From assembly GCF_022531965.1 (NCBI RefSeq), contig NZ_CP092831.1, positions 3,047,001 to 3,111,000 of the forward strand: 64,000 nt of DNA, given 5' to 3'. Positions 1 through 64,000 of the stretch are shown piece by piece (position 1 is the first letter of the stretch; every line of letters starts with the position of its first letter). The stretch is from Paenibacillus peoriae. Its GTDB lineage: Bacteria > Bacillota > Bacilli > Paenibacillales > Paenibacillaceae. Under the pieces are notes generated by a model. That model saw nothing but the letters and a program-made list of their open reading frames with translations. It was not told where the DNA came from and searched no databases. The position numbers and the translations under genes were made by a program.

Positions 1-921
1 TAGGTCTGGACGATTCGGTGCATTGATCATGTTCATTTGCGGCTCAGGACAGATGAATTCCTTGTTCGCTTTGTTATTCCAGATCATCCAATGCTTATAA
101 GCTGTACCTACATCGTATACGAGGGTAGCACCTGTCTTACTGTGTGTCAGTTCCATGTAGTTGCGTCCATTTTGCGGAGCTGCCGTGTAATGATTATCCA
201 TAGAGGCAAAATAAGGACTAACTCCCGTCGTCTTCAGCAGTTCCTCTTCCGGAGATAAAGGCTGGAACTGACCTGTGGCCAACAACCGTTCCGTCAGCTC
301 ACGACGCTCACCGATTGTGACCTTAATCTTGTAGTCCTCAGGCGAGCTATCGGGTACGAACGGAACGCGAATCGCTGTGTGAAAGGCAAATAAATTGGGG
401 ATCGGTTGATCGCCCTCGTTATGGATCACATAACGCTGATGCAGGCCAAATTCGTCCAGACTGTACGTTAATTTCATGGTAAAGGTGAAGGGTAAATAGC
501 GGAACATGGGATGTCCTTCCCTTACATGCTGATTCATTACCACATAGCTGCCCTGCTCCCCGGAACCGTAGTCCTCGACCTCCCACCGAACAGTGTGTAA
601 AAAGCCGTGCAGATGGTTGTGGGTCGCCTCTTCATTTATCGGCAGCTCATATGTAACACCATTCCACAGGAATTTTCCATCCTCATACCGATTCGGAGGG
701 AACAGGAAAGGAATTCCGTAAACGGATGGGCTTTGCTTAAAAGCCTCTATGCTCTCAGCATCTGGCTCACGCAGAAAAGAATATCCCGTTTCATTGTCAC
801 GAAAAGAAATCAGATTTGCGCCGTTTCCCGGCAGGGCAACCGCTTCATATCGTCCAAATTTAAGACGAATCGCCGGTATTCCATAATAAAGATCACCAAT
901 TGCAGCATGTTGTTGTGTCAT
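1..921 (-). CDS. Aldose 1-epimerase family protein (cut by window start)
   Basis: Reading the minus strand from an ATG at 921 (AAGGAGG ribosome site at about 930-936) gives an open frame that runs off the left edge, so the C-terminus is missing. The protein resembles aldose 1-epimerase (galactose mutarotase-like) enzymes, which interconvert alpha and beta sugar anomers in the cytoplasm. Seen in the sequence: an FPPNR motif near residues 75-78, and a histidine-rich NHLHG segment at about 102-106 where the family places its substrate-binding and catalytic histidines. No signal peptide is visible. The exact sugar cannot be told; related proteins in Bacilli may act on phosphorylated or other hexoses. 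The family is secure, the substrate is not. Confidence 0.85.
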   Translation of the reverse strand, partial: MTQQHAAIGDLYYGIPAIRLKFGRYEAVALPGNGANLISFRDNETGYSFLREPDAESIEAFKQSPSVYGIPFLFPPNRYEDGKFLWNGVTYELPINEEATHNHLHGFLHTVRWEVEDYGSGEQGSYVVMNQHVREGHPMFRYLPFTFTMKLTYSLDEFGLHQRYVIHNEGDQPIPNLFAFHTAIRVPFVPDSSPEDYKIKVTIGERRELTERLLATGQFQPLSPEEELLKTTGVSPYFASMDNHYTAAPQNGRNYMELTHSKTGATLVYDVGTAYKHWMIWNNKANKEFICPEPQMNMINAPNRPDL

Positions 922-1016
922 CAAAAAATCCTCCTTGATGAAATGACGATGTTTAATGAAAGCGTTTAGCTTTTGGCTTGACTATACCATGCTGAGCAAA
1001 AAAATTCCACGTCCAC

Positions 1017-1046
1017 AAAAAAAACGATGCCCCGCAAGGCATCGTC
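1017..1046 (-). terminator. Rho-independent terminator of the MBL-fold gene
   Basis: Stem ACGATGCC / GGCATCGT with a six-base loop, followed on the minus strand by eight T residues. It lies just past the stop codon of the gene ending at 1059. Confidence 0.85.
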
Positions 1047-1058
1047 CTTCACACATGA

Positions 1059-1862
1059 CTACACATAACGTCCTTGTTTGGGTACAGCCATGTGCTCAAA
1101 ATCTCCTGCCAGTCGCTCCAGCTGATATGTCAGCTCAGTACCATGCATGTAATGACCATGTCCTGTAACTGCAATCTCAGGCTTTAACTTGGCCAGCATT
1201 TCCACCGAGCGCTGCGCAGCTTGCCAATCTGTTGTAAAATACGCAGGAGGCCCGTGTATTTCTTTTTCCTGTAAAATAACGGCCAGTACCGATTCCTGTT
1301 TCACCGTAATAAAAGCGTCACCGGCCACCATTAACCTTCTTCGCTCATGAAAAAGCGATACATGACCAGGAGTATGTCCTGGCGTATGCAGCCACTTCCA
1401 ACCAGGGGCACCAGGGACACTGCCATCTTGGGGCAGGGAGGTGATGCGATCATCGAGATCTATAGCATCATTGGGGTATAAGAAGGAAATGCCCGACATT
1501 AAACCTCCCCCTACACTAGGGTCAGGTTTTTGATAATCCTTCATTCCCGTCAAATAAGGTAATTCCAAAGGATGTGCATAAACAGGTGTACCCCAATGCT
1601 GTACCAACTCAATAACCGAACCCACATGGTCAAAATGACCATGTGTAAGCACAATAGCGATCGGAGGGCCAGTGAACCGTTCCTCTGCCAGGCGTATAAT
1701 CGAGTCTGTAAATCCTGTCATCCCCGTATCCACCAGCACCCAGGAACGGCTTCCTGGCTCCCCAATAAAACACATATTTACAAACAGCGTCCGTAAGCTC
1801 AGGAGATCGGGAGCAGCCTCTTCATTTGCCGTCATTCCTTCGGTGAACAGATGATTTGCCAA
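1059..1862 (-). CDS. MBL-fold metallo-hydrolase
   Basis: A cytoplasmic 267-residue metallo-beta-lactamase-fold protein. The zinc-binding signature THGHFDH lies at about residues 73-79; further metal-ligand candidates are the HTPGH segment (about 160-164), the GD of VAGDAF (about 181) and the late GHGH (about 236-239). The start is a TTG at 1862, chosen because AGGAGGG lies about nine bases upstream. The family includes glyoxalase II-like thiolesterases, lactonases and flavin-free oxidoreductases; nothing in the neighbourhood fixes the substrate. The gene stands alone, with its own terminator. Confidence 0.85.
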   Translation of the reverse strand: MANHLFTEGMTANEEAAPDLLSLRTLFVNMCFIGEPGSRSWVLVDTGMTGFTDSIIRLAEERFTGPPIAIVLTHGHFDHVGSVIELVQHWGTPVYAHPLELPYLTGMKDYQKPDPSVGGGLMSGISFLYPNDAIDLDDRITSLPQDGSVPGAPGWKWLHTPGHTPGHVSLFHERRRLMVAGDAFITVKQESVLAVILQEKEIHGPPAYFTTDWQAAQRSVEMLAKLKPEIAVTGHGHYMHGTELTYQLERLAGDFEHMAVPKQGRYV

Positions 1863-1988
1863 AGCTTCACCCTCCTATTCACATGGAATTTACTGTTAAT
1901 ATCGACCTTTAGGCTTCCCCCATGTCAGCAGATTATGCGGACACTGCTAAATATAATCCGCTTGTCACGAAAATAGACCATGTTTACA

Positions 1989-2285
1989 TTACTCGGGTAA
2001 TTTGCTCCATGCCGTATCTAGCAAATAGTCGAATAAATCATCGTTCTCTTCAATCCAGCTATCCATTTGCAGCATCTCTTCCTCCACCCGTGGCTCTCCC
2101 GCAAAATGAAGACTGTAATCCCATTCCTTTCCCCTTTTACTGTGGAATGTGATTTCATATACAGAACTCTGCCCGTCTACTCCAAATACCACTTGACCCA
2201 AATAAGCACCATTCTCATCTCTTGTCATTTGTGCCTGTTGAATATGTACTTCTTTCACTTCCTGAGGTGAATTTTGCTCTGTCAT
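1989..2285 (-). CDS. Small acidic hypothetical protein
   Basis: A 98-residue protein without signal peptide or membrane segment. It is acidic, particularly in the C-terminal third, which is rich in Glu/Asp. A central stretch (GAYLGQVVFGVDGQSSVYEI, about residues 26-45) looks like a short beta-sheet domain. I do not recognise a family or function. Support for it being real is codon pattern, length and a gap-filling position between the MBL gene and the divergent aminopeptidase. The two genes diverge, sharing the 160-base promoter region to the right. Confidence 0.6.
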   Translation of the reverse strand: MTEQNSPQEVKEVHIQQAQMTRDENGAYLGQVVFGVDGQSSVYEITFHSKRGKEWDYSLHFAGEPRVEEEMLQMDSWIEENDDLFDYLLDTAWSKLPE

Positions 2286-2331
2286 TCATCTATCCGCCCT
2301 TTCATTTTCACTAAATAGTACCAAAACTAAT

Positions 2332-2360
2332 TTGTGAACCTTTTCGTTACATTGTACAAT
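2332..2360 (+). promoter_or_regulatory. Sigma-A type promoter of the aminopeptidase gene
   Basis: TTGTGA (2332-2337), 17-base spacer, TACAAT (2355-2360). The transcript would have a leader of about 80 bases carrying a small AAGCCTT/AAGGCTT hairpin before the ribosome site. Confidence 0.55.
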
Positions 2361-2447
2361 ATATAAGCTATGTGTGGAATTTGCAAAAAAACTGTGCAAG
2401 TTACCCAAGCCTTATTTAAGGCTTTTCGTGAAATGGAGGAAAGTTAC

Positions 2448-3680
2448 ATGTCAGATTTTCAACAAAAATTGCAAAAATATGCCGAGTTAGCCGTTCGGGT
2501 CGGCGCCAATGTCCATCCTGGGCAGACACTCATCGTTCATGCACCAATTTTGTCCGCCGAACTCGTGAGACTTATCGTCAAATCAGCGTATACTGCCGGA
2601 GCCAAGCTGGTTACAGTAAAATGGAGTGATGAAACCATTACTCGATTACAGTATGAACTAGCTCCTGATGAAACTTTTAATATTGCTCCCAAATGGTATG
2701 CAGCCGAAATGACTGAAGAGGTCGAAAATGGCGCAGCTGTACTGCATGTCATTGCAGAAAATCCGGATTTGCTTCAGGGGATTCCGTCCAGCCGAATTAC
2801 TGCTGCTCAGCGCGTGCGGTCACATGAATTACGTCAATACCGCGAATATCAAATGGCCGACAAATTCAGTTGGTCTCTGATTGCTTATCCTTCTGCAGAA
2901 TGGGCTGCCAAAGTATTCCCTGATCTGCCAGCTTCCGAGCAAATGGATAAACTGTGGGATGCCATTTTCAGCACCGTGCGTGTGGATCTGGATAACCCCG
3001 TGGAGGCATGGAAAGAGCATTTGAAAACCCTTTCCAGTAAATCTGATATTTTAAATGCCAAACGCTATAAAAAGCTGCATTATCTGGCTCCAGGCACAGA
3101 TCTCACCATCGAATTGGCAAAAGATCATCTGTGGGTAGCGGCTGAAAGCGTCAACCAACAGGGACATACTTTTGTAGCCAATATGCCTACTGAGGAAGTG
3201 TTTACAGCTCCGCTTAAAACGGGAGTGAACGGTAAGGTCAGCAGCACCAAGCCACTTAGCTACAGCGGAAATATCATCGACAACTTTTCACTGACTTTTG
3301 AAAATGGACGTATTGTCGATGTTCAGGCAGAAACCGGTTTGGAAACTCTTCAGCATCTCGTAGAAATGGATGAAGGCTCACACTACCTGGGTGAGGTTGC
3401 TCTTGTGCCTCACAAGTCACCTATCTCTGATAAAAATATTTTATTCTATAATACGTTGTTTGATGAAAATGCCTCTAACCACTTGGCCATCGGTAATGCT
3501 TATGCATTTAACCTTAAAGGCGGCAAGGATATGACTCAAGAGCAGTTGGCTGCCAACGGCCTGAATTCCAGTCTGACTCACGTCGACTTTATGATTGGTT
3601 CAAGTGAAATGGACATCAACGGCGTTACTGAGGACGGTACTGAGGAACCTATCTTCCGTAAAGGAAATTGGGCGATCTAA
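2448..3680 (+). CDS. M29 family aminopeptidase (AmpS-like)
   Basis: A metallo-aminopeptidase of family M29 (thermophilic aminopeptidase T / AmpS), cytoplasmic, removing N-terminal residues from peptides. The recognisable features are the N-terminal 'YAELAVRVGANVHPGQ' region, the segment LAPGTDLTIEL (about residues 212-222), and the C-terminal metal-binding portion with the conserved GSSEMDINGV tail. The open frame extends upstream to 2370, but the ATG at 2448 is preceded by TGGAGGAAAG at a good distance and starts the family's normal N-terminus, giving about 410 residues, the usual length. Monocistronic, with promoter and terminator visible. Confidence 0.9.
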   Translation: MSDFQQKLQKYAELAVRVGANVHPGQTLIVHAPILSAELVRLIVKSAYTAGAKLVTVKWSDETITRLQYELAPDETFNIAPKWYAAEMTEEVENGAAVLHVIAENPDLLQGIPSSRITAAQRVRSHELRQYREYQMADKFSWSLIAYPSAEWAAKVFPDLPASEQMDKLWDAIFSTVRVDLDNPVEAWKEHLKTLSSKSDILNAKRYKKLHYLAPGTDLTIELAKDHLWVAAESVNQQGHTFVANMPTEEVFTAPLKTGVNGKVSSTKPLSYSGNIIDNFSLTFENGRIVDVQAETGLETLQHLVEMDEGSHYLGEVALVPHKSPISDKNILFYNTLFDENASNHLAIGNAYAFNLKGGKDMTQEQLAANGLNSSLTHVDFMIGSSEMDINGVTEDGTEEPIFRKGNWAI

Positions 3681-3688
3681 CACGGCAA

Positions 3689-3725
3689 AAAGGCTCTCAC
3701 CGCTTCATGCGTGAGAGCCTTCTTG
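3689..3725 (+). terminator. Rho-independent terminator after the aminopeptidase
   Basis: Perfect 11-base stem AAGGCTCTCAC / GTGAGAGCCTT around a ten-base loop; it could serve both strands. Confidence 0.8.
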
Positions 3726-3753
3726 CTTCAACCTTAGGCTAAGTTGATCTATT

Positions 3754-4245
3754 TTACAACGTGTTAATCCAAGAATTCGCTGCAATTCCAAAAACAATTT
3801 GTATCACGCTGATGATGAAAAAGACAATAAAGCAATTTACAACTCTTCGATTGGTGGTTTGATGCATGGATAAAGATGATTTCACGTAAAACATGCTGCC
3901 CAATATTCCTATACACACACCGAAAATCCCCGAAAATAGCAATCCTATAACCAAGCTGACCACGACAAAAGCCCAACTCCAGCCCGGAACTTTACTCACA
4001 GGAACATAAGGTTGATTGGACCCAAGATATACACCGTCCACAGCTAAATCCGCTTTGTTGCCAATGACAACAACATTTACAGCTTTTTCTTTCAATTTAA
4101 TAGGAAAATCAATCAAGTTCAAAAATGCATTCTGGCTTTTAACCTTCTGCTCGCTTCCATTCACAATAATTCTCCCGCCAGTTAAGCTACGCTTGTACTC
4201 AATAGTATATTGAATACCTTGATCTTCTACGTTCCATTTTGCCAT
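3754..4245 (-). CDS. Hypothetical membrane protein
   Basis: A 163-residue protein with a soluble N-terminal half of beta character (about residues 1-85) and two or three hydrophobic helices in the second half (about 88-115 and 130-158). The N-terminal half resembles the small FHA-like or immunoglobulin-like beta domains that precede membrane helices in Firmicute proteins of unknown function, but I do not recognise the family. The start has a plausible GAGAGGAG ribosome site about nine bases upstream. It stands alone between convergent and co-oriented neighbours. Function unknown. Confidence 0.65.
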   Translation of the reverse strand: MAKWNVEDQGIQYTIEYKRSLTGGRIIVNGSEQKVKSQNAFLNLIDFPIKLKEKAVNVVVIGNKADLAVDGVYLGSNQPYVPVSKVPGWSWAFVVVSLVIGLLFSGIFGVCIGILGSMFYVKSSLSMHQTTNRRVVNCFIVFFIISVIQIVFGIAANSWINTL

Positions 4246-4347
4246 CGCTAAACTCCTCTCAAATTTTAGGGGAGCCCTAAATATACTCCCGGCATTTCCT
4301 GATTATGTACCATAAAAATCATAACATAAGTTGCAAGTTAAATAATG

Positions 4348-4376
4348 GAAAAAAGGCCGCTGATCAGCGGCCTTTG
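4348..4376 (-). terminator. Terminator of the bioB-gldA transcript
   Basis: Self-complementary 24-base stem AAAGGCCGCTGA / TCAGCGGCCTTT followed by T residues on the minus strand, downstream of gldA. Confidence 0.8.
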
Positions 4377-4399
4377 AATCTACTTTATTTCGTATGGAG

Positions 4400-5518
4400 T
4401 TAGTTTCTATGTCCAATTTTGGCCTTATAGGCAAGTGAATACTGGTCAGCCGCTAAAATTGCATCAAGCACATCATCCGCTGTGACAGCAAATGGTAGAT
4501 TGTGAGCAGTTTCGCCTTCTTTGGTAGCAGCCTGAGCTACCCGGTACAAATCCTCTCGGGAAGTTTCCTGTAGCTTAATGTCTTCCAGCGTGACAGGCAG
4601 ATCGAGTTTTAGATAAAAGTCAATATACCGCTCCACCTCGGACAAAGGTCTTTTTTCCAAGGCAAGCTGGACTAAGGTGCCAAAAGCTACCTTCTGACCA
4701 TGTGTTAGGTGATGAATATCTCCTTCCAGAACGGTAAAACCATTGTGAATCGCATGTGCGCCTGCCAAACCGCCGCTTTCAAAGCCCAAACCGCTTAGCA
4801 ACGTATTCGCCTCCACTACCGCTTCAAGCGCAGGTGTGACGACTTTGCGTTTCACGGATTCGTAAGCCTGCAGTCCGTAATCGAAAAGAACTTCCTCACA
4901 CTTGGACGCAATGGCTTCTGCCGCCAAAGTTGGCAAACCACCAGCCATTGTCGTTGCGCGAGCTTCAATGACCGCACGGGCTTCAATCCACGTCGCCATG
5001 GCATCTGCAATGCCTGAGGAGAGGAATAAGGGCGGTGCTTGAGATATGACTTTTGTGTCCACTAGGATCAGGCTCGGATTTTTACTGAAAAAGGAATACG
5101 TATCAAATGCACCTTCGTCGGTGTACAAAACAGATAGTGCACTAGTAGGGGCATCTGTAGAAGCAGTCGTTGGAATAATCACAACTGAGGAACCGAGAAG
5201 TTCATTTACAGCTTTAGCGGTATCCAGCGTTTTACCGCCACCTACACCAATGACAATGTCGACCTGGGCGCTTCGTCCCTGATCCACAATACGGTTGACT
5301 TCGTTTTTGGAGGCTTCCCCTTGAAATTCAATTTTAACTGCTGTAATATCAGCCAGTTCCAGACTTTTTACCACGCGGTCGGCTGCAATCTCCCAAACCA
5401 GCTTGTCCGCAATAACCAAGGCAGTACGGCCTAATGGCTTAACATACTCACCTGTTTTATCAATCACATTTTTCCCTTGCACATATTTACCTGGACTAAT
5501 AAATACTTTTTCGCTCAT
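4400..5518 (-). CDS. gldA: Glycerol dehydrogenase, iron-type alcohol dehydrogenase family
   Basis: Zinc-dependent NAD glycerol dehydrogenase (group III alcohol dehydrogenase fold), oxidising glycerol to dihydroxyacetone in the cytoplasm. Seen: nucleotide-binding [10 protein letters not shown] (93-102); probable zinc ligands Asp172 (SSGIADAM), His255 ([10 protein letters not shown]) and His273 (HHLTHGQ), matching the known Asp/His/His set of the Bacillus enzyme almost residue for residue. Length 372 is normal. Only 36 bases separate it from the bioB stop codon, with no terminator between, so it is probably transcribed with bioB and therefore exposed to biotin control; that link is inferred and unusual. 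Confidence 0.9.
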
Positions 5519-5554
5519 TGTTTAACTCTCCCTTCCAAGTTTGTACAATTTCTA

Positions 5555-6562
5555 TTATACGGTTGAAAGGGCACACATCTCAATTTCAAAACCAAGATCT
5601 TCAATCATTTGATGATCAAATGTGACCTCTTGGCCTTCTGTCGTTAAATAATCTCCAACAAAAATTGAATTCGCTGCATACAGGCATAACGGTTGTAATG
5701 AGCGTAAATTCAACTCTCGTCCACCTGCAACGCGTATTTCTTTGGATGGACAGATGAATCGGAACAGTGCCAGCACTTTCAAAGCTTGGATAGGTGATAT
5801 TCGCTTTGCTCCCTCCAATGGGGTTCCGGGGACTGGATTCAAGAAGTTAACCGGAATAGAGTCAGCATCCAACTCCCGTAAGGCATAAGCCATTTGAACG
5901 ATTTCCTCATTCGTTTCCCCCATCCCGATAATAACGCCAGAGCATGGAGACATTCCGTGAGATTGTGCCATTTTCACAGTTTCGACGCGTTGATCGTATG
6001 TATGTGTGGTTGTAATCGAGGGATAGTTGGCCTTACTTGTATTTAAATTATGATTGTATCGATGTACCCCAGCCTCTGCCAACCGCCGTGCCTGATCTCC
6101 CTTGAGAATCCCTAAGCAAGCGCAAATTTTGAGTGGCATTGTATGAGTAATTTCTTGTACAGCCTCAATCACCTGATCCAGCTCCCGATCTGTTGGGCCC
6201 TTGCCCGAAGCTACGATGCAATACGTCCCTGCTCTCCGTGCAACTGCTTCCCTAGCTCCAGCCAACAGTGATTCCTTGTCCAACATACTATACTTGTTCA
6301 CAGGCGCCGTGGATACGATAGATTGTGAGCAATAACCGCAATCCTCTGGGCACAGGCCACTTTTGGCGTTCATGATCATGTTGAGCTTTACTTTTTTTTC
6401 GTAAAAATGGTGTCGTACTCGAAATGCAGCTTGCATAATCGGTAATAACTCCTCATCATCGGCTTCCAGTACCGCTATGCCTTCTTCCAGCGATACACGG
6501 CTGCCGTGTATTGCTTTTTCAGCCAACGAGCCCCAATCTATAACCTCGTTTAGTAAATTCAT
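5555..6562 (-). CDS. bioB: Biotin synthase
   Basis: Radical SAM enzyme that inserts sulphur into dethiobiotin, the last step of biotin synthesis. The iron-sulphur cluster motif CxxxCxxC is present as Cys71, Cys75 and Cys78 (CPEDCGYC). Downstream, the GxGE-type segment (IIGMGETNEE) and the NPVPGTPLEG motif are typical of BioB. Length 335 is normal. No other bio gene is next to it, so this is a lone bioB, with gldA following directly on the same strand. A BirA operator lies in front (separate entry). The predicted ATG at 6562 has AGGAAG-like ribosome site sequence just upstream. Confidence 0.96.
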   Translation of the reverse strand: MNLLNEVIDWGSLAEKAIHGSRVSLEEGIAVLEADDEELLPIMQAAFRVRHHFYEKKVKLNMIMNAKSGLCPEDCGYCSQSIVSTAPVNKYSMLDKESLLAGAREAVARRAGTYCIVASGKGPTDRELDQVIEAVQEITHTMPLKICACLGILKGDQARRLAEAGVHRYNHNLNTSKANYPSITTTHTYDQRVETVKMAQSHGMSPCSGVIIGMGETNEEIVQMAYALRELDADSIPVNFLNPVPGTPLEGAKRISPIQALKVLALFRFICPSKEIRVAGGRELNLRSLQPLCLYAANSIFVGDYLTTEGQEVTFDHQMIEDLGFEIEMCALSTV

Positions 6563-6636
6563 ACCTTCTTGCCTCCCAAAATTTAATGATCATGTAAATG
6601 GATAAGATTTTCAACGAAGAGGAAGTTCCTTTTTTA

Positions 6637-6670
6637 TTGTCAACCCAAATAATTATAATTAGGTTGACAA
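6637..6670 (-). promoter_or_regulatory. BirA (biotin repressor) operator in front of bioB
   Basis: Inverted repeat TTGTCAACC (6637-6645), 16-base AT-rich spacer, GGTTGACAA (6662-6670). This is the established BirA box pattern of Firmicutes (TTGTtAACC-N14-16-GGTTaACAA). A TATAAT-like sequence sits inside the spacer, so binding should block the bioB promoter. Confidence 0.85.
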
Positions 6671-6717
6671 TCACACGAACATCATATCAATTCATGTCCA
6701 TTCTGTAAAGGAGACAA

Positions 6718-6752
6718 AATAAAAAGCGACCCCACATCGTTCAAGGTCGCTC
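6718..6752 (-). terminator. Terminator of the CorC/HlyC gene
   Basis: Stem AGCGACC / GGTCGCT with a 13-base loop, followed by TTTTTATTTT on the minus strand. Confidence 0.8.
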
Positions 6753-6767
6753 TCTAGGTTTATTCCG

Positions 6768-8102
6768 TTATGAGACTCCTGCTTCTTCCACGACGATAGG
6801 CTGTTTTATCAGCCGAATACGTGAAATCCGCTTGTTTTCAACTTCTTCTACCGTGAACATACATCCCTCAAACATTACAGTCTGACCAGGCTGTGGGGGA
6901 ATAACCTCGACATGTGAGTATAGCCAGCCCCCTACCGTATCATAATCCTCATGATCAAGATCCAGCCCAAAGCGGTCGTTCACTTCATCAATTAATAACA
7001 TGCCGTCAATGGAAAATTCCTCGTCATTAATCTGCTCACAACTCGGACGTTCCTGATCGAACTCATCCTGAATTTCACCAACGATTTCTTCCATAATATC
7101 TTCCAGCGTTACCATACCCGATGTACCGCCATATTCATCAATCAAAATTGCGATTTGCGTCTTGCTACGCTGCATGCGTTTGAGCAGATCACTAATTTGC
7201 GTAGATTCAGGGACAGCAAGAATCGGTCGAATCATCGTACGGGTATCCAGTGTGTTCGCCCGCAGAAGGTCCTTAATATGGATAAAGCCGATAATATGGT
7301 CCTTATCTTCGGCGCAGATTGGATAACGGGTTCTCATGCTTTCCGTCGCAATCGCGAGATTTTCTTCTGTGGACTCATTACTGTATAAGCAGATCATCTC
7401 AGTTCGCGGAATCATGATTTCCCTGGCGGTCGTGTCGGTAAAATCAAATATATTATCAACAAGCGCCAATTCCGTATTATCAATTAGTCCGCTCTTATTG
7501 CTTTCTTTCATCAGAATGCGTATTTCATCTCCGGTATGCGCGGAATCGTCATTCTCGGATACCGGCTCCAGACGGAATAAACGCAGCAGGCTGTTCGCCA
7601 TTCCATTTAACGCCCATATGAATGGATACATCAACTTGTAAAACCAAGTCATCAGCATGGCTGAATACAGCGTAATGGTCTCAGATTTACGAATAGCTAT
7701 CGTTTTGGGCGCCAATTCACCCAACACAATATGCAGAATCGTAATAACAATAAATGCAATAACCACGGCAGTACCGTGCACATATACCGCTCCTAATCCA
7801 GCGGCTGTAAATACAGGTTCGATCAAATGTGCGATGGCCGGCTCTCCGATCCATCCTAGTCCCAACGATGCCAGTGTAATACCCAACTGGCAGGCAGACA
7901 AATAAGCGTCCAAGTTGTGTAACATATTGGCGGCGTATACGGCCTTTTTATTGCCCGCCTCCACCAAAGTCTCAATACGGCTGCCTCTGACCTTCACCAT
8001 GGCAAATTCCGCAGATACAAAAAAACCATTCAATAGTACTAATGCAAAAACAATAAATAAGTTAAACATACTCGGTAAAGGGTCACTCAATATGCTCCCC
8101 AT
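6768..8102 (-). CDS. CNNM/CorC-HlyC family membrane protein (DUF21-CBS)
   Basis: Integral membrane protein with the DUF21 transmembrane domain (about residues 10-200, four hydrophobic segments), a pair of CBS domains (about 215-335, including the IPRTEMI and DEYGGTSGMVT signatures) and a C-terminal CorC/HlyC transporter-associated domain (about 350-430). Relatives in Bacillus (YhdP, YugS, MpfA-type) take part in magnesium export or homeostasis. Older 'haemolysin' names are misleading. The start is uncertain: the ATG at 8102 lies 27 bases from the AAGGAGG at 8130-8136, while an out-of-frame ATG at 8112 begins a nine-codon frame between them. The next in-frame ATG begins MFNLFIVF at residue 12. 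Confidence 0.88.
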   Translation of the reverse strand: MGSILSDPLPSMFNLFIVFALVLLNGFFVSAEFAMVKVRGSRIETLVEAGNKKAVYAANMLHNLDAYLSACQLGITLASLGLGWIGEPAIAHLIEPVFTAAGLGAVYVHGTAVVIAFIVITILHIVLGELAPKTIAIRKSETITLYSAMLMTWFYKLMYPFIWALNGMANSLLRLFRLEPVSENDDSAHTGDEIRILMKESNKSGLIDNTELALVDNIFDFTDTTAREIMIPRTEMICLYSNESTEENLAIATESMRTRYPICAEDKDHIIGFIHIKDLLRANTLDTRTMIRPILAVPESTQISDLLKRMQRSKTQIAILIDEYGGTSGMVTLEDIMEEIVGEIQDEFDQERPSCEQINDEEFSIDGMLLIDEVNDRFGLDLDHEDYDTVGGWLYSHVEVIPPQPGQTVMFEGCMFTVEEVENKRISRIRLIKQPIVVEEAGVS

Positions 8103-8457
8103 CAGCCGTCATTACGGCAGACAGGCGCACCTCCTTCGGATAGTTTCATCATAGACAGAACGATAACACATCATAAGCAGCGTCAACTTCCCAACACATT
8201 CACTCCTTCCGGCTTCCAAAGCCATATTCCGCATAAATGATTAGATTATTCATCAGCTTATATTTAATTATATAACTATACTCTATACAGTCAAACCACA
8301 AGCAATGTCAGAAAAAACAGCTCCACTATCATTTAGGTCGTAAAGCTCTCGTTTTCGCCGCTTACCACCAAGAAAGCTACTATATTTGAGAAAGATTATA
8401 AACAAAATACATCCCCTGCCGTCTGGCAGAGGATGTAGACTCATATATATAAAGGCA
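8103..8457. other. Intergenic gap between gerQ end and CorC-like gene
   Basis: 355 bases without a gene. It holds the promoter region of the CorC-like gene, a nine-codon out-of-frame reading frame at 8083-8112 next to the AAGGAGG, an AT-rich tract, and the gerQ terminator at its right end. Nothing else was seen. Confidence 0.6.
8402..8436 (-). terminator. Terminator of cwlJ-gerQ
   Basis: Stem ACATCC-CCTGCC / GGCAGA-GGATGT with a four-base loop and a T-rich tail on the minus strand. Confidence 0.75.
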
Positions 8458-8913
8458 TCAGCGAACCGGGGATGCACCCGGATTCCCGATGACGCCGGGA
8501 TATTGGTACAACAATGGCTCATCAAAAGTAGCATAGTCCAGATTCACCATCAGCAAAATCGTCCGCTTGCCCGTAGCCGGATCACTGATAATAATGTGGT
8601 CACGACCCGCTGCTTCCAGAATACCTTTGAATATTTTCGCATTCCATTCCCGGTTATTTTCATACGTCATATAAAAGGTACCTGTTTTACCCAAGTTCAA
8701 GCGCAAAATGTTTTCAATATATGATTGCTCAAATTGTGGAGTCTGGCTCTGTACCACCATACCAGCCGGTGTCATCGCACTACCGCTGTTAACCTGAGGG
8801 GGGAAGGTGCTGATGGGCTGCATAGTTCCGACCGGATTCATCCCTCTGGGCCATTCGGGATACCCGCTACCAGCAGGATAAGAAACAGGACGGTAAGCTT
8901 GCTGTGAAATCAT
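8458..8913 (-). CDS. gerQ: Spore coat protein GerQ
   Basis: Spore coat protein (YwdL/GerQ), 151 residues, rich in Pro, Gly, Gln and Ser in its first 60 residues, followed by the conserved C-terminal domain beginning near QSYIENILRLNLGK. In Bacillus, GerQ is needed to place the cortex hydrolase CwlJ in the coat and is crosslinked by a transglutaminase through lysines. The pairing here, directly downstream of cwlJ on the same strand with a 52-base gap, repeats the Bacillus operon order and strongly supports the call. Expression is expected in the mother cell under sporulation sigma factors; I did not locate the promoter. Confidence 0.93.
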   Translation of the reverse strand: MISQQAYRPVSYPAGSGYPEWPRGMNPVGTMQPISTFPPQVNSGSAMTPAGMVVQSQTPQFEQSYIENILRLNLGKTGTFYMTYENNREWNAKIFKGILEAAGRDHIIISDPATGKRTILLMVNLDYATFDEPLLYQYPGVIGNPGASPVR

Positions 8914-8965
8914 GTAAATTCCTCCTAAAATGGTTTTAAATTATTCAAACTCATGTTGAAGCGTT

Positions 8966-9388
8966 CTAATAGACGGCAGGACAATCCTGTACAGACGGGC
9001 TAAAAAAGCAATGGGCTTTAAAACGTCCGGTATTGGTCTGGTTATACCAGGTGTTCGGACAGTCTCCTGCCGGTCTGAAAAACCATAATGCATTGGACGC
9101 CGGGCGTATTTTTTCCCCATTAATGACACGACGGGCAAGACGAATGTCACGGTCACGGGCTCTTTGATAAAAGTACCCCTTTTGGGTAGCTTCAAATCCG
9201 CCTGGACTTTGAAACACCATATCGTTCATAAGGCGAATCCCCTGAAAATCCAGACAATTGCCCAAAATCCTATTTACTCCGACATTGCCAACCATGAGCA
9301 TCCCCTGCTCTCCTTCTCCTTCGGCCTCTGCCCGCATCAATCGGGCGAGTGTCCTTACATCCTCTGAGTTGGTCTTGATTACAGCCAA
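8966..9388 (-). CDS. cwlJ: Spore cortex-lytic cell wall hydrolase CwlJ
   Basis: Germination-specific cortex hydrolase of the SleB/CwlJ family (hydrolase_2). The N-terminus (SEDVRTLARLMRAEAEGEGEQGMLMVGNVGVNRI) and the later GYFYQRARD and LWFFRPAGDCPxTWYNQ segments are characteristic; the conserved early glutamate of RAEAEGE is the likely catalytic residue. It lacks a signal peptide, as CwlJ does. The open frame extends to 9436, but the TTG at 9388 follows GAGGAGGGG at five bases and gives the family's usual MAV-type start, about 140 residues. Works with gerQ, its downstream partner. Cortex breakdown in Bacillus by CwlJ is triggered by calcium dipicolinate. Confidence 0.93.
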   Translation of the reverse strand: MAVIKTNSEDVRTLARLMRAEAEGEGEQGMLMVGNVGVNRILGNCLDFQGIRLMNDMVFQSPGGFEATQKGYFYQRARDRDIRLARRVINGEKIRPASNALWFFRPAGDCPNTWYNQTNTGRFKAHCFFSPSVQDCPAVY

Positions 9389-9464
9389 CGCGTCCCCTCC
9401 TCGCTTCTCCATCACATACCCTATCATATGGTACAAATGCCCAATGGGTGACAGTCCAGAAAAA

Positions 9465-9494
9465 CAAAAAAAATAGCCCCAAAATTGGGACTAC
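9465..9494 (-). terminator. Terminator of the SDR gene
   Basis: Stem TAGTCCCAA / TTGGGGCTA followed by eight T residues on the minus strand. Confidence 0.75.
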
Positions 9495-9509
9495 TCATTT
9501 AGGCTTTTA

Positions 9510-10259
9510 CTACGGCTCGTAAATCATTTTACGCGTCATGCCACCATCTATTACCAGATTCGTACCAGTTACAAAATCATTGCCGGGTTGTGTCAAATAC
9601 AGACAGGCCCGTGCGATGTCCTTAGGGATTCCTACTCGCCCAGACGGATGCTGTTGATGGTCTTCTGTACGCAATTGCTCATAATCCCCGGTTTCAATCC
9701 ACCCTGGACTGATGCAATTGACCTGAATCCCGTCCTTTCCTAGTGATATGGCCATCGCGTGCGTAAGGGCCACAATGGCTCCTTTGGATGCCGCGTAGGC
9801 TTCTGTATTCGGCTCTGACATGAAAGCTCGTGTAGAGGTCATATTGACCACAGAGCCACCTTCTGCGTTTCGTTTCATCACCTTAGCTGCTTCCCTAGTG
9901 GCAATAAAACAGCTGCGTACGTTAGTATTCAAAGTGTCATCCCATTCTGCTAGCGTTAACTCATATGGAGATTTCCATTTGGATACGCCTGCGTTGTTAA
10001 TTAGCGTATGAATCGTGCCGTATTCTTCTACCGTGGCACGGATTAGCGCCACAATATCTTCTTCCTTTCGTACATCACAAGGAATAAAAATGGCCTGATA
10101 GCCCTCGTTCCGGGCTACTGCAGCGGCTGCGGCACCCTCTTCCTCATTGTAGTCCGCAAATACAACATGGGCACCCTGAGCAGCGTAGGCAAAAGCGACC
10201 TCTTTCCCAATGCCATGCGCCGCTCCTGTTACAATAACAACTTGTCCCTCAAATGACAC
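9510..10259 (-). CDS. Short-chain dehydrogenase/reductase (classical SDR)
   Basis: NAD(P)-dependent oxidoreductase of the classical SDR family, 249 residues, cytoplasmic. Seen: the TGAAHGIG coenzyme motif (11-18), the NNAG motif (about 87-90), the catalytic serine in NMTSTRAF, and the YAASK catalytic Tyr-Lys pair (about 153-157), followed by the usual NCISPGWIET. An aspartate after beta-strand 2 (VFADYN) suggests NAD rather than NADP preference. Closest in style to glucose 1-dehydrogenase or 3-oxoacyl reductase-like enzymes; substrate unknown. Monocistronic, with an AGGAGGAAT ribosome site. Confidence 0.88.
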   Translation of the reverse strand: MSFEGQVVIVTGAAHGIGKEVAFAYAAQGAHVVFADYNEEEGAAAAAVARNEGYQAIFIPCDVRKEEDIVALIRATVEEYGTIHTLINNAGVSKWKSPYELTLAEWDDTLNTNVRSCFIATREAAKVMKRNAEGGSVVNMTSTRAFMSEPNTEAYAASKGAIVALTHAMAISLGKDGIQVNCISPGWIETGDYEQLRTEDHQQHPSGRVGIPKDIARACLYLTQPGNDFVTGTNLVIDGGMTRKMIYEP

Positions 10260-10394
10260 GAATCATTCCTCCTCTGAACTACTCTGTTCTAGTATATATG
10301 TACCAAAATGTGCTGAACAAGAAACATCTACAGCCCCCTACCCTGGTTTCTTACAGAAGGCTGTAAATGAATCCAAAAATAATTAGACTGAATT

Positions 10395-10790
10395 CTACAT
10401 TTTAACCTGTTCCAAGCTATAGCGATTAAGACGCTGAAACCCGATATACCTTGTACCCTGAAAAGTAAGCCGTCCCTCATCCCCTTCAGCGCATTGACCA
10501 TATTCTTCCCCAGATACCTTAAACTCCATCCGGTCGCCACTTTCCACTTCGAAGGTTACGTAATAGAAAGTATAGGTGCGAGTCCCTTGTTCCTCCTGCC
10601 GCCTCTGTTGGAGATGTGTCCTTCTGGCCGTAATTCGGGAACCGACCGTCAGTACAGGCTGCCTTTTATTCCGACTCCATTCCATGACTTCCCTGCCTGC
10701 AGACAACACGACAATACCCAACACGACAACGAAAAATACGGGCAGTACCGTGCCCAGCCAATCGAACATCCATAATGATTCAAAACCCAT
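10395..10790 (-). CDS. DUF2500 family membrane-anchored protein
   Basis: A 131-residue protein with one N-terminal transmembrane helix (about residues 10-30) followed by a basic linker and a compact soluble domain. The domain has the DUF2500 pattern: AR-R repeat region, 'YYVTFEVESGDRMEFKV' and 'GDEGRLTFQGTRYIGF'. The open frame extends to 10850, but the ATG at 10790 has AGAGGAG at eight bases and puts the membrane helix right at the N-terminus. Function of DUF2500 is not known. Stands alone. Confidence 0.82.
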   Translation of the reverse strand: MGFESLWMFDWLGTVLPVFFVVVLGIVVLSAGREVMEWSRNKRQPVLTVGSRITARRTHLQQRRQEEQGTRTYTFYYVTFEVESGDRMEFKVSGEEYGQCAEGDEGRLTFQGTRYIGFQRLNRYSLEQVKM

Positions 10791-10915
10791 GCACCGCACT
10801 CCTCTCCGCCAGGCATTCCACAGGGAAACGACCGGGCATCCTGACCTCACCTAAGCTTTCCATAACAGTATATGTATGTTCCTGCCCAAATTTGATAGCA
10901 ACCCTCAAGAACGCC

Positions 10916-10948
10916 AAGAGCCCCCACGGAATAATCCGGGAGGCTCAA
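10916..10948 (-). terminator. Possible terminator after the small Cys-rich gene
   Basis: Imperfect stem GAGCCTCCCGGA / TCCGTGGGGGCTC; the T tract after it is weak. Confidence 0.5.
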
Positions 10949-10978
10949 GATATGGCGATATCAGAATGATTCATTGAT

Positions 10979-11161
10979 TTACACATGTACAAGCTGGAGA
11001 TAACGTTGTGTTTCATCCAGAGCTTCATGATCTTCGTCTTCAGCGTAACGCTCTGCACACTGCTTGCAGTCCTCTTCAGTCGTGCAACCATAGGCATCCT
11101 GGCAAGTATAACAAAATTGTAGGTAGTATTGGGTTAACATATGATCCTGATTCGCTCTCAT
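10979..11161 (-). CDS. Small acidic cysteine-containing protein
   Basis: A 60-residue soluble protein with four cysteines arranged as CxxC (FCYTCQD) and CxxxxxCxxC (GCTTEEDCKQC), followed by a strongly acidic helix (YAEDEDHEALDET). The spacing suggests a small metal-binding or redox-active knuckle. The ATG at 11161 is chosen because TAGGAG lies eight bases upstream; the longer frame would begin at a GTG touching that ribosome site. No family recognised; similar short proteins are common in Paenibacillus as hypothetical proteins. Confidence 0.65.
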   Translation of the reverse strand: MRANQDHMLTQYYLQFCYTCQDAYGCTTEEDCKQCAERYAEDEDHEALDETQRYLQLVHV

Positions 11162-11263
11162 GATTATCACTCCTATCGTTGTTTACAGGTTTAGTATAAC
11201 AGCGGCTTATTCGTTAGTTTGTGATTTTTTTCACATATAGTCGTATAAAATTTAAATTTTTTA

Positions 11264-11298
11264 AAAATAAAACGCCCTGAGAAAAATACCCCAGGGCA
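11264..11298 (-). terminator. Terminator of the BNR-repeat lipoprotein gene
   Basis: Stem GCCCTG / CAGGGC with an A/T-rich loop, followed by TTTTATTTTT on the minus strand. Confidence 0.8.
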
Positions 11299-11314
11299 AT
11301 CACCTTTATAGCGA

Positions 11315-12565
11315 TTATAAAATTCTCCAGTTCGCACCGCCGTCCGTCGTTTTCAGCAGCAGTGACTTCTTGTCATCAAGGCGTTCCAGAAGCAGCCAAC
11401 CCACCGAAGAAGAGGCGAAACGGAGCTTGACCGATCGTGGGTAGTCTTTTAGCTTCAAGGGTAGCACTTTGTTGCCTGTGAGACTTGTCCACGTCTTCCC
11501 CCCATCCAATGTACGGGTCAATCCGGTTTCGGTTATGATCCACCCTTCCTTTTCGTTTAGAAACGTACGGCCAGGGATAATAGAATTAATGTTGCTACTC
11601 AGACCCAAAGATACATCGCTCCATTGGGCCCCTGTATCATTTGTAAACAGTCCATTATATTTTGTGCCGTTAACCCCAGAGCAAAGAACTGGAATCCAAT
11701 ACGAGGTACTGCTCCCTTTCAGAGACTGCTGGGCTTCTGCTTTGGCCTGAGGGCAGCCCTGAATTCTGTTAGCTACCGGCGTCCAGGTTTTCCCTTGATT
11801 CAAAGTCTTGTACAACTTAACACTGTTATCTAGATTGATCGCTACAAATCCCTGCTTGTTGGAAGAAAAGCTCATCCCGGCCAGACTGCCCCGATCGGGT
11901 AAACCTGAGCCTGATTTGTTGGATGTCATACCAGAACTTTGCGCAACTTTATTCCACGTGGCTCCACCGTCAGTGGTGTGATACAACAGTTTTTGTTGAT
12001 CCTGCTCATTCAGTTTTACATATGCCATGATCCAGCCAGTAGTTGGATTTACATATTGGATCGAGCTCACATGATCCCCGCTTGGAAGCGCTGAAACATC
12101 CCAGCTCTGTCCTCCATCTGCTGTTCTCAGAATGACGGTTGCTGTTTTGTCCAAATTTTGGCGGACAACCCAACCATGACGCGAATCAGTGAAACTGATG
12201 TCCTTTCCATATTCAAGTTTGTCTTGAAATTGGACGTTTTCGGAGGGGGAAATATTATTCCATGTCTTTCCGCCATCATGAGTATCATAAAGTCGGAGCT
12301 CATTATGGGTAACTCCCCAAACTAACCCTTTATTATTATCAATCAAATGAAAATCCGCTATTCGCGTCTGAACTACATATTTGGCGTTGGGATCGCCCAC
12401 CTTTGGAGTCACTGGTGGATTAATAGTAATCGTCTGACCCTGATCATCAGGTTCCTCAATCGGAGGTTTTGTTAACGTTTCTGGGGCTTCAGCAGAACAG
12501 GCAGTCAGCAGAATACCTATCAGCAGTAGTACTCCCCCCAAGAGCGCACGCCAGCGCAGTTTCAT
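11315..12565 (-). CDS. Lipoprotein with BNR/Ycf48-like beta-propeller repeats
   Basis: Exported lipoprotein of about 416 residues. The signal peptide (MKLRWRALLGGVLLLIGILL) ends in a lipobox LTAC, so the cysteine near residue 22 would be lipidated. The mature part carries at least five Asp-box or BNR-like motifs of the form DGGKTWxx or DGGxxW spaced 50-90 residues apart, as in Ycf48-like and sortilin-type propellers. The start at 12565 is chosen because GGGAGGA lies seven bases upstream; the frame extends to 12607 without a ribosome site. Function unknown; a surface binding or assembly role is a guess. Confidence 0.82.
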   Translation of the reverse strand: MKLRWRALLGGVLLLIGILLTACSAEAPETLTKPPIEEPDDQGQTITINPPVTPKVGDPNAKYVVQTRIADFHLIDNNKGLVWGVTHNELRLYDTHDGGKTWNNISPSENVQFQDKLEYGKDISFTDSRHGWVVRQNLDKTATVILRTADGGQSWDVSALPSGDHVSSIQYVNPTTGWIMAYVKLNEQDQQKLLYHTTDGGATWNKVAQSSGMTSNKSGSGLPDRGSLAGMSFSSNKQGFVAINLDNSVKLYKTLNQGKTWTPVANRIQGCPQAKAEAQQSLKGSSTSYWIPVLCSGVNGTKYNGLFTNDTGAQWSDVSLGLSSNINSIIPGRTFLNEKEGWIITETGLTRTLDGGKTWTSLTGNKVLPLKLKDYPRSVKLRFASSSVGWLLLERLDDKKSLLLKTTDGGANWRIL

Positions 12566-12669
12566 ATAAAAATCCTCCCTCGATGGCATGCTGTAATCAC
12601 GTGCCAAAAGCTTATCTGAAACAGAATTATACCATAAACACCTCTATGTGACACATTTCGCGTAATGAC

Positions 12670-12712
12670 AAAAAAAACCGGCCCCTTCACAAAAGTGCAG
12701 GATGCCGGCTTT
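12670..12712 (-). terminator. Terminator of the amino acid permease gene
   Basis: Stem with GCCGGC / GGCCGG core separated by a partly paired loop, followed by eight T residues on the minus strand. Confidence 0.8.
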
Positions 12713-12727
12713 TTATACTAAAATTTA

Positions 12728-14119
12728 TTAGGATTTACGGTTCAACAAACTTTTGTGGTATCCATAGAAGAAATAGATCAGCAATCCAAGCAGGAGCCAC
12801 ACAATGAATCCAATCCAGGTGCTAATATGAAGCTGAAGCATCAGACCGATGCAAACCAACGCACTTAAAAGCGGGAGCAACGGAACCCACGGCACAGTAA
12901 AGCCTCTTTTCAAATCAGGGCGTTTCTTGCGCAGAACGATAACCCCTACCGATACCACAGCAAAAGCGAACAGGGTTCCAATACTCGTCAAATTGGTCAG
13001 TGCATGTAACGGGAACAATCCACTAGCCAATGCGATAATACTACCTACCAGCCAAGTGCTTCGAATCGGTGTTTGAGTTTTGGCATTTATTTTAGATAAA
13101 AAAACGGGTAAAAGACCATCACGTGACATGGAGAAAATCAACCGTGTTTGACCAAACAACAGCACCAGTAAAACGGTGGTCATCCCCGCAATCGCTCCGA
13201 CTGAAATCAATCCGGCTACGAAATCCTGATGAATAAAACGGAGGGCAAACGCAACAGGATCACTTACCCCCAACTGCGTATAAGGTACCATTCCCGTTAG
13301 CACAACTGAAACGGCAATGTACAATACCGTGCAGATCGCAAGAGAAGAAATAATGCCGATGGGCATATTCCGCTGCGGATTGCGAACTTCTTCGGCTGCA
13401 GTTGAGATGGCATCGAAACCCAGATAAGCAAAAAATACGATTGCCGCAGCACTCAAAACACCAGAAAATCCATAAGGCAAAAATGGTGTCCAGTTGTCAG
13501 GCTTAACATAAAAGATACCGATTGCAATAAATAGCAATACAACTCCGACTTTAACACAAACCATTATTAAATTGAATCGAACCGTCTCCTTGGCTCCGAG
13601 ACTCAGTAACAGTGTGATGAGCATAATGATGCACACGGCTGGTAGATCAATAATGGTTCCCTTGGTCGAATCGAAGGCTGCGGTTAAAGCCAGCGGTAAA
13701 TGTATATCAAATCCAGCCAGCAAGCCTTGAAAGTATGCAGACCATCCACTACTCACAGAGGCGGCCGCCACTCCATATTCCAGAATCAGGTCCCAACCCA
13801 GTACCCAGGCCAAAATTTCTCCAAATACAATATAACTATACGCATAAGCGCTCCCAGCTGCGGGAACTGTAGATGATAGCTCCGCATAACATAAGGCTGC
13901 TAGTACGCAGGCAATACCTGCAATAACAAAGGAGAGCATCAATCCAGGACCTGCATTTTCTGCTGCTGCCTTGCCAGTAATAACAAAAATCCCGGTACCG
14001 ATAATACATCCTACACCTAGCATGGTGAGATCAAAGGCACCCATTGTTCTCTTTAAGCGACCTGTAGATCCGCTTTCCTCATGCGGGAGCAGTCCTGTTT
14101 TTTTTCGAAATAAGTCCAT
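12728..14119 (-). CDS. APC superfamily amino acid permease
   Basis: Cytoplasmic-membrane amino acid transporter of 463 residues with about twelve hydrophobic helices. The N-terminal region MLGVGCIIGTGIFVITG (about residues 33-49) is the unwound first helix typical of the APC superfamily, and the overall sequence fits the cationic amino acid transporter subfamily (YfnA/YhdG-like in Bacillus). A short charged N-terminus precedes helix 1. Substrate cannot be fixed from sequence; related proteins carry branched, cationic or small neutral amino acids. Monocistronic with its own terminator. Confidence 0.88.
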   Translation of the reverse strand: MDLFRKKTGLLPHEESGSTGRLKRTMGAFDLTMLGVGCIIGTGIFVITGKAAAENAGPGLMLSFVIAGIACVLAALCYAELSSTVPAAGSAYAYSYIVFGEILAWVLGWDLILEYGVAAASVSSGWSAYFQGLLAGFDIHLPLALTAAFDSTKGTIIDLPAVCIIMLITLLLSLGAKETVRFNLIMVCVKVGVVLLFIAIGIFYVKPDNWTPFLPYGFSGVLSAAAIVFFAYLGFDAISTAAEEVRNPQRNMPIGIISSLAICTVLYIAVSVVLTGMVPYTQLGVSDPVAFALRFIHQDFVAGLISVGAIAGMTTVLLVLLFGQTRLIFSMSRDGLLPVFLSKINAKTQTPIRSTWLVGSIIALASGLFPLHALTNLTSIGTLFAFAVVSVGVIVLRKKRPDLKRGFTVPWVPLLPLLSALVCIGLMLQLHISTWIGFIVWLLLGLLIYFFYGYHKSLLNRKS

Positions 14120-14351
14120 ATGCCGAATCCTCTTTCCATAATTTCATGCGTCAATATCGGTGCTGCAACGCTTTAGTGCGTGTTCTTATCATTCGATTAA
14201 TTATTAGCGAGCTCGCCTTTGAAGTCAAGGAAAAATGTCATATTTCTTTGCGATGGGTTAGTATATAGGGTACACTGAGTTGGAAAGATAAATTTTTAAG
14301 TAATATCCCAAAATGAAAAGGTATACAACCCGAGAAGGAGATGAGGATTTT

Positions 14352-15281
14352 ATGAGCTTAAAACCTTACAAACGAAGTAGAGTGGCTATTGTCGGCATGG
14401 GAGCGGTTGGCACAACAACCGGCTACACCCTGCTGCTGCGCCAACGCATGCAAGAACTTGTCTTTATTGATGTCAACGTCAAAAAGGCGAAGGGGGAAAT
14501 GCTCGATATGAATCATGGGCTTCCTTTTCTCGGCGGTGTCAAAGTATGGGCGGGTGATTATGAAGACTGCCGTAATGCAGATATCATCATTGTTGCAGCG
14601 GGAGCTTCACAAAAGCCGGGAGAAACACGTATTGATCTTCTCAAGCGTAATGCCGAAATTTTTGAAAGTATTATTGATAATATCGTCAAGGTCAATACAC
14701 ATGGCATTTTGCTGATCGCAACCAATCCAGTGGACATTCTCTCCTACATCTCTTGGAAACGCAGTGGTTGGCCTTCAAGCAGAGTCATTGGATCAGGAAC
14801 GTTGCTGGACAGCGCACGCTTCCGCTATTTGATCGGGAAGCAAAAAGGCATCGATCCACGAAGCATCCACGCCCACATTATTGGAGAACACGGTGACTCC
14901 GAGTTACCTGTATGGAGCACGGCCAACGTAGCTGGAACTCCGCTGGAACTGGGTGAAGAAACGAAAAATGAAATTTTTGAAAATACCAAGAATGCTGCCT
15001 ATGAAATTATAGATGCTAAAGGCGCAACTTCTTATGCTATAGGGCTGGCTCTCGACCGAATCGTAGCCGCCATTCTCGGTGACGAGGGGTCGGTACTTAA
15101 TGTGTCCACCTTGCTGGAAGATTATAACGGAGTATCTGACGTATATTTAGGTGTTCCAAGTATCGTAGATCACAATGGAGTACGTGAAATTTTGGATCTT
15201 CCGCTCAATGACGAGGAACGTGCTAGGTTGCTTCAATCTGCGGACAAGCTGAAAGATCAAATTAGCAAAGTTCATATGTAG
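14352..15281 (+). CDS. ldh: L-lactate dehydrogenase
   Basis: NAD-dependent L-lactate dehydrogenase, 309 residues, reducing pyruvate to lactate to regenerate NAD in fermentation. Seen: Rossmann motif GMGAVG (15-20), NADH-specificity acidic residue in FIDVN (about 40), substrate-side ETRIDLLKRN (91-100), ATNPVD (123-128) and catalytic His180 in IIGEHGDSE. The open frame starts at 14313, but the ATG at 14352 is preceded by AAGGAGATGAGG and gives the normal N-terminus. No Rex-type operator was recognised upstream. Followed by a strong terminator. Confidence 0.93.
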   Translation: MSLKPYKRSRVAIVGMGAVGTTTGYTLLLRQRMQELVFIDVNVKKAKGEMLDMNHGLPFLGGVKVWAGDYEDCRNADIIIVAAGASQKPGETRIDLLKRNAEIFESIIDNIVKVNTHGILLIATNPVDILSYISWKRSGWPSSRVIGSGTLLDSARFRYLIGKQKGIDPRSIHAHIIGEHGDSELPVWSTANVAGTPLELGEETKNEIFENTKNAAYEIIDAKGATSYAIGLALDRIVAAILGDEGSVLNVSTLLEDYNGVSDVYLGVPSIVDHNGVREILDLPLNDEERARLLQSADKLKDQISKVHM

Positions 15282-15303
15282 ATCGGGAACATAAAAGCTA
15301 AAC

Positions 15304-15351
15304 AAAACTGGCCTCCACAGCGGTAATATCCGTTGAGAGGCCAGTTTTTTA
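15304..15351 (+). terminator. Terminator of ldh
   Basis: Stem AAACTGGCCTC / GAGGCCAGTTT around a 21-base loop, followed by TTT. Confidence 0.85.
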
Positions 15352-15399
15352 GTCATTATAATGTAAAAATTCAGTTTGTCGTCCTGCTATGCATTCGAA

Positions 15400-16503
15400 T
15401 TACCAAGGTGGCGTATCGCCATCCGCATCCTCATTTTCATGCTGGCGTTTCTCTTTTAGCCGCTCAGCCACCGTTTCAAACGATTCAGGTTGAAGCAGCT
15501 CAATCGGTGAAAATCCCTTTTCAAACGTAAATGCGTCACCTTCAATAATAAGTGCATATCGATCATGAAGTTTCGTGATATGCAGCTTGGCGCCAAAGTC
15601 GGACAGTAGCCCACGCACGGCCGTATCATCTAGTTTAAAACGAACTTCAATTTCTGGTTTCAGCTCGACAATATGCTGTGCAGCCTCTACGACCTGGAGA
15701 GGTTCCCATTTCCCTTGCAGATCCCGTTTTTCGCTCGCCGCCCACAATTCCAGATCGCGCTCTTCCTGCTGTCTTTCCTCATTAGATGCATCCGGCCATT
15801 TGGTTTCTACGTAATTCTGAACGAAGCCCATGACATGCTCATTGACGATTTCCGGCATGGATTGCTCATAGGTCACGAATTTCAAAAAATCCTCAAAATA
15901 CCGGGCATGCGAAGACTGGTGAATTTTAAGCTCCCACTCATCGTTCATCCCCTCCTCAAGCATGTAAGGATACATGATGGATTTCATATTACGGGCAGAA
16001 ATAGCCATTTCGACCTCACTCACCAGACTGCTTTCAGTAATTCTGGCAATTTTAGGCTCGAAATCACATTTAAGCACAAAAATAAACGGATCATCCGAGT
16101 GTGTATTCAAGGTTGCCTGTACAATGATCAGCGCTCCGCCGCGTACTGCGCTCGTATCCAGATACATCCGCACCAGATCGTCACAAGCATTTTTAAAATC
16201 TTCCTTATCCTCTGCTGCCCGCAGTCGGGCGAACATATTAAAATTCGGATTACTGCTCAATTCATGCTCCGGTTCGACGATAAAGCGGCCGATTTTGGTC
16301 GGTGCCTGCTCTGTGCTGGGATTTTTTTCAACCTTCCGCTTGCTAATACGAGTAAATTCCCCGTCCAGAAATTTTTTAACATCGCTTTCGTCATAATCGT
16401 AGTCGTCCATCGTAGCGTAATGCTTATAGGACTTACCACCCTGTCCTTCTTTTCCATCTACCTGAATTACAAAAAAAGATAAAAAATCCACTTGAAAGTT
16501 CAT
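15400..16503 (-). CDS. DUF3900 family protein
   Basis: A 367-residue soluble protein matching the DUF3900 family of Bacilli: N-terminus FQVDFLSFFVIQVDGKEG, then ISKRKVEKNPSTEQAPTKIGRFIVEPEHEL, and the highly conserved SHARYFEDFLKFVTYE in the middle. The C-terminus is charged. The family has no assigned biochemical role that I know of. The ATG at 16503 has AGGAG 14 bases upstream, somewhat far. It is the last ordinary gene before the accessory block with dif-like palindromes; the first such site lies only about 105 bases upstream of its start codon. Confidence 0.8.
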   Translation of the reverse strand: MNFQVDFLSFFVIQVDGKEGQGGKSYKHYATMDDYDYDESDVKKFLDGEFTRISKRKVEKNPSTEQAPTKIGRFIVEPEHELSSNPNFNMFARLRAAEDKEDFKNACDDLVRMYLDTSAVRGGALIIVQATLNTHSDDPFIFVLKCDFEPKIARITESSLVSEVEMAISARNMKSIMYPYMLEEGMNDEWELKIHQSSHARYFEDFLKFVTYEQSMPEIVNEHVMGFVQNYVETKWPDASNEERQQEERDLELWAASEKRDLQGKWEPLQVVEAAQHIVELKPEIEVRFKLDDTAVRGLLSDFGAKLHITKLHDRYALIIEGDAFTFEKGFSPIELLQPESFETVAERLKEKRQHENEDADGDTPPW

Positions 16504-16607
16504 TTACGTTCCATTCGCTCCTTTTCAGGCATGTACGCGTAATTATATCACTATGATTTTAAAAGGTACATCGGATTCAGCCGCCTATTATTAAGATAAA
16601 TATTTTT

Positions 16608-16635
16608 AGTTAACATAATATTTATTATGTAAATT
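16608..16635. repeat. dif-like palindrome 1 (11-6-11)
   Basis: Left arm AGTTAACATAA, central six TATTTA, right arm TTATGTAAATT. Each arm matches 10 of 11 bases of the XerD half-site TTATGTAAACT of Bacillus subtilis dif (left arm in reverse). The 18-base core is a perfect palindrome apart from the central bases. Left border of the MFS block. Confidence 0.6.
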
Positions 16636-16770
16636 AATTTTTCGATTAGATATCATTCCTAATTCACAAGTTTAAAGTGAGTACTTTTACTACTATTCTA
16701 TTTCACGTTCTTAACGATCATTGACCTCTTTATTTTCTATGCTCTACTTTCTTCATGATTCAAAAAACAT

Positions 16771-16800
16771 TTGACTAAATAGTAGTTAATTTATTATATT
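16771..16800 (+). promoter_or_regulatory. Promoter of the MFS gene
   Basis: TTGACT (16771-16776), 18-base spacer, TATATT (16795-16800); leader of about 85 bases. Confidence 0.55.
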
Positions 16801-16892
16801 ATCTATTATTACATAGACAAAAATATTTTTTGTTTATTTAAAATGACATCTCAAGGATCTTGTACCCTGGAAAAGGAAAGGAGAGTTTGTAG

Positions 16893-18110
16893 TTGTTTAA
16901 TAATCCATATATAAGGACCATAATCGCCTCCAATGCGCTGCTAAATTTGGGCATTTGGGTGCGCAACTTTGCCATACTGTTGTATGTAACAGATTTGACT
17001 CATAATGATCCCGTATACGTGTCGCTCATTTCAGTTGCTGAATTCATGCCTATTTTTCTGTTCGCTATCATTGGAGGAACATTCGCGGACCGTTGGCGGC
17101 CCAAACGGACCATGATTAGTTGCGATTTGCTGTCCGCTGCCTCTATTTTTATTGTCTTGTTGGCATTATGGTACGGGTCATGGCAGGTGCTTTTGCTGTC
17201 CACTTTCTTTTCGGCCATTCTATCTCAATTTTCTCAGCCGTCTGCGATGAAGATATTTAAGCAGCATGTAGCACCAGAACAGCTTCAGGGAGTGATGGCC
17301 CTTTTTCAATCTCTCATGGCATTATTTATGGTTATCGGCCCCGTTATCGGTACATTTATTTATCAACACTTTGGAATTTTCATTTCAATGTCTATATCCG
17401 GAATATTGTTTCTCATCTCGGCGCTTGTCCTGACTCGTATTCCACAAGATGAACAAGCACTTGAGATAGATGATCAACCCCCTCATTTCATTCAAGAGCT
17501 TAAAGAAGGAATACGTTATGTATGGAATAACCGCACACTTCGCACGCTTGGGGGAACATTCACCGTAATTGGGCTAGCGGTCGGACTTATTCAACCATTA
17601 ATGGTTTTTATCGCCATCGAGAACCTTGGACAAAACAAGGAATTCCTGCAATGGCCATTAATGGCGAACGGAGCGGCTATGCTGGTGGGAGGCGGTCTGA
17701 TTATGGGGGTTGCCAAAAAAGTACAGCCGCAATTACTGCTGGTGGTCGGACTTTTGGTCAGCACACTGACAACCTTTGGAGTCGGATGGTCGCACAATAT
17801 TGTGCTGACCATGGCACTACAAGTTTTCAGCGGCCTATTTTATCCTTGCATTCATATCGGTATCAACACAATGATGATGAAAAACGCCGAAGCTGCTTTT
17901 ATCGGCCGCGTCGGTGGTGCCCTCTCTCCCCTGTTCTCCGGGATGATGGTCGTCGGTATGAGTATTGGCGGAACACTCAAACACGAATCCTCCCTGAACA
18001 CCGTATATACCGTGAGCGCCGGCTTGTTTTTGGTCGGAGCGACGCTGTTGTTACCATTGCTTCGTGACAGGCGGCCTGTACAAGCTGTCATAGCCGATGA
18101 TTCTGAATAG
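16893..18110 (+). CDS. MFS transporter, DHA3-like drug efflux type
   Basis: Integral membrane protein of 405 residues with about twelve hydrophobic helices. It fits the DHA3 branch of the major facilitator superfamily, which includes macrolide exporters of the Mef type. The motif-A loop between helices 2 and 3 is seen as GGTFADRWRPKRTM (about 60-73), and a central hydrophilic loop with a HFIQELKEGIRYVW segment is typical of this branch. Start is a TTG at 16893 after AAAGGAGAG at seven bases. It lies between dif-like sites 1 and 2, and is followed by a terminator and an ABC gene remnant. Drug or antibiotic export is the likely role, substrate unknown. Confidence 0.85.
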   Translation: MFNNPYIRTIIASNALLNLGIWVRNFAILLYVTDLTHNDPVYVSLISVAEFMPIFLFAIIGGTFADRWRPKRTMISCDLLSAASIFIVLLALWYGSWQVLLLSTFFSAILSQFSQPSAMKIFKQHVAPEQLQGVMALFQSLMALFMVIGPVIGTFIYQHFGIFISMSISGILFLISALVLTRIPQDEQALEIDDQPPHFIQELKEGIRYVWNNRTLRTLGGTFTVIGLAVGLIQPLMVFIAIENLGQNKEFLQWPLMANGAAMLVGGGLIMGVAKKVQPQLLLVVGLLVSTLTTFGVGWSHNIVLTMALQVFSGLFYPCIHIGINTMMMKNAEAAFIGRVGGALSPLFSGMMVVGMSIGGTLKHESSLNTVYTVSAGLFLVGATLLLPLLRDRRPVQAVIADDSE

Positions 18111-18117
18111 CAGCACA

Positions 18118-18168
18118 AGAAACCGCCCCTGGAGAGGTGATATGCCATCCTCCGGGGCGGTTTCTTAA
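18118..18168. terminator. Bidirectional terminator between MFS gene and ABC remnant
   Basis: Stem AAGAAACCGCCCC / GGGGCGGTTTCTT enclosing an inner GGAGAGG/CCTCC pairing; serves the MFS gene on plus and the ABC remnant on minus. Confidence 0.85.
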
Positions 18169-18193
18169 TGTTTGTATCATAATTTCAGACGGA

Positions 18194-18420
18194 TTATGAC
18201 TCTCTTCCTTCATGCTGTCTTTTCCACAATCGTGCATCCAGGCCGTTATCATCCAACAGCTCATCATGTTGTCCCTGCCCTACGGCCATTCCTTTGTCCA
18301 ATACTACAATACGGTCCGCGTTTCGTATCGTTTTGAGGCGATGAGCAATAGCAATGACCGTTCCACCTTGGACAAGGCGGTTAATAGCCTGTTGAATATC
18401 CTTCTCATTATCATTTAATA
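18194..18420 (-). pseudogene. C-terminal remnant of an ABC transporter ATPase
   Basis: Minus-strand frame without a start, ending in TAA at 18196-18194. It begins abruptly at NDNEKDIQQAINRL, the segment just after the D-loop of an ABC ATPase, and continues through the H-loop VIAIAHRLKTIRNADRIVVL to a normal C-terminus (LWKRQHEGRES). About 75 residues remain of what would be a 550-600 residue exporter-type half transporter. Walker A, signature and Walker B are gone. The break lies about 26 bases from dif-like site 2, so loss of the 5' part by recombination near that site is a reasonable inference. It differs from the ABC exporter at 27257-28978. Confidence 0.85.
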
Positions 18421-18445
18421 GATAACAAAACTTTATTAGATATCG

Positions 18446-18473
18446 AGTTTACATAATATATGTTATGTTAATA
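18446..18473. repeat. dif-like palindrome 2
   Basis: Left arm AGTTTACATAA (perfect reverse of the XerD half-site TTATGTAAACT), central TATATG, right arm TTATGTTAATA (8 of 11). Lies between the ABC remnant and the attenuator of the MutS2-like gene. Its better arm points left, opposite to site 3. Confidence 0.65.
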
Positions 18474-18510
18474 TAAGGATCACCATTGTAGCGTATTAAA
18501 GAAGTAGGAC

Positions 18511-18540
18511 TTGACTTCAACGCCTGTCCAATCGTATAGT
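18511..18540 (+). promoter_or_regulatory. Promoter of the MutS2-like transcript
   Basis: TTGACT (18511-18516), 18-base spacer, TATAGT (18535-18540). It starts a leader of nearly 480 bases that precedes the MutS2-like gene; no other promoter is visible closer to that gene. Confidence 0.6.
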
Positions 18541-18573
18541 ATGGTTATATCTTCAATTAAGGGAGAGATTTTG

Positions 18574-18597
18574 ATGTCGGTGAACGTTCTTAACTAA
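18574..18597 (+). CDS. Leader peptide MSVNVLN of the attenuator
   Basis: Eight codons including the stop, ATG at 18574, with a GGGAGAG ribosome site about seven bases upstream. The peptide is MSVNVLN. Its last four codons form one arm of a 12-base inverted repeat, so a ribosome paused on it would prevent that stem from forming. Such short ORFs precede erm, ABC-F and bmrCD-type genes in Firmicutes. I do not know this exact peptide from a described case. Confidence 0.55.
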   Translation: MSVNVLN

Positions 18598-18742
18598 GCA
18601 ATTACATATTCAGGGAGTATCATCAGGCGCTTGTACCCTTCGGGGACAGGTTTGTTTGTTGCTGTGTTGTTACCCTGATATTAGTTAAGAACATGCGGAT
18701 ATCATAGATCGCCTTCGGGATTATCTTCATCTAGGCCCTATT

Positions 18743-18769
18743 CCGTGCTGTGTTCAGCGCGGTTTTTTT
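18743..18769 (+). terminator. Attenuator terminator (first)
   Basis: Stem CCGTGCTG / CAGCGCGG, four-base loop, seven T residues. Lies inside the leader of the MutS2-like gene. Confidence 0.8.
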
Positions 18770-18828
18770 GTTTTCAGATTTTGTAACTTCCCTTTAAACG
18801 TCTTCCTTTCACGATCCCAATAGCTTAG

Positions 18829-18903
18829 CAAAGAACTATTGCGTGAATGAATTGGAAAAACGTAACTCGGAACTACAAAAGTTGAATAACAGGCTTATTT
18901 GAA
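18829..18903 (+). pseudogene. Possible coding remnant (coiled-coil tail)
   Basis: An open stretch ending in TGA reads ELEKRNSELQKLNNRLI, a heptad-like charged helix, directly followed by a strong terminator. It has no start or ribosome site and is closed upstream by a stop. It may be the 3' end of a lost gene between the two terminators. Weak. Confidence 0.25.
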
Positions 18904-18923
18904 GATAAATTCCCTCTTTCCTT

Positions 18924-18971
18924 AAGGGCGGAGAATGAACGTTTTGTTCATTCTCCGCCCTTTTTTATTTT
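18924..18971 (+). terminator. Second strong terminator before the MutS2-like gene
   Basis: Perfect 15-base stem GGGCGGAGAATGAAC / GTTCATTCTCCGCCC, five-base loop, TTTTTTATTTT. Only 55 bases lie between it and the MutS2-like start codon, with no promoter in between. Confidence 0.9.
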
Positions 18972-19025
18972 AACAGCAAGGTTTTCTAAATCCTTACACC
19001 ACACAACCAAAGGAGAGATTTATTC

Positions 19026-20987
19026 ATGAACGAAACTACAATGCTGCGTTTGGAATATGATCAAATTAAAACAAGAGTTTCTGAATGTGCTTTTTCTTAC
19101 CTGGGTAAGCGTCACGCTGCTACTATGCGGCCAATTACTGATATCCGTACCATTAAGATTCGTCTTGACGAAACGAACGAAGCGTTACAGATCATTCGCC
19201 ACGGAGCAAGCGTTCCTGTTCCTTCGTTGGAAGGTATGGAGCACATTCTTCAACTGCTCGGAACCGGGTATATGTTCAGCGAGCGTGATTTTTCTCATAT
19301 GGCTCAATTCATTCGAAGCTGTATTCAACTGATAAAATATATGCATTCCAAGGCGGACGCTGCTCCAACCGTCAGCGCTTATGCATCTTCCATGTATAGC
19401 ATGGAGCCACTTTTATCCGAAATCGAAAGATGTATTCATTCGGGACGTGTGACGGATATGGCCAGTAAAGAACTAGCTAAAATTCGCAAAAAAATTGCGG
19501 TTACTGAAGAACGTATCAAGAGAAAACTTGACTCTCTCACCAGCCGTCACCGATCCATTATGCAAGAAAATATGATTAGTCAGCGCAATGGCCGTTACGT
19601 GCTTCCAATCAAAAAAGAATTCCGTAAACAAGTGAAAGGTAATGTACTGGATGAATCAGGAAGTGGTCAAACGGTTTACGTTGAACCTGCCGAGATTACG
19701 AATCTGCAATTCGATCAGAGCGCGAACATGGCAGAAGAATCAAAAGAAGAAATGAAAGTGCTGGGAGACCTGACGGCAATGGCTGAGTCATACAACCGGG
19801 AACTAAGCATCAATACAGAGACAGTAGGTGTATTGGATTTTTTATTGGCAAAAGCCAAATACGCCATGACTCTGGATGCTATCCCTGTCGAACTTAACCT
19901 TAACGGGATTATAGACATCCAAGGTGCACGTCACCCGTTGATGTCCCATACCATGGTGCCGCTTGATTTCTCAATTGGCGAAGGATATTCCTCACTCATC
20001 ATCACCGGACCGAACACAGGCGGAAAAACGATGGCCCTCAAAAGCGTCGGTCTTTTAACACTAATGGTGCAATCGGGGCTACTGGTACCTGTTTTGCATG
20101 GCAGCCGAATGGCTGTATTCGAGGAAATTGTGGTAGACATCGGGGATGGACAAAGCATTGAACATGCTTTGAGCACCTTTTCTGCACACATCCGCAACAT
20201 GATTAGCATATTAGAGACAACAGGCAACTCTACTCTGATCCTGATTGATGAAATGGCATCCGGTACCGATCCGGGAGAAGGAGTAGGTCTCTCTATCGCG
20301 TTGCTAGAAGAATTCCATCGTCGCCGGGCGACAGTAGTGGCTACAACGCACTTTAGCGAAATTAAGCATTTTGCTGAAAATACACCGGGATTTCAGAATG
20401 CTCGTATGGAGTTTGATACCGAAACGCTACAGCCTTTGTACCGACTTCGCATTGGAGAGGCCGGAGAAAGCTACGCATATGCAATTGCCCTGAAGCTGGG
20501 CATGTGGACACGTATTATCGAGCGTTCCGAGGCCATTTCTGCGGGCAGAGCATCTCAAAATACACAGGAATCGTTTGTTATTCCCCCTTGTGTTGATGAT
20601 GAAATGTCTGATGATGCAAATAAGTCTCTTCCTAAAAAAGCGGCTTTTGACGATACAGCCACAAAACAGAGGAAACAAGAACTTCCTCTCAAAACCAAGC
20701 CATTTGCCCTTGGTGATAGTGTTTATGTAGGCTACCTGGATCGAACTGGAATTGTATACAAAACCGAGGATGAACGGGGGAATGTCGGAATTTTGATCCA
20801 AGGACAAAAACTGAGCATTAACAAAAAGAGGCTCGTCCTTCACATCGCTGCTACTGAACTGTATCCTGACGACTATGATCTGGATATTGTTTTAGAAACC
20901 AAGGAAAACCGCAAAAAACGGAAACTGCTGAGACGCAAGCATGTCGAAGGAGTGATGATCGAATCTCCCCCAGAAAATGAAATATAG
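19026..20987 (+). CDS. MutS2-like ATPase lacking the Smr domain
   Basis: A 653-residue paralogue of MutS2. MutS2 of Bacillus senses collided ribosomes and splits them. Seen: MutS2-type core/clamp (1-290, with LTSRHRSIMQENMISQRNGR and SGQTVYVEP), the ATPase with Walker A GPNTGGKT (328-335), Walker B LILIDEMASGTDPGEG (404-419) and the switch histidine TTHFSEIKH; then a KOW-like domain (about 560-610, GDSVYVGYLDRTGIV). The long coiled coil between ATPase and KOW is shortened and varied, and the protein ends in a basic tail where the roughly 75-residue Smr nuclease domain should be. ATG with AAAGGAGAG nearby. It sits between dif-like sites 2 and 3 behind an attenuator. Role as a ribosome-acting resistance or rescue factor is inferred. 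Confidence 0.88.
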   Translation: MNETTMLRLEYDQIKTRVSECAFSYLGKRHAATMRPITDIRTIKIRLDETNEALQIIRHGASVPVPSLEGMEHILQLLGTGYMFSERDFSHMAQFIRSCIQLIKYMHSKADAAPTVSAYASSMYSMEPLLSEIERCIHSGRVTDMASKELAKIRKKIAVTEERIKRKLDSLTSRHRSIMQENMISQRNGRYVLPIKKEFRKQVKGNVLDESGSGQTVYVEPAEITNLQFDQSANMAEESKEEMKVLGDLTAMAESYNRELSINTETVGVLDFLLAKAKYAMTLDAIPVELNLNGIIDIQGARHPLMSHTMVPLDFSIGEGYSSLIITGPNTGGKTMALKSVGLLTLMVQSGLLVPVLHGSRMAVFEEIVVDIGDGQSIEHALSTFSAHIRNMISILETTGNSTLILIDEMASGTDPGEGVGLSIALLEEFHRRRATVVATTHFSEIKHFAENTPGFQNARMEFDTETLQPLYRLRIGEAGESYAYAIALKLGMWTRIIERSEAISAGRASQNTQESFVIPPCVDDEMSDDANKSLPKKAAFDDTATKQRKQELPLKTKPFALGDSVYVGYLDRTGIVYKTEDERGNVGILIQGQKLSINKKRLVLHIAATELYPDDYDLDIVLETKENRKKRKLLRRKHVEGVMIESPPENEI

Positions 20988-21458
20988 ACGCACCGGTATA
21001 TTCTCAACTGAAAAATAAGCTATTTTTATATTGTCAGTGAAACTTGAATCTGCAAGCGGACACTTAACAAGAGCGATCCACTTGCAGATTCTACCACAAC
21101 GAAAAACATAATATATATTATGTAAACTAAACGGTTTCCCTCTTATTTGTATTACTCAATCCGGCACTCATCGAATAATCACTTTTGTTATCATTCTAAC
21201 GTTAGGATACAAAGGCATCTTATGCTTAGATTTGTAGGATTCAAAAAATTGATAGGGATGTTCTTCTTTCATGAGAACGTCCTCATTTAAATTAACTACC
21301 ATAGTACCAGGTTCAAATTTATTTCTTTAAATAAATTTGTGTTAGCTTTCGTCAAGGCAATATCATACTAACCTTTAATTCACCATTGCTTTCCAGCTTA
21401 TTTTGAATTATTCTAATGCTAATCATAAGACGATCATTAAAATAAGGAGGCTAGTCTA
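20988..21458. other. Gap after the MutS2-like gene with inverted repeat and dif-like site 3
   Basis: 471 AT-rich bases. An inverted repeat GAATCTGCAAG (21046-21056) / CTTGCAGATTC (21081-21091) with a 24-base loop follows the MutS2-like gene and may act as its terminator although no T run follows. dif-like site 3 comes next. From 21130 to 21440 I see no gene. Confidence 0.55.
21101..21128. repeat. dif-like palindrome 3
   Basis: Core ACATAATATATATTATGT with right arm TTATGTAAACT, a perfect XerD half-site; the left arm GAAAAACATAA is degenerate (6 of 11). The 19 bases AATATATATTATGTAAACT are identical to the right part of the published B. subtilis dif as I remember it. The better arm points right, opposite to site 2, so the MutS2-like block is framed by inverted sites. 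Confidence 0.7.
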
Positions 21459-21790
21459 TTGAAGAATGCTGTTGAAGAACTGGCGAGAATCATCGAAGAT
21501 TTATCATGATTAAGCATTCAACATCCCCTATCAAAATTGAATCGTATGCGCAAAATGAATGGGTGGCAGCTAATCAGTATCAGGAAGTGTTCTCTTACGT
21601 GGATGTCATACATCTATGGAAACTATTGAATAAGCAAATCATAAATGTTTTAAACTCATGTACATCATTCGATTCTAAGAAAAGATTTCAAAAAGATGAC
21701 CACTCCACCGAAACATTACAGTGGCTAGTTGACGATTATATTCAGCATTTGCGGCATCATTTGGAACAAATCAATCAAAAACAAGACTAA
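21459..21790 (+). pseudogene. Broken dinB-family gene
   Basis: AAGGAGG precedes a TTG at 21459 that begins a 16-codon frame (KNAVEELARIIEDLS) ending in TGA at 21509. An ATG overlapping that stop begins a 94-codon frame whose residues SYAQNEWVAANQYQEV, LWKLLNKQI and TLQWLVDDYIQHLRHHLEQI are the C-terminal two thirds of a DinB_2-type four-helix protein. The normal N-terminal helix and metal ligands (about 40-50 residues, including the first histidine) are missing. An internal deletion with frame change explains both pieces. DinB-like proteins are often thiol transferases. It lies between dif-like sites 3 and 4. Confidence 0.7.
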
Positions 21791-21878
21791 CGCTATGAAA
21801 AAGAATACTACGTTCATGATTGTAATGACCTAATGACGTTGATGTGATTTTCAAGTCAGGATGTAATTCTGCCCAATG

Positions 21879-21906
21879 AGTTTACATAATTATTATTATG
21901 TAAACT
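21879..21906. repeat. dif-like palindrome 4
   Basis: Left arm AGTTTACATAA, central TTATTA, right arm TTATGTAAACT: both arms are perfect XerD half-sites. Flanking bases extend the symmetry to 16-base arms (21875-21890 and 21895-21910). It lies 34 bases beyond the stop codon of the tyrosine recombinase gene. Confidence 0.7.
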
Positions 21907-21939
21907 CATTTTCATTTAATCTCAACTTTCACGCTGTAC

Positions 21940-22896
21940 TTATAATCCTGATATTGGTATCTGAATATCCAGCTTATCCATTGCTTTTTCTTTTTCCCGA
22001 TCAGTGACATGTGTGTATACTGTGGTTGTCTGAATGGATGAATGCCCTAGCAGCTCCTGTACGGTACGCAGATCTGCTCCCTTACGCAATAGCATTGTCG
22101 CAAATGTATGTCTCAGCTTATGGCTGGAATAAGCCTCCCGGCGTTCTATACTCTTATCTTGCTGGAATCTTTCGAACGTTTCTGTAGCGATCTGTTGAAT
22201 AGTGCGCACTGCCAGACGGCGACCTTTTTGGGATACAAACATCGCATCCTCTTTACCTCTCCACGGCGTCAATCTTTCCTCCAACGCATGCTCCACAAAA
22301 TCACACACGGCTTCCGGTACCGGGAGAGTACGCCACTTACGTCCTTTACCGAACACATCTAAGGTACGTCTTTCTCGACTGTAATCCGAGACATTCAATG
22401 AGTGAACCTCCCCCACCCGCAATCCCATGTAAACCATCAGCAGAAAAATTGCCATATTACGATTTGCATATTTCCCTTCCACCGCAAGCAAAAACGGATG
22501 AATATCCTTTTCATCCAGATAGACGGGCATACGATTCTTTTCAGTCTTTGCTTTTTTAATTCCCGCTGCCGGATTTGTGCTGCATAACTCAAATTCCTGT
22601 AGCGCTTTAAAAAAACTGTTCACCGCTGCATGCTTCCGGTTCCGCGTACTATCTCCGGCGCCTCCTTCCCGCGCTTTAGACAAATACGACATAACATGAA
22701 TCTTCTTCACCTGATCGAGTGGTTTATCACGCAACGTGCGTAAAAACTGCTTCACATCCCCTATATAATTTTTTTGCGTATGTATCGTATATCCAGCATC
22801 CTTCATCCAAATCAAAAAAGCTTCCAGCTCCTCAGTATATATTTCATCAATTTCTTCTGTTGTATCGAGCTCCACATGTCGCAACTCTTTTTTCAT
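21940..22896 (-). CDS. XerC/XerD-type tyrosine recombinase
   Basis: Site-specific recombinase of 318 residues. The N-terminal SAM-like core-binding domain spans about 20-105. The catalytic domain shows Arg160 (GLRVGEV), Lys184 (GKGRKW), His259 and Arg262 (SHKLRH), His285 (LLGHSS) and the nucleophile Tyr294 (TVYTHV), so the set is complete. The ATG at 22896 follows TTGGAGG at eight bases; the longer frame to 22911 begins inside that ribosome site. It adjoins dif-like site 4 and is the natural candidate for acting on these sites, or the resident XerC/XerD may do so. Unlike a phage integrase it is short and lacks an arm-binding domain. Confidence 0.92.
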
Positions 22897-23193
22897 CCCG
22901 CTCGCCTCCAATTCAGTTCATATTCCGAAATATACTGTAAAACGATCATTTTCGTCTGATTTTTATCGACAATTCAATCGACATCTTACGCAGGAGAGAT
23001 TCCAAAAGTCGTTTTAAACCTAAACAGCGTATAATTTATATTATACGCTGTTTTTTAAACGCTTTTCAAGGGCAAATAGAGCGTTTTTCCTCTTGTTTAG
23101 CAACCGAGCGAAAGCTTTAGCATTAGAACCGCATAAATGCGGTTCATATTCGTTATAATTTTGTTCGCCAGTAACCAGAAAGGCACTACTACT
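22897..23193. other. Gap upstream of the recombinase with several palindromes
   Basis: Contains the recombinase promoter region, the palindrome at 23024-23051, a second hairpin AAACGC / GCGTTT near 23055-23095, and a 20-base palindrome GAACCGCATAAATGCGGTTC (23126-23145). No gene is visible. Confidence 0.5.
23024..23051. repeat. 11-6-11 palindrome upstream of the recombinase
   Basis: ACAGCGTATAA, TTTATA, TTATACGCTGT, followed by a T run on the plus strand. The arms match the XerC half ACTTCCTATAA of Firmicute dif at 8 of 11 positions. It could equally be an intrinsic terminator for plus-strand transcription, though no gene precedes it. Confidence 0.45.
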
Positions 23194-23325
23194 TTATAGC
23201 AGTGTCAGAATTTGAGGACCATCCTCTGTAATCGCAACTGTATGTTCATATTGAACACAAATCGAATGATCTATTATTCGAGCTGTCCAACCGTCATGTT
23301 CCACACAAGAACCCCAACTCCCCAT
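23194..23325 (-). pseudogene. C-terminal remnant of methionine aminopeptidase
   Basis: A 43-codon minus-strand frame (ATG near 23325, stop TAA at 23196-23194) reads as the last part of Map: EHDGWTARIIDHSI, then CVQYEHTVAITEDGPQILTLL, which matches the 'sAQfEHTvaITedGPeILT' end of type I methionine aminopeptidases, including the EHT glutamate and histidine region. The rest of the roughly 250-residue enzyme is absent. A relic of a duplicated or displaced map gene. Confidence 0.75.
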
Positions 23326-23619
23326 GATAGCCTAGCCTTTAAATCAGAAAACATGAGACAGTCAAATTATATACATTAAGTTAATTACCCCTAATCCCTT
23401 GTTATCGCCAGCATCAGGAAGTATATCTAAGAACTCATGAGGTGAGCCGCTGTCGACATGGCATGGATGATGAGAAAAAGTAATTTGCAGTCTCGCTCCG
23501 TTTTCCCTTGATCGTTCAGCACGATATACTTAAAGAAGTCGAAAGGAAACCTTATATTCGGCCTATGCTCATTTCAAAAATGTAGGTTTATTCATGACAA
23601 AGGGAGTGTTCATTTATTT

Positions 23620-23787
23620 ATGAGTACCGAAATGCTGGAACGTCGAAGTGAAATTCTAAAACGAAACATCCATCAATTGCTGGTTCAGGAAAATCAACAC
23701 GGCGTGACACGTCAGGAAAATTACACGTTGCATAAAATGATCAGAGAGCTGCATCAAACCTCTCATGCCTTGAATACTTCCCGTTGA
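23620..23787 (+). CDS. Small basic protein (55 residues)
   Basis: ATG at 23620 with AAAGGGAG about 13 bases upstream; the protein begins MSTEMLERRSEILKRN and ends HALNTSR. It is helical, basic and His/Gln-rich, without cysteine or membrane segment. A strong terminator follows. Its place next to the siderophore cluster and its style recall the small Fur-regulated basic proteins (FbpA type) of Bacillus, but the sequence match is weak and no Fur box was found directly upstream. Function unknown. Confidence 0.6.
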   Translation: MSTEMLERRSEILKRNIHQLLVQENQHGVTRQENYTLHKMIRELHQTSHALNTSR

Positions 23788-23811
23788 GATGAAAGGCTTC
23801 TAAATCAAATG

Positions 23812-23865
23812 AAAAAAATAACCTTCAGCCCCACTTCCTTAGTGGTGTTGAAGGTTATTTTTTTG
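23812..23865. terminator. Bidirectional terminator, small basic gene and siderophore permeases
   Basis: Stem AAATAACCTTCA / TGAAGGTTATTT with an inner CCAC/GTGG pairing and T or A runs on both sides. Confidence 0.88.
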
Positions 23866-23903
23866 TGTAGCCTTTAATTAACAGGTCATACCCTTTTGTG
23901 ATC

Positions 23904-24950
23904 TTACCCTTTGGAGCGGCTCAACAGATATAAGAAGTATGGCGCACCAATGATGGCTACAATCAAACCTGTCGGAATTTCTTTCTGTAAAGGTAAGGAT
24001 CGTGTGATCGTATCCGCTACAAGTACCAGGAGTGCTCCGACTAAAGCACAGGTTACCAGTAGCATTTTATGCTTCGGACCCACCAGCTTTCTTGCCAAAT
24101 GTGGAGCCACCAAACCAACAAAACCGATACCGCCACTAACCGAAACACTAGAACTAGCCAATCCAACCGCAGCAGCGAGAAGGAGAATACGTTCCTTTTC
24201 GATAGGTGTACCCAACCCCGATGCCGTCTGATCCCCCAGATTAAGCACATTCATCACATTTGCTTTGTAGTATGCGAAAGGAAGTAATACAATCAGCCAA
24301 GGCAACAGAGCCATTACGAATTTCCAGTTTGAGCCCCAGATGCTTCCTGCTAACCAATTAGCTACAAACGTGTAGCTTTCAGGTGTCAGCTTAAGAGTCA
24401 TAATGATCATCGCAGCACTGATACCCGCCGCTACGCCAATTCCGCTCAGCAGTAGTCGTGTCGGGGAAATCCCTTCGCCTTTCTTGTAAGAAAGCGCGTA
24501 GATGAGAATAGCAGCTGCTCCTGATCCAATCAGCGCAAGAGCGGGAAGTAAAAACAATGAATTCATAGTTTGCATAGATGGAAAAAGCAATACAAACAGC
24601 ATGACCATCAACCCAGCACCCGCATTAATCCCCAGAATACCCGGATCCGCTAGACCGTTACGCGAAACCCCTTGCATGATGCAGCCAGAAACAGCGAGAC
24701 CTGCACCGATTAGAAGGGAAATAACCATTCGTGGCAATCGGAATTCAAATAGGATTAATTCCTGCTGTGGAGTCCCTTGTCCAAACAAGGTTCTAAATAA
24801 CTCCATTGGGGAAAGCCGGATGGTTCCCGTATTCGCACTTATGGTGAACGCAGCAATGAGCAATATGAGCAGAATGACAACAACCATCCAATCATGGATT
24901 TTTTTACGATGACTAGCTTTGGCAATAGCCCCATTCGTAACGTTATTCAT
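23904..24950 (-). CDS. Iron-siderophore ABC permease (FecCD family), second subunit
   Basis: Inner-membrane permease of the FecCD/BtuC family, about 348 residues, nine to ten helices. Typical segments: GAGLAVSGCIMQGVSRNGLADPGILGINAGAG (near 95-125), SVSGGIGFVGLVAPHLARKLVGPKHK (near 270-295, the loop that contacts the ATPase) and EIPTGLIVAIIGAPYFLYLL at the C-terminus. The open frame extends to 25004, but the ATG at 24950 has GGAGGG upstream and begins just after the stop codon of the upstream permease (stop at 24952), so translation is coupled. It forms a heterodimer with that subunit. No ATPase gene is in the cluster. Confidence 0.92.
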   Translation of the reverse strand: MNNVTNGAIAKASHRKKIHDWMVVVILLILLIAAFTISANTGTIRLSPMELFRTLFGQGTPQQELILFEFRLPRMVISLLIGAGLAVSGCIMQGVSRNGLADPGILGINAGAGLMVMLFVLLFPSMQTMNSLFLLPALALIGSGAAAILIYALSYKKGEGISPTRLLLSGIGVAAGISAAMIIMTLKLTPESYTFVANWLAGSIWGSNWKFVMALLPWLIVLLPFAYYKANVMNVLNLGDQTASGLGTPIEKERILLLAAAVGLASSSVSVSGGIGFVGLVAPHLARKLVGPKHKMLLVTCALVGALLVLVADTITRSLPLQKEIPTGLIVAIIGAPYFLYLLSRSKG

Positions 24951-24951
24951 C

Positions 24952-26016
24952 TTACAGTGCCCTCCTTTCTTTACGTGCCAGATAAAGGAAGAATGGAACC
25001 CCAATTAAGGCAATAAGTACGCCCACCGGTGTTTCCTCAGGCGCGTTAATCATACGGGCTGCCAGGTCGGCAAACACAATGAGTAAAGCTCCCATAATGG
25101 CCGAGCACGGAATAATCCAGCGATAATCGACGCCAACCAGCTTGCGGGTTATATGGGGAATAATCAATCCCACAAAACCTATAGAGCCAACCAATGACAC
25201 CGCTGCACCCGCCAGAATCAGAACAAGAATCATCCCGACTACCTTTACCACCCCAGTTCGCTGACCAAGACTCAATGCAATTTCGTCTCCCAGACTAAGT
25301 AGCGTAATGGAGCGCGACAACATGAGAGCGCCGATAAAAGCTGCCACAACCCAAGGCAAAACTATACCAAGCTGAACCCACTTGGTTCCACTAAGCCCTC
25401 CGGCATACCAAAAAGCCAAATCCTGTCCAACATTAAAGTATAAACTGATCGCATCTCCTAAGGCAGACAGCAATGCCGTGACAGCTGCACCCGCCAATAC
25501 AAGACGAACTGGCGTAAGACCTGATTTGGATATAGAACTTGTACCATATACCATCACAACAGCCAGAGCTGCACCAACGAAGGAATACAACATTAATTGT
25601 AAAAAAGAAGAACCCGGAAAAATTGCAAAGCAAATCGCCATCGCCAAGCTGGCTCCCGAGTTCAGTCCAAGCAAGCCCGAGTCAGCAAGTGGATTTCGAG
25701 TCATTCCTTGCATAATTGCACCTGCAACGGCAAAGCAAACACCGATTAAAACCCCACCCAGAATTCGAGGTAGACGGATTTCCCAAATAATTTGATGGTT
25801 TTGCAACTCGGGTTTAAAATGAAAAACAGCGTTCCATACCTCTTCTAGGCTAATAGAGGCTGCACCAAAAGATAGGGATAGCGCGATACCGAACGCTAAA
25901 AGTCCAAGCCCAGCTGTCAGGATAAGCGAAGCCGCCCAAGGTCGCGAGTGGAATTGAGTCGGCGATTGGTTATGATTACTTTGAGCGGGGCTATCCGATG
26001 ATTCTGATAATTTCAT
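24952..26016 (-). CDS. Iron-siderophore ABC permease (FecCD family), first subunit
   Basis: FecCD-family permease of 354 residues with the family's signature segments GVCFAVAGAIMQGMTRNPLADSGLLGLNSGAS, SLVGSIGFVGLIIPHITRKLVG and EETPVGVLIALIGVPFFLYL. A charged N-terminal tail of about 30 residues precedes the first helix. First gene of a two-gene operon preceded by a Fur box at 26080-26098. In Bacillus, paired permeases of this kind (YfiZ/YfhA, FeuB/FeuC) borrow a shared ATPase encoded elsewhere; that would explain the missing ATP-binding gene here. Confidence 0.92.
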   Translation of the reverse strand: MKLSESSDSPAQSNHNQSPTQFHSRPWAASLILTAGLGLLAFGIALSLSFGAASISLEEVWNAVFHFKPELQNHQIIWEIRLPRILGGVLIGVCFAVAGAIMQGMTRNPLADSGLLGLNSGASLAMAICFAIFPGSSFLQLMLYSFVGAALAVVMVYGTSSISKSGLTPVRLVLAGAAVTALLSALGDAISLYFNVGQDLAFWYAGGLSGTKWVQLGIVLPWVVAAFIGALMLSRSITLLSLGDEIALSLGQRTGVVKVVGMILVLILAGAAVSLVGSIGFVGLIIPHITRKLVGVDYRWIIPCSAIMGALLIVFADLAARMINAPEETPVGVLIALIGVPFFLYLARKERRAL

Positions 26017-26079
26017 AACTATTGTTCACCCTTACTGTTGAATAGTATGTAGCTATCACGACTGTGTGAAGATGATGTT

Positions 26080-26098
26080 GATAATGAGAATTATTATC
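26080..26098. promoter_or_regulatory. Fur box of the permease operon
   Basis: GATAATGAGAATTATTATC matches the Fur consensus GATAATGATAATCATTATC at 17 of 19 positions, 63 bases upstream of the first permease start. Confidence 0.8.
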
Positions 26099-26182
26099 AT
26101 GCAATCTTTACTATTGTAAATTAATGTGGCAACGGCTTCAATAGCAAATTTCAAGGAATGCCTAATGTTCTGTCCTGTTGTG

Positions 26183-26220
26183 AAAAAATAAAGCCCTTCG
26201 GCATAAATACCAAAGGGCTG
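26183..26220 (-). terminator. Terminator of the binding protein-exporter operon
   Basis: Stem AGCCCTT / AAGGGCT (extended by CGG/CCA mismatched pairs), then TTTATTTTTT on the minus strand. Confidence 0.8.
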
Positions 26221-26238
26221 CCAACAACACCGAAGCGA

Positions 26239-27213
26239 CTACTTCTGTGTGGCGTTCTCTTTATTCCGCTGGACGATCATATCTGCGATTTCTTCAGCTT
26301 GCCCTACAATAGCAATGGGATCGAAGTACCAATATCGATCCTCCTGAAGCTCAAAAAGTTTACCTTGACGGACCGCATCTAATGATTTCCATATGCTGTC
26401 TCCTTTGTAACCTCTCAAATCCTTGTTAACCGTCAGAAAGATATAAGAGCCTGCATATTGATTAATGACTTCTTTTGACACCGATTTCCATTGAGTCTCG
26501 CCTAATAATTCTTTTTGGACAAGCGGCGAAGGTGTTAAATTGAGTCCTCTATATACCGCCTGTCCTCCTCTGCCAAAATTATCACCATATACATAGTATT
26601 CTTTTTCCGAAGCTTCCATTACGGTGAACGTATCCTCAGGCTGAATAATTCCCTTTAGCTTGTCACGTGCGGCCTGCATCCGCTGATCGTATTGGGCAAG
26701 CCATGTTTGGGCTTCCTGTTCTTTTCCAAGCAGCTCACCAAAAGCTGTCAGTTCCTCATGCACATTCTTGTACGTTCCATAAGGAATGACGATGGTCGGA
26801 GCAATTTTACTATATTTTTCATATTCAGAAGCATCTTTGGAACCAATCAGAATCATATCCGGCTGTAGAGCCAATACTTTTTCAATGGATACACTACCGC
26901 GGTCTCCAATGCTTGCAATGCCTTGTACAAGATCCTTCGAAAACGGATTATCCAGATAATATTTAACACTTCCCACAGGTTTAATCCCTAGTGCTAGTAA
27001 ATCATTCTGGTACATATCTACTACAATCCGCTGAGGGTGAACCGGAATCTTAATATCTCCATGAATCGTTTTGACTGTTTTCATTTCCTCTGACTTTTGT
27101 TCACTAGAAGTTTGATTCTGCTTTTCATCCGGCTGCTTCACGTTTCCACTACAGGCGGTAAGAACTAAAATGACTGACAGAAGCATCATCACAATCCACA
27201 TTTTCTTTGTCAA
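26239..27213 (-). CDS. Iron-siderophore substrate-binding lipoprotein
   Basis: Class III periplasmic-binding-type lipoprotein (FhuD/FepB family), about 324 residues. Signal peptide with lipobox LTAC followed by a Ser/Gln/Lys-rich linker. The conserved pieces are HPQRIVVDMYQNDLLALGIKPVG near the N-terminus and a C-terminal EIADMIVQ helix. Start chosen at the TTG 27213, nine bases from AGAGGA; another TTG two codons upstream lies too close. Last gene of a three-gene operon (binding protein, exporter-type ABC protein, this gene). It delivers ferric siderophore to the FecCD permeases; the exact siderophore is unknown. Confidence 0.9.
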   Translation of the reverse strand: MTKKMWIVMMLLSVILVLTACSGNVKQPDEKQNQTSSEQKSEEMKTVKTIHGDIKIPVHPQRIVVDMYQNDLLALGIKPVGSVKYYLDNPFSKDLVQGIASIGDRGSVSIEKVLALQPDMILIGSKDASEYEKYSKIAPTIVIPYGTYKNVHEELTAFGELLGKEQEAQTWLAQYDQRMQAARDKLKGIIQPEDTFTVMEASEKEYYVYGDNFGRGGQAVYRGLNLTPSPLVQKELLGETQWKSVSKEVINQYAGSYIFLTVNKDLRGYKGDSIWKSLDAVRQGKLFELQEDRYWYFDPIAIVGQAEEIADMIVQRNKENATQK

Positions 27214-27256
27214 GCCCAATCTTCCTCTCTCTATTTACGGTGTCATATCGGCCTAT

Positions 27257-28978
27257 TTACGTTCCATATTGAGCTTGGTGCAGGCGACTATATGCTCCTT
27301 TTACTGCCAATAACTCTTCATGTCTGCCTTGCTCGGCAATCCCTTGATCTGCAACTACGATAATGCGGTCAGCATTTTTGATTGTTGCCAGACGATGTGC
27401 GATAACGAGTGTCGTGCGACCTTGGGAAAGCTCTGTCAGCGCCTGCTGAATCGCGGCTTCTGTCTCTGTATCCAATGCTGATGTCGCTTCATCTAAAATG
27501 AGAATAGGCGGATTTTTAAGGAACATCCGGGCAATAGACAAACGTTGCTTTTGACCACCGGAGAGCTTCACACCTCGCTCACCGATCATTGTATCCAGAC
27601 CATCCGGATATGAGCGAACAAGGTCTTCAATCTGAGCTCGACGAGCAGCATCCCAGATTTCTTCTTCCGAAGCGTCAAGCTTACCGTAAGCAATATTTTC
27701 ACGAATCGTTCCATCAAAGAGGAATACATCCTGCTGTACGATACCAATCATGGATCGCAGCGAATCCAGCTTCATTTCACGGATACCCATCCCATCAATG
27801 GTAATGCTACCTTCCTCGACATCATAGAAGCGAGGCAACAAACTGCAAAGTGTCGTTTTACCTGCTCCTGAAGGACCTACAAGTGCTACGGTTTCACCTG
27901 CATGGATAGATAGGTCTACTTTGCGTAATACCTTATCTTTGTTTTCGTAACCAAACGTTACACCTGCAAATTGAATATCTCCATTAAGATGGCTAACCGC
28001 CTTGGCCCCAGGCAGATCTTCTACATCCGATTCACTTTCCAGCAAATCCAGGTACCGTCGGAAGCCGGCAATCCCTTTCGGATACGTTTCGATGACAGAA
28101 TTAATTTGTTTAATTGGCCCCAGGAATACATTAGACAGCATCACAAATGCGATAAATTCCCCGTAGGTCATCTGCCCTTCGATAACAAACCATGTTCCAC
28201 ACACAAGAACAAACAATGAAACCAGCTTCATTAGTATAAAACTAATCGAGGAATTCCAGGCCATAATCCGGTACGCGATCAGCTTCGTTTTACGAAAACG
28301 TCCATTATTCTCAGCAAAACGTTCCATTTCATGTGCTTCGTTGGAGAACGCTTGAACAACGCGAATCCCGCTGACATTATTTTCAATACGAGCGTTATAA
28401 TCCGCAATATCAGAAAACATACGATGGAATGCAGCAGACATTTTACGGCTGAAATAAAGAGACAAGTAAATCATGAGGGGTACAATGATGAAAGTCAGTA
28501 CAGCCAGCTTCCAGTTAATGCCGAGCATGATTCCAAAGGCTCCCCCCAGTGTCATCAACGCGATGAACAAATCTTCGGGTCCGTGGTGGGCAATTTCCCC
28601 AATATCCATCAGGTCGTTGGTCATACGTGACACGAGATGCCCTGTTTTGTTATTGTCAAAAAAGCGAAAAGATTGCTTTTGTACCCGATCAAACAGCTTT
28701 TTACGCATGTCCGATTCGATGTTAATACCCAGCTTGTGCCCCCAATAGGTAACTACGTAATTCAGCGCAGCACTTATGACATAAATACCGAGTAGAGCTA
28801 GACAGGCATATAAAATCCATTTCCAGTTCCCACTGGGTAGCAAATCATCGACCACCCGGTTGACTGCAAGTGGAAAAGCTAACTCCAGCAGTGCTGCCAG
28901 CAAGGCACAAGAGAAATCAATGATGAACAAAGTCCGGTAAGGACGGTAGTATTCAAAAAATCGTCTAAGCATAGTCAT
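27257..28978 (-). CDS. ABC exporter half-transporter (ATPase-permease)
   Basis: Type IV ABC exporter, 573 residues: six-helix membrane domain (about 1-310) followed by an ATPase domain with Walker A GPSGAGKTT (about 371-379), signature LSGGQKQR (about 475-482), Walker B ILILDEATSALD and the H-loop AHRL. It probably works as a homodimer. It is cotranscribed between two siderophore-binding lipoproteins, which points to siderophore export or handling of ferric siderophore, in the manner of IrtAB-type or exporter-like ABC proteins in iron clusters; direction is not proven. ATG with AAAGGAG upstream. Confidence 0.88.
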   Translation of the reverse strand: MTMLRRFFEYYRPYRTLFIIDFSCALLAALLELAFPLAVNRVVDDLLPSGNWKWILYACLALLGIYVISAALNYVVTYWGHKLGINIESDMRKKLFDRVQKQSFRFFDNNKTGHLVSRMTNDLMDIGEIAHHGPEDLFIALMTLGGAFGIMLGINWKLAVLTFIIVPLMIYLSLYFSRKMSAAFHRMFSDIADYNARIENNVSGIRVVQAFSNEAHEMERFAENNGRFRKTKLIAYRIMAWNSSISFILMKLVSLFVLVCGTWFVIEGQMTYGEFIAFVMLSNVFLGPIKQINSVIETYPKGIAGFRRYLDLLESESDVEDLPGAKAVSHLNGDIQFAGVTFGYENKDKVLRKVDLSIHAGETVALVGPSGAGKTTLCSLLPRFYDVEEGSITIDGMGIREMKLDSLRSMIGIVQQDVFLFDGTIRENIAYGKLDASEEEIWDAARRAQIEDLVRSYPDGLDTMIGERGVKLSGGQKQRLSIARMFLKNPPILILDEATSALDTETEAAIQQALTELSQGRTTLVIAHRLATIKNADRIIVVADQGIAEQGRHEELLAVKGAYSRLHQAQYGT

Positions 28979-29009
28979 GACTTCTCCTTTCTAATTTCAA
29001 TTAAACTGA

Positions 29010-30017
29010 TCACTTCGGATCAACGGAAAACATTTTAACGGCCTCATCCAGCGATTGGTCAACGGCTAGCGGTGAGTACGTAAACCACGGATCGGCTTTG
29101 ATGAAATACACTTTGTGGTTCTTGACAGCCGGGAGATTTCTCCACAGTGCACTTTGCTCAATTTGCTTAAGCATTCCGTCCTTGCTCGCTTCATCATAAA
29201 CCAGCATAATAATTCGGTCTCCTGACAATTCAGGCAGCTTTTCCATTGAAATAACATCATAAACATAATTAAATCTCGGGTCCTTCGCCAGCTTCTGGCG
29301 TATGTACTCAGGAGGATTCAATTCCAGTGAACGGTAAATGACATGTCCTACATTTCGCGCCCCATATACTCTGAGCACATCCTTACCGTAGGTCATATAA
29401 ATGGTGACCGTTTCATCATTTTTGAATTTTCCAGCCAGCTTCTTTCGACCTTCTTCAGCCTTTTTGTTGAAACTAGCGATCCACTGCTCGGCTTCCTTCT
29501 CCTTACCCAGCACAGCTGCGACATCCCGCAGTTGCTTAAATACATCCCCATCTCCAAACGATACGGCTACCGTAGGAGCAATTTTCTTCAGCTGCTCTTT
29601 CACTTCTGGAGGGGTATCTTCTGTTGCTATGATCAGGTCAGGTTGTAGCTCCAGTACCTTTTCAACATTCGTCGGGTTCCCAATATCAGCAATCCCGTCA
29701 ATTTTTCCTTTTAAATAGTCGTCTTCTAACACATGAGAAGCAGCCCCTACAGGCTTAACACCTAAAGTTAGCATCGCATCCAAATATTGAGTCGTGACGA
29801 CTCGCTGCGGACTTGAAGGGATACTGATCTTATTGCCGGTAGCATCAGTATATTCGCGCATGACAACCGTTTTGGATTGCCCGGAAGGATCATTAGTGCT
29901 GGTCTTGTCGTTTGCCCGGTTGTTGCTAACTGCGTTTCCACATGCACTCAATACAACCATCAAAAGAACCACAAGACAAAGCATGGATTCCCATTTTAAT
30001 CTGTACCTTTGTTGCAC
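29010..30017 (-). CDS. Iron-siderophore substrate-binding lipoprotein (second)
   Basis: Substrate-binding lipoprotein of 335 residues in the FhuD/FecB fold family. Lipobox LSAC near residue 26, then a Ser/Asn/Thr-rich linker. Conserved PQRVVTTQYLDAMLTLGVKPVGA near the N-terminus and GDRIIMLVYDE, LWRNLPAVKNHKVYFI toward the C-terminus, as in ferric siderophore receptors. Start is GTG at 30017 with GGAGG nine bases upstream. First gene of the operon, behind a Fur box. Two different binding proteins feeding one permease pair would widen the range of siderophores. Confidence 0.9.
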   Translation of the reverse strand: MQQRYRLKWESMLCLVVLLMVVLSACGNAVSNNRANDKTSTNDPSGQSKTVVMREYTDATGNKISIPSSPQRVVTTQYLDAMLTLGVKPVGAASHVLEDDYLKGKIDGIADIGNPTNVEKVLELQPDLIIATEDTPPEVKEQLKKIAPTVAVSFGDGDVFKQLRDVAAVLGKEKEAEQWIASFNKKAEEGRKKLAGKFKNDETVTIYMTYGKDVLRVYGARNVGHVIYRSLELNPPEYIRQKLAKDPRFNYVYDVISMEKLPELSGDRIIMLVYDEASKDGMLKQIEQSALWRNLPAVKNHKVYFIKADPWFTYSPLAVDQSLDEAVKMFSVDPK

Positions 30018-30054
30018 AATATACGTCCTCCTTAGATATAAACAATCATAATAT

Positions 30055-30073
30055 GATAGTGATTCTCATTATC
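30055..30073. promoter_or_regulatory. Fur box of the binding protein-exporter operon
   Basis: GATAGTGATTCTCATTATC matches the Fur consensus at 16 of 19 positions, 38 bases upstream of the GTG start. Confidence 0.75.
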
Positions 30074-30167
30074 ATACAATTGTTATTCTATCTATTACCG
30101 TCTCTTCTTACAATACAAAAATAAAAAACTTCCATTTATGTGTATGTATCGTCATCGTAGAATAGCC

Positions 30168-30204
30168 AAAAAAAAGAACTGATGCGCATTACAGCATCAG
30201 TCCG
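30168..30204 (-). terminator. Terminator of the ribose operon
   Basis: Stem GACTGATGC / GCATCAGTT followed by eight T residues on the minus strand. Confidence 0.85.
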
Positions 30205-30235
30205 AATAGCTTAATATGTGGGTCAAGCGCCCTTT

Positions 30236-31156
30236 TTATTTCGATTGATCCACTAACTCCAGCTTAGCGGGAATGGATGTTTTCACGGTTTTACCTTGAA
30301 GTACATCCTTAGCTGCCTGCACCGCCAATTGACCAATAAGCTCGGGTTGCTGAGCTACAGTCGCTGTCAGTTTTCCTTCCTTAATTGATTTAAGCGCATC
30401 CTCGTTACCGTCAAAACCGATGACTGGAATGTTTTTACCTGAGCTTTGGATTGCTTCGATCGCACCCAACGCCATTTCATCATTGTGGGCAAATACTGCC
30501 TGAACGTCCGGGTTGCCTTGCAGCAGATTTTCCATCACGTTCAAACCTTTCGTCCGATCAAAATCGGCCGATTGTTTAGCTATGACTTTCAGATCCTTAT
30601 CTGCTACTTCATGGAAGCCTTTCCCACGTTCACGGGTAGCGGATGCTCCTGGAACACCTTCCAGCTCGATCACTTTGGCACCTTTTCCAACTTGATCAAT
30701 CACATATCTGGCAGCCATTCGTCCTCCCTCTACGTTGTCTGAAGCAACAAGTGCTTTTACGTCTCCTTTGTCAGCAGAACGGTCCAGTGTAATAACCGGG
30801 ATGTTCAATGCATTCGCTGATTGTACCACTGTGGAGATGGCCGACGAATCTGTCGGATTTATAAGTAACGCGTTTACTCCCTGTTGAATCAGATCATCCA
30901 CGTCATTACTTTGCTTCGCCGAATCATTTTGTGCATCCACAACAATAACCTGCATTCCTTGTTTTTTGGCCTCTGCCACAACTCCGTCTTTGAGAGAGAC
31001 GAAGAATGGATTATTCAGCGTTGAGATCGATAAGCCGATTTTGATGTCCTTCAGGTTCGCGGCCGCTTTAGGTTTCGCCCATTCGGGCGGTTCCAAGGAA
31101 CACCCTGTCATGAGCAGGAGCAGCAAGGCAGTCATGATTAATGTAAGCTTTTTCAT
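30236..31156 (-). CDS. rbsB: Ribose ABC transporter substrate-binding protein
   Basis: Sugar-binding lipoprotein of about 306 residues; signal peptide ends in a lipobox MTGC. The periplasmic-binding fold is clear: IGLSISTLNNPFFVSLKDG at the start of the first lobe, DAQNDSAKQ, NPTDSSAIS, VITLDRSAD, HNDEMALGAIEA and VIGFDGNEDAL. It binds ribose outside the membrane and hands it to RbsC. The frame extends to 31213, but the ATG at 31156 has AGAAGGAG upstream and begins the signal peptide. Last gene of rbsRKDACB. Confidence 0.94.
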   Translation of the reverse strand: MKKLTLIMTALLLLLMTGCSLEPPEWAKPKAAANLKDIKIGLSISTLNNPFFVSLKDGVVAEAKKQGMQVIVVDAQNDSAKQSNDVDDLIQQGVNALLINPTDSSAISTVVQSANALNIPVITLDRSADKGDVKALVASDNVEGGRMAARYVIDQVGKGAKVIELEGVPGASATRERGKGFHEVADKDLKVIAKQSADFDRTKGLNVMENLLQGNPDVQAVFAHNDEMALGAIEAIQSSGKNIPVIGFDGNEDALKSIKEGKLTATVAQQPELIGQLAVQAAKDVLQGKTVKTSIPAKLELVDQSK

Positions 31157-31190
31157 ATTTATGTGTCTCCTTCTACGCAAATTAGGTGTA

Positions 31191-32159
31191 TTATGCGGAT
31201 TTTTTACGGTCAATCAATACAGCAATAGCGATGACGATCCCTTTTACCACCATTTGATAAAAAGAGTTAACCCCCAACAAGTTCAAGCCATTGTTTAGCG
31301 TACCGATGATAAGCACACCAATTAATGTACCTACGATTCGTCCGCGTCCTCCTGAGAGACTTGTTCCACCTAATACGACAGCCGCAATGGCGTCCAATTC
31401 ATAAGAAGTACCTGCTGTCGGTTGCGCCGAGTTCAAACGCGAAGTCAAGATAGCTCCCGCCAATGCAGAGAGCATTCCAGCCAGAGAGTAAATCCAAATT
31501 TTTACACGCGGTACTTTAATACCAGATACAATCGAAGCCTTCTCATTACCACCAATGGCATACGTTTTACGTCCGAAGGGTGTTTTATGCAAAATGATCC
31601 ACAGGACAGCAAAGGTAATGAGCATCGTAATCGCTGGAACCGGAATACCGAACTGATAGCCACGTCCGAACAATTGAAATACCAGACTGTCTCCGAGTCC
31701 TGTAATAGGGTTACCGTTGGTATAAACGAGTGTCAATCCTCTGAAAATAGTCATGGTTGCTAGTGTAGCGATAAACGGAGCCATTTTACCTTTTGTAATC
31801 ATCAAGCCGTTGACCATCCCCATCACGCCACCCAATGCACAACCGATGATAATCGCCAAAATAGGATCGAACCCGGCCAGCATCATATTTGCGACAAACG
31901 CACTGGATAGTGCTAATATGGAGCCGACTGACAAATCAATTCCGCCTGTGAGAATAACGAAGGTCATACCGAACGCAATCAACGCATTAATGGATACCTG
32001 GCGCAATAAATTCAAAATATTAAGCGGTTCCAAAAAGCTGGGATTTAAGACCGATACGATAATCACCAAAATAATGAGTCCCAACAACGGGCCAAGCTTC
32101 TGTGTGATTTGTGACATTTGAAAGCCTTTGCTGCTTTTTGATTCATTCATAGTTGTCAT
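31191..32159 (-). CDS. rbsC: Ribose ABC transporter permease
   Basis: BPD_transp_2 family sugar permease of 322 residues with eight to ten helices. Conserved segments: ALIAFGMTFVILTGGIDLSVGSILALSS, FGRKTYAIGGNEKASIVSGI and YELDAIAAVVLGGTSLSGGRGRIVGTL. Starts two bases after the rbsA stop codon, so it is translationally coupled. Forms the membrane channel with the RbsA ATPase. Confidence 0.94.
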   Translation of the reverse strand: MTTMNESKSSKGFQMSQITQKLGPLLGLIILVIIVSVLNPSFLEPLNILNLLRQVSINALIAFGMTFVILTGGIDLSVGSILALSSAFVANMMLAGFDPILAIIIGCALGGVMGMVNGLMITKGKMAPFIATLATMTIFRGLTLVYTNGNPITGLGDSLVFQLFGRGYQFGIPVPAITMLITFAVLWIILHKTPFGRKTYAIGGNEKASIVSGIKVPRVKIWIYSLAGMLSALAGAILTSRLNSAQPTAGTSYELDAIAAVVLGGTSLSGGRGRIVGTLIGVLIIGTLNNGLNLLGVNSFYQMVVKGIVIAIAVLIDRKKSA

Positions 32160-32160
32160 A

Positions 32161-33642
32161 TCACTGTCCTCCTGTAGCTAGCGTCATAATATTTTCTTGT
32201 GTGGCTTCTTCCCTGCTCAGCTCTCCGCTGATCTTTCCCTCGTGCACCACGACAATACGATCGCTCATGCCGAGTACCTCAGGGAGTTCCGAGGATACCA
32301 TGATAATCGCGACTCCACGTTCGGTCAGCTCGTTCATCAACTGGTAGATTTCCCGCTTGGCTCCCACATCCACACCTCTCGTCGGTTCGTCAAGAATGAG
32401 TACATTTGGACCAATACCTACCCATTTGGCAATAACCACCTTTTGCTGATTACCACCTGACAAACTGCGAACCGTTGTTTCACCCGATTGGGTTTTAATT
32501 TGTAAGCGCTTAATTAAAGTGTTAACAAAATCCAACTCTTTTTTACCTGAAATAAATCCTTTTGAGGTAAAGCTGAAGAGATTTGGCAGCACCATATTTT
32601 CCCGAATGGAAAAATCCAGAACCAAGCCCTCATCTTTTCGGTCTTCTGTAATGAAGCCAATCCCTAGTTTCACCGCGTCATCCGGCTTGCGAATAGTCAC
32701 CTTTTTTCCACGTACATGGATCTCACCACGATCCAAAGCATCCAGTCCAAATAACGCCCTCATGATCTCGGTTCGTCCCGAGCCCATCAAGCCTGAAAAA
32801 CCTACAATTTCACCAGACCGCACAGTAAAATTCACATTTTCAAACAAGCCTTTATGCGTGGCATTTTTGACCTCCAGCACCACTTCTCCCAAAGCGGGCG
32901 TTCTTACCGGATAGCGTTCAGTCAGCTCTCTACCTACCATTTTCCGTACAACTTCATCAAAATTCGTATCGGGAATCGCCTGAGTATCCACCGTTTTCCC
33001 GTCACGCATGATGGTAATCCGATCACAGATCGCGAATATTTCCTCCATCCGATGTGAAATATACACGATCGAAACACCATCTTTTTTCAAAGAAGTAATA
33101 ACCTCGAACAGCTTCTGAATTTCACGTTCGGTTAAGGCGGCTGTCGGCTCATCCATCACGATAACTTTAGCATCCGTCATGAGTGCTTTGGCTATTTCAA
33201 TCATCTGCTGTTGACCCACTGAACACTCGCCTGCTTCACCGTTCAATGGAAGGTTTACCGAAAGCTTGCTGAATTGCTCATTTGCTAACGCTTTCATTTT
33301 AGAGCTGTCTAGTAAGCCCCATTTGGATGTCATTTCCTTGCCGATAAACAGATTTTCCAGCACGGTCATCTCCGGCCACACATTCAGTTCCTGGTGAATA
33401 AAAGCAATTCCTTTTTGCTCCGCTTCTTTGGGGTCGGCAAAATAGGTTTCCTGGCCGTCAATGATGATCGTTCCCTCATCTCGCCGATGCAGTCCGATTA
33501 AAATATTCATCAGCGTTGATTTTCCTGCACCATTTTCACCCATGAGGGCATGTACTTCTCCTTCACGAAGATCAAAGTCAACACCACTTAATACCTGATT
33601 GGTTCCAAAGGCTTTGTGAATTCCTTTCATTTGAATCTGCAT
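32161..33642 (-). CDS. rbsA: Ribose ABC transporter ATP-binding protein
   Basis: Tandem ATPase of 493 residues as in sugar importers of the carbohydrate uptake transporter-2 type. First domain: Walker [10 protein letters not shown] (about 35-43), signature CSVGQQQM, Walker [12 protein letters not shown]. Second domain (about 250-490): the degenerate Walker [10 protein letters not shown], signature LSGGNQQK, Walker [14 protein letters not shown]. The degenerate second Walker A is normal for RbsA. Energises ribose uptake. Confidence 0.95.
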
Positions 33643-33672
33643 GCTGTACCCTCCTTTTTATTCAACATTGAT

Positions 33673-34107
33673 TTATCCAAAATGAACTCCTGCCTGCAAA
33701 ATACAATTGGCAAATGGCTTAGCCTCTCCTGTACGAATGACCGCCTTCGCATAACGGGTCAGCTCCTTGAATTGTTCATGAGAGCAAAACTCAATGACGG
33801 CAGCCTGCTTATTAATCTGTGGATGTCCTAATTTCTCCCCTGCAAAGGTGCGCACAATATATTGTAATGCTTGTTCATTTTCTTGTTTGATTTCTTCGGC
33901 CAGCGTTACTTTTTCGATCACCATATCTGATGCAATGACATCTACGACGTCCTGAAAGGAGGGAACACCCAGTTTAAGGGCCAAATCTATTTTGGTAACG
34001 CCTTCAGGAACAGGTAAGCCGGCATCAGCCACGACAATATAGTCTGTGTGGCCGAGATCCGACAGTATTTTGGATATATGACTGTTTAGGATTCCATGTT
34101 TCTTCAT
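33673..34107 (-). CDS. rbsD: D-ribose pyranase
   Basis: RbsD converts ribopyranose to the furanose needed by ribokinase. The 144-residue protein begins [22 protein letters not shown], with the conserved histidine and the [17 protein letters not shown] loop, and contains the C-terminal HEQFKEL and [13 protein letters not shown] segments. The frame runs open to 34197, but the ATG at 34107 has GGAGGAG upstream, gives the family length, and starts just after the rbsK stop at 34109. Confidence 0.95.
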
Positions 34108-34108
34108 A

Positions 34109-34990
34109 TTATATTTGCTCCTCCACTTCACGACGAGTTGGCATTCCACCTTGGGCTCCAAATTTGGTAACGGACAATGACGCAGCACGATTAGCAAATT
34201 TCACACTGTCTGCCAGCGATTTTCCTTCAGCTAATGCCACTGCAAAAGCAGCGTTAAACGTATCTCCTGCACCTGTTGTATCAACGGCTTCTACTTTATA
34301 AGTAGGGACCAAGACTTCCTGTTCTCCGTCGAAGAACCGTACACCGTTGCTGCCCTCAGTCACAAACAGCTTGTTGGGATATTTGCGCAGCGCTTCTTGA
34401 AGGCTCATATCCTTAAACATTATGGCAGCTTCATGCTCATTAGGCGTAATGTAGGTCGCATTCGCAATTACGCTGTCATCCACCTCACGAGCCGGAGCTG
34501 GATTCAGCAACAAGGGAACCTGATACTTCGCACAAATTTCGCTTACATAAACAACCGTTTCCGACGGTATTTCCTGTTGAATTAACACAATGTCCGAACT
34601 TCGAATGACGTCAAGCGCTTCTTCCACATAGGCGGGTGTCACTTCATTATTTGCTGCTTTTACCACGACAATACTGTTATCACCTTCAGCTAGTACAATA
34701 TGCGCTGTACCACTTTCCATATGTGTAACCGGTTTCACATAGCCAGTATGAACATGATTTTCTTCAAAATTACTTAAAATCTGGTCCCCAAAATGGTCAT
34801 CCCCTACTCGTCCAATCATCGTAACGTCGGCTCCGAGTCGTGCTGCGGCTACTGCCTGATTGGCTCCTTTACCTCCAGGTACGGTTGTGAAGCTTTCACC
34901 CAATACCGTTTCACCAGCACCGGGACGTTTGGACGAAGTAACTACGAGATCCATAGAACTGCTTCCGATAATCGAAATTTTAGCCATCAT
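34109..34990 (-). CDS. rbsK: Ribokinase
   Basis: PfkB-family kinase of 293 residues phosphorylating ribose at O5. Seen: the N-terminal GSSSMDLV and the PfkB signature 1 [16 protein letters not shown] (about 39-54), and signature 2 [13 protein letters not shown] (about 247-259) carrying the catalytic aspartate of GAGD. Its start overlaps the end of rbsR by eleven bases. Either of two adjacent ATG codons (34990, 34987) could be used. Confidence 0.95.
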
Positions 34991-36008
34991 TATCCACCCT
35001 TCTCGTTGTATCCCGTTCTATAAATTTGACGGGCAATTGTATGCTTGAATAGGTAAGTACTTTCGAATGAAGATTAGGTACACTTGACTTCGTTACTTGC
35101 GACTGCTCAATCAACTGAATGAGTAGTCCTGCTGCTTCCCAGCCCATTTCATAAGCAGGCTGTCGGATCGTTGACAAAGGCGGGAATAACAAACTACTTA
35201 ATGGTATATCATCAAACCCGATAATTTGAACATCATCCGGGATTTTCTTTCCTAATCTATGTGCCTCATGCATCACCGCTGTAGCCACGATATCATTACT
35301 TGCGATAACTCCGTCCGTATCGGGATACTTGCTAAACAGCTCTTTGGCCCACGACTCGGCCTCCTTGAACGAAAAGGACGTTGTCTCGACCACATGGTAA
35401 GCAATTCCGGATTGCTGAAGCTCTTCAACCGCCCCGCGAAAACGATCTTGTGCTGGACGAATATGTGCAGGGCCCTGCATGACTGTAATTTGCTTGCTGC
35501 CGCGTGCAACCATTTCTTGAGCAGCCAAGCAACCGCCATGGGCTCCATCTGCATATACGGAGAGGCTGTCACTGGAAGTTCGATCGAGAAAAACGACCGG
35601 GATCTTCAGTTTGGCGTAACAATCGGCATCGGGATCATTGGTAGAAGAAATAACACCAACGACATTATTTTGAACAAAAGTATCCATGTAATCCAATTCT
35701 TTTTGGCGATCTTCATCACTATTACCGAAAATAATCCGAAAGTCATTTTCCTGCATTCGATCCTCCACCCCACGAGCTAACAAGGGAAAGTAAGGGTTCG
35801 TAATATCCGGCAGCAAAAGACCGATTAATCTAGATTTCTTTTTATACAAAGAACGTGCAACTTCATTAGGCTTGTAATTTAACTGCTTCACAGCAGCCTC
35901 AACCTTTCGCCGTGTATCCTCATGCACATATCCAGTTTCATTGATAACTCTGGAAACGGTTGCTACGGAAACCCCTGCAAAGCTGGCGACTTCTTTAATT
36001 GTTGTCAT
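34980..36008 (-). CDS. rbsR: LacI-family repressor of the ribose operon
   Basis: LacI/GalR repressor of 342 residues. The N-terminal helix-turn-helix TIKEVASFAGVSVATVSRVINETGYV is typical, with the hinge helix PNEVARSLYKKKS following, and the C-terminal ligand-binding domain resembles ribose-binding proteins. First gene of the operon it controls. The perfect 20-base palindrome at 36027-36046 between its start and the promoter is the likely operator, so the gene represses itself and the operon until ribose is present. Confidence 0.93.
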   Translation of the reverse strand: MTTIKEVASFAGVSVATVSRVINETGYVHEDTRRKVEAAVKQLNYKPNEVARSLYKKKSRLIGLLLPDITNPYFPLLARGVEDRMQENDFRIIFGNSDEDRQKELDYMDTFVQNNVVGVISSTNDPDADCYAKLKIPVVFLDRTSSDSLSVYADGAHGGCLAAQEMVARGSKQITVMQGPAHIRPAQDRFRGAVEELQQSGIAYHVVETTSFSFKEAESWAKELFSKYPDTDGVIASNDIVATAVMHEAHRLGKKIPDDVQIIGFDDIPLSSLLFPPLSTIRQPAYEMGWEAAGLLIQLIEQSQVTKSSVPNLHSKVLTYSSIQLPVKFIERDTTRRVDNDG

Positions 36009-36026
36009 AGTGTAGGTTCAACTCCA

Positions 36027-36046
36027 ATGTGTAACCGGTTACACAT
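36027..36046. promoter_or_regulatory. RbsR operator
   Basis: Perfect palindrome ATGTGTAACCGGTTACACAT with the central CG expected for a LacI-family repressor. It sits just downstream of the -10 box of the rbs promoter. Confidence 0.88.
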
Positions 36047-36048
36047 AT

Positions 36049-36077
36049 AAAATATCACAGCATTAATTTTTTGACAA
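36049..36077 (-). promoter_or_regulatory. Promoter of the ribose operon
   Basis: On the minus strand TTGTCA (36077-36072), 17-base spacer, TATTTT (36054-36049). The operator covers the transcription start. Confidence 0.65.
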
Positions 36078-36177
36078 GCATTAATTATTTGCACGTTAAA
36101 TCCTTTAGCTTTATAATTCTTATTGTAACTAGTGAAGTTCCACCTTTATACACATTCTAAAGTGAGGAGCAATGCTC

Positions 36178-36190
36178 CCGGTTACACAAT
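36178..36190. promoter_or_regulatory. Half operator for RbsR near the FrnE-like gene
   Basis: CCGGTTACACAAT repeats the right half of the rbs operator about 140 bases away, 30 bases before the start of the divergent gene; the left half is degraded. It may be an auxiliary site or chance. Confidence 0.35.
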
Positions 36191-36220
36191 AAAATACGTA
36201 TACATGGAGGCTTATCCCTG

Positions 36221-36949
36221 ATGAATATTGAAGTTTGGTCTGATTATATGTGTCCGTTCTGTTATATTGGTAAACGCCGTTTGGAGCAAGTGTTACAGAA
36301 ATTTCCACATCACGATGAGGTGCAATTGACATTTAAGAGTTTCGAATTGAACCCGGGTGCTGTGAGAGATAGTGGTAAAACGATCAATGAAGAACTAGCC
36401 GCTAAATATGGGGTCAGTCTGCAAGAGGCTCAGGCTATGAATGATCGAATGAACGAAAATGCACGCTCTGCGGGTCTTGAGTATAATATTCATGCCATGG
36501 TGCCGACAAACTCTCTTGATGCTCACCGCTTAACACTTTGGGCTCAAACACAAGGCAAAATGCTGGAGCTGAGCGAGCGCTTATTCCATGCTGTTTTCAT
36601 CGAAGGCAAGCATACAGGGGATCATGAAGTGCTGGCAGCGCTGGCTACTGAAGTTGGTCTAGATCAAAAGGAAGCGGCTGCTATATTAGCCAGTGACCGT
36701 TTTACCGACGAAGTTAGAGCTGATGAAGCCGAAGGCGCTGAGTTGGGTGTTCAGGGTGTACCATTCTTTGTATTTGATCGAAAATTTGCCGTTTCTGGTG
36801 CCCAGCCGGAGGAAGTATTTCATGACGCACTTCAAAAAGCATGGGATGAACGCTCACCTTTCACTATGATAAGTGGCAGCTCGTCCAAACAGGATGCAGG
36901 TGGTGTATGTACGGATGAGGGTTGTGAACTTCCAGGCCGCGAGAGCTGA
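36221..36949 (+). CDS. DsbA-family oxidoreductase, FrnE-like
   Basis: Thioredoxin-fold protein of 242 residues with a CPFC active-site motif at about residues 11-14 (SDYMCPFCYIGKRRLE), followed by the helical insertion typical of the FrnE/DsbA-like 2-hydroxychromene isomerase relatives, and the cis-proline region GVQGVPFFVFDRKFAVSGAQP (about 180-200). No signal peptide, so it acts in the cytoplasm as a disulphide oxidoreductase or isomerase. The C-terminal tail contains two more cysteines (VCTDEGCELP). Divergent from the ribose operon. Confidence 0.9.
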   Translation: MNIEVWSDYMCPFCYIGKRRLEQVLQKFPHHDEVQLTFKSFELNPGAVRDSGKTINEELAAKYGVSLQEAQAMNDRMNENARSAGLEYNIHAMVPTNSLDAHRLTLWAQTQGKMLELSERLFHAVFIEGKHTGDHEVLAALATEVGLDQKEAAAILASDRFTDEVRADEAEGAELGVQGVPFFVFDRKFAVSGAQPEEVFHDALQKAWDERSPFTMISGSSSKQDAGGVCTDEGCELPGRES

Positions 36950-36990
36950 ACAGTCCTTGAATGAACATTTCCAACTCCCTAAATAAATTT

Positions 36991-37040
36991 TAAAAAAGCG
37001 TGCCAGCCCCCTATTAAACCTGAGGCTGGCACGCTTCTTT
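36991..37040. terminator. Bidirectional terminator
   Basis: Perfect 13-base stem AAGCGTGCCAGCC / GGCTGGCACGCTT between the FrnE-like gene and the convergent SDR gene. Confidence 0.88.
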
Positions 37041-37043
37041 ATT

Positions 37044-37832
37044 TTATAACGATTTAATCATTCCGCCATCCACAAGGATGGTGCTCCCTGTCAAATAGGA
37101 TGAAGCTGAAGACGCCAGAAAAGCAACAACTTTACCGAACTCTTCAGGCTCTCCATACCGCCCCAATGGAATGCCCTCTTCTGCTTGTTTTCGAACCTGA
37201 TCCGTCGTTTGCTGGGTTTTCTCAGCTCGATGCTCGTCCAAGCTACGCACGCGATCGGTTGCAATTCTCCCCGGTGCTACAGTATGTACCAGAATATTAT
37301 GAGGAGCCAATTCCAGAGACAATGTTTTCGCCAATCCAGCGACTCCAGTACGTAGCGTATTTGAAATGATTAGTCCCGGAATTGGCTGCTTAACTGAGGA
37401 AGAAGCAATATTTAATATCCTACCGCTTTGTTGTTTTTTCATATAGGGTAACACCTCACGGATCAACCGGATATGACTAAGTAAATTTTGTTCAAAGGCC
37501 TGCATCCACACTTCATCAGTAAAATCATCAAAGGTACCTGCAGGAGGCCCACCCGCATTGTTAACCAAAATATCAACGGTGCCAAACAAATCAGCTGTAC
37601 GGCGGATGGCCTGGGAGATATCTTCTGGTTTTGTTACATCGCAAACTACATATTCAACGCGGCCACTCGCTGTTTCCAGTAATTCCGCCTGCGTCCGCTG
37701 AAGCTCTGCTTCGTTCCGTCCTGAAATGATGACATTCGCACCCTCGCGTGCCAGCTCCCGTGCGCTTGCCTTGCCGAGTCCTTTACTGGAACCTGCAACA
37801 AAGGCTGCTTTTCCCGTTAATCCTAAATCCAT
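37044..37832 (-). CDS. Atypical short-chain dehydrogenase without the YxxxK motif
   Basis: SDR-fold protein of 262 residues. The coenzyme motif is present in altered form (VAGSSKGLG, about 12-20), as are VNNAGG (about 89-94) and the catalytic serine region (LNIASSSVKQPIPGL). Where YxxxK should follow, the sequence reads ISNTLRTG, so both tyrosine and lysine are replaced. The known subgroup of 3-oxoacyl reductase-like SDR proteins with an imperfect catalytic tetrad (YkvO-like) shows the same. Catalysis may be lost or altered. Ribosome site AAGGGAG precedes the ATG. Confidence 0.85.
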   Translation of the reverse strand: MDLGLTGKAAFVAGSSKGLGKASARELAREGANVIISGRNEAELQRTQAELLETASGRVEYVVCDVTKPEDISQAIRRTADLFGTVDILVNNAGGPPAGTFDDFTDEVWMQAFEQNLLSHIRLIREVLPYMKKQQSGRILNIASSSVKQPIPGLIISNTLRTGVAGLAKTLSLELAPHNILVHTVAPGRIATDRVRSLDEHRAEKTQQTTDQVRKQAEEGIPLGRYGEPEEFGKVVAFLASSASSYLTGSTILVDGGMIKSL

Positions 37833-37974
37833 CTATAACACTCCCTTTTGTCAGTGTTCTCTATTTAATTGTACACATGACCAGCACATAATGCGAATAG
37901 CTTGGTAGTATCATGAAGGCTATCTATCCTCTCACCATTAAAAAGAATACGGAATCATTCATTGCAAGGTAAAA

Positions 37975-38010
37975 CAAAAAGGCCTGACATTTAGTCAGGG
38001 GCCCTTTTTG
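37975..38010 (-). terminator. Terminator of the copper-amine-oxidase-N domain gene
   Basis: Stem AAAAAGG.CCTGAC / GTCAGGG.CCTTTTT, strong T run on the minus strand. Confidence 0.85.
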
Positions 38011-38035
38011 TTTACAAAATATTTGTTACAGCACG

Positions 38036-39037
38036 TTATGATGTTGATGCAGGTGTTGTTGGCTGCTCGTATACAACAACGGACTGGCTCTCAGGCTCCC
38101 ATTTAACATTTGTCCCCAAGGCCTCTCCGATTACCCTTACAGGTACCATTGTCGTCCCATCCACTATGGATGCTGGCTGCTCGATAGAATACGGCTGACC
38201 GTTAATATATGCTTTCGGACTGTTAACAAATAATTTGACGGACACGCCGTTACGGGTGACAGTAACAGCCTTTTCTTTCGGATCCCAGGAAACCTTTGCA
38301 TCCAAAGCTTCGGAAGCTGTTCTAAACGGAACAAGTGTGGTCCCATTGCGGTTAATCGGTTTGGCGTCGTATTCTTCACCATTCACGAACAGCTTCATAC
38401 CCGACGGCCGTCCGGCCTTCTTCGAGAATTCACCCAGCTTTTTGTAGCTGTCCAGATCGGACACATTAGCCAGTACCGCCTCCTCCTGCATGTAAACGGC
38501 ATCTGTCACATTTCCGTTTTCAGCCAGTAGCTCAGCTGCCTCAGTCAGTGCTTTACCAGAATTCCGGATCAATTCAAGTTCAGCAACCTGCTCCGAAGTC
38601 AAACGGTCCGGGTATTTCGTAAGCAGCAGATTCGCAATAACCGCTCCTGCCGGCTTATCCTTCGTATTTTCTACCGCGTGAAGCAGACCCTTGTAACCGT
38701 TGCGTCCCTTGTGACCATTATGGTCTTTGGACCCCCCGTATGTATCATCCGTTACTGCAACAGGTTCAGTTTTTCTGATTTCTGCGTGTTTGTCTTTTTT
38801 ACTGTTTTCATCCTTTTTACCGGATGCTTTGTCCTTTTGTTTTTTGGACTGATCATTGTCTGAGTCATGGGGATTGATTAGCTCTTCCCCGCTCTTTTCA
38901 TTCCCGTCTTTAACAGACGTCTTTGCTTCCTGTTTGTTCCCCTGATCATTTCCGCGTCCCTGCTTGGCTTCAGCGGTTCCCGCTGCCAATCCCAAGACCA
39001 GTATACACGCTAGTAAAGCTGTCCAAGTGTTTTTCAT
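38036..39037 (-). CDS. Secreted protein with copper amine oxidase N-terminal-like domain
   Basis: Exported protein of about 333 residues. Signal peptide MKNTWTALLACILVLGLAAGTAEA with likely cleavage after AEA. Residues 25-110 are a low-complexity Lys/Asp/Gly-rich linker; a helical stretch with 'LLTKYPDRLTSEQVAELELI' follows. The C-terminal 110 residues form a copper_amine_oxidN1 domain: KLFVNGEEYDAKPINRNGTTLVPFRTASEALDAKVSWDPKEKAVTV, then a second repeat ending VRVIGEALGTNVKWEPESQSVVVY. This stalk-type domain is common on Paenibacillus surface proteins. Frame extends to 39073, but ATG 39037 has AAGGAGG at nine bases. Confidence 0.88.
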   Translation of the reverse strand: MKNTWTALLACILVLGLAAGTAEAKQGRGNDQGNKQEAKTSVKDGNEKSGEELINPHDSDNDQSKKQKDKASGKKDENSKKDKHAEIRKTEPVAVTDDTYGGSKDHNGHKGRNGYKGLLHAVENTKDKPAGAVIANLLLTKYPDRLTSEQVAELELIRNSGKALTEAAELLAENGNVTDAVYMQEEAVLANVSDLDSYKKLGEFSKKAGRPSGMKLFVNGEEYDAKPINRNGTTLVPFRTASEALDAKVSWDPKEKAVTVTRNGVSVKLFVNSPKAYINGQPYSIEQPASIVDGTTMVPVRVIGEALGTNVKWEPESQSVVVYEQPTTPASTS

Positions 39038-39288
39038 GATGCGATTCCTCCTTATAGTAAACACCGGGCTCAATCGTCCCTAGATGTATTAACGGTTTCT
39101 CTAAGCTGATTTTTTATCTTTTTTTATTTAATGTGTGAGACACCACTATAGCTGCAGTCCAGATTACCAAAACCACTATAAAATTTTATTATACGCCTAA
39201 CCTATTTACACAGTATAATGAGAAAATGCCCATGCATTTATAAGAAACAGCCTTTACATTCGCATAATAGAAAGAAGATGAAACAGAC

Positions 39289-40206
39289 ATGTTCGGCACC
39301 ATTCTTTTGGACGTTGTTTTACCTATTTTTGTACTTATCGGTTTTGGTTGTATCATGCAATATTATTTTCGACTGGATTTGTATACCTTAGCTAAAATCA
39401 ATTTTTATTATATCACCCCCGCAGTTGTGTTTACGGGTCTATATCACTCGGAAATTTCTTTAATGCTCATGGGTGAGGTTTCACTTTTTTATGCCTTGTA
39501 CATAGCTATTCTGTACGTAATCAGTACTACCGTCGCCAGATCGCTGAAATACAGCCCTGGAATGCGTGGAGCTTTTACAAACAGTGTAATGCTAGATAAT
39601 TCAGGAAATTATGGTCTACCAATCAATCAGTTGGTGTTCAAAGGTGATCCGCTAGCCATTTCCGTTCAGGCTCTGATTATGACCTTTCAAAGCTTTGTTA
39701 CATTTACATACGGTACTTTTGTTGTACAGAACGGTAAGGCTAACACTCGAAAAATTTTAATTAATTTTTTGAAAATGCCTGTACCTTATGCACTTGCACT
39801 AGGTTTGCTCCTAAATCTGTTGCATAGTCCGTTGCCTAATTTACTGGCTGAACCTTTGAATTATATTAGTCAGTCGATGGTTGCCGTGGCTCTGCTTACT
39901 TTGGGAGCACAAATTGTGCAATATCCCTTTCGCTTGCGCCGTACAGCCGTGTACATCAGTATGGTACTACGCCTGATTGCTGGTCCAATAGTCGGTTTTC
40001 TGCTTGTCTTGCTGCTGGGTCTTAAGGGGATTCCCGCTCAAGCCTTGCTCATTGCATCGGGTATGCCTACCGGAGTTAATACAAGTATTTTGGCGGAAGA
40101 ATATAAAAATGAACCCGATTTTGCCGCACAAACAGTATTACTTTCAACGATTATGAATGTCATTACGATGACACTGTTAATTTCAGTATCCCGGCATCTT
40201 GTTTGA
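39289..40206 (+). CDS. AEC family transporter (auxin efflux carrier family)
   Basis: Membrane protein of 305 residues with about ten helices, first helix at residues 5-27. It belongs to the AEC/bile-acid-sodium-symporter-like superfamily: the segments GAFTNSVMLDNSGNYGLPINQLVF and ALLIASGMPTGVNTSILAEEYKNEPDFAAQTVLLSTI are the two conserved halves with the unwound cross-over proline regions. Relatives in Bacteria export malate or other organic acids, or have unknown substrate. Substrate not inferable. Monocistronic. Confidence 0.88.
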   Translation: MFGTILLDVVLPIFVLIGFGCIMQYYFRLDLYTLAKINFYYITPAVVFTGLYHSEISLMLMGEVSLFYALYIAILYVISTTVARSLKYSPGMRGAFTNSVMLDNSGNYGLPINQLVFKGDPLAISVQALIMTFQSFVTFTYGTFVVQNGKANTRKILINFLKMPVPYALALGLLLNLLHSPLPNLLAEPLNYISQSMVAVALLTLGAQIVQYPFRLRRTAVYISMVLRLIAGPIVGFLLVLLLGLKGIPAQALLIASGMPTGVNTSILAEEYKNEPDFAAQTVLLSTIMNVITMTLLISVSRHLV

Positions 40207-40234
40207 GGTGTATGATAATATAAAAAATGGATTA

Positions 40235-40273
40235 GAGACGCTTTTTGTCTAAGGACAGGAGCGTTTCTTTTTC
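40235..40273 (+). terminator. Terminator of the AEC gene
   Basis: Stem GAGACGC / GCGTTTC followed by TTTTT. Confidence 0.6.
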
Positions 40274-40488
40274 GAGATAAAAGAACATACGTTCCTGTCG
40301 GTGCTTCTTTTTTCTACTTAAGGTGGTGTGTTTGTTTTATTGAGATCGTATGCGAGAAAGATTTTTTTCTATTGTTAATTTTTCATATAATGAAATAATT
40401 ATATTATCTAATTTGAATCTCTATTAGTTGCTGTTTTCAACTTGTCGTTGCTTTTTCCTAAAAAAAGAATGCGGGACAACAAGGTCAT

Positions 40489-40523
40489 CAAAATAAAGCC
40501 AGCTCACTCATTAGAGTGGCTGA
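40489..40523 (-). terminator. Terminator of the xyloglucanase gene
   Basis: Imperfect stem AGCCACTC / GAGTG..TGGCT with TTTATTTT on the minus strand. Confidence 0.6.
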
Positions 40524-40546
40524 CTTAGGATTATCCTTATTAAGGT

Positions 40547-43500
40547 TTAGGGCTCAATTCCCCATTGCTTGCTTCCAGACAGATAAGCGGTTATTTTAGC
40601 AGAATCTTGTAAACTGTTTGCTGTAGGATTAAATGAATAATCATCGGTCTGTGTGTAACTGCTCCAGTCCTCTTTGGATATCCGGGTTTGCAAATCCACA
40701 CTTTGACCAGGCTCTAAAGAACCCGCAGCCGATTTAAACCCAATTTCTGCATAAGAGTCTGCCCCTGGCTTCGCATTGGATAATGTTTTGAAGCTAGCAA
40801 TCACATTCCCTGTACCGACGCTCGACCAATCCGTGAAGAAATTTTGTGTTTTCTCCCCGTTAATGGTGTAATAATAACGCAATGTCACATCTGCTAGGGA
40901 AATGGATGAGGTTCCCGTATTGGTTATTTTAAATTTGGAACTGATTGTATTACTTGTGGTGGATACATTCCCATTGAAGGTTTGCACCTTCAGAACGCCC
41001 TCGCCTGTTCCCGGCTCACTTGGCGTATCCCCTTTCACCGTAATCGTAAACAACACATCATTGCCTGTACTAAAATGGAAGTTTAGTGCTGTCTCTCCTT
41101 TAGGAAGTTTAGATAAATACTTGTTGGTAAGAACGACTGTTTCCTCACTAAGCGTATAATCTTCACCTTTGTTCAACACCACACTCCCCTGCTTGATCGC
41201 TTCTAGCGTATTGCCGTTAAGTGTTAGCTTGACAGTAATATCTGTATTGTTGTTATTCACTCCATAGGTTGCAGTCGTTGGTGTAATACTTGCTTGCCCG
41301 GTAGATGGCTGATCACCACCCACACGATCTGCCACCAGAATGCCGCGCCCATTCGTTCCCAGATAAGCACGTCCATAAACCCGTGGGTCCCCAATAATTT
41401 TGGTCACTCGAGCATATTGATGTTTGTCATCATTAATGCGCGCCCAGTTTGCACCAGCATCGTCCGATCGGTAAAATCCACGTGTACCATCCATTTTACC
41501 AACGATAAATACCGCTGCATTCGTGCGGTTCGGCGCTGCCTTACCAAAGCCTACAAAATCCGCTTCCTGCACATTAGAGAGCTTGGTGAACGTAGCGGCG
41601 GAATCGTTGGAATGCCATAAGCCATATGGACCTCCATCCTCGGAGCCTCCGGCGAACCACACATCTCCTTCTGCTCCTCGTACAGCATCAATATCAGCAT
41701 TGCCTGCTGTCGGTAAGCCAGTTACCGCTGAAGGCGTAAAGGATACGCCACCATTGGTGCTCACATATATTTTCCCGGAGGCAAATGCGTAATATTTATT
41801 AGGGTTCACTCGGTCAGAGACGATCTTTGCATTCGCTGGAATCCCTGTGCTTGCTGTCCATGAGTTGCCACCAGTTTTGGAGTGAAACACACCTTTGTCT
41901 GATGTACTCCACAGCAAGCCATTACCATCAGCCGCTACGGCGATACTGCCTCCTCCTGCTGTACCTGAAGGCTCGCTATTTGCTTTATACCAGTTGGCTC
42001 CGCCATCATTGGAAAAACCGATGGATTTGGCATTTGGATCTTTTTTGTAATCTGCTTTACCTACCCGGGCCATAAAGGAAGGGTTCAGTTCGGCATAATC
42101 AATGCTTTCGCTGCTTGTAAAGGTCGGATTATCCAGCATTTTAGCTGGAGCCTTAAATAAATCGTCATGTCTGAATCCAGAGACATCACCTACTGCGCTC
42201 ACCAAAGGCGCACCGGTTGGAGGGCTCACCAGGTCCAAAATCGCCGTTTCCTCTACCCCTTTAGCGGCTACTGAAATATCCAGCTTTCCGCCTTTATCCC
42301 AATTGGTTAGATTTTTAGAGCCATAAATCGTAGCTCCGGTGCCGTACAACATATGGTCTGAATTAAATGGATCTATCTCCAGATCACCGATCATCCACCC
42401 CAGCTTGGGCGATACTTCCGGTGGAGCCGGGTTGGCATTGAAAGTCAGCCAAGGTGCACCGCTTATATCCAGATTATATTTCAGCTTGCGAGACGGATAA
42501 CCATCAAATTCCCAAATAGGACTCCAGGTTGCCCCACTGTCCGTGCTGCGGTAAATCGTTTCATCCGGCCACCAGGCATTCAACGTAGCAACCATAAGTG
42601 TACCTGGCTTCTGGGCATCCACCGTCAGTCCACCATATCCAAAATGATTGTCCGCGCTACTGCTACCTATGGGGCTAATGTTAGTCCACTGCCCGCTGGC
42701 TGTATTCAATTTCCACAGTTCACCCTTTGTTCCGTCATATGGACCGGCTCCATCGCTATAAGAAATATATAGATTGCCGTCCGTTGATAACACACCGTGA
42801 TGTGGCAAATAGCCCGTAGGCTGTCCCGCTATAGCAGACCAGGTTGTCCCGCCATCTGTACTGCGATAGACACTTTGCTTTTTATCTGCTACACCTACAT
42901 AGATCGTCTGCGTTGCTTTACTCGAAGAGCCTGTTTTTTTGTCAAAGGTGATCCAGGCTAAACCGACAATGTCGCTGGTATATTCATTGGAAGGGTCCTG
43001 TACATACGTCCCTGGATTTGGGAAACTGCTCACCTTGCTCCAAGTTGCTCCAAAATCAGAGCTTTTCCATAGTCCATTACCACTTCGAGCTCCAAAGAAC
43101 AAAATATTATTCCTATTTGGATCAATCGTCAGACGTTCCCCCATCGAGCGCCCCGGCATATTGCCCCCCACCTTAAAAGGAAGCTTGGTCGTCTGCCACG
43201 TATTGCCCCTGTCGGTGGAACGCATAATTTGCCCGTTTTGTTTATCCCATGAATTAGTATACGTACCTGTAGCTATATATACACGGTTTGGATCAACAGG
43301 ATCAGTTGCTAGTGCATCGACACCATTTTTGTTCCAATCCTCCCAGCCCACAGAATCCGTCAGCGGAATCCAGCTCTCATTGGCAGCATTCCACCGGTAA
43401 GCCCCTCCAATATCTGTACGTGCATAGATCAGGTCTTTTTCCGTTTCATTAAAAATAATGCCAGGTACAAAACCACCACCTCCACCCGTAACGACACTTT

Positions 43501-43627
43501 TCCAACTGTAATCGTCACTTGAAGCAGCATGAGTCGGCGCTATCATTCCTGTCCAGGAAGCACCCGCTACCACAAGCGCCAAACAAGCAATCTTCAACCT
43601 GTTTTTTGCCTTAGTCAATGAATTCAA
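40547..43627 (-). CDS. GH74 xyloglucanase with X2 and CBM3 domains
   Basis: Secreted endo-xyloglucanase of 1026 residues. Signal peptide to about residue 35 (ends ..PTHAA). Residues 38-770 form the tandem seven-bladed propellers of GH74 with several DxGxTW motifs (STDRGNTW, SSDFGATW, STDGGTTW, STDSGATW); the catalytic aspartates are expected at the GVDALATDPVDP segment (about 103-114) and the GDVSGFRHDD segment (about 478-487). Then a CBM_X2 immunoglobulin-like module (about 779-860, GQASITPTTATYG) and a C-terminal CBM3 (about 875-1026, VQTFNGNVSTTSN to GSKQWGIEP), which binds cellulose. Degrades plant cell wall xyloglucan outside the cell. A cre site lies in the promoter region. Confidence 0.95.
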   Translation of the reverse strand: MNSLTKAKNRLKIACLALVVAGASWTGMIAPTHAASSDDYSWKSVVTGGGGGFVPGIIFNETEKDLIYARTDIGGAYRWNAANESWIPLTDSVGWEDWNKNGVDALATDPVDPNRVYIATGTYTNSWDKQNGQIMRSTDRGNTWQTTKLPFKVGGNMPGRSMGERLTIDPNRNNILFFGARSGNGLWKSSDFGATWSKVSSFPNPGTYVQDPSNEYTSDIVGLAWITFDKKTGSSSKATQTIYVGVADKKQSVYRSTDGGTTWSAIAGQPTGYLPHHGVLSTDGNLYISYSDGAGPYDGTKGELWKLNTASGQWTNISPIGSSSADNHFGYGGLTVDAQKPGTLMVATLNAWWPDETIYRSTDSGATWSPIWEFDGYPSRKLKYNLDISGAPWLTFNANPAPPEVSPKLGWMIGDLEIDPFNSDHMLYGTGATIYGSKNLTNWDKGGKLDISVAAKGVEETAILDLVSPPTGAPLVSAVGDVSGFRHDDLFKAPAKMLDNPTFTSSESIDYAELNPSFMARVGKADYKKDPNAKSIGFSNDGGANWYKANSEPSGTAGGGSIAVAADGNGLLWSTSDKGVFHSKTGGNSWTASTGIPANAKIVSDRVNPNKYYAFASGKIYVSTNGGVSFTPSAVTGLPTAGNADIDAVRGAEGDVWFAGGSEDGGPYGLWHSNDSAATFTKLSNVQEADFVGFGKAAPNRTNAAVFIVGKMDGTRGFYRSDDAGANWARINDDKHQYARVTKIIGDPRVYGRAYLGTNGRGILVADRVGGDQPSTGQASITPTTATYGVNNNNTDITVKLTLNGNTLEAIKQGSVVLNKGEDYTLSEETVVLTNKYLSKLPKGETALNFHFSTGNDVLFTITVKGDTPSEPGTGEGVLKVQTFNGNVSTTSNTISSKFKITNTGTSSISLADVTLRYYYTINGEKTQNFFTDWSSVGTGNVIASFKTLSNAKPGADSYAEIGFKSAAGSLEPGQSVDLQTRISKEDWSSYTQTDDYSFNPTANSLQDSAKITAYLSGSKQWGIEP

Positions 43628-43755
43628 CCTCCTTCTTCATAATCATTTGAATATACGAATTCGTTCCTATCGTTATCGTTGCTTCTCACAATTCTGACAA
43701 ATGTTCTCTTAGACTCACCCCCATTCATCCCAATAAATATAGTGCAACACCCAAT

Positions 43756-43769
43756 TTGTTAGCGCTTAC
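43756..43769 (-). promoter_or_regulatory. CcpA (cre) site upstream of the xyloglucanase
   Basis: On the minus strand TGTAAGCGCTAACA, matching the cre consensus TGWAANCGNTNWCA at every defined position, about 130 bases upstream of the start codon and near a TATATT that could be the -10. Predicts carbon catabolite repression. Confidence 0.7.
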
Positions 43770-43989
43770 ACTGTTGTCATGCTCAATAGATTCGTCATCT
43801 TTTTTTCATTTCCTTGTACGAAAAATCAAGATCATGCGATATTATCTCCTGCTCCGCAGCTTATAGTATGAGGTTTAGACTTCCTTCAGAGTTAACACCT
43901 TTTATTTATTTCTATTATGAATTTTTCACATAGTGAATTAATTACTTTATTTTCATTCTTTATGGGTGTCAAAATACTTGGATTTACAA

Positions 43990-44014
43990 CAAAAAAACCG
44001 CGCTATGCGCGGTT
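43990..44014 (-). terminator. Terminator of the M20 amidohydrolase gene
   Basis: Stem ACCGCGC / GCGCGGT with a three-base loop, followed by seven T residues on the minus strand. Confidence 0.88.
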
Positions 44015-44066
44015 CCAGCTTCCGTTACTTCCGTTAATACTGGCTTTAGTCATAAACAAATGCATA

Positions 44067-45239
44067 TTATTGCAAGTATTCAAGCGCCAGAGCTAAAAAA
44101 ATATGCCCTGAGACGAGCAATGCCCGCTCATCAAAATCAAAGTGAGGATGGTGATGAGCAAAATGCGTTCGTTCATCCTCATTACGGGCACCTACATGAA
44201 TGAAGGCTCCCGGTCGTTGCTCCAAATAATAGGCAAAATCCTCTGCTCCCATGACCGGCTTCAAATCCAAAAAAGCGTCTGCTCCATACAGTCTGCCGAT
44301 GAGCTCGCGTACACGTTCCGTTTCGACTTCGGCATTCACCAAAGAAGGATAGCCATTCAAATAGTCCATTTCGTATCCGGCATGATAAGCCTCAGTCAAC
44401 CCCTTGACGATACTGCGAATTTCATTCTCGACTTCCTTACGCACTTCCTTATTAAACGTACGTACAGTCCCTTCAATTTTGGCCTTATCTGCAATCACAT
44501 TAAAGGCAGTTCCAGCTTGAAATACCCCAATCGTTAACACTGCTGATTCAATAGGGTCCACCCTGCGACTAACCACCTGCTGCAACCCGTTCACAATTTG
44601 ACTGCCGATAACAATAGAGTCTACCGTCTGGTGCGGTCGTGCGCCATGCCCGCCTTTACCGTTGATCTGGATCGTAAACGCGTCGACAGCCGCCATCGCA
44701 GGCCCACTCTTTAATCCAATTTTACCAAAAGGAATTTCAGACGCGAGGTGAATACCGTATACCGCCTCTACCCCTTCCAGACAGCCATCCTCAATCATAA
44801 ACTTGGCTCCGCCAGGCGGTTTTTCTTCTGCATGTTGAAAAATAAACACAATCTTTCCCTTCAGCGCCTCACGGTTATGGCTCAACACGCGTGCCACTCC
44901 AAGTAATGCAGCCGTGTGACCATCATGCCCGCAGGCATGCATAACACCCGGAACGGTCGATTTATAAGGCACTTCCTTTTCATCCTGAATAGGAAGTGCA
45001 TCAAAATCAGCACGAAATGCAATCGTTCTACCTGGCTGACCGCCTTCTAAAAACCCGAGCACACCGTTTCCACCCACATTCGTTCTTACCTCAATACCAA
45101 AAGAGCGCAATTGATCGGCGATAAAAGCAGATGTATTCGTTTCTTCAAAAGAAAGCTCGGGATGCTGATGTAGATGTCTTCTCCACGCAATCAGCTCTTG
45201 TTCACCATCTTTTAATTCCTGAACCCATTTTTCTAGCAT
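44067..45239 (-). CDS. M20 family amidohydrolase
   Basis: Zinc/manganese-dependent amidohydrolase of 390 residues in the M20D branch (hippurate hydrolase, N-acetyl-amino acid deacetylase, IAA-amino acid hydrolase). Seen: RRHLHQHPELSFEE near the N-terminus, MHACGHDGHTAALLG (about 101-115) with metal-binding Cys and His, HAEEKPPGGA with the catalytic Glu-Glu, and GAEDFAYY near the C-terminus. The dimerisation lid is present (GKGGHGARPHQTVDSI). Substrate cannot be fixed. It stands alone; no amino acid biosynthesis gene adjoins. Confidence 0.9.
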   Translation of the reverse strand: MLEKWVQELKDGEQELIAWRRHLHQHPELSFEETNTSAFIADQLRSFGIEVRTNVGGNGVLGFLEGGQPGRTIAFRADFDALPIQDEKEVPYKSTVPGVMHACGHDGHTAALLGVARVLSHNREALKGKIVFIFQHAEEKPPGGAKFMIEDGCLEGVEAVYGIHLASEIPFGKIGLKSGPAMAAVDAFTIQINGKGGHGARPHQTVDSIVIGSQIVNGLQQVVSRRVDPIESAVLTIGVFQAGTAFNVIADKAKIEGTVRTFNKEVRKEVENEIRSIVKGLTEAYHAGYEMDYLNGYPSLVNAEVETERVRELIGRLYGADAFLDLKPVMGAEDFAYYLEQRPGAFIHVGARNEDERTHFAHHHPHFDFDERALLVSGHIFLALALEYLQ

Positions 45240-45341
45240 AATACCCTCTTTTCCTATTGAATTTATATGCTTCTATCCTTATCTTACCATGAACAGCCTG
45301 TAGAATGTAGCTCTCTTATCATAGAAGACTTGAATTTACAA

Positions 45342-45384
45342 CAAAAAAGAGCCGATAGGATACTCTCCCCAACTCTTTTTCATT
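45342..45384 (-). terminator. Possible terminator of the GNAT gene
   Basis: AAAAAGAG / CTCTTTTTT ends around a partly paired loop, T run on the minus strand; weak inner stem. Confidence 0.45.
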
Positions 45385-45408
45385 ACTAACTTATCTATTT
45401 AGAATTTT

Positions 45409-45918
45409 TCAGGTATTGAAAAACTGACTAATGTTTCCTCTTACGGGATGTGTCTGTTCCCTGTACTCACCTTTCGTATAGCTTCCAATCACCTTACGCC
45501 AAAAGGATTGTGCCGGCCTATTCGTACTCATCTGGGTCACCTTCCAGCGTCCGTTAAAACGTCCAAACAGCTCATGAGCCGCCCAAGTCCCAACCCCATT
45601 ATGCCGATAAGGACGAAGTACAAAGAACTCAGCCATGTAGTAGTCAGCTTCTCGATTGCTGGACATTCGGTCAACGAGTGCAAAGCCCACAGGAACATCC
45701 TGTCTCCAAATCAGAAAAGGCAACTTCTGTTCGCCGCTCGTCCAATATTGATACAAGTCTGGATAAGCCGGGAATGTCCCCTTCTCAGTGACATCAATTC
45801 GCAGATAGGCTGTAAAATCGTATAAATAAAATTGCATGAGCTGTACAATAATGTCCTTTTGCGACTCCGGTACACTCTTAATAGACAGCTTCAGTTCCGA
45901 TTTGATATTATACCCCAT
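45409..45918 (-). CDS. GNAT family N-acetyltransferase
   Basis: A 169-residue protein with the GCN5 fold: a beta-rich centre with WRQDVPVGFALVDRM, then YYMAEFFVLRPYRHNGVGTWAAHELFGRF, in which RPYRHNGVG is the acetyl-CoA pyrophosphate-binding motif A. The ATG at 45918 has GAGAGGTG upstream. The acceptor molecule is unknown. Divergent from xerS. Confidence 0.85.
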   Translation of the reverse strand: MGYNIKSELKLSIKSVPESQKDIIVQLMQFYLYDFTAYLRIDVTEKGTFPAYPDLYQYWTSGEQKLPFLIWRQDVPVGFALVDRMSSNREADYYMAEFFVLRPYRHNGVGTWAAHELFGRFNGRWKVTQMSTNRPAQSFWRKVIGSYTKGEYREQTHPVRGNISQFFNT

Positions 45919-46034
45919 ACTTTCACCTCTCTTGGCGGTTCAATCCGTTCTTTAACTTCGAATTACATCCCATCCAGTGCTGTTCAAAATATGCTAAAAT
46001 ACATATATATTATGACCGGACGAGGTGGAACCCA

Positions 46035-47135
46035 ATGAATATACAAAAGATCATCGACCGGCGCAAACTAGATGAAAAAATGCCGGGATTACCATGGTAC
46101 GTGCAGCAATTTATGGATTATAAGCTGCCCGACCTGTCCCCTTCCACACTACTAGAATATGTGCGGGATTACGAAGCTTTCTTTTCATGGCTTCGCTCGG
46201 AAGGCTTGTCTGCCGGAGAAACGAATGCCCAAGTTACACTTGAAGAGTTGGAGACACTTCACATGGACAGTATTACAGGCTTTCGATTATTTCTGTCTAC
46301 TAAGCTCGAAGGCTCCAACTCCCGTATAACCATTTCACGTAAGCTGTCGTCTCTGCGTTCGCTTTTTCATTATTTAAGTCAGATCGCTGAGGATGAAAAT
46401 TTTTATCCATTGCTCAAACGCAACATTATGGCCAAGGTCGAAATCAAGCGTATACATAAACCCAAGGATACGGCGGCCAAGCTTAAAGGTAAAATACTGG
46501 AAGAGGAAGAATTGCTTGAATTCATCGGTTATATTTATGAAGGCTATGGTCAGGATTTGGCCGATAATAAGCAGGCGCTATACTCCTATGAACTAAATAA
46601 GGAACGGGATGCCTGCATCGCCAGCCTCATTTTGAACTCAGGCCTGCGCGTATCTGAAATCGTCAATCTGAATCTGGATGATTTAGACATAAACAATAAA
46701 TTATTATATGTGTATCGCAAAGGCAATAACGACGAAACCTTTAAAACGCCGGTGTATTTCCGCGAGCAATCCAAAGATGATCTCGTACTTTATTTGTCCC
46801 TGAGACATACCCGTTACCGCGCTCCAAAAAAAGAAAAGGCTCTCTTTGTCACACGTCCTAACGGGAGTACAGAAGGCAAACGGATGACCAAAAGAGCGAT
46901 TCAGGCAATGATCATAAAGTACGCCAAGCGTTTCGGTAAGCCTTACCTTACCGTGCATAAGCTTCGTCATTCCTTTGCTACTGATTATTATTTACAAAAT
47001 GATATTTACAAAACAAAGGAACAACTGGGGCACGCTTCGACAGAAACAACAGAAGTGTATGCCCACCTGACTGACAAAACCATGTCCCAGGCGATCGAAC
47101 GGCGGGTAGAGACTCTAAGCGACTCAGCCGATTGA
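46035..47135 (+). CDS. xerS: Tyrosine recombinase XerS
   Basis: Single-recombinase Xer system protein of 366 residues. XerS was first described in streptococci and lactococci, where it resolves chromosome dimers at difSL; related proteins occur in Paenibacillus. Seen: N-terminal core-binding domain (about 18-150), catalytic Arg205 (NSGLRVSEI), His308-Arg311 (VHKLRH), His333 (LGHAST) and nucleophile Tyr342 (VYAHL), plus the longer central insertion typical of XerS. ATG with GAGGTGG upstream. It meets mobB tail to tail, four bases apart. No difSL-like site was found next to it. Confidence 0.92.
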   Translation: MNIQKIIDRRKLDEKMPGLPWYVQQFMDYKLPDLSPSTLLEYVRDYEAFFSWLRSEGLSAGETNAQVTLEELETLHMDSITGFRLFLSTKLEGSNSRITISRKLSSLRSLFHYLSQIAEDENFYPLLKRNIMAKVEIKRIHKPKDTAAKLKGKILEEEELLEFIGYIYEGYGQDLADNKQALYSYELNKERDACIASLILNSGLRVSEIVNLNLDDLDINNKLLYVYRKGNNDETFKTPVYFREQSKDDLVLYLSLRHTRYRAPKKEKALFVTRPNGSTEGKRMTKRAIQAMIIKYAKRFGKPYLTVHKLRHSFATDYYLQNDIYKTKEQLGHASTETTEVYAHLTDKTMSQAIERRVETLSDSAD

Positions 47136-47139
47136 TGTC

Positions 47140-47688
47140 TCACCCCTGCTTATTCCTCATTCCTTCTATCTGCTTTTGAATCTGTTCGAGTAGCCAGCGG
47201 CCTGCGGGTCCGTTGGCCTCAGCAGGAAATATTTGTATCATTTCATCTGAGTAGTGATGTTGAGCCCAATCCATTTGATGCTCCCAAACCGCTACCCCCT
47301 GTACATTTGTCAGCTTATCGGTAAGCTGAGCATCCGATTGTTCCTTAACCATGACCAGCTTCGGATAATCCTCCTGCTTGAAGCCTTCCAGCAACACACA
47401 ATCATAGGCCTGAAAATGCCGTATCAGACTGGTGACAGGCTGACTATTCTCCTCTAAAATAGCTGTTCTTCCAGCCGAAACAATAGCTACGCCTTCAGCA
47501 CCCGCCTGTCGGTGCTTATACGTATCAGTACCCTCATGATCCATTTCAAATTCATGTCCATCATGCTTGATCACTGCTACGCGTAGACCTGACTTCTGCA
47601 CATAACGAATTAACCCTCCGAGAAAGGTCGTTTTCCCCGTATTTTTGAATCCGACGATTTGACATACAAATGGATGTTTCGTATTCAC
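47140..47688 (-). CDS. mobB: Molybdopterin-guanine dinucleotide biosynthesis adapter MobB
   Basis: GTP-binding adapter of molybdenum cofactor synthesis, 182 residues. N-terminal Walker A GFKNTGKTT (about 13-21), AVIKHDGHEFEMDHEGTDTYKHRQAGA (about 38-64, MobB signature), and LLEGFKQEDYPKLVMV (about 97-112). Works with MobA in converting molybdopterin to the dinucleotide form. Overlaps the end of moeA by four bases, so the two are translated together. Confidence 0.93.
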   Translation of the reverse strand: MNTKHPFVCQIVGFKNTGKTTFLGGLIRYVQKSGLRVAVIKHDGHEFEMDHEGTDTYKHRQAGAEGVAIVSAGRTAILEENSQPVTSLIRHFQAYDCVLLEGFKQEDYPKLVMVKEQSDAQLTDKLTNVQGVAVWEHQMDWAQHHYSDEMIQIFPAEANGPAGRWLLEQIQKQIEGMRNKQG

Positions 47689-48962
47689 GTTACCTGTCCA
47701 CCTTGTAATACCAGTACTCGCACCTCTTCACCTTTGCGTAATCCTTCTGTTGTAGGAGGAATCACGATCAGACAGTCGCTGTCCTTAATGGTCACCATGA
47801 CACTAGATTCATCTGCTCGCGCAGGAATCGCGTATACTTGTCCACCACGTATCTCCAAAGAGCTGCGTACAAAGCGTGTATAGTTGTTTACCTTCGTATA
47901 ATCTGCGCCTAACTTCGCCGTCCAGGTTTGTAAATATGGATGTGCCGAAGATAACATCATTTGGATCGTCGGCCGTACAAACAGCTCACAGCCTACAAAG
48001 CACGCACCGGGGTTGCCTGAAAGCGCAAATAACAGCTTGCCGTCAATCACTGCGGCTGTGGTCACACTTCCTGGACGCATCGTAACTTTGTTGAACAGCA
48101 TATTCACATCTTCCTGTCGTACCAGGTCACCCATAATATCAAAATCCCCCACCGATACTCCTCCACTCGTGACCACGATATCATAGGCAGCTATGGCTTC
48201 ACGTACAGAGGTACGGGCAAGACTCAAATCATCATGAATGGCTTGTAAAATGAACGGCTCTCCTCCTGCCTCTCTGATTTGAGAAGCCAGCATATATGTA
48301 TTACTGTTTCGAATTTTTCCCGGTTGTAACGGCTCATCCACTGCGAGCAATTCTGACCCTGTGGAAAAGACAGCCACCCTTGGCTTCCTGTAAACAGGCA
48401 CCCGATGTACACCAAAAGTAGCCAGTACTGAGACATGCCCCGCTCCCACGCAAGTTCCCTTACTGAGCAAAAGCTGACCTTCCTTAATCTCATGACCAAT
48501 TTGTGTCACATTTTTGCCAACTTCCATACGCTTCTTTAAGCCAACATATGTCTGTCCATTTTCCTCACGCAGCTGTGTCGCCTCCAGCATAACCACCGTG
48601 TCCGCTCCTTCAGGTAGTTGTGCTCCTGTCATGATGCGGGCTGCCATTCCCGTCTCCACCCGCTTGTCCGATACAGTGCCACAAGGAATTTCATCAATCA
48701 CGTGTAGCCAGATTTCCTGACCGGTCGAACAGACTTCAGTGTCCGAGGCAAGGATCGCATAGCCGTCCATACCAGAACGACGAAAGCGGGGATACGGATG
48801 TGGCGCAGTCAAATCCATCGCCAGATAGCGACCATGTGCTTGCTCAAGCCCTACGTCCTCCCTTTCACCCTGTTTAACATGACTAGCTATCCTGCTTTGT
48901 GCCTCTTCCACCTGAACTGCTTTACGCTGGAATTTTTCTGCGTTTAATGATGTATGATTCAT
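47685..48962 (-). CDS. moeA: Molybdopterin molybdotransferase MoeA
   Basis: Molybdenum insertase of 425 residues. Seen: the N-terminal GRYLAMDLTAPHPYPRFRRSGMDGYA, the middle VFSTGSELL and IRNSNTYML, then the domain-3 hallmark TSGGVSVGDFD (about 271-281) and ALSGNPGACFVGCELFVRP (about 320-338). Inserts molybdate into adenylated molybdopterin. Upstream of mobB; other moa genes are outside this window. The ATG at 48962 has a GGAGTG ribosome site. Confidence 0.95.
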   Translation of the reverse strand: MNHTSLNAEKFQRKAVQVEEAQSRIASHVKQGEREDVGLEQAHGRYLAMDLTAPHPYPRFRRSGMDGYAILASDTEVCSTGQEIWLHVIDEIPCGTVSDKRVETGMAARIMTGAQLPEGADTVVMLEATQLREENGQTYVGLKKRMEVGKNVTQIGHEIKEGQLLLSKGTCVGAGHVSVLATFGVHRVPVYRKPRVAVFSTGSELLAVDEPLQPGKIRNSNTYMLASQIREAGGEPFILQAIHDDLSLARTSVREAIAAYDIVVTSGGVSVGDFDIMGDLVRQEDVNMLFNKVTMRPGSVTTAAVIDGKLLFALSGNPGACFVGCELFVRPTIQMMLSSAHPYLQTWTAKLGADYTKVNNYTRFVRSSLEIRGGQVYAIPARADESSVMVTIKDSDCLIVIPPTTEGLRKGEEVRVLVLQGGQVT

Positions 48963-49157
48963 ATTCTCACTCCGTTCTTCTTAAATGTCCTCTTTCTGTT
49001 ATAACGCTAAAACCGTTATCTGGCAAATCCAAACGGTATTTATTGAATTGCTCCAAGTCTTTATCCGCCAAAAAACAGCCTGGATATCATATCGCGGCTG
49101 TTTTTGGTAGATTTCAGTTTTTAATTTTGCGTATCATCCGGTCATTTCTCTATTTTA

Positions 49158-49397
49158 TTAGTTTATATTAATTTTTCCGAAATAGATTGAATCTATTGAA
49201 ACCTCATATAACGAGGACATTTGCTGTGCTCGAGCTATTGTTAAATCGGATGAATCTTCCTCTATATGTTTTAATTCATTCATTGACATACCAAGTATAT
49301 TGCAAGCTATTAACTCACTATATCCTGAAGCGAGTCGTGCCATCTTTATTGTATAAAAGCTAGTGCAAGTTACATTTTCATTTTTATCTGCAACCAT
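49158..49397 (-). CDS. Small XRE-family transcriptional regulator
   Basis: A 79-residue Cro/CI-type helix-turn-helix protein. After a short N-terminus the fold runs IKMARLASGYSELIACNILGMSMNELKHIEEDSSDLTIARAQQMSSLYEVSIDSIYFG, in which helix 2-3 is the recognition part. The start codon is ATG 49397, eight bases from GTGGAG; the frame extends to 49532 without a ribosome site. Divergent from another XRE gene at 49486, with 88 bases between the starts, the typical layout of a repressor pair. Confidence 0.75.
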   Translation of the reverse strand: MVADKNENVTCTSFYTIKMARLASGYSELIACNILGMSMNELKHIEEDSSDLTIARAQQMSSLYEVSIDSIYFGKININ

Positions 49398-49485
49398 CCA
49401 ATCAACTCCACAATATAATTGATAAAAAAGTAATTTACCTGTATACTCTGAACGAAACACTTTTCCCCTGTTAGGAGCAAGTAAG

Positions 49486-49701
49486 GTGCAAAAACTTACT
49501 CGGGGGAAATGCCTTTTGAAAGAGGAACTCAAATCTCATGGACGCACTCAATCATGGCTCGCCCGACGAACTGGATATTCGCGGCAACAAATATCCAACT
49601 GGATCGCGGGACGTGACAAAATGTCATTCGAGGCGGCAGTCCTCATTTCTAGGATATTGGAGTGTAAAGCTGAGGACTTATATGAGTGGGAACTTGCCTG
49701 A
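49486..49701 (+). CDS. Small XRE-family transcriptional regulator (divergent partner)
   Basis: A 71-residue protein with a Cro/CI helix-turn-helix: KEELKSHGRTQSWLARRTGYSRQQISNWIAGRDKMSFEAAVLISRILECKAEDLYEWEL. The GTG at 49486 is favoured because AGGAG lies eight bases before it; a TTG at 49516 is the alternative. Pairs divergently with the gene at 49158 and may belong to a remnant phage-like or mobile regulatory unit. Targets unknown. Confidence 0.75.
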   Translation: MQKLTRGKCLLKEELKSHGRTQSWLARRTGYSRQQISNWIAGRDKMSFEAAVLISRILECKAEDLYEWELA

Positions 49702-49970
49702 CAAACAGGCATTTCCTTCGGGGCATTTGTACATGCCGGCATTTACAATATATATCCCGCTTTCACCCTCCTTTTCTTATATGTAGATTGTTTTCACCTT
49801 TATTTAAAAGATTGTTATTTTTTTCATAATCAATTTTATCACATGGAAAATGATTAAAAACGGGAAATATGTCGAATTAAATCGAACCCGTCCGGCTTAT
49901 CCTAGTCTAACTGATTATTGACTTATTCATTTAAATCTGGTAACAAAAATGACCCCTGAATTTTCATAGG

Positions 49971-50705
49971 TCATTTCCACAGTTTTTTAAGCGCTTTAAG
50001 TTTATTATGAGACATCGAGCAAGTGAAGTCAGATCCTTCGAATCGTACCAGCCCTCCAAATGCGTTAGACTCAATTTCACAAACCAAGTCAAGATTTATC
50101 AGGGTATCTTTATAAGCTGGATATAGATACGGAAAAGCTTCCCTGCAAGCCTGTGCGGTTAGCCCGATTGTATAAGAACGATCTCCAGAGTTGAAACGCG
50201 GGACATAATAATTTTTTTTAGGTTCCCACATATCCACACTATGCATATTCATTACCTTAAAAAAACCGCTCACTGCTGCCTTACCCACTACCTTAATTTC
50301 CGATCCGAAAATATAACGAAATTCTCTATCGGCATTCATTGCATCTGCATATATTTGTCTCCATCGAGATAAATTTGCTGAATTTATACTTTCTTTAATG
50401 TCTTGATTTTTAAAAACAACCTGCCCCCCTCCATAATCTCCCGTAATGATCTTGTCCACTTGTGTGATGTTAACCAAATTAGATCCGTCCAAATTGCAAA
50501 AAGTGGGTAAGCCTACGGAACATTCATGGAGGGTGGTGGGAACTGTAAATCTTCCATGAGAAGTATGAAAAAGCGGAATGTGATAATTGCTTTTAGGCTT
50601 CCACAATTCAATCGCAACTAGGTGATTCTCACAAAAAAAAGAGCAATCTCCAAGTGAATTGTCATCAAGCAATGGAGTGGCTAGGATTCGCTTTCCCTCT
50701 TCCAT
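49971..50705 (-). CDS. Double LytTR-like DNA-binding protein of the Agr-like locus
   Basis: A 244-residue soluble protein made of two similar halves of about 110 residues (roughly 20-120 and 135-244). Each half has the beta-rich LytTR-like pattern: VAIELWKPKSNYHIPLF / VDMWEPKKNYYVPRF, then FCNLDGSNLVNITQVDKI / YKDTLINLDLVCEIE and GGGQVVFKNQDI / FGGLVRFEGSDF. The histidine/arginine contacts of AgrA are not obvious. No receiver domain precedes the LytTR parts, so it is not a response regulator. It is the last gene of the agrBD-like operon, 5 bases after the AgrD stop. Assignment to LytTR is by pattern, not certain. Confidence 0.65.
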   Translation of the reverse strand: MEEGKRILATPLLDDNSLGDCSFFCENHLVAIELWKPKSNYHIPLFHTSHGRFTVPTTLHECSVGLPTFCNLDGSNLVNITQVDKIITGDYGGGQVVFKNQDIKESINSANLSRWRQIYADAMNADREFRYIFGSEIKVVGKAAVSGFFKVMNMHSVDMWEPKKNYYVPRFNSGDRSYTIGLTAQACREAFPYLYPAYKDTLINLDLVCEIESNAFGGLVRFEGSDFTCSMSHNKLKALKKLWK

Positions 50706-50710
50706 TAAAT

Positions 50711-50842
50711 TCAGTTCTTTTCTGTTTTCTTCAGCTCAGCTGGTACAGGTTTAGCGCCAAAAATTGTTTTTTCTTTTTTCGTAGACTCGTTAGCGTATTT
50801 ACCAAGGCTTATACTTAAAGCTCTCGCCAATTTCTTATCCAT
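50711..50842 (-). CDS. AgrD-like autoinducer prepeptide
   Basis: A 43-residue peptide (ATG at 50842 with AAAGGAGGTGAG upstream, stop TGA at 50713-50711). It begins with an amphipathic basic helix (KKLARALSISLGKYA) and ends in KPVPAELKKTEKN, which matches the PxxPxEL-type recognition tail that AgrB cleaves. The middle lacks the usual Cys or Ser that forms the thiolactone or lactone ring: between the leader helix and tail there is only ESTKKEKTIFGA, with Ser20 and Thr residues as possible ring donors. It overlaps agrB by 28 bases. Not in most automatic gene calls because it is short. Confidence 0.7.
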   Translation of the reverse strand: MDKKLARALSISLGKYANESTKKEKTIFGAKPVPAELKKTEKN

Positions 50843-51363
50843 TTTCGCTCACCTCCTTTCCATAAAGGAAGAATACTGAATGCTTGTATAATTAAAGCTA
50901 AACATATTATGTGAGATTGTATAAAAAAATTTAATATGCAAACTAAAATACATATCGTTTTATAATATTTGTGATGTTTGGTCTTATTAATATAGATAAA
51001 ATGATTGGGAGCATATAGTACAAACACTAATAATGAACAAGCGTTAATTATCAAAATCGTTGCTAAACTTAAAGAGACAAAAGGTATAGTTACACATATG
51101 GCCGTTGTAAAGAAGACACAAAGTGTAAGGTTGCTGAAGTGTACCCCTCCTGAAAATCTCCTTACAAACATGATCGTAGCCAGAGCTAGTAATGCCCCCC
51201 AAAAATGTCCTGTTATCCATCCTATAACTGCGACCATGAGCACTGCTGAAATTTCGGTAATTTTTATACCAATCGCATACTCCATCACTTCAACACTTGT
51301 GGGTCCATCAGGATCAGCTTTCTTTATTTCTGATGCGATGTGCCTCGATAGCGTTTCTAGCAT
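50815..51363 (-). CDS. agrB: AgrB-like accessory gene regulator protease
   Basis: Integral membrane cysteine endopeptidase of the AgrB family, about 182 residues with five to six helices. The conserved core RRFSGGVHFSNLTLCVF (about 66-82) supplies the catalytic His and Cys of the family (GGVH and TLC, seven residues apart). It processes the AgrD-like prepeptide encoded next and helps export and cyclise it. The open frame extends to 51405, but the ATG at 51363 follows AAAGGAG and overlaps the upstream membrane gene by 50 bases. Confidence 0.88.
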   Translation of the reverse strand: MLETLSRHIASEIKKADPDGPTSVEVMEYAIGIKITEISAVLMVAVIGWITGHFWGALLALATIMFVRRFSGGVHFSNLTLCVFFTTAICVTIPFVSLSLATILIINACSLLVFVLYAPNHFIYINKTKHHKYYKTICILVCILNFFIQSHIICLALIIQAFSILPLWKGGERKWIRNWREL

Positions 51364-52027
51364 CCTCGTAATCTCCTTTCTCTGATAAGAAGTACGATAT
51401 TCCAAAAGTTAGTAATGAGATGGAAAGTAATCCTATCGTATTGGAGTTATAGAGCATATACAAAGTAACAAAAATAGTGACAAATGATATTAGGGACCCT
51501 ATAATGAACATTTTATTTAGAGATGCTAGGTAATTTTCACCTTTCAAAAAATCATGTGGGGGTTGAATGATAAATGAGAATCCAAAGTTATATTTACCCA
51601 TCACAAAAGAAATAAAGTACGCAGTAAGGATGGAAGACAACTGTATAACGTATATAGAAGAGCCAGCTGTATCACTTATAACACCTGGCTGTGCTACTCC
51701 GAAAAAGTTTGCAAATATATATACAAATAGCTGTAGGTTAATGTAAGCTGTAAGACCGGAACCAGCAGAAAAAGCCGCAAGATATGTTTTGATCCCTAAA
51801 CCAAATCTTAAAAAGAGAACCATTAACAAATACTGAAGCGGAAAATCTAATTTAGGCATGCCTATTACTTCTCTCATGAGAAAGGAAAACAAAGTTATGC
51901 CAATTGCATAGAGAAGTATTTTTCTTCGATTTTCCCACACGGGGAGCATATAAATCTTCAAGACCAAAGTAACTGCCGCTAAAGCATCGAAAAAACCAAG
52001 TAAAATATATAAAAAAGCAGATAACAC
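51314..52027 (-). CDS. AgrC-like membrane sensor without a kinase domain
   Basis: A 237-residue membrane protein with about six helices, ending in a short cytoplasmic tail (SEKGDYEDARNAIEAHRIRNKES). The helix arrangement and position directly before agrB fit the sensor half of AgrC, but no histidine phosphorylation site or HATPase domain follows, and none is encoded nearby. Start is GTG 52027 with AGGAGG about eleven bases upstream; an AUG-GUG-stop pair sits in between. First gene of the operon. Its partner for signalling is unknown; it may act as a decoy, an anchor, or a non-kinase receptor. Confidence 0.7.
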   Translation of the reverse strand: MLSAFLYILLGFFDALAAVTLVLKIYMLPVWENRRKILLYAIGITLFSFLMREVIGMPKLDFPLQYLLMVLFLRFGLGIKTYLAAFSAGSGLTAYINLQLFVYIFANFFGVAQPGVISDTAGSSIYVIQLSSILTAYFISFVMGKYNFGFSFIIQPPHDFLKGENYLASLNKMFIIGSLISFVTIFVTLYMLYNSNTIGLLSISLLTFGISYFLSEKGDYEDARNAIEAHRIRNKES

Positions 52028-52059
52028 AGTTACACCATCCTCCTATTTCGCCTGATGTA

Positions 52060-52088
52060 ATTGTATATTTTACTAATAGATGTGGCAA
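52060..52088 (-). promoter_or_regulatory. Promoter of the Agr-like operon
   Basis: On the minus strand TTGCCA (52088-52083), 17-base spacer, TACAAT (52065-52060), 33 bases upstream of the first start codon. Confidence 0.65.
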
Positions 52089-52188
52089 TGAAATAATCTA
52101 GTAAATTGGATTTTTTTGTATAAATATGAGGTGAATTTTCTTCCCCTGGCTTTCTTCTTCAAACTCGACACCCATTTATACTAACAAA

Positions 52189-52217
52189 AAAAGTCACCCC
52201 AAGTGAGCGACGTTGCT
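52189..52217 (-). terminator. Possible minus-strand terminator upstream of the Agr-like operon
   Basis: Wobble-paired stem GTCGCTC / GGGTGAC followed by seven T residues on the minus strand; no minus-strand gene precedes it directly. Confidence 0.35.
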
Positions 52218-52234
52218 TTTGCTAATGTATTATG

Positions 52235-52264
52235 TTGGTTTTTTTTCGATATCAAGGTTATAAT
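52235..52264 (+). promoter_or_regulatory. Promoter of the XRE gene at 52293
   Basis: TTGGTT (52235-52240), 18-base spacer, TATAAT (52259-52264), 29 bases upstream of the start. Confidence 0.55.
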
Positions 52265-52292
52265 CTACTTAATTTGGGGTGGAGGGATTATA

Positions 52293-52520
52293 GTGGCTTT
52301 AAGTGACAATTTTAAAAAATTACGTATAAAATATCATTTGACTCAACAAGAACTTGCTGAGATCGCTGGGGTTACCAATAAAGCAATTTCAGCTTGGGAG
52401 AGCGGACTTTCTGAACCACGGATGGGTGCTATAGAAAAGATAGCTCGTCATTTCCATATCAAAAAAAGCAACATTATTGAAGACGATGGTATTGAACACA
52501 TAAGCTCTGATCAAGTGTAG
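52293..52520 (+). CDS. XRE-family transcriptional regulator (75 residues)
   Basis: Cro/CI-type helix-turn-helix regulator: LSDNFKKLRIKYHLTQQELAEIAGVTNKAISAWESGLSEPRMGAIEKIARHFHIKKSNIIEDDG is a textbook HTH_3 domain, followed by a short acidic tail. The long frame begins at 52203, but the GTG at 52293 has GGAGGG eight bases upstream and starts the conserved domain. Divergent from the Agr-like operon, which it may control; that is inferred from position only. Confidence 0.85.
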   Translation: MALSDNFKKLRIKYHLTQQELAEIAGVTNKAISAWESGLSEPRMGAIEKIARHFHIKKSNIIEDDGIEHISSDQV

Positions 52521-52590
52521 GTCAAAATAGACGGCAATAAAATCGAAGCAAAGGAGCACCGTTCAATTCACTTTAGGTTATATCAAACTA

Positions 52591-52625
52591 CAAAAAAGGA
52601 ACTGTGCAACAGCTCCACAGTTCCG
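52591..52625 (-). terminator. Terminator of the pspA-DUF4247 cluster
   Basis: Perfect nine-base stem GGAACTGTG / CACAGTTCC, followed by TTTTTT on the minus strand. Confidence 0.85.
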
Positions 52626-52659
52626 CAAACAACTTTAGAAGAAAATAAAATTTTACCCA

Positions 52660-53415
52660 TTATCGTCGACTTCGTCGGCTGATTTTACCTGAACCGCTAC
52701 GTGTTTTGGGCTTACTATAAGATTTACGCGGCGAATCAAATATGCTGGAACCGCCGCTGTCGCTCCGGTCACGTGAAATCGAGCCTCTGCTCGGTGAACT
52801 GCTGGACCCTCTGTCGAACAAACTTCCGCTTGATCCAACGCTAGAATCCGAGTTCTTCCCTCTACGGGTAACCGAACCTTTCCGCTCCACCGTAATCGGC
52901 GGAATCGCCTTTTTCTCCTGCACTGTAGGAGCACGATATTGGCCCTGAGAAGGTCGGTATACATCTCTGCTGGAGTAGCCCCGATAGGAGCCTGAACCAC
53001 GTAAGGAATCAAACAGAGCATCCAGCACAGTTGCGGTTAAGTATCCTTTTAAAAAGCTTGAACTGTAATTTTGTTCTACATACTTTTTACTGTCAATTTC
53101 AATGAGTGTATCTTCCTTCTTAGCTGGATCTTGCTGCAAATGGTACCACTCATCGCTATATACCAGAAACATCCGCTCATTGCTCTGCGGTGACATTTGT
53201 TCCGGTGTACGCTGTTCTTTCAATTCCTCCGCTACTTCCGGGACTGTCTTGCCAGCTGCCCGGTATACATACGAGGTTGAATTTCCGCTGCCACTAACCG
53301 ATTCCAGCGGATACGTATCCTTTACACTTGGCGCGCCGCAACCGCTTAACACGGATACGAACAAGCTCAGCGCCACAAAGACCTTTAATGCATACTGCCA
53401 GGTGCGTTTGCTCAT
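52660..53415 (-). CDS. DUF4247 lipoprotein
   Basis: Exported lipoprotein of 251 residues: signal peptide with lipobox LSGC (about 23-26), then the DUF4247 domain (about 30-130; DTYPLESVSGSGNSTSYVYRAAGKTVPEVAEEL and MFLVYSDEWYHLQQDP), and a C-terminal half of low complexity rich in Ser, Arg, Gly and Lys (about 140-251). The basic tail may bind cell wall polymers or anionic lipids. Last gene of a four-gene cluster with PspA, DUF350 and DUF4178 proteins. Confidence 0.85.
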   Translation of the reverse strand: MSKRTWQYALKVFVALSLFVSVLSGCGAPSVKDTYPLESVSGSGNSTSYVYRAAGKTVPEVAEELKEQRTPEQMSPQSNERMFLVYSDEWYHLQQDPAKKEDTLIEIDSKKYVEQNYSSSFLKGYLTATVLDALFDSLRGSGSYRGYSSRDVYRPSQGQYRAPTVQEKKAIPPITVERKGSVTRRGKNSDSSVGSSGSLFDRGSSSSPSRGSISRDRSDSGGSSIFDSPRKSYSKPKTRSGSGKISRRSRR

Positions 53416-53428
53416 GTGTAACCCTCTC

Positions 53429-53935
53429 CTAGCTTGCCCGAATAACCTTGACGTCTCCGGTAATCACTTCTTCTCCTTCATAAAGCATAAAGCGACCGTC
53501 CTGCCACTCTACCCGCAACAAATGGTAATTATCAGACTGGTACTGCCAAACATGCTGCTCTCCACCCTGTCGGAAAGGAGCACGGCCCATGACGGTAACT
53601 TGCCCAGAATATTGCTCCTCCAAATGATACGTTGTATCATCCAGCTCTAAAATGGTCGGCACTTCCTCAGGGTTGTCAAGTCTGCCGTCGATGGCCTGAT
53701 ATAGTCCGAATTGCAGTGTTTCCCGTTCCTCTATATGAAGATAACTGATTTGATTACCATCCTGAAGTGTCAAAACAACGGCATTCCGGGCACGATTATG
53801 TACACGACCTACCACTTCATAGGTGACAAGCGAAACTTCACAGATATCACCTGGATTTAAGTGAAGCATGCTTTTCTCTGCTTTTGGCGGCTCCGGCTTA
53901 GCAAATAGATTTGAAATTCGTTTCCAAACACCCAT
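53429..53935 (-). CDS. DUF4178 protein
   Basis: A soluble 168-residue protein made of beta strands: MLHLNPGDICEVSLVTYEVVGRVHNRARN, YLHIEERETLQFGLYQAIDG and DTTYHLEEQYSGQVTVMGRAP fit the DUF4178 family. N-terminal residues 1-20 are basic and aromatic (VWKRISNLFAKPEPPK), possibly membrane associated. The family travels with PspA, DUF350 and DUF4247 in Firmicutes and Actinobacteria. Biochemical role unknown; envelope stress is inferred from company. Confidence 0.85.
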   Translation of the reverse strand: MGVWKRISNLFAKPEPPKAEKSMLHLNPGDICEVSLVTYEVVGRVHNRARNAVVLTLQDGNQISYLHIEERETLQFGLYQAIDGRLDNPEEVPTILELDDTTYHLEEQYSGQVTVMGRAPFRQGGEQHVWQYQSDNYHLLRVEWQDGRFMLYEGEEVITGDVKVIRAS

Positions 53936-53959
53936 GGTTATATTCCTGCCTTTCTTAGC

Positions 53960-54367
53960 CTAGAAGCATGCTGTAATGATCAAGGCGCCAACCAGATGCA
54001 GCGCTCCTGAAAACAGGCCGAAACCAATTTTACCTTCCTGTGTACCTTTATCCAGATCAAACTGGGCCCAGTACCGCAACAGCAGACGTACAATAACTTC
54101 CAAAACAAGCAGGATGACAAAAGCGATCACAGAATACACAAGCGCTTCGAGCAAATTATTAGCTGTAGCGATAGAGCCTGACAAAATATAGCCTTGTGCA
54201 ACCAGCTTCATAATCATTCGTACCGTTACGGCCATATTTCCAGCTTTCACTTCGGCAAAATCCTTATACTTCGTGAATAAAGAGTCGACATACATTAATG
54301 CGAAGATCAAAATAGCTCCCGCACCAGTCCATACAAGCATTGCTTTCATCGTTTCTAAAAAATGCAT
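53960..54367 (-). CDS. DUF350 membrane protein
   Basis: A 135-residue protein with four hydrophobic helices, the DUF350 pattern of two repeated helical hairpins (ALMYVDSLFTKYKDFAEVKAGNMAVTVRMIMKLVAQGYIL in the first, LRYWAQFDLDKGTQEGKIGFGLFSGALHLVGALI in the second, each with the conserved acidic/glycine turns). It is found next to PspA-type genes in many genomes. Role unknown. Confidence 0.87.
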   Translation of the reverse strand: MHFLETMKAMLVWTGAGAILIFALMYVDSLFTKYKDFAEVKAGNMAVTVRMIMKLVAQGYILSGSIATANNLLEALVYSVIAFVILLVLEVIVRLLLRYWAQFDLDKGTQEGKIGFGLFSGALHLVGALIITACF

Positions 54368-54425
54368 TTCATACCATCCTCCACATCTTCTTGACCTTCA
54401 TATAATGTTTTACGCCTGCGGGCAG

Positions 54426-54461
54426 GGAAAAGCGAAGGAGAAAACGTTTCTCCTTCGCTTC
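54426..54461 (-). terminator. Hairpin after pspA
   Basis: Perfect 13-base stem AGCGAAGGAGAAA / TTTCTCCTTCGCT with TTTT on the minus strand. It may reduce transcription from pspA into the downstream genes. Confidence 0.7.
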
Positions 54462-54498
54462 CTGAGCAATCAAACTTGGCGGCACTGCTTAAATGTTC

Positions 54499-55167
54499 TT
54501 ATTTATTTTCGTATTGCTTCAACAAAGCGGCAAGCTCATCGTCCACGGCGCTTTTCTTATCCAGCTCTTTGAACTCCTCATCCAACGATTTTTCCTTAGA
54601 AGACATTTCGTTGCTCGCTTCGGCACGTGCTTCTGCTTGCAGCATTTTTTCCTCCATACGCTTCAATCCGGCAGTTGCCGTATCAGAGCTAAAACCGTTC
54701 ATAGCTTTGTTAATTTCAGTTTGCGCTTTAGCTGCGTTATAACGGGCAACCAGTGTCTCGCGCTTGTTTTTCATTTCTGTCAGCTGTCTGCGCATTTCAT
54801 CCAGCTTGCCACGCAGGTTATCGGCCGCAGCTTTGTTCTGTTCGTAACCAGCTTTGAACTCGTTCATTTTTTGTTCAGCAGATTTCTTTTCTTCCAGCGC
54901 GCGACGGGCCAGATCTACATTTTGTGCTTTTGCAGCGGTATGTGCCTGTTCTTCGCGTTTCTTTACCAAAGCAGCCTGTTCTTCGTATTGCTGTTTGAAT
55001 CTCTTTTCAATAGCAATTTGAGCGGCTACCGCTTTCTCTGCATCTTCCAGGTCCTCTTGCATATCACGAATGTATTGGTCCGTCATTTTAACTGGATCTT
55101 CTGCCTTGTCAATAATGGCGTTAATGTTGGACATCGTAAGATCTCTTAATCGTTTGAAAATAGACAT
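54499..55167 (-). CDS. pspA: PspA/IM30 family membrane-stress protein
   Basis: Peripheral membrane protein of 222 residues, almost entirely alpha-helical coiled coil (about 20-190), with the N-terminal SIFKRLRDLTMSNINAIIDKAEDPVKMTDQYIRDMQEDLEDAEKAVAAQIA typical of PspA/YdjF/LiaH. Such proteins polymerise on damaged membranes and repair or shield them. AGGAGGAAC ribosome site. First gene of the cluster with DUF350, DUF4178 and DUF4247 genes. Confidence 0.92.
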   Translation of the reverse strand: MSIFKRLRDLTMSNINAIIDKAEDPVKMTDQYIRDMQEDLEDAEKAVAAQIAIEKRFKQQYEEQAALVKKREEQAHTAAKAQNVDLARRALEEKKSAEQKMNEFKAGYEQNKAAADNLRGKLDEMRRQLTEMKNKRETLVARYNAAKAQTEINKAMNGFSSDTATAGLKRMEEKMLQAEARAEASNEMSSKEKSLDEEFKELDKKSAVDDELAALLKQYENK

Positions 55168-55255
55168 GTGAAGTTCCTCCTAGAGTTGAATGCTTAAATT
55201 TTAAGCTCTGTACACATGTTTACGCAAGCTTTGCAAAGAGGGTTTCAAAAATTAT

Positions 55256-56278
55256 CTAAAAGCCGCGCAAGTAAGGCTCTGGGATGTCGGCCTGTACTTT
55301 TAGCTCCCGCGATGCATGCAACGCCCAATAGGGATCACGCAGCATGGCGCGGCCTATTGCTACCAGATCAGCTTCTTTTTGCTGAACAACCCGACGGGCG
55401 TCCTCATAATCATCCAGTAATCCAACAGCAATTACAGGTACATTCAGCTTTTCACGGACGGTATGAGCTAAATCCACCTGATAGCCAGCACGCGCAGACG
55501 GCCCTCCGCCAGAACCAATTGGACCCTCGCCACCAGAAGAGATATGGAAAATGTCCACACCTGCATCACGATATCGTTCCCCTACACCTGTTATGTATTC
55601 CACATTATATCCATCCTCGACGTATTCTTTGGCAGATATCCGCATAAGCACAGGCATATCAGCAGGAAGAACCTCTTTAACAGCATGTATGACCTCAACA
55701 CCGAACAGTGACAGATCCTGGCCATATTCATCTTCTCTCGTATTTGTTAAAGGCGAATGAAATTGATGGATCAGATAGCCGTGAGCGCCATGTATCTCAA
55801 CCGTATCAAAACCGGCTTCCACCGCGCGGCGCGCGCCTTCTTTGTATGCCTGAACCAGTTCCCTGACTTCTGCTGTCTTTAAGGCATGCGGCTTTTTAAG
55901 GCGTTCGCTAAAAGGAATCGAAGAAGGACCCACAGGTTGCTCAGCATCTTCGGCCTTGCGTCCAGCGTGGCCTAGTTGAATGCCAATTTTGGCACCATAC
56001 TTGTGAACTTCCTCTACAATCTTACGATATGCAGGAATATGTTCGTCACTCCAAATACCTAAATCACGATCCGTAATACGTCCATCAGGATGAACCGCTG
56101 TCATTTCCACAATAATAAGACCAGCACCTCCTACTGCTCGGCTCACATAATGGACATGATGCCAATCCGTCGGATTTCCATCCTCGGCCTCCACACTGAA
56201 TTGGCACATCGGGGGCATAACAATCCGATTTTTTAAAGAAAGCCCCTTTAATTGATAAGGAGTAAACAAGTCGGTCAC
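55256..56278 (-). CDS. NADPH dehydrogenase of the old yellow enzyme family (YqjM/NamA-like)
   Basis: FMN-dependent ene-reductase, about 340 residues, in the YqjM group. Seen: LFTPYQLKGLSLKNRIVMPPMCQFS with the FMN-side Cys, then HYVSRAVGGAGLIIVEMTAV, QLGHAGRKAE, the catalytic-pair segment EIHGAHGYLIHQF, and the phosphate-binding VAIGRAMLRDPYW. It differs from YqjM by a shortened loop after DEYG: the usual GGSxENRxRF is replaced by QDLSLFG. Start is GTG 56278, six bases from AAGGAAGG; the longer frame to 56341 has no ribosome site. Role in detoxification of unsaturated electrophiles is usual for the family. Confidence 0.88.
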   Translation of the reverse strand: MTDLFTPYQLKGLSLKNRIVMPPMCQFSVEAEDGNPTDWHHVHYVSRAVGGAGLIIVEMTAVHPDGRITDRDLGIWSDEHIPAYRKIVEEVHKYGAKIGIQLGHAGRKAEDAEQPVGPSSIPFSERLKKPHALKTAEVRELVQAYKEGARRAVEAGFDTVEIHGAHGYLIHQFHSPLTNTREDEYGQDLSLFGVEVIHAVKEVLPADMPVLMRISAKEYVEDGYNVEYITGVGERYRDAGVDIFHISSGGEGPIGSGGGPSARAGYQVDLAHTVREKLNVPVIAVGLLDDYEDARRVVQQKEADLVAIGRAMLRDPYWALHASRELKVQADIPEPYLRGF

Positions 56279-56583
56279 TTTTATCCTTCCTTCCTTCAAT
56301 TCCATGTCTGTATAATTATGAATTGCAACCCCATTATACACCAGCTGTCACGGGATACCGAATCCGTTGTAAGGCTAAAACTTGCGAAAATGCTCTTGTT
56401 TTCGGTCATGTTTAAGAGAATATGTACGTTTAGCTCCATCATCTTCATTGATAATCATTTCATCGCGAACTTCTTTCCAGACGTTTATGAGCCTAACTTG
56501 GTAACCAGCATATTTTTAATAGGACAGGTACATAATAGTCGAGAGCACCACTAGGTACCACTGCACGAAAAGGGGGGATACAT
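56279..56583. other. Gap between OYE gene and polysaccharide deacetylase
   Basis: 305 bases carrying the divergent promoters. A short palindrome-like TAGGTACCACTGC lies before the deacetylase. No gene or clear operator was found. Confidence 0.5.
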
Positions 56584-57390
56584 ATGCCGTACAGGGGAGT
56601 GTTGCCATGCTTGGCACTGTTACTAGCATTTTCAAGTTTACCCGTTCACGCGGATGCGCCTCCCAAGATCGGAACGCCCCATCCGAAGGAAGCAGCTGTT
56701 GCTTCTTCTGTACATCTGAGTACAGATCGAGCTACTCCTACATTAGCAATGTTGCGTAAAAAACATGCGGACATTTTTAAAATGTGCGGCCCACACACCC
56801 GCCAAATTGCCTTAACCTTTGATGATGTGCCCGATTCTAGGTATACGCCGCAGGTTTTGGACGTATTACACGCCAACGGCATCAAAGCCACCTTTTTCAT
56901 CGTCGGTCACCGTGCGGAGAAGCATCCGGGGATTATACGTCGTATTATCCGTGAAGGCCATGCTATAGGAAATCATTCCTATACTCATCCGGATTTTAGG
57001 AAGGCTACACCAGAACGCTTTCGCAACCAGATTACAAAAACAGAACGTATTTTACAAGCCAGCGCAGGTTTTCGCCCCAAGTTGATTCGTCCACCCTACG
57101 GTGAAATTACAGAGCCTCAAATAAAGTGGGCACGTCGTCATGGCTACATGATTGTCAACTGGAATGTAGACTCTCTCGACTGGAAGGGACTAAGTAAAAC
57201 ACAAATTCAGCGAAATGTGATTCCAGCTACAGGGCCTGGCTCTATTATTTTAATGCACGCTGGTGGAGGTCAAAGTTCCAACTTGCAAGGCACTGTCCAA
57301 GCTTTGCCGGGTCTAATTCACTCTCTAAAAGCTAAGGGCTACAAATTTGTGACAGTCCCCCGGCTACTCCACACATCGGAACGAAAATAA
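56584..57390 (+). CDS. Polysaccharide deacetylase (NodB domain)
   Basis: Secreted carbohydrate esterase family 4 protein of 268 residues. Signal peptide to about residue 23 (VHADA). NodB motifs: TFDDVPD (about 78-84, the catalytic base and metal Asp), NHSYTHPD (about 122-129, metal His pair), RPPYGE (about 162-167), and the later DSLDW and ILMHAG segments (about 184 and 221). Removes acetyl groups from peptidoglycan or chitin-like glycans outside the cell. ATG after AAGGGGGG. Related to PdaA/YlxY-type deacetylases but shorter linker; substrate not fixed. Confidence 0.92.
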   Translation: MPYRGVLPCLALLLAFSSLPVHADAPPKIGTPHPKEAAVASSVHLSTDRATPTLAMLRKKHADIFKMCGPHTRQIALTFDDVPDSRYTPQVLDVLHANGIKATFFIVGHRAEKHPGIIRRIIREGHAIGNHSYTHPDFRKATPERFRNQITKTERILQASAGFRPKLIRPPYGEITEPQIKWARRHGYMIVNWNVDSLDWKGLSKTQIQRNVIPATGPGSIILMHAGGGQSSNLQGTVQALPGLIHSLKAKGYKFVTVPRLLHTSERK

Positions 57391-57428
57391 CAGTATGTTT
57401 ATGATTGAGGTACAAGCTAAAGCAACGT

Positions 57429-57481
57429 AAAAAGGCTGTCTTACCAGCAGAAGTATTCTGCTCGTCAAGACAGCCTTTTTA
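57429..57481 (+). terminator. Terminator of the deacetylase gene
   Basis: Stem AAAAAGGCTGTCTT / AAGACAGCCTTTTT with an inner AGCAGAA/TTCTGCT hairpin. Confidence 0.9.
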
Positions 57482-57533
57482 CGGATAGGACCTGATAAGA
57501 GTCCGACCTAGATATATACGGATATAGGCGTTA

Positions 57534-57561
57534 TGTTTACATAATATATATTATGTTTAAT
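57534..57561. repeat. dif-like palindrome 5
   Basis: Left arm TGTTTACATAA (10 of 11 to the XerD half-site), central TATATA, right arm TTATGTTTAAT (8 of 11). Its 18-base core is identical to that of site 3, 36 kb away. Lies alone between the deacetylase terminator and the convergent LysM-3D gene. Confidence 0.6.
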
Positions 57562-57583
57562 TAAACTGTATATACGTACAATG

Positions 57584-58252
57584 CTATTTATCAATAACGT
57601 ACAGCTTCACATTTTGAAATCCAAAGTCGTTCACAAATGATTTGTTGCCTGGAATAAAGATATCAATCCGCTTTCCTGTAATGGCGCTGCCCTGATCGCG
57701 AGCGACAGCTACAAAAGAATGATCCGGCAAACCTGGATGGGAGTAGCCTGTAACCAGTACTTTCGTGCCCATCGGAATGACGTTAGGATCTACCGCAATT
57801 GTACCTAGTTTAAGCGGATTGCCGTAGTAGTCCACTGCGCCCCATTTACCATTCTCATCGGCTGCGGCAGAATACGCTGAAGCCTTAACGTCAACTATTT
57901 TGCTATAGTTGAATGTTTTACCCCAAGCTTCAATCGTTGGCGCCTCATTCGCTGCTGCTTTCTCCGTAAGAAGCTGCGGCTTCGATTCCGAAGCTGCCTT
58001 TACACTTTTTTCGCCAGGCACCTTAATTTGCAGACCTGCATATATATTGCTGGAGGCAATGTTTGGGTTAGCCTTTGTTAGCTCGTCTACCGATACTCCA
58101 TAACGTTGAGCAAGCAAAAAGAAGGTATCGCCCTCTTTGGCAGTGTGAAGCGAGGCAGCATCCGCTATTCCAGCTGTCTGTGCCAACCCTGCAATAGCTG
58201 CGGCAAGCACCGCAATTTTCATCGTTTTACCAATATGTTTTAAATGTTTCAA
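57584..58252 (-). CDS. LysM and 3D-domain cell wall protein
   Basis: Exported protein of 222 residues. Signal peptide about 1-33, then a LysM peptidoglycan-binding domain (about 36-80, HTAKEGDTFFLLAQRYGVSVDELTKANPNI), a linker, and a C-terminal 3D domain with the three conserved aspartates (AVDPNVIPMG, ARDQGSAITGK and RIDIFIPG) seen in lytic transglycosylase-like Sps/YuiC/MltA-type proteins. Start is TTG 58252 with AGGAGG at nine bases. It lies under a c-di-AMP riboswitch, so cell wall turnover would be tied to c-di-AMP. Confidence 0.92.
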   Translation of the reverse strand: MKHLKHIGKTMKIAVLAAAIAGLAQTAGIADAASLHTAKEGDTFFLLAQRYGVSVDELTKANPNIASSNIYAGLQIKVPGEKSVKAASESKPQLLTEKAAANEAPTIEAWGKTFNYSKIVDVKASAYSAAADENGKWGAVDYYGNPLKLGTIAVDPNVIPMGTKVLVTGYSHPGLPDHSFVAVARDQGSAITGKRIDIFIPGNKSFVNDFGFQNVKLYVIDK

Positions 58253-58267
58253 AGATATGTACCTCCT

Positions 58268-58450
58268 CTTTTATGCCTGCGAAGTTAGCTGTCGGATTCG
58301 GACTCAGGAGAAGCCCTATGCTTGTGCAATTCACCCCTAGGCATATTCCTCATCGTCTTATGACGTATCGGAATGGCTGCCGTTGTTACGTCCCCCGCAC
58401 TTCCCATAGTTTGGGCCAGCATTTCAGCGCTTGTCTAACCGCATGCTGTC
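58268..58450 (-). ncRNA. c-di-AMP riboswitch (ydaO-yuaA)
   Basis: On the minus strand the leader contains the aptamer's conserved pieces in order: GCGGGGGACG, TAGGGGTGAATTG, a TAGGGCTTCTC stretch, and near the 3' end CCGAATCCGACAGC followed by TAACTTCGCAGGC. These match the ydaO-type class that binds cyclic di-AMP. The 3' end lies about 15 bases before the start codon, next to AGGAGG. Boundaries are approximate. Confidence 0.85.
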
Positions 58451-58604
58451 CCGGTAAGTTTTGGCTTACTGCATAATATCACAATTTTGTAACCTTATCC
58501 GCATGAAAATGTTGGGAACCCTGAACATCATACTACACTCGTTACAATTTTGTCATTAAGAAATCGATATTTGTTACGAAAGTATGGGGAAATGGTGACA
58601 AAAT

Positions 58605-58636
58605 AAGAAAAGCCCTCCGTCAACGGAGAGCTCTTT
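58605..58636 (-). terminator. Terminator of the amino acid ABC operon
   Basis: Stem AGCTCTCCGT / ACGGAGGGCT followed by TTTTCTTATTTT on the minus strand. Confidence 0.8.
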
Positions 58637-58657
58637 TATGATTAGACCAGCACTTTC

Positions 58658-59380
58658 TTACAATACTTTGGCAAGAAAATCACGAGTGCGATCATGGCTT
58701 GGAGTGCCAAATACCTGGTCTGGTGCACCCTGCTCCACAATTTGACCGTTATCCATAAAGATAATTCGATCGCCTACCTCGCGGGCAAAGCCCATTTCAT
58801 GCGTTACAATTACCATTGTCATACCGCCTTCGGCGAGCTTCTTCATTACATCCAGAACCTCTCCAACCATTTCAGGGTCCAATGCAGAAGTCGGCTCATC
58901 GAACAGCATTACGTGCGGCTGCATGGCCAAAGCACGCGCAATCGCAATACGTTGCTTCTGACCACCGGATAGCTGGTTCGGATAGGTATTCTTCTTATCC
59001 TCGAGCCCCACGGTACGCAGGAGTTCTAATGCAATTTTTTCCGCTTCCTTACCTGACTGTTTTCTAACCTGCGTCGGTGCAAGCGTCAGGTTCTGCAACA
59101 CTGTTTTGTGTGGGAACAGATTAAAATGCTGGAACACCATCCCCATTTTTTCCCGGGTTACATTAATATTATGACCACGAGCTGTAATCGGCTCGCCCTC
59201 AAATAAAATCTCCCCATCCGTCGGCTGTTCTAACAGATTCATACAACGCAAAAACGTACTCTTCCCCGAACCGCTGGGACCGATGATAACGACAACTTCT
59301 CCTTTGGCGATATCTATATCAATGCCTTTTAAAATCTCATTCTTGCCGAACGATTTACGCAATTGTTTAACGGTGATCAC
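58658..59380 (-). CDS. Polar amino acid ABC transporter ATPase
   Basis: ATPase of the GlnQ/HisP type, 240 residues. Walker [10 protein letters not shown] (about 33-41), Q-loop [10 protein letters not shown], signature LSGGQKQR (about 136-143), Walker [14 protein letters not shown] and H-loop VTHEM. Overlaps the end of the permease gene by 14 bases. Its operon partner is a fused binding protein-permease, so the transporter needs only these two polypeptides. Confidence 0.94.
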
Positions 59381-60830
59381 TGGCTCTCAACTTCCTTTCC
59401 CATAAACCAAGCAGCTTAGACAAGCTGAATGTCATTACAAAATAAATAGCGGCTGTGATTATGAACGGACTTAATCCTTCGTAGGTAATATTCTTAATGA
59501 CCTGGGCTTGATACATAATATCCACCATACCAATAGTCGAAATAATGGAGGATTCTTTAATAATTGTAATAAACTCATTACCTATAGCAGGCAAAATAGA
59601 TTTAAACGCTTGTGGCAAAATGACGTGACGCATAGCTTTGCCTCGTCCCATACCCAATGAGCGTGCGGCCTCCATCTGTCCACGGTCTACTGCCTGGATA
59701 CCTGCACGGAAAATTTCAGCCAGATATGCCGAGCTATTCAGAGACAATGTGATTATACCGGACTGGAGTGGAGTAAAATTGACACCCAGCGTCAAAGCAA
59801 TCCCGTAGTGAATGATCATGAGCTGCACCAGCATAGGTGTGCCACGCAGGATCTCCACATATGTGGTACCTAACCACTCAATGATGCGTATACCACTCAT
59901 CCGCAACAAGGATACGATCAGACCAATGATAAATCCAAACAGTACTCCGAGTGCAGACAGCAACAGAGTGTAACCAATACCCGTAGCGTAAAGACTGCGG
60001 TATTTCCAAAAAATATCTACGATGTTATTAGAAGAAACCTGTCGATCTGCCGAGAGTGCACTCGCTTCTGTAGAAAACTTTTCAATCGACCCGTCCGCTT
60101 TCAGGCGAGCCAACGTTTTATTTACAGAGGCAAGCAATTCTGCGTTCCCCTTACGTATACCTACAGCAGTTTCTGCTCCGGCATCCTCAGGTATCGCTTT
60201 GGCAAGTGTTACGGTCCCATCTAACGTGTACCCTTTAGCAACCGTATCTTCGATCACAACAGCGTTGATACGCTGGGTCCGCAGCTGGAGTACCAGATCG
60301 GATATTTTGTCCAGTGAGGTTACAGAGGCATTGGGTACTTTTTGAGCAATTTCTTCCTGAATACTCCCCTTTTGCGCGCCAATCTTCTCGCCTTTCAAAG
60401 CAGCCATCGTAGGATATTTGTCTTTATCCTCTGGGCGTACCATAATGACTTGCTTGGAGCGATAATATACATCTGAAAAATCAATGCTTTTTCTACGCTC
60501 ATCCGTCGGTGTCATACCGGACAGTACCAAGTCTACGCGACCACTTTGCAGAGCAGGTAGCAAAGAGTCAAAACTCATGTCCTCAGGGACCATCTCCGCA
60601 CCCAAATCTTTGGCGATTTCCTTCGCGATTTCCACATCGAAGCCAACAATAGTATCCTTACCGTTAATAACTTTATGAAACTCATACGGCGGAAAGTCGG
60701 CACTCATGCCCACTACAAGTTTTTTCTGTGGCTTTGCTTCCGTTCCGTATGCATTGAGCATGGGAAGACCCGTCAACAGCAAGATAACCGCCGTCAAAAC
60801 CAGGGCGGTAAAACGATATGCCTTTTTCAA
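59367..60830 (-). CDS. Fused amino acid-binding protein and ABC permease
   Basis: A 487-residue fusion: signal peptide or anchor (about 1-28), a class II binding-protein domain (about 37-265; [67 protein letters not shown]), then a HisM/GlnP-type permease (about 280-480) with helices and the EAA-loop [33 protein letters not shown]. Start TTG 60830 with AAGGAG about ten bases upstream. Known from Firmicutes as an arrangement of polar amino acid uptake systems. Amino acid not fixed; acidic, basic or sulphur-containing amino acids are options. Confidence 0.93.
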
Positions 60831-60876
60831 TCTTTTTTTCTCTCCTTAAATTCTTTATAATAAATAAGATTGTGTC

Positions 60877-60905
60877 ATTATAAATGAATATGCATGATTA
60901 TGCAA
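60877..60905 (-). promoter_or_regulatory. Promoter with embedded palindrome for the ABC operon
   Basis: On the minus strand TTGCAT (60905-60900), 17-base spacer, TATAAT (60882-60877). The spacer and -35 hold the inverted repeat TGCAT-GATT-ATGCA (60891-60904), partly like an ARG box (TGAAT-N4-ATTCA). A regulator binding here, possibly ArgR, is speculative. Confidence 0.5.
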
Positions 60906-60978
60906 TGAATGTTATAGTACAATTTCAGCATACCTAGCACAGTACCTACATTACAGCTTATATAAAGGAGTTTTCAGC

Positions 60979-62157
60979 ATGAATTTTAAACAGACCATTC
61001 AAAAGACAATTGAGCAGCATGCCCCACGCTTTAAGGACATTTCGTTATATATTGGGGCAAATCCTGAACTTGGAAACGAGGAATTTCTGGCCGCTGCCCG
61101 TTTAAAAGAAGAACTCATTTTTCACGGTTTTGAGATCCAGGCACCCGTATTGGGCATAGAAACAGCCTTTATTGCAACTTACAAAGCTGAAAAATCCGGG
61201 CCGGTTGTCGCATTTCTGGCAGAATATGACGCTCTGAAAGGTTTAGGACACGCCTGTGGGCACCATCTGATATGCATGATGAGTACCGGTGCTGCCGTTG
61301 GCCTCAAGTCGATCATCGACGAAACTGGTGGAGAAGTACGGGTATACGGCACACCTGCCGAAGAAACTCGTGGTGCTAAGGTCCCTATGGCCGCTGCCGG
61401 TTTGTTTGATGATTGCGACATAGCACTTATGACGCATCCTTATGATCGTTACGAAAAATCAGGCAAATCGCTGGCGATTGATGCTGTACAATTCGAATTT
61501 TTTGGTCAATCCGCTCACGCGGCTGCCAGCCCGCACGAAGGCATTAACGCGCTGGACGCTGTGATTCAAACGTTCAATGGCATCAATGCGTTCCGTCAAC
61601 AAGTAAAAAGCACAGTGCGTATCCATGGGATCATTAATCAGGGTGGCCAAGCAGCCAATATTATTCCTGATTACGCCTCAGCGCAATTTTATGTAAGGGC
61701 CGCTACACGTCAAGAACTGAACCCGCTGACTCGCCGTGTTATTCAAATTGCTGAAGGAGCTGCTTTACAGGCCGGGTGTCGTTTGGAGACCTCCAATTAT
61801 GAGACTTCTTATGATGAAATGGTCACGAACCGTGTACTTTCCGATGCGTTTACCGCAAATTTGGTACAGGCTGGCATTTCGCAAGAAGATATAACGGAAG
61901 GCGAAGATCATGGCTCTATGGATATCGGAAATGTATCGCTTCATTGCCCTGCTATCCATCCTTACATTCAAGTTATTGACGAGAAGCATGCCTTGCATAC
62001 ACCAGAATTCCGCGATTTGGCGATGCAGGACCGAGCCATGGAAGGAATGCTGCTGGCTGCGAGAACTTTGGCATGGACTGCTTGCGATGTAATCACGAAT
62101 CCTGAACTGCTAGCCCAGATAAAAAAAGAATTCGCTCTGCTGAATAACGAATGCTAA
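60979..62157 (+). CDS. M20 family amidohydrolase (AbgB/PM20D2-like)
   Basis: Metallo-amidohydrolase of 392 residues in the M20D/AbgA-B branch. Metal and catalytic motifs: LAEYDALKGLGHACGHHLI (about 80-98), GTPAEETRGAKV (about 116-127), and SAHAAASPHEGINALDAV in the lid domain, EGEDHGSMDIGNVS near the C-terminus. Family members cleave p-aminobenzoyl-glutamate, N-acylated amino acids or dipeptides. Divergent from the amino acid ABC operon, with the shared 150-base regulatory region, so release and uptake of an amino acid could be linked. Substrate unproven. Confidence 0.87.
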   Translation: MNFKQTIQKTIEQHAPRFKDISLYIGANPELGNEEFLAAARLKEELIFHGFEIQAPVLGIETAFIATYKAEKSGPVVAFLAEYDALKGLGHACGHHLICMMSTGAAVGLKSIIDETGGEVRVYGTPAEETRGAKVPMAAAGLFDDCDIALMTHPYDRYEKSGKSLAIDAVQFEFFGQSAHAAASPHEGINALDAVIQTFNGINAFRQQVKSTVRIHGIINQGGQAANIIPDYASAQFYVRAATRQELNPLTRRVIQIAEGAALQAGCRLETSNYETSYDEMVTNRVLSDAFTANLVQAGISQEDITEGEDHGSMDIGNVSLHCPAIHPYIQVIDEKHALHTPEFRDLAMQDRAMEGMLLAARTLAWTACDVITNPELLAQIKKEFALLNNEC

Positions 62158-62199
62158 ATCTTAATTCCGTGTTATTTCAGAAAGGAGTAGCCAGCCATC

Positions 62200-63270
62200 A
62201 TGGATAGTATGAGTAGCTTTTGGACGTTGTTTATTGTGATAGACCTCATCATTTTTTGGTTTATATTCCGTGCAATACGCAGGAACCGGGGAAACAGAAA
62301 AACACGGCGCCGGAATGCTTTTTTCCTCAGCTCCCCTTCTCCTTCTTCCCTTACGCAGGAGCGTCATCCAGAGATTACGGAGCTGATGCAGCTATTGGAG
62401 CAATCCATTCCCGTCTCCTATGCTCATAGCGTAAGGAATCGTGTAATGGAAGCCCACCCAGAGATTACGGAGCAAGAATATGATTGGCGTTGGCATGAGC
62501 TAAAACGATATTTTATGCTATGCGCGATTATGAATCGTGTGCCTATGTTCAGTAGTGATGTGGATGAATTATGGCACGAAATGTTGATGTTTACCCGCGA
62601 ATATCAGCAATTCTCGGAAGCTTTTTTTGGTCGTATGCTTCACCATGCGCCCCATTCTGGCGGCTCTCAGCCGATGCCGGAGGAGCGTGCGTGGTTTGAT
62701 TGGTTGTATGTGGAATGCTTTGGCTGGAACCGCTATAGCGCCAGTTTGTGGGGGACTTTTTTTAATCATCCATTACCGAACGACGAGCTTTCACATTATT
62801 ACAAACTCACAACTTCGGCGCAGCCAGCAGGTAACCGTTGGAATACTCAGGAGAATATAGCCATTTCACAGCAAGCCCAACAAACGGTTCATAAGATTGT
62901 ACAACATCTGCGCGAGCGGGTGAATAAAGCGGTGGATGATCCTGAGGGTAAGCAATTGCCTAAGGTCAACTATTTACAGGTCGACTATCTGTTATTAGCT
63001 GTTGTATGGTATTCATGGTATCAACCTGAACAATTTGCCATACACATGCACCCGGATGCTACAGGCAATGCCGGGTTAGCTAGCTCATCTGGTTGTAGCT
63101 CGGCAAGCGGCTGCTCGAACTGGGATACGCATCACTCGCATCATCATTCCTCCCATGACAGTTCTCATCATGGAGGCTCTTCTCACCATGATTCAGGCGA
63201 TTCTGGTAGCCATTCTTCGTGTAGCAGCGGCTCTTCATGTGGAAGCAGCTGTGGTGGCGGGGGCGACTGA
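62200..63270 (+). CDS. Glycine-rich-domain-like membrane protein with His/Ser/Cys tail
   Basis: A 356-residue protein with one N-terminal transmembrane helix (about 8-28), a basic stretch (RRNRGNRKTRRR), a helical core domain (about 55-290), and a low-complexity tail (about 295-356) of His, Ser, Gly and Cys. The core contains SDVDELWHEMLMFTREYQQFSEAFFGRMLHHAP (about 120-150), resembling the conserved D-W-H and HH motif of the GRDP-like family. The tail has HHSHHHSSH-type clusters and ends SSCGSSCGGGGD, which may bind metal. Bacterial members usually lie near the membrane; function unknown. ATG with AAGGAG upstream. Confidence 0.75.
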   Translation: MDSMSSFWTLFIVIDLIIFWFIFRAIRRNRGNRKTRRRNAFFLSSPSPSSLTQERHPEITELMQLLEQSIPVSYAHSVRNRVMEAHPEITEQEYDWRWHELKRYFMLCAIMNRVPMFSSDVDELWHEMLMFTREYQQFSEAFFGRMLHHAPHSGGSQPMPEERAWFDWLYVECFGWNRYSASLWGTFFNHPLPNDELSHYYKLTTSAQPAGNRWNTQENIAISQQAQQTVHKIVQHLRERVNKAVDDPEGKQLPKVNYLQVDYLLLAVVWYSWYQPEQFAIHMHPDATGNAGLASSSGCSSASGCSNWDTHHSHHHSSHDSSHHGGSSHHDSGDSGSHSSCSSGSSCGSSCGGGGD

Positions 63271-63277
63271 TCATAGC

Positions 63278-63327
63278 AAAAAAGGGAATTCCTCAGCCAA
63301 ACACTGGCTAAAGGGATTCCCTTTTTC
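63278..63327. terminator. Bidirectional terminator between the GRDP-like gene and glgA
   Basis: Stem AAAAAGGGAATTCC / GGGATTCCCTTTTT with an inner AGCCA/TGGCT pairing. Confidence 0.88.
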
Positions 63328-63357
63328 ATTAATATGAATATGGTGTTCCTACTCCGT

Positions 63358-64000
63358 TCAGTCCGTCTTTGTGAGCAAATGGTAAATATCCATATACGCT
63401 TCGGCTGAAACATCCCAACTATATTCTCCTGCGAAAGCCGTCTGTGTAAGCTTCGACCAATGCTCAGATTGGCGATAAAAATGAACAGCACGACGAATGG
63501 TGTTCAGCATATCATGTGCATTGTAGTTCGTGAAGCTAAATCCATTTCCTTCCCCTGTAGACTCATTGTAAGCCTGCACGGTATCGTTAAGGCCCCCAGT
63601 TTCTCGCACAATAGGGATACTTCCATAACGAAGCGCTAGCAGTTGGCTGATCCCGCAAGGCTCAAACCTTGATGGCATAAGATACATATCGCTTGCCGCA
63701 TATATTTTTCGTGACAGAGGTTCGCTAAAAGCAAGCTGCGCCGACATTTTCAGTGGATAGCGTCCCGCTGCCTCACGGAACCAATGCTCAAAAGCCGGAT
63801 CCCCTGTTCCCAAAACGACAAACTGGATATCATCATAATACAAGATTTCATCAAGCACTCTCGTTACCAGATCTAGCCCCTTCATATCTACAAGTCGGGT
63901 TACCATGGCAATCATAGGTACGTCCGGCCGTACCGGCAGACCCAGCTCCTTTTGCAGACCAATTTTGTTTTCCTTTTTCTTTGTCAGACTCGTTCGGTAC
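63358..64000 (-). CDS. glgA: Glycogen synthase, C-terminal part (cut by window end)
   Basis: C-terminal glycosyltransferase family 5 domain. The frame continues past the right edge, so the N-terminal starch-synthase catalytic domain is not in the window. Seen: MIAMVTRLVDMKGLDLV, then MYLMPSRFEPCGISQLLALRYGSIPIVRETGGLNDTVQAYN, which is the classic E-x7-E-type ADP-glucose-binding region of GlgA (SRFEPCG, VRETGGL). Transfers glucose from ADP-glucose to growing glycogen. Other glg genes are presumably outside to the right. Confidence 0.94.
   Translation of the reverse strand, partial: YRTSLTKKKENKIGLQKELGLPVRPDVPMIAMVTRLVDMKGLDLVTRVLDEILYYDDIQFVVLGTGDPAFEHWFREAAGRYPLKMSAQLAFSEPLSRKIYAASDMYLMPSRFEPCGISQLLALRYGSIPIVRETGGLNDTVQAYNESTGEGNGFSFTNYNAHDMLNTIRRAVHFYRQSEHWSKLTQTAFAGEYSWDVSAEAYMDIYHLLTKTD

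Follow-up and report, generated by a model that had tools for sequence, protein, structure and literature searches.

A conserved leader-ORF attenuator ahead of a Smr-less MutS2 paralogue, a candidate inducible ribosome splitter, in Paenibacillus peoriae

The window, by which we mean the whole 64,000-nucleotide stretch of DNA from Paenibacillus peoriae (P. polymyxa group) that was analysed, contains the gene for a MutS2-family protein (MutS2p) preceded by a short leader open reading frame and two terminators, with a recombinase gene and dif-like sites nearby (Table 1). MutS2p matches the mutS2 profile TIGR01069 with 573 bits (cut-off 400), covering profile positions 2–512 of 790 only, and the lever, clamp and MutS-type ATPase core are present, as seen with this profile and with 7qv3, which was matched both by sequence and by fold. 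A Pfam search returns MutS_V as the sole match and no Smr, and when the C-terminus is compared with that of MutS2 using hhalign, the KOW region is found with a probability of 92.7 over 46 columns, whereas the Smr domain is not recovered (probability only 0.4). The initial annotation had described a MutS2-type ATPase that lacks Smr and has a shortened coiled coil; the first part stands, while in the predicted model the coiled coil is not shortened but replaced by a low-confidence linker of ~50 residues. Because the C-terminal Smr is missing, the protein is, judged by its sequence, a MutS2-family paralogue rather than MutS2 proper. Such proteins go under the names "endonuclease MutS2" and "DNA mismatch repair protein MutS" in database entries, although Smr is missing from the one in the window. 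The same genome also encodes a housekeeping MutS2 of 795 residues (G000 C1:1694332), to which MutS2p is 38% identical over 500 residues, so that the truncated gene is not the only mutS2 of the genome, a point the initial annotation had left to be checked. As no PADLOC model matched, a role as a defence gene was set aside.

Table 1 Features of the MutS2p locus and its surroundings, in window coordinates.
Feature	Position	Strand	Evidence
dif-like site A, left edge of variable array	16608..16635		palindrome scan; relatives
dif-like palindromic site B, left edge of MutS2p module	18446..18473	-	palindrome scan
Promoter-like site TTGACT-18-TATAGT of leader transcript	18511..18540	+	consensus scan; conserved in relatives
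Leader ORF MSVNVLN-stop, AGGGAG ahead of it	18574..18597	+	sequence; genus-set loci
Helix P1 5' arm (codons V, L, N, stop); anti-antiterminator arm	18586..18597	+	repeat, consensus fold, covarying arms in distant Bacilli
Helix P1 3' arm	18681..18692	+	repeat, consensus fold, distant loci
Proposed antiterminator strand GAACATGCGGA	18689..18699	+	can pair with 18742-18755 in T1 5' half
Intrinsic terminator T1, then U tract	18743..18762	+	terminator scan; consensus fold
Gene-proximal second terminator T2, 17-bp perfect stem	18924..18962	+	terminator scan; inverted repeat
Ribosome-binding site AAGGAGAGA of MutS2p	19010..19018	+	sequence; invariant in window and 7 relatives
Smr-less MutS2 paralogue (MutS2p)	19026..20987	+	ORF, 653 aa; profile, sequence and fold matches
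Walker A GPNTGGKT, residues 328-335 of MutS2p	20007..20030	+	invariant in 33 aligned paralogues
KOW-like barrel, residues about 560-607 of MutS2p	20703..20846	+	hhalign; five-stranded in the model (pLDDT about 79-85)
dif-like site C, right edge of MutS2p module, orientation opposite to B	21101..21128	+	palindrome scan
dif-like site D, perfect 11+6+11 palindrome, 33 nt from recombinase ORF	21879..21906		palindrome scan
XerC/D-like tyrosine recombinase, named XerL here	21940..22911	-	TIGR02224 203 bits, under cut-off 335

The elements that the initial annotation had placed upstream of the gene are all present. Its promoter corresponds to a promoter-like site in which TTGACTT and TATAnT are unchanged across the window and seven P. 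polymyxa-group relatives, although consensus matches of this kind are no commoner than in shuffled sequence (5 found, 7.0 expected). The leader ORF is where it had been read, its last codons forming one arm of a perfect 12-nt inverted repeat (helix P1), and both terminators are recovered by the terminator scan, which finds 10 terminator-like sites on the two strands of 18200–21300 compared with 2.6 (sd 1.9) in shuffles. Folding of 18547–18972 gives a z-score of -8.45. A promoter between T2 and the gene had been named as a finding that would speak against the proposal; a consensus scan of this interval (18971–19026) shows no promoter-like site. Searches against Rfam returned nothing above gathering for 17500–21500 of the window, with two weak sub-threshold matches, and the leader gave no score above gathering at six related loci. 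Since MSVNVLN has no run of one codon, an amino-acid attenuator was rejected.

Homologues elsewhere also carry a short leader ORF, as the initial annotation had wondered. The leader is present at all 76 loci of a genus set that was assembled by protein homology (7, 29 and 40 from successive searches, some places being fetched twice), and a pattern detects the VLN-bearing peptide at 75 of them, the remaining locus (L083) reading MSVSILN. MutS2p itself is matched at E ≤ 1e-150 in 70 of 75 genus genomes and is absent at that level in five. In consensus folds of 32 leaders, selected to be less than 96% identical, P1 is paired in 97.7% of cells, the T1 stem in 99.6%, with CG/UA/UG variation at one pair, and the proposed antiterminator in 94.7%, where a single sequence has both partners of one pair altered. 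A T2-like hairpin with a top of the (A)ATGA(A)C / GTTCAT(T) type occurs at 66 of the 76 loci. Nine of the twelve P1 pairs never vary within the genus, and support from covariation therefore comes from distant loci.

Outside the genus, a search at E ≤ 1e-105 gave 115 matches in 112 of 398 Bacilli genomes, full-length MutS2 proteins among them, and 40 of these places were used as a test set, 28 at 40% identity or more and 12 at 34–37%. A short ORF ending in V-L-N, V-L-R or V-L-S, together with a downstream complementary arm, is found at 28 of the 28 loci with at least 40% identity, a count that includes L222 (genome G104), which is also a leader-pattern match, and L241, whose arm was matched to an alternative pairing, and in which 9-long runs alone are estimated to be only slightly above chance. 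At the 12 loci of the Smr-less sister clade, the leader was sought and found at none. The distant repeats differ in sequence: L233 has a TGA stop with CAGTTAAGAAC; L230 and L257, where the repeat escaped the exact 9-mer rule and was recovered by a later arm comparison, carry GTTGTTCTGAATTAA and a matching arm that contains TCAGGACAAC; L234 and L235 encode VVLR with GAAGAACAAC; and the stop is TAG in L221, L224, L226, L231 and L232. In several lineages codons and arms vary jointly while the peptide still ends in V-L-N (rarely R or S), which is evidence for leader translation and for P1 pairing alike.

A tree of 76 proteins places 48 leader-bearing paralogues, five of which (L190, L191, L193, L196 and L197) came from the leader-pattern search, in one clade (SH-aLRT 95), the 12 leaderless Smr-less proteins in a separate clade (100) and 16 full-length MutS2 proteins in a third (100); long branches occur, and the program cautioned that not every join need be true. 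Matches to the P1 pattern were found in 107 of 295 family genomes, with no reversed-control match among the matches listed, and in 45 of 398 class genomes, with the reversed control in 3. Taken as sequence comparisons, these results indicate that the window locus belongs to a family of MutS2 paralogues under leader control that extends across the Bacilli, and the leader-ORF attenuator is supported by conservation far beyond the genome of the window.

The pattern also leads to a second gene family. Among 100 pattern loci sampled from the P1-pattern searches (L098–L197, some re-fetched), the gene behind the leader is a MutS2 paralogue at 67, a BpsA-like gene at 32 and neither at one (L172). The BpsA-like protein matches PF01861 (2.5e-45), and its clade has GDDD and TDPPYT motifs and a CxxC...CxxC tail, whereas five ordinary Bacilli BpsA proteins aligned alongside have TDPVET or TDP[VI]DT and an acidic tail. 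The DPPY motif is one that we take to resemble those of methyltransferases. When 30 loci were sampled by BpsA family, the leader was present at 16 of 19 TDPPYT loci, including L314, where it was missed by the script and recognised by reading, compared with 0 of 9 parsed ordinary BpsA loci (L293 and L294 were not parsed and lie outside this count). The exceptions are L313, which has no leader, L312, in which the stop codon is lost, and L311, where the open frame is short (290 aa) and the preceding 650 nt contain no leader. In Tk-BpsA, C-terminal acidic residues are reported to act as aminopropyl carriers (PMC12979288); as the CxxC tail of the TDPPYT clade is not acidic, the sequences suggest that this clade may carry out a different reaction. 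A PF01861 search of the window's own genome gave no match, and hence no BpsA.

The dif-like sites, defined as 11+6+11 palindromes with at least 17 of 22 arm letters, comprise the four of Table 1 and one at 57534. In seven relatives (L022–L028) many of the shifts in synteny relative to the window coincide with such sites, and the genes enclosed by them vary (efflux, ABC transporter, PPDK-type kinase, ROK, epoxide hydrolase); site B is missing in L022. The loci outside the P. polymyxa group (L043–L273) show none in 1,086,464 bases. Because flanking sites are found in that group and none outside it, the MutS2p gene appears from sequence to have become a dif module there. The notion of MutS2p as a purely mobile cassette is rejected on this distribution together with the gene's occurrence in 70 of 75 genus genomes. 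Of 75 genus genomes, 74 have a XerL match at E ≤ 1e-60, some matches being 44–49% identical and one partial, and a dif-like site lies in the stretch around 17 of 19 XerL loci (exceptions L279 and L287); both observations make a recombinase for cassettes only less likely, and XerL may be the chromosome-dimer recombinase. The GC skew keeps its sign throughout the window, which counts against that role.

The arrangement of the leader suggests how it could act as a switch. Transcription would start near 18547, and under normal translation of the leader P1 would form and T1, with T2 as backup, would end transcription. A ribosome stalled on the leader, most likely at the last codons or the stop codon, would cover the P1 5' arm; the P1 3' arm with GCGGA could then base-pair with T1 in its rising half, allowing transcription to continue into the MutS2p gene. 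The scheme gives a route past T1 but none past T2, a point against it. When the nascent RNA of the window is folded to 18757, antiterminator pairs have probabilities of 0.94–0.99 when the whole leader is masked to mimic a ribosome, compared with about 0 when it is free, and across the 32 sequences the antiterminator reaches 0.5 in 15 when masked and in none when free. Once T1 is complete, in the full-length fold, masking the leader makes no difference: 32 of 32 sequences prefer T1 and 0 of 32 the antiterminator. As T1 is favoured at full length, the switch would be kinetic in the folding model, or else the antiterminator is only partly modelled.

We consider it reasonably probable that stalling on the leader causes read-through and so induces a Smr-independent ribosome splitter, an emergency copy of MutS2. 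By family homology MutS2p would be a MutS-type ATPase, docked through KOW, that splits stalled ribosomes. This effector role is proposed because the MutS2 ATPase of B. subtilis is reported to split stalled ribosomes (PMC10897456), in agreement with what the initial annotation had stated of Bacillus MutS2. In the same report, loss of MutS2 leads to sensitivity to chloramphenicol, tetracycline and erythromycin, SMR or KOW mutants show only modest erythromycin sensitivity, and both of these domains help the protein to bind collided ribosomes (PMC10897456). From the last of these it follows that a Smr-less protein might bind poorly, which is a point against our preferred reading; on the other hand, as the missing Smr aids MutS2 in recognising collided ribosomes, MutS2p may, by analogy, act on stalled ribosomes without collision. 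The initial annotation had gone further and likened the gene to HflXr as an inducible resistance or rescue factor. A paralogue beside a full-length MutS2 and a conserved attenuator agree with this, while the Arg/Lys-X-Arg/Lys motif of the HflXr leader is absent: neither this motif nor any known drug-arrest motif was found in MSxxVLN or in any variant seen. MutS2p is probably, by this analogy, an inducible counterpart to MutS2 as HflXr is to HflX, conferring tolerance to ribosome-targeting antibiotics, and a role in antibiotic resistance is plausible.

The leader might instead read general translation stress and not antibiotics, through slow elongation or termination at V-L-N-stop when polyamines run short, in the cold, or when a release or elongation factor is lost, with MutS2p and the BpsA-like protein serving translation maintenance rather than resistance. 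Since the same leader stands ahead of the BpsA-like enzyme, such a signal fits as well as a drug; the second client has a BpsA fold, branched polyamines are reported to support the ribosomes and tRNAs of thermophiles (PMC12979288), and leader and gene track the paralogue clade through many Bacilli families, as expected of maintenance. The TDPPYT motif and CxxC tail, unlike ordinary BpsA, make a polyamine role doubtful, however, the leader is missing from the parsed ordinary BpsA genes, and a seven-codon leader with its stop within the 5' arm resembles the reported antibiotic sensor MsrDL, so that we regard general stress sensing as rather unlikely. A broader proposal is one that we hold only tentatively: the M-S-x-x-V-L-N-stop leader would be an ancient stall sensor that defines a two-gene Bacilli regulon, co-inducing a collision-independent, Smr-free splitter and a BpsA-fold enzyme (DPPY, CxxC tail) that may modify rRNA or tRNA or make a protective polyamine. 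The two would constitute an intrinsic pathway for rescue and resistance, separate from those of Erm, ABC-F and HflXr.

It is highly improbable that the sequence ahead of the gene encodes an independent small RNA complete with terminators, the leader ORF being non-regulatory and MutS2p expressed from elsewhere or barely at all. Two strong terminators ahead of the gene and the equilibrium preference for T1 in all 32 sequences would suit such an RNA, but the element is tied to two gene families, the peptide end is conserved while the arms compensate, and in the consensus scan the interval from T2 to the gene is free of promoter-like sites. Scarcely any weight can be given to MutS2p acting on DNA, for example on branched Xer recombination intermediates at the dif-like array, with an incidental leader. 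MutS2 is reported to bind branched DNA in vitro (PMC3200294), and the P. polymyxa-group gene is a module between dif-like sites; against this, gene and leader persist in L043–L273, where no such site is seen, and MutS2p has kept KOW, which serves ribosome docking in MutS2, and lost Smr, which is credited with nuclease activity.

Our preferred reading, induction of a ribosome splitter by leader stalling, has consequences beyond this locus, as the data point to an inducible branch of ribosome rescue in many Bacilli despite the endonuclease and mismatch-repair labels. Soil Bacilli encounter antibiotic producers. It is now possible to test whether MutS2-type splitting proceeds without Smr, which signal stalls a ribosome at V-L-N-stop, and what function the co-regulated BpsA-like enzyme has.

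The MutS2 protein of B. subtilis, for which the name RqcU is also in use, is a ribosome-splitting ATPase from which MutS2p differs in having no coiled coil or Smr, in lying behind a leader attenuator and in belonging to a separate clade. In the portions of the literature available to us, no paper describes a bacterial MutS2 paralogue that lacks Smr or is under leader control, and the accessible text of a terminator survey (PMC2965389) makes no mention of mutS, mismatch repair, Paenibacillus, Brevibacillus or DUF43. Chromosomal dif modules are reported from Acinetobacter as genes that have dif-like sites at their borders and are grouped within an island (PMC12907356); here the host is a member of the Bacilli, the sites are near-palindromic, the XerL gene lies beside the array, and the modules are known from sequence, through gene content that varies between relatives. 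In the msrD attenuator, erythromycin is reported to stall the ribosome at the UAA stop codon of the six-residue leader MsrDL (MYLIFM; PMC10314930), and the vmlR attenuator, with the uORF MIN, has an anti-antiterminator, an antiterminator and a terminator (PMC9226507). Like these, the MutS2p locus has a short leader ORF, on which, in the known cases, a stalled ribosome prevents the terminator (PMC10314930); both control ABC-F proteins, MYLIFM and MIN differ from MSxxVLN, and T2 is an extra terminator at the MutS2p locus. HflXr, for which lincomycin and erythromycin resistance has been demonstrated, has in Listeria monocytogenes a 14-residue leader whose RLR is an Arg/Lys-X-Arg/Lys motif (PMC6310831), which MefA leaders are also reported to bear (PMC10314930). 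As with MutS2p, HflXr is a ribosome-splitter homologue with a second homologue in the genome and a leader-ORF transcription attenuator (PMC6310831); unlike MutS2p, it is a GTPase of another family, and a resistance role is ascribed to MutS2p by analogy only. Among these systems, the closest leader is MsrDL and the closest regulatory logic that of HflXr.

The gene for the XerC/D-like tyrosine recombinase, which we call XerL (21940–22911, minus strand), is adjoined by a perfect palindromic site at 21879–21906, and similar palindromic sites are present in the stretch surrounding 17 of the 19 XerL loci. This site and XerL could possibly represent a single-recombinase chromosomal dif of Paenibacillus; GC skew across the window gives no support for a terminus at 21879–22911.

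Within the P. polymyxa group, dif-like sites bound a variable module array, both at 16608–21906 and at its counterparts in seven relatives (L022–L028), with the XerC/D-like gene adjoining. Gene content of the array differs among these relatives, and their genes include one for a PPDK_N/PEP-utiliser protein (L026:9743–12337), which may be a rifampin phosphotransferase. In the window, the segment at 18177–18413 is 85% identical to L023:596–832, which falls within a 574-aa ORF with an ABC transporter ORF beside it; on visual reading, the window segment would be a remnant of an ABC ATPase gene. The short ORF listed below is perhaps a decayed module gene. By eye, the isolated dif-like site is located downstream of the end of an apparent deacetylase gene.

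Features of the array and an isolated dif-like site in the window
Feature	Coordinates	Setting	Model match
MFS transporter	16893–18110	Module neighbouring that of the MutS2 paralogue	Mef(A)-like, weak at 72 bits (cut-off 675)
Short ORF	21506–21790		Weak, C-terminal half only of YfiT-type bacillithiol transferase model, 29 bits (cut-off 160)
dif-like site	57534–57561	Isolated, far from the array	

The leader of the MutS2 paralogue also precedes BpsA-fold enzymes that carry a TDPPYT motif and a CxxC tail (L143, L129, L131, L304–L310 and L314–L322). An AATTnCATA-like motif was seen by eye, uncounted, 3' of the leader stop codon at 18600–18608 and at homologous places in many loci.

As a cluster of modules bounded by dif-like sites, the P. 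polymyxa-group array resembles the dif-module islands of Acinetobacter.
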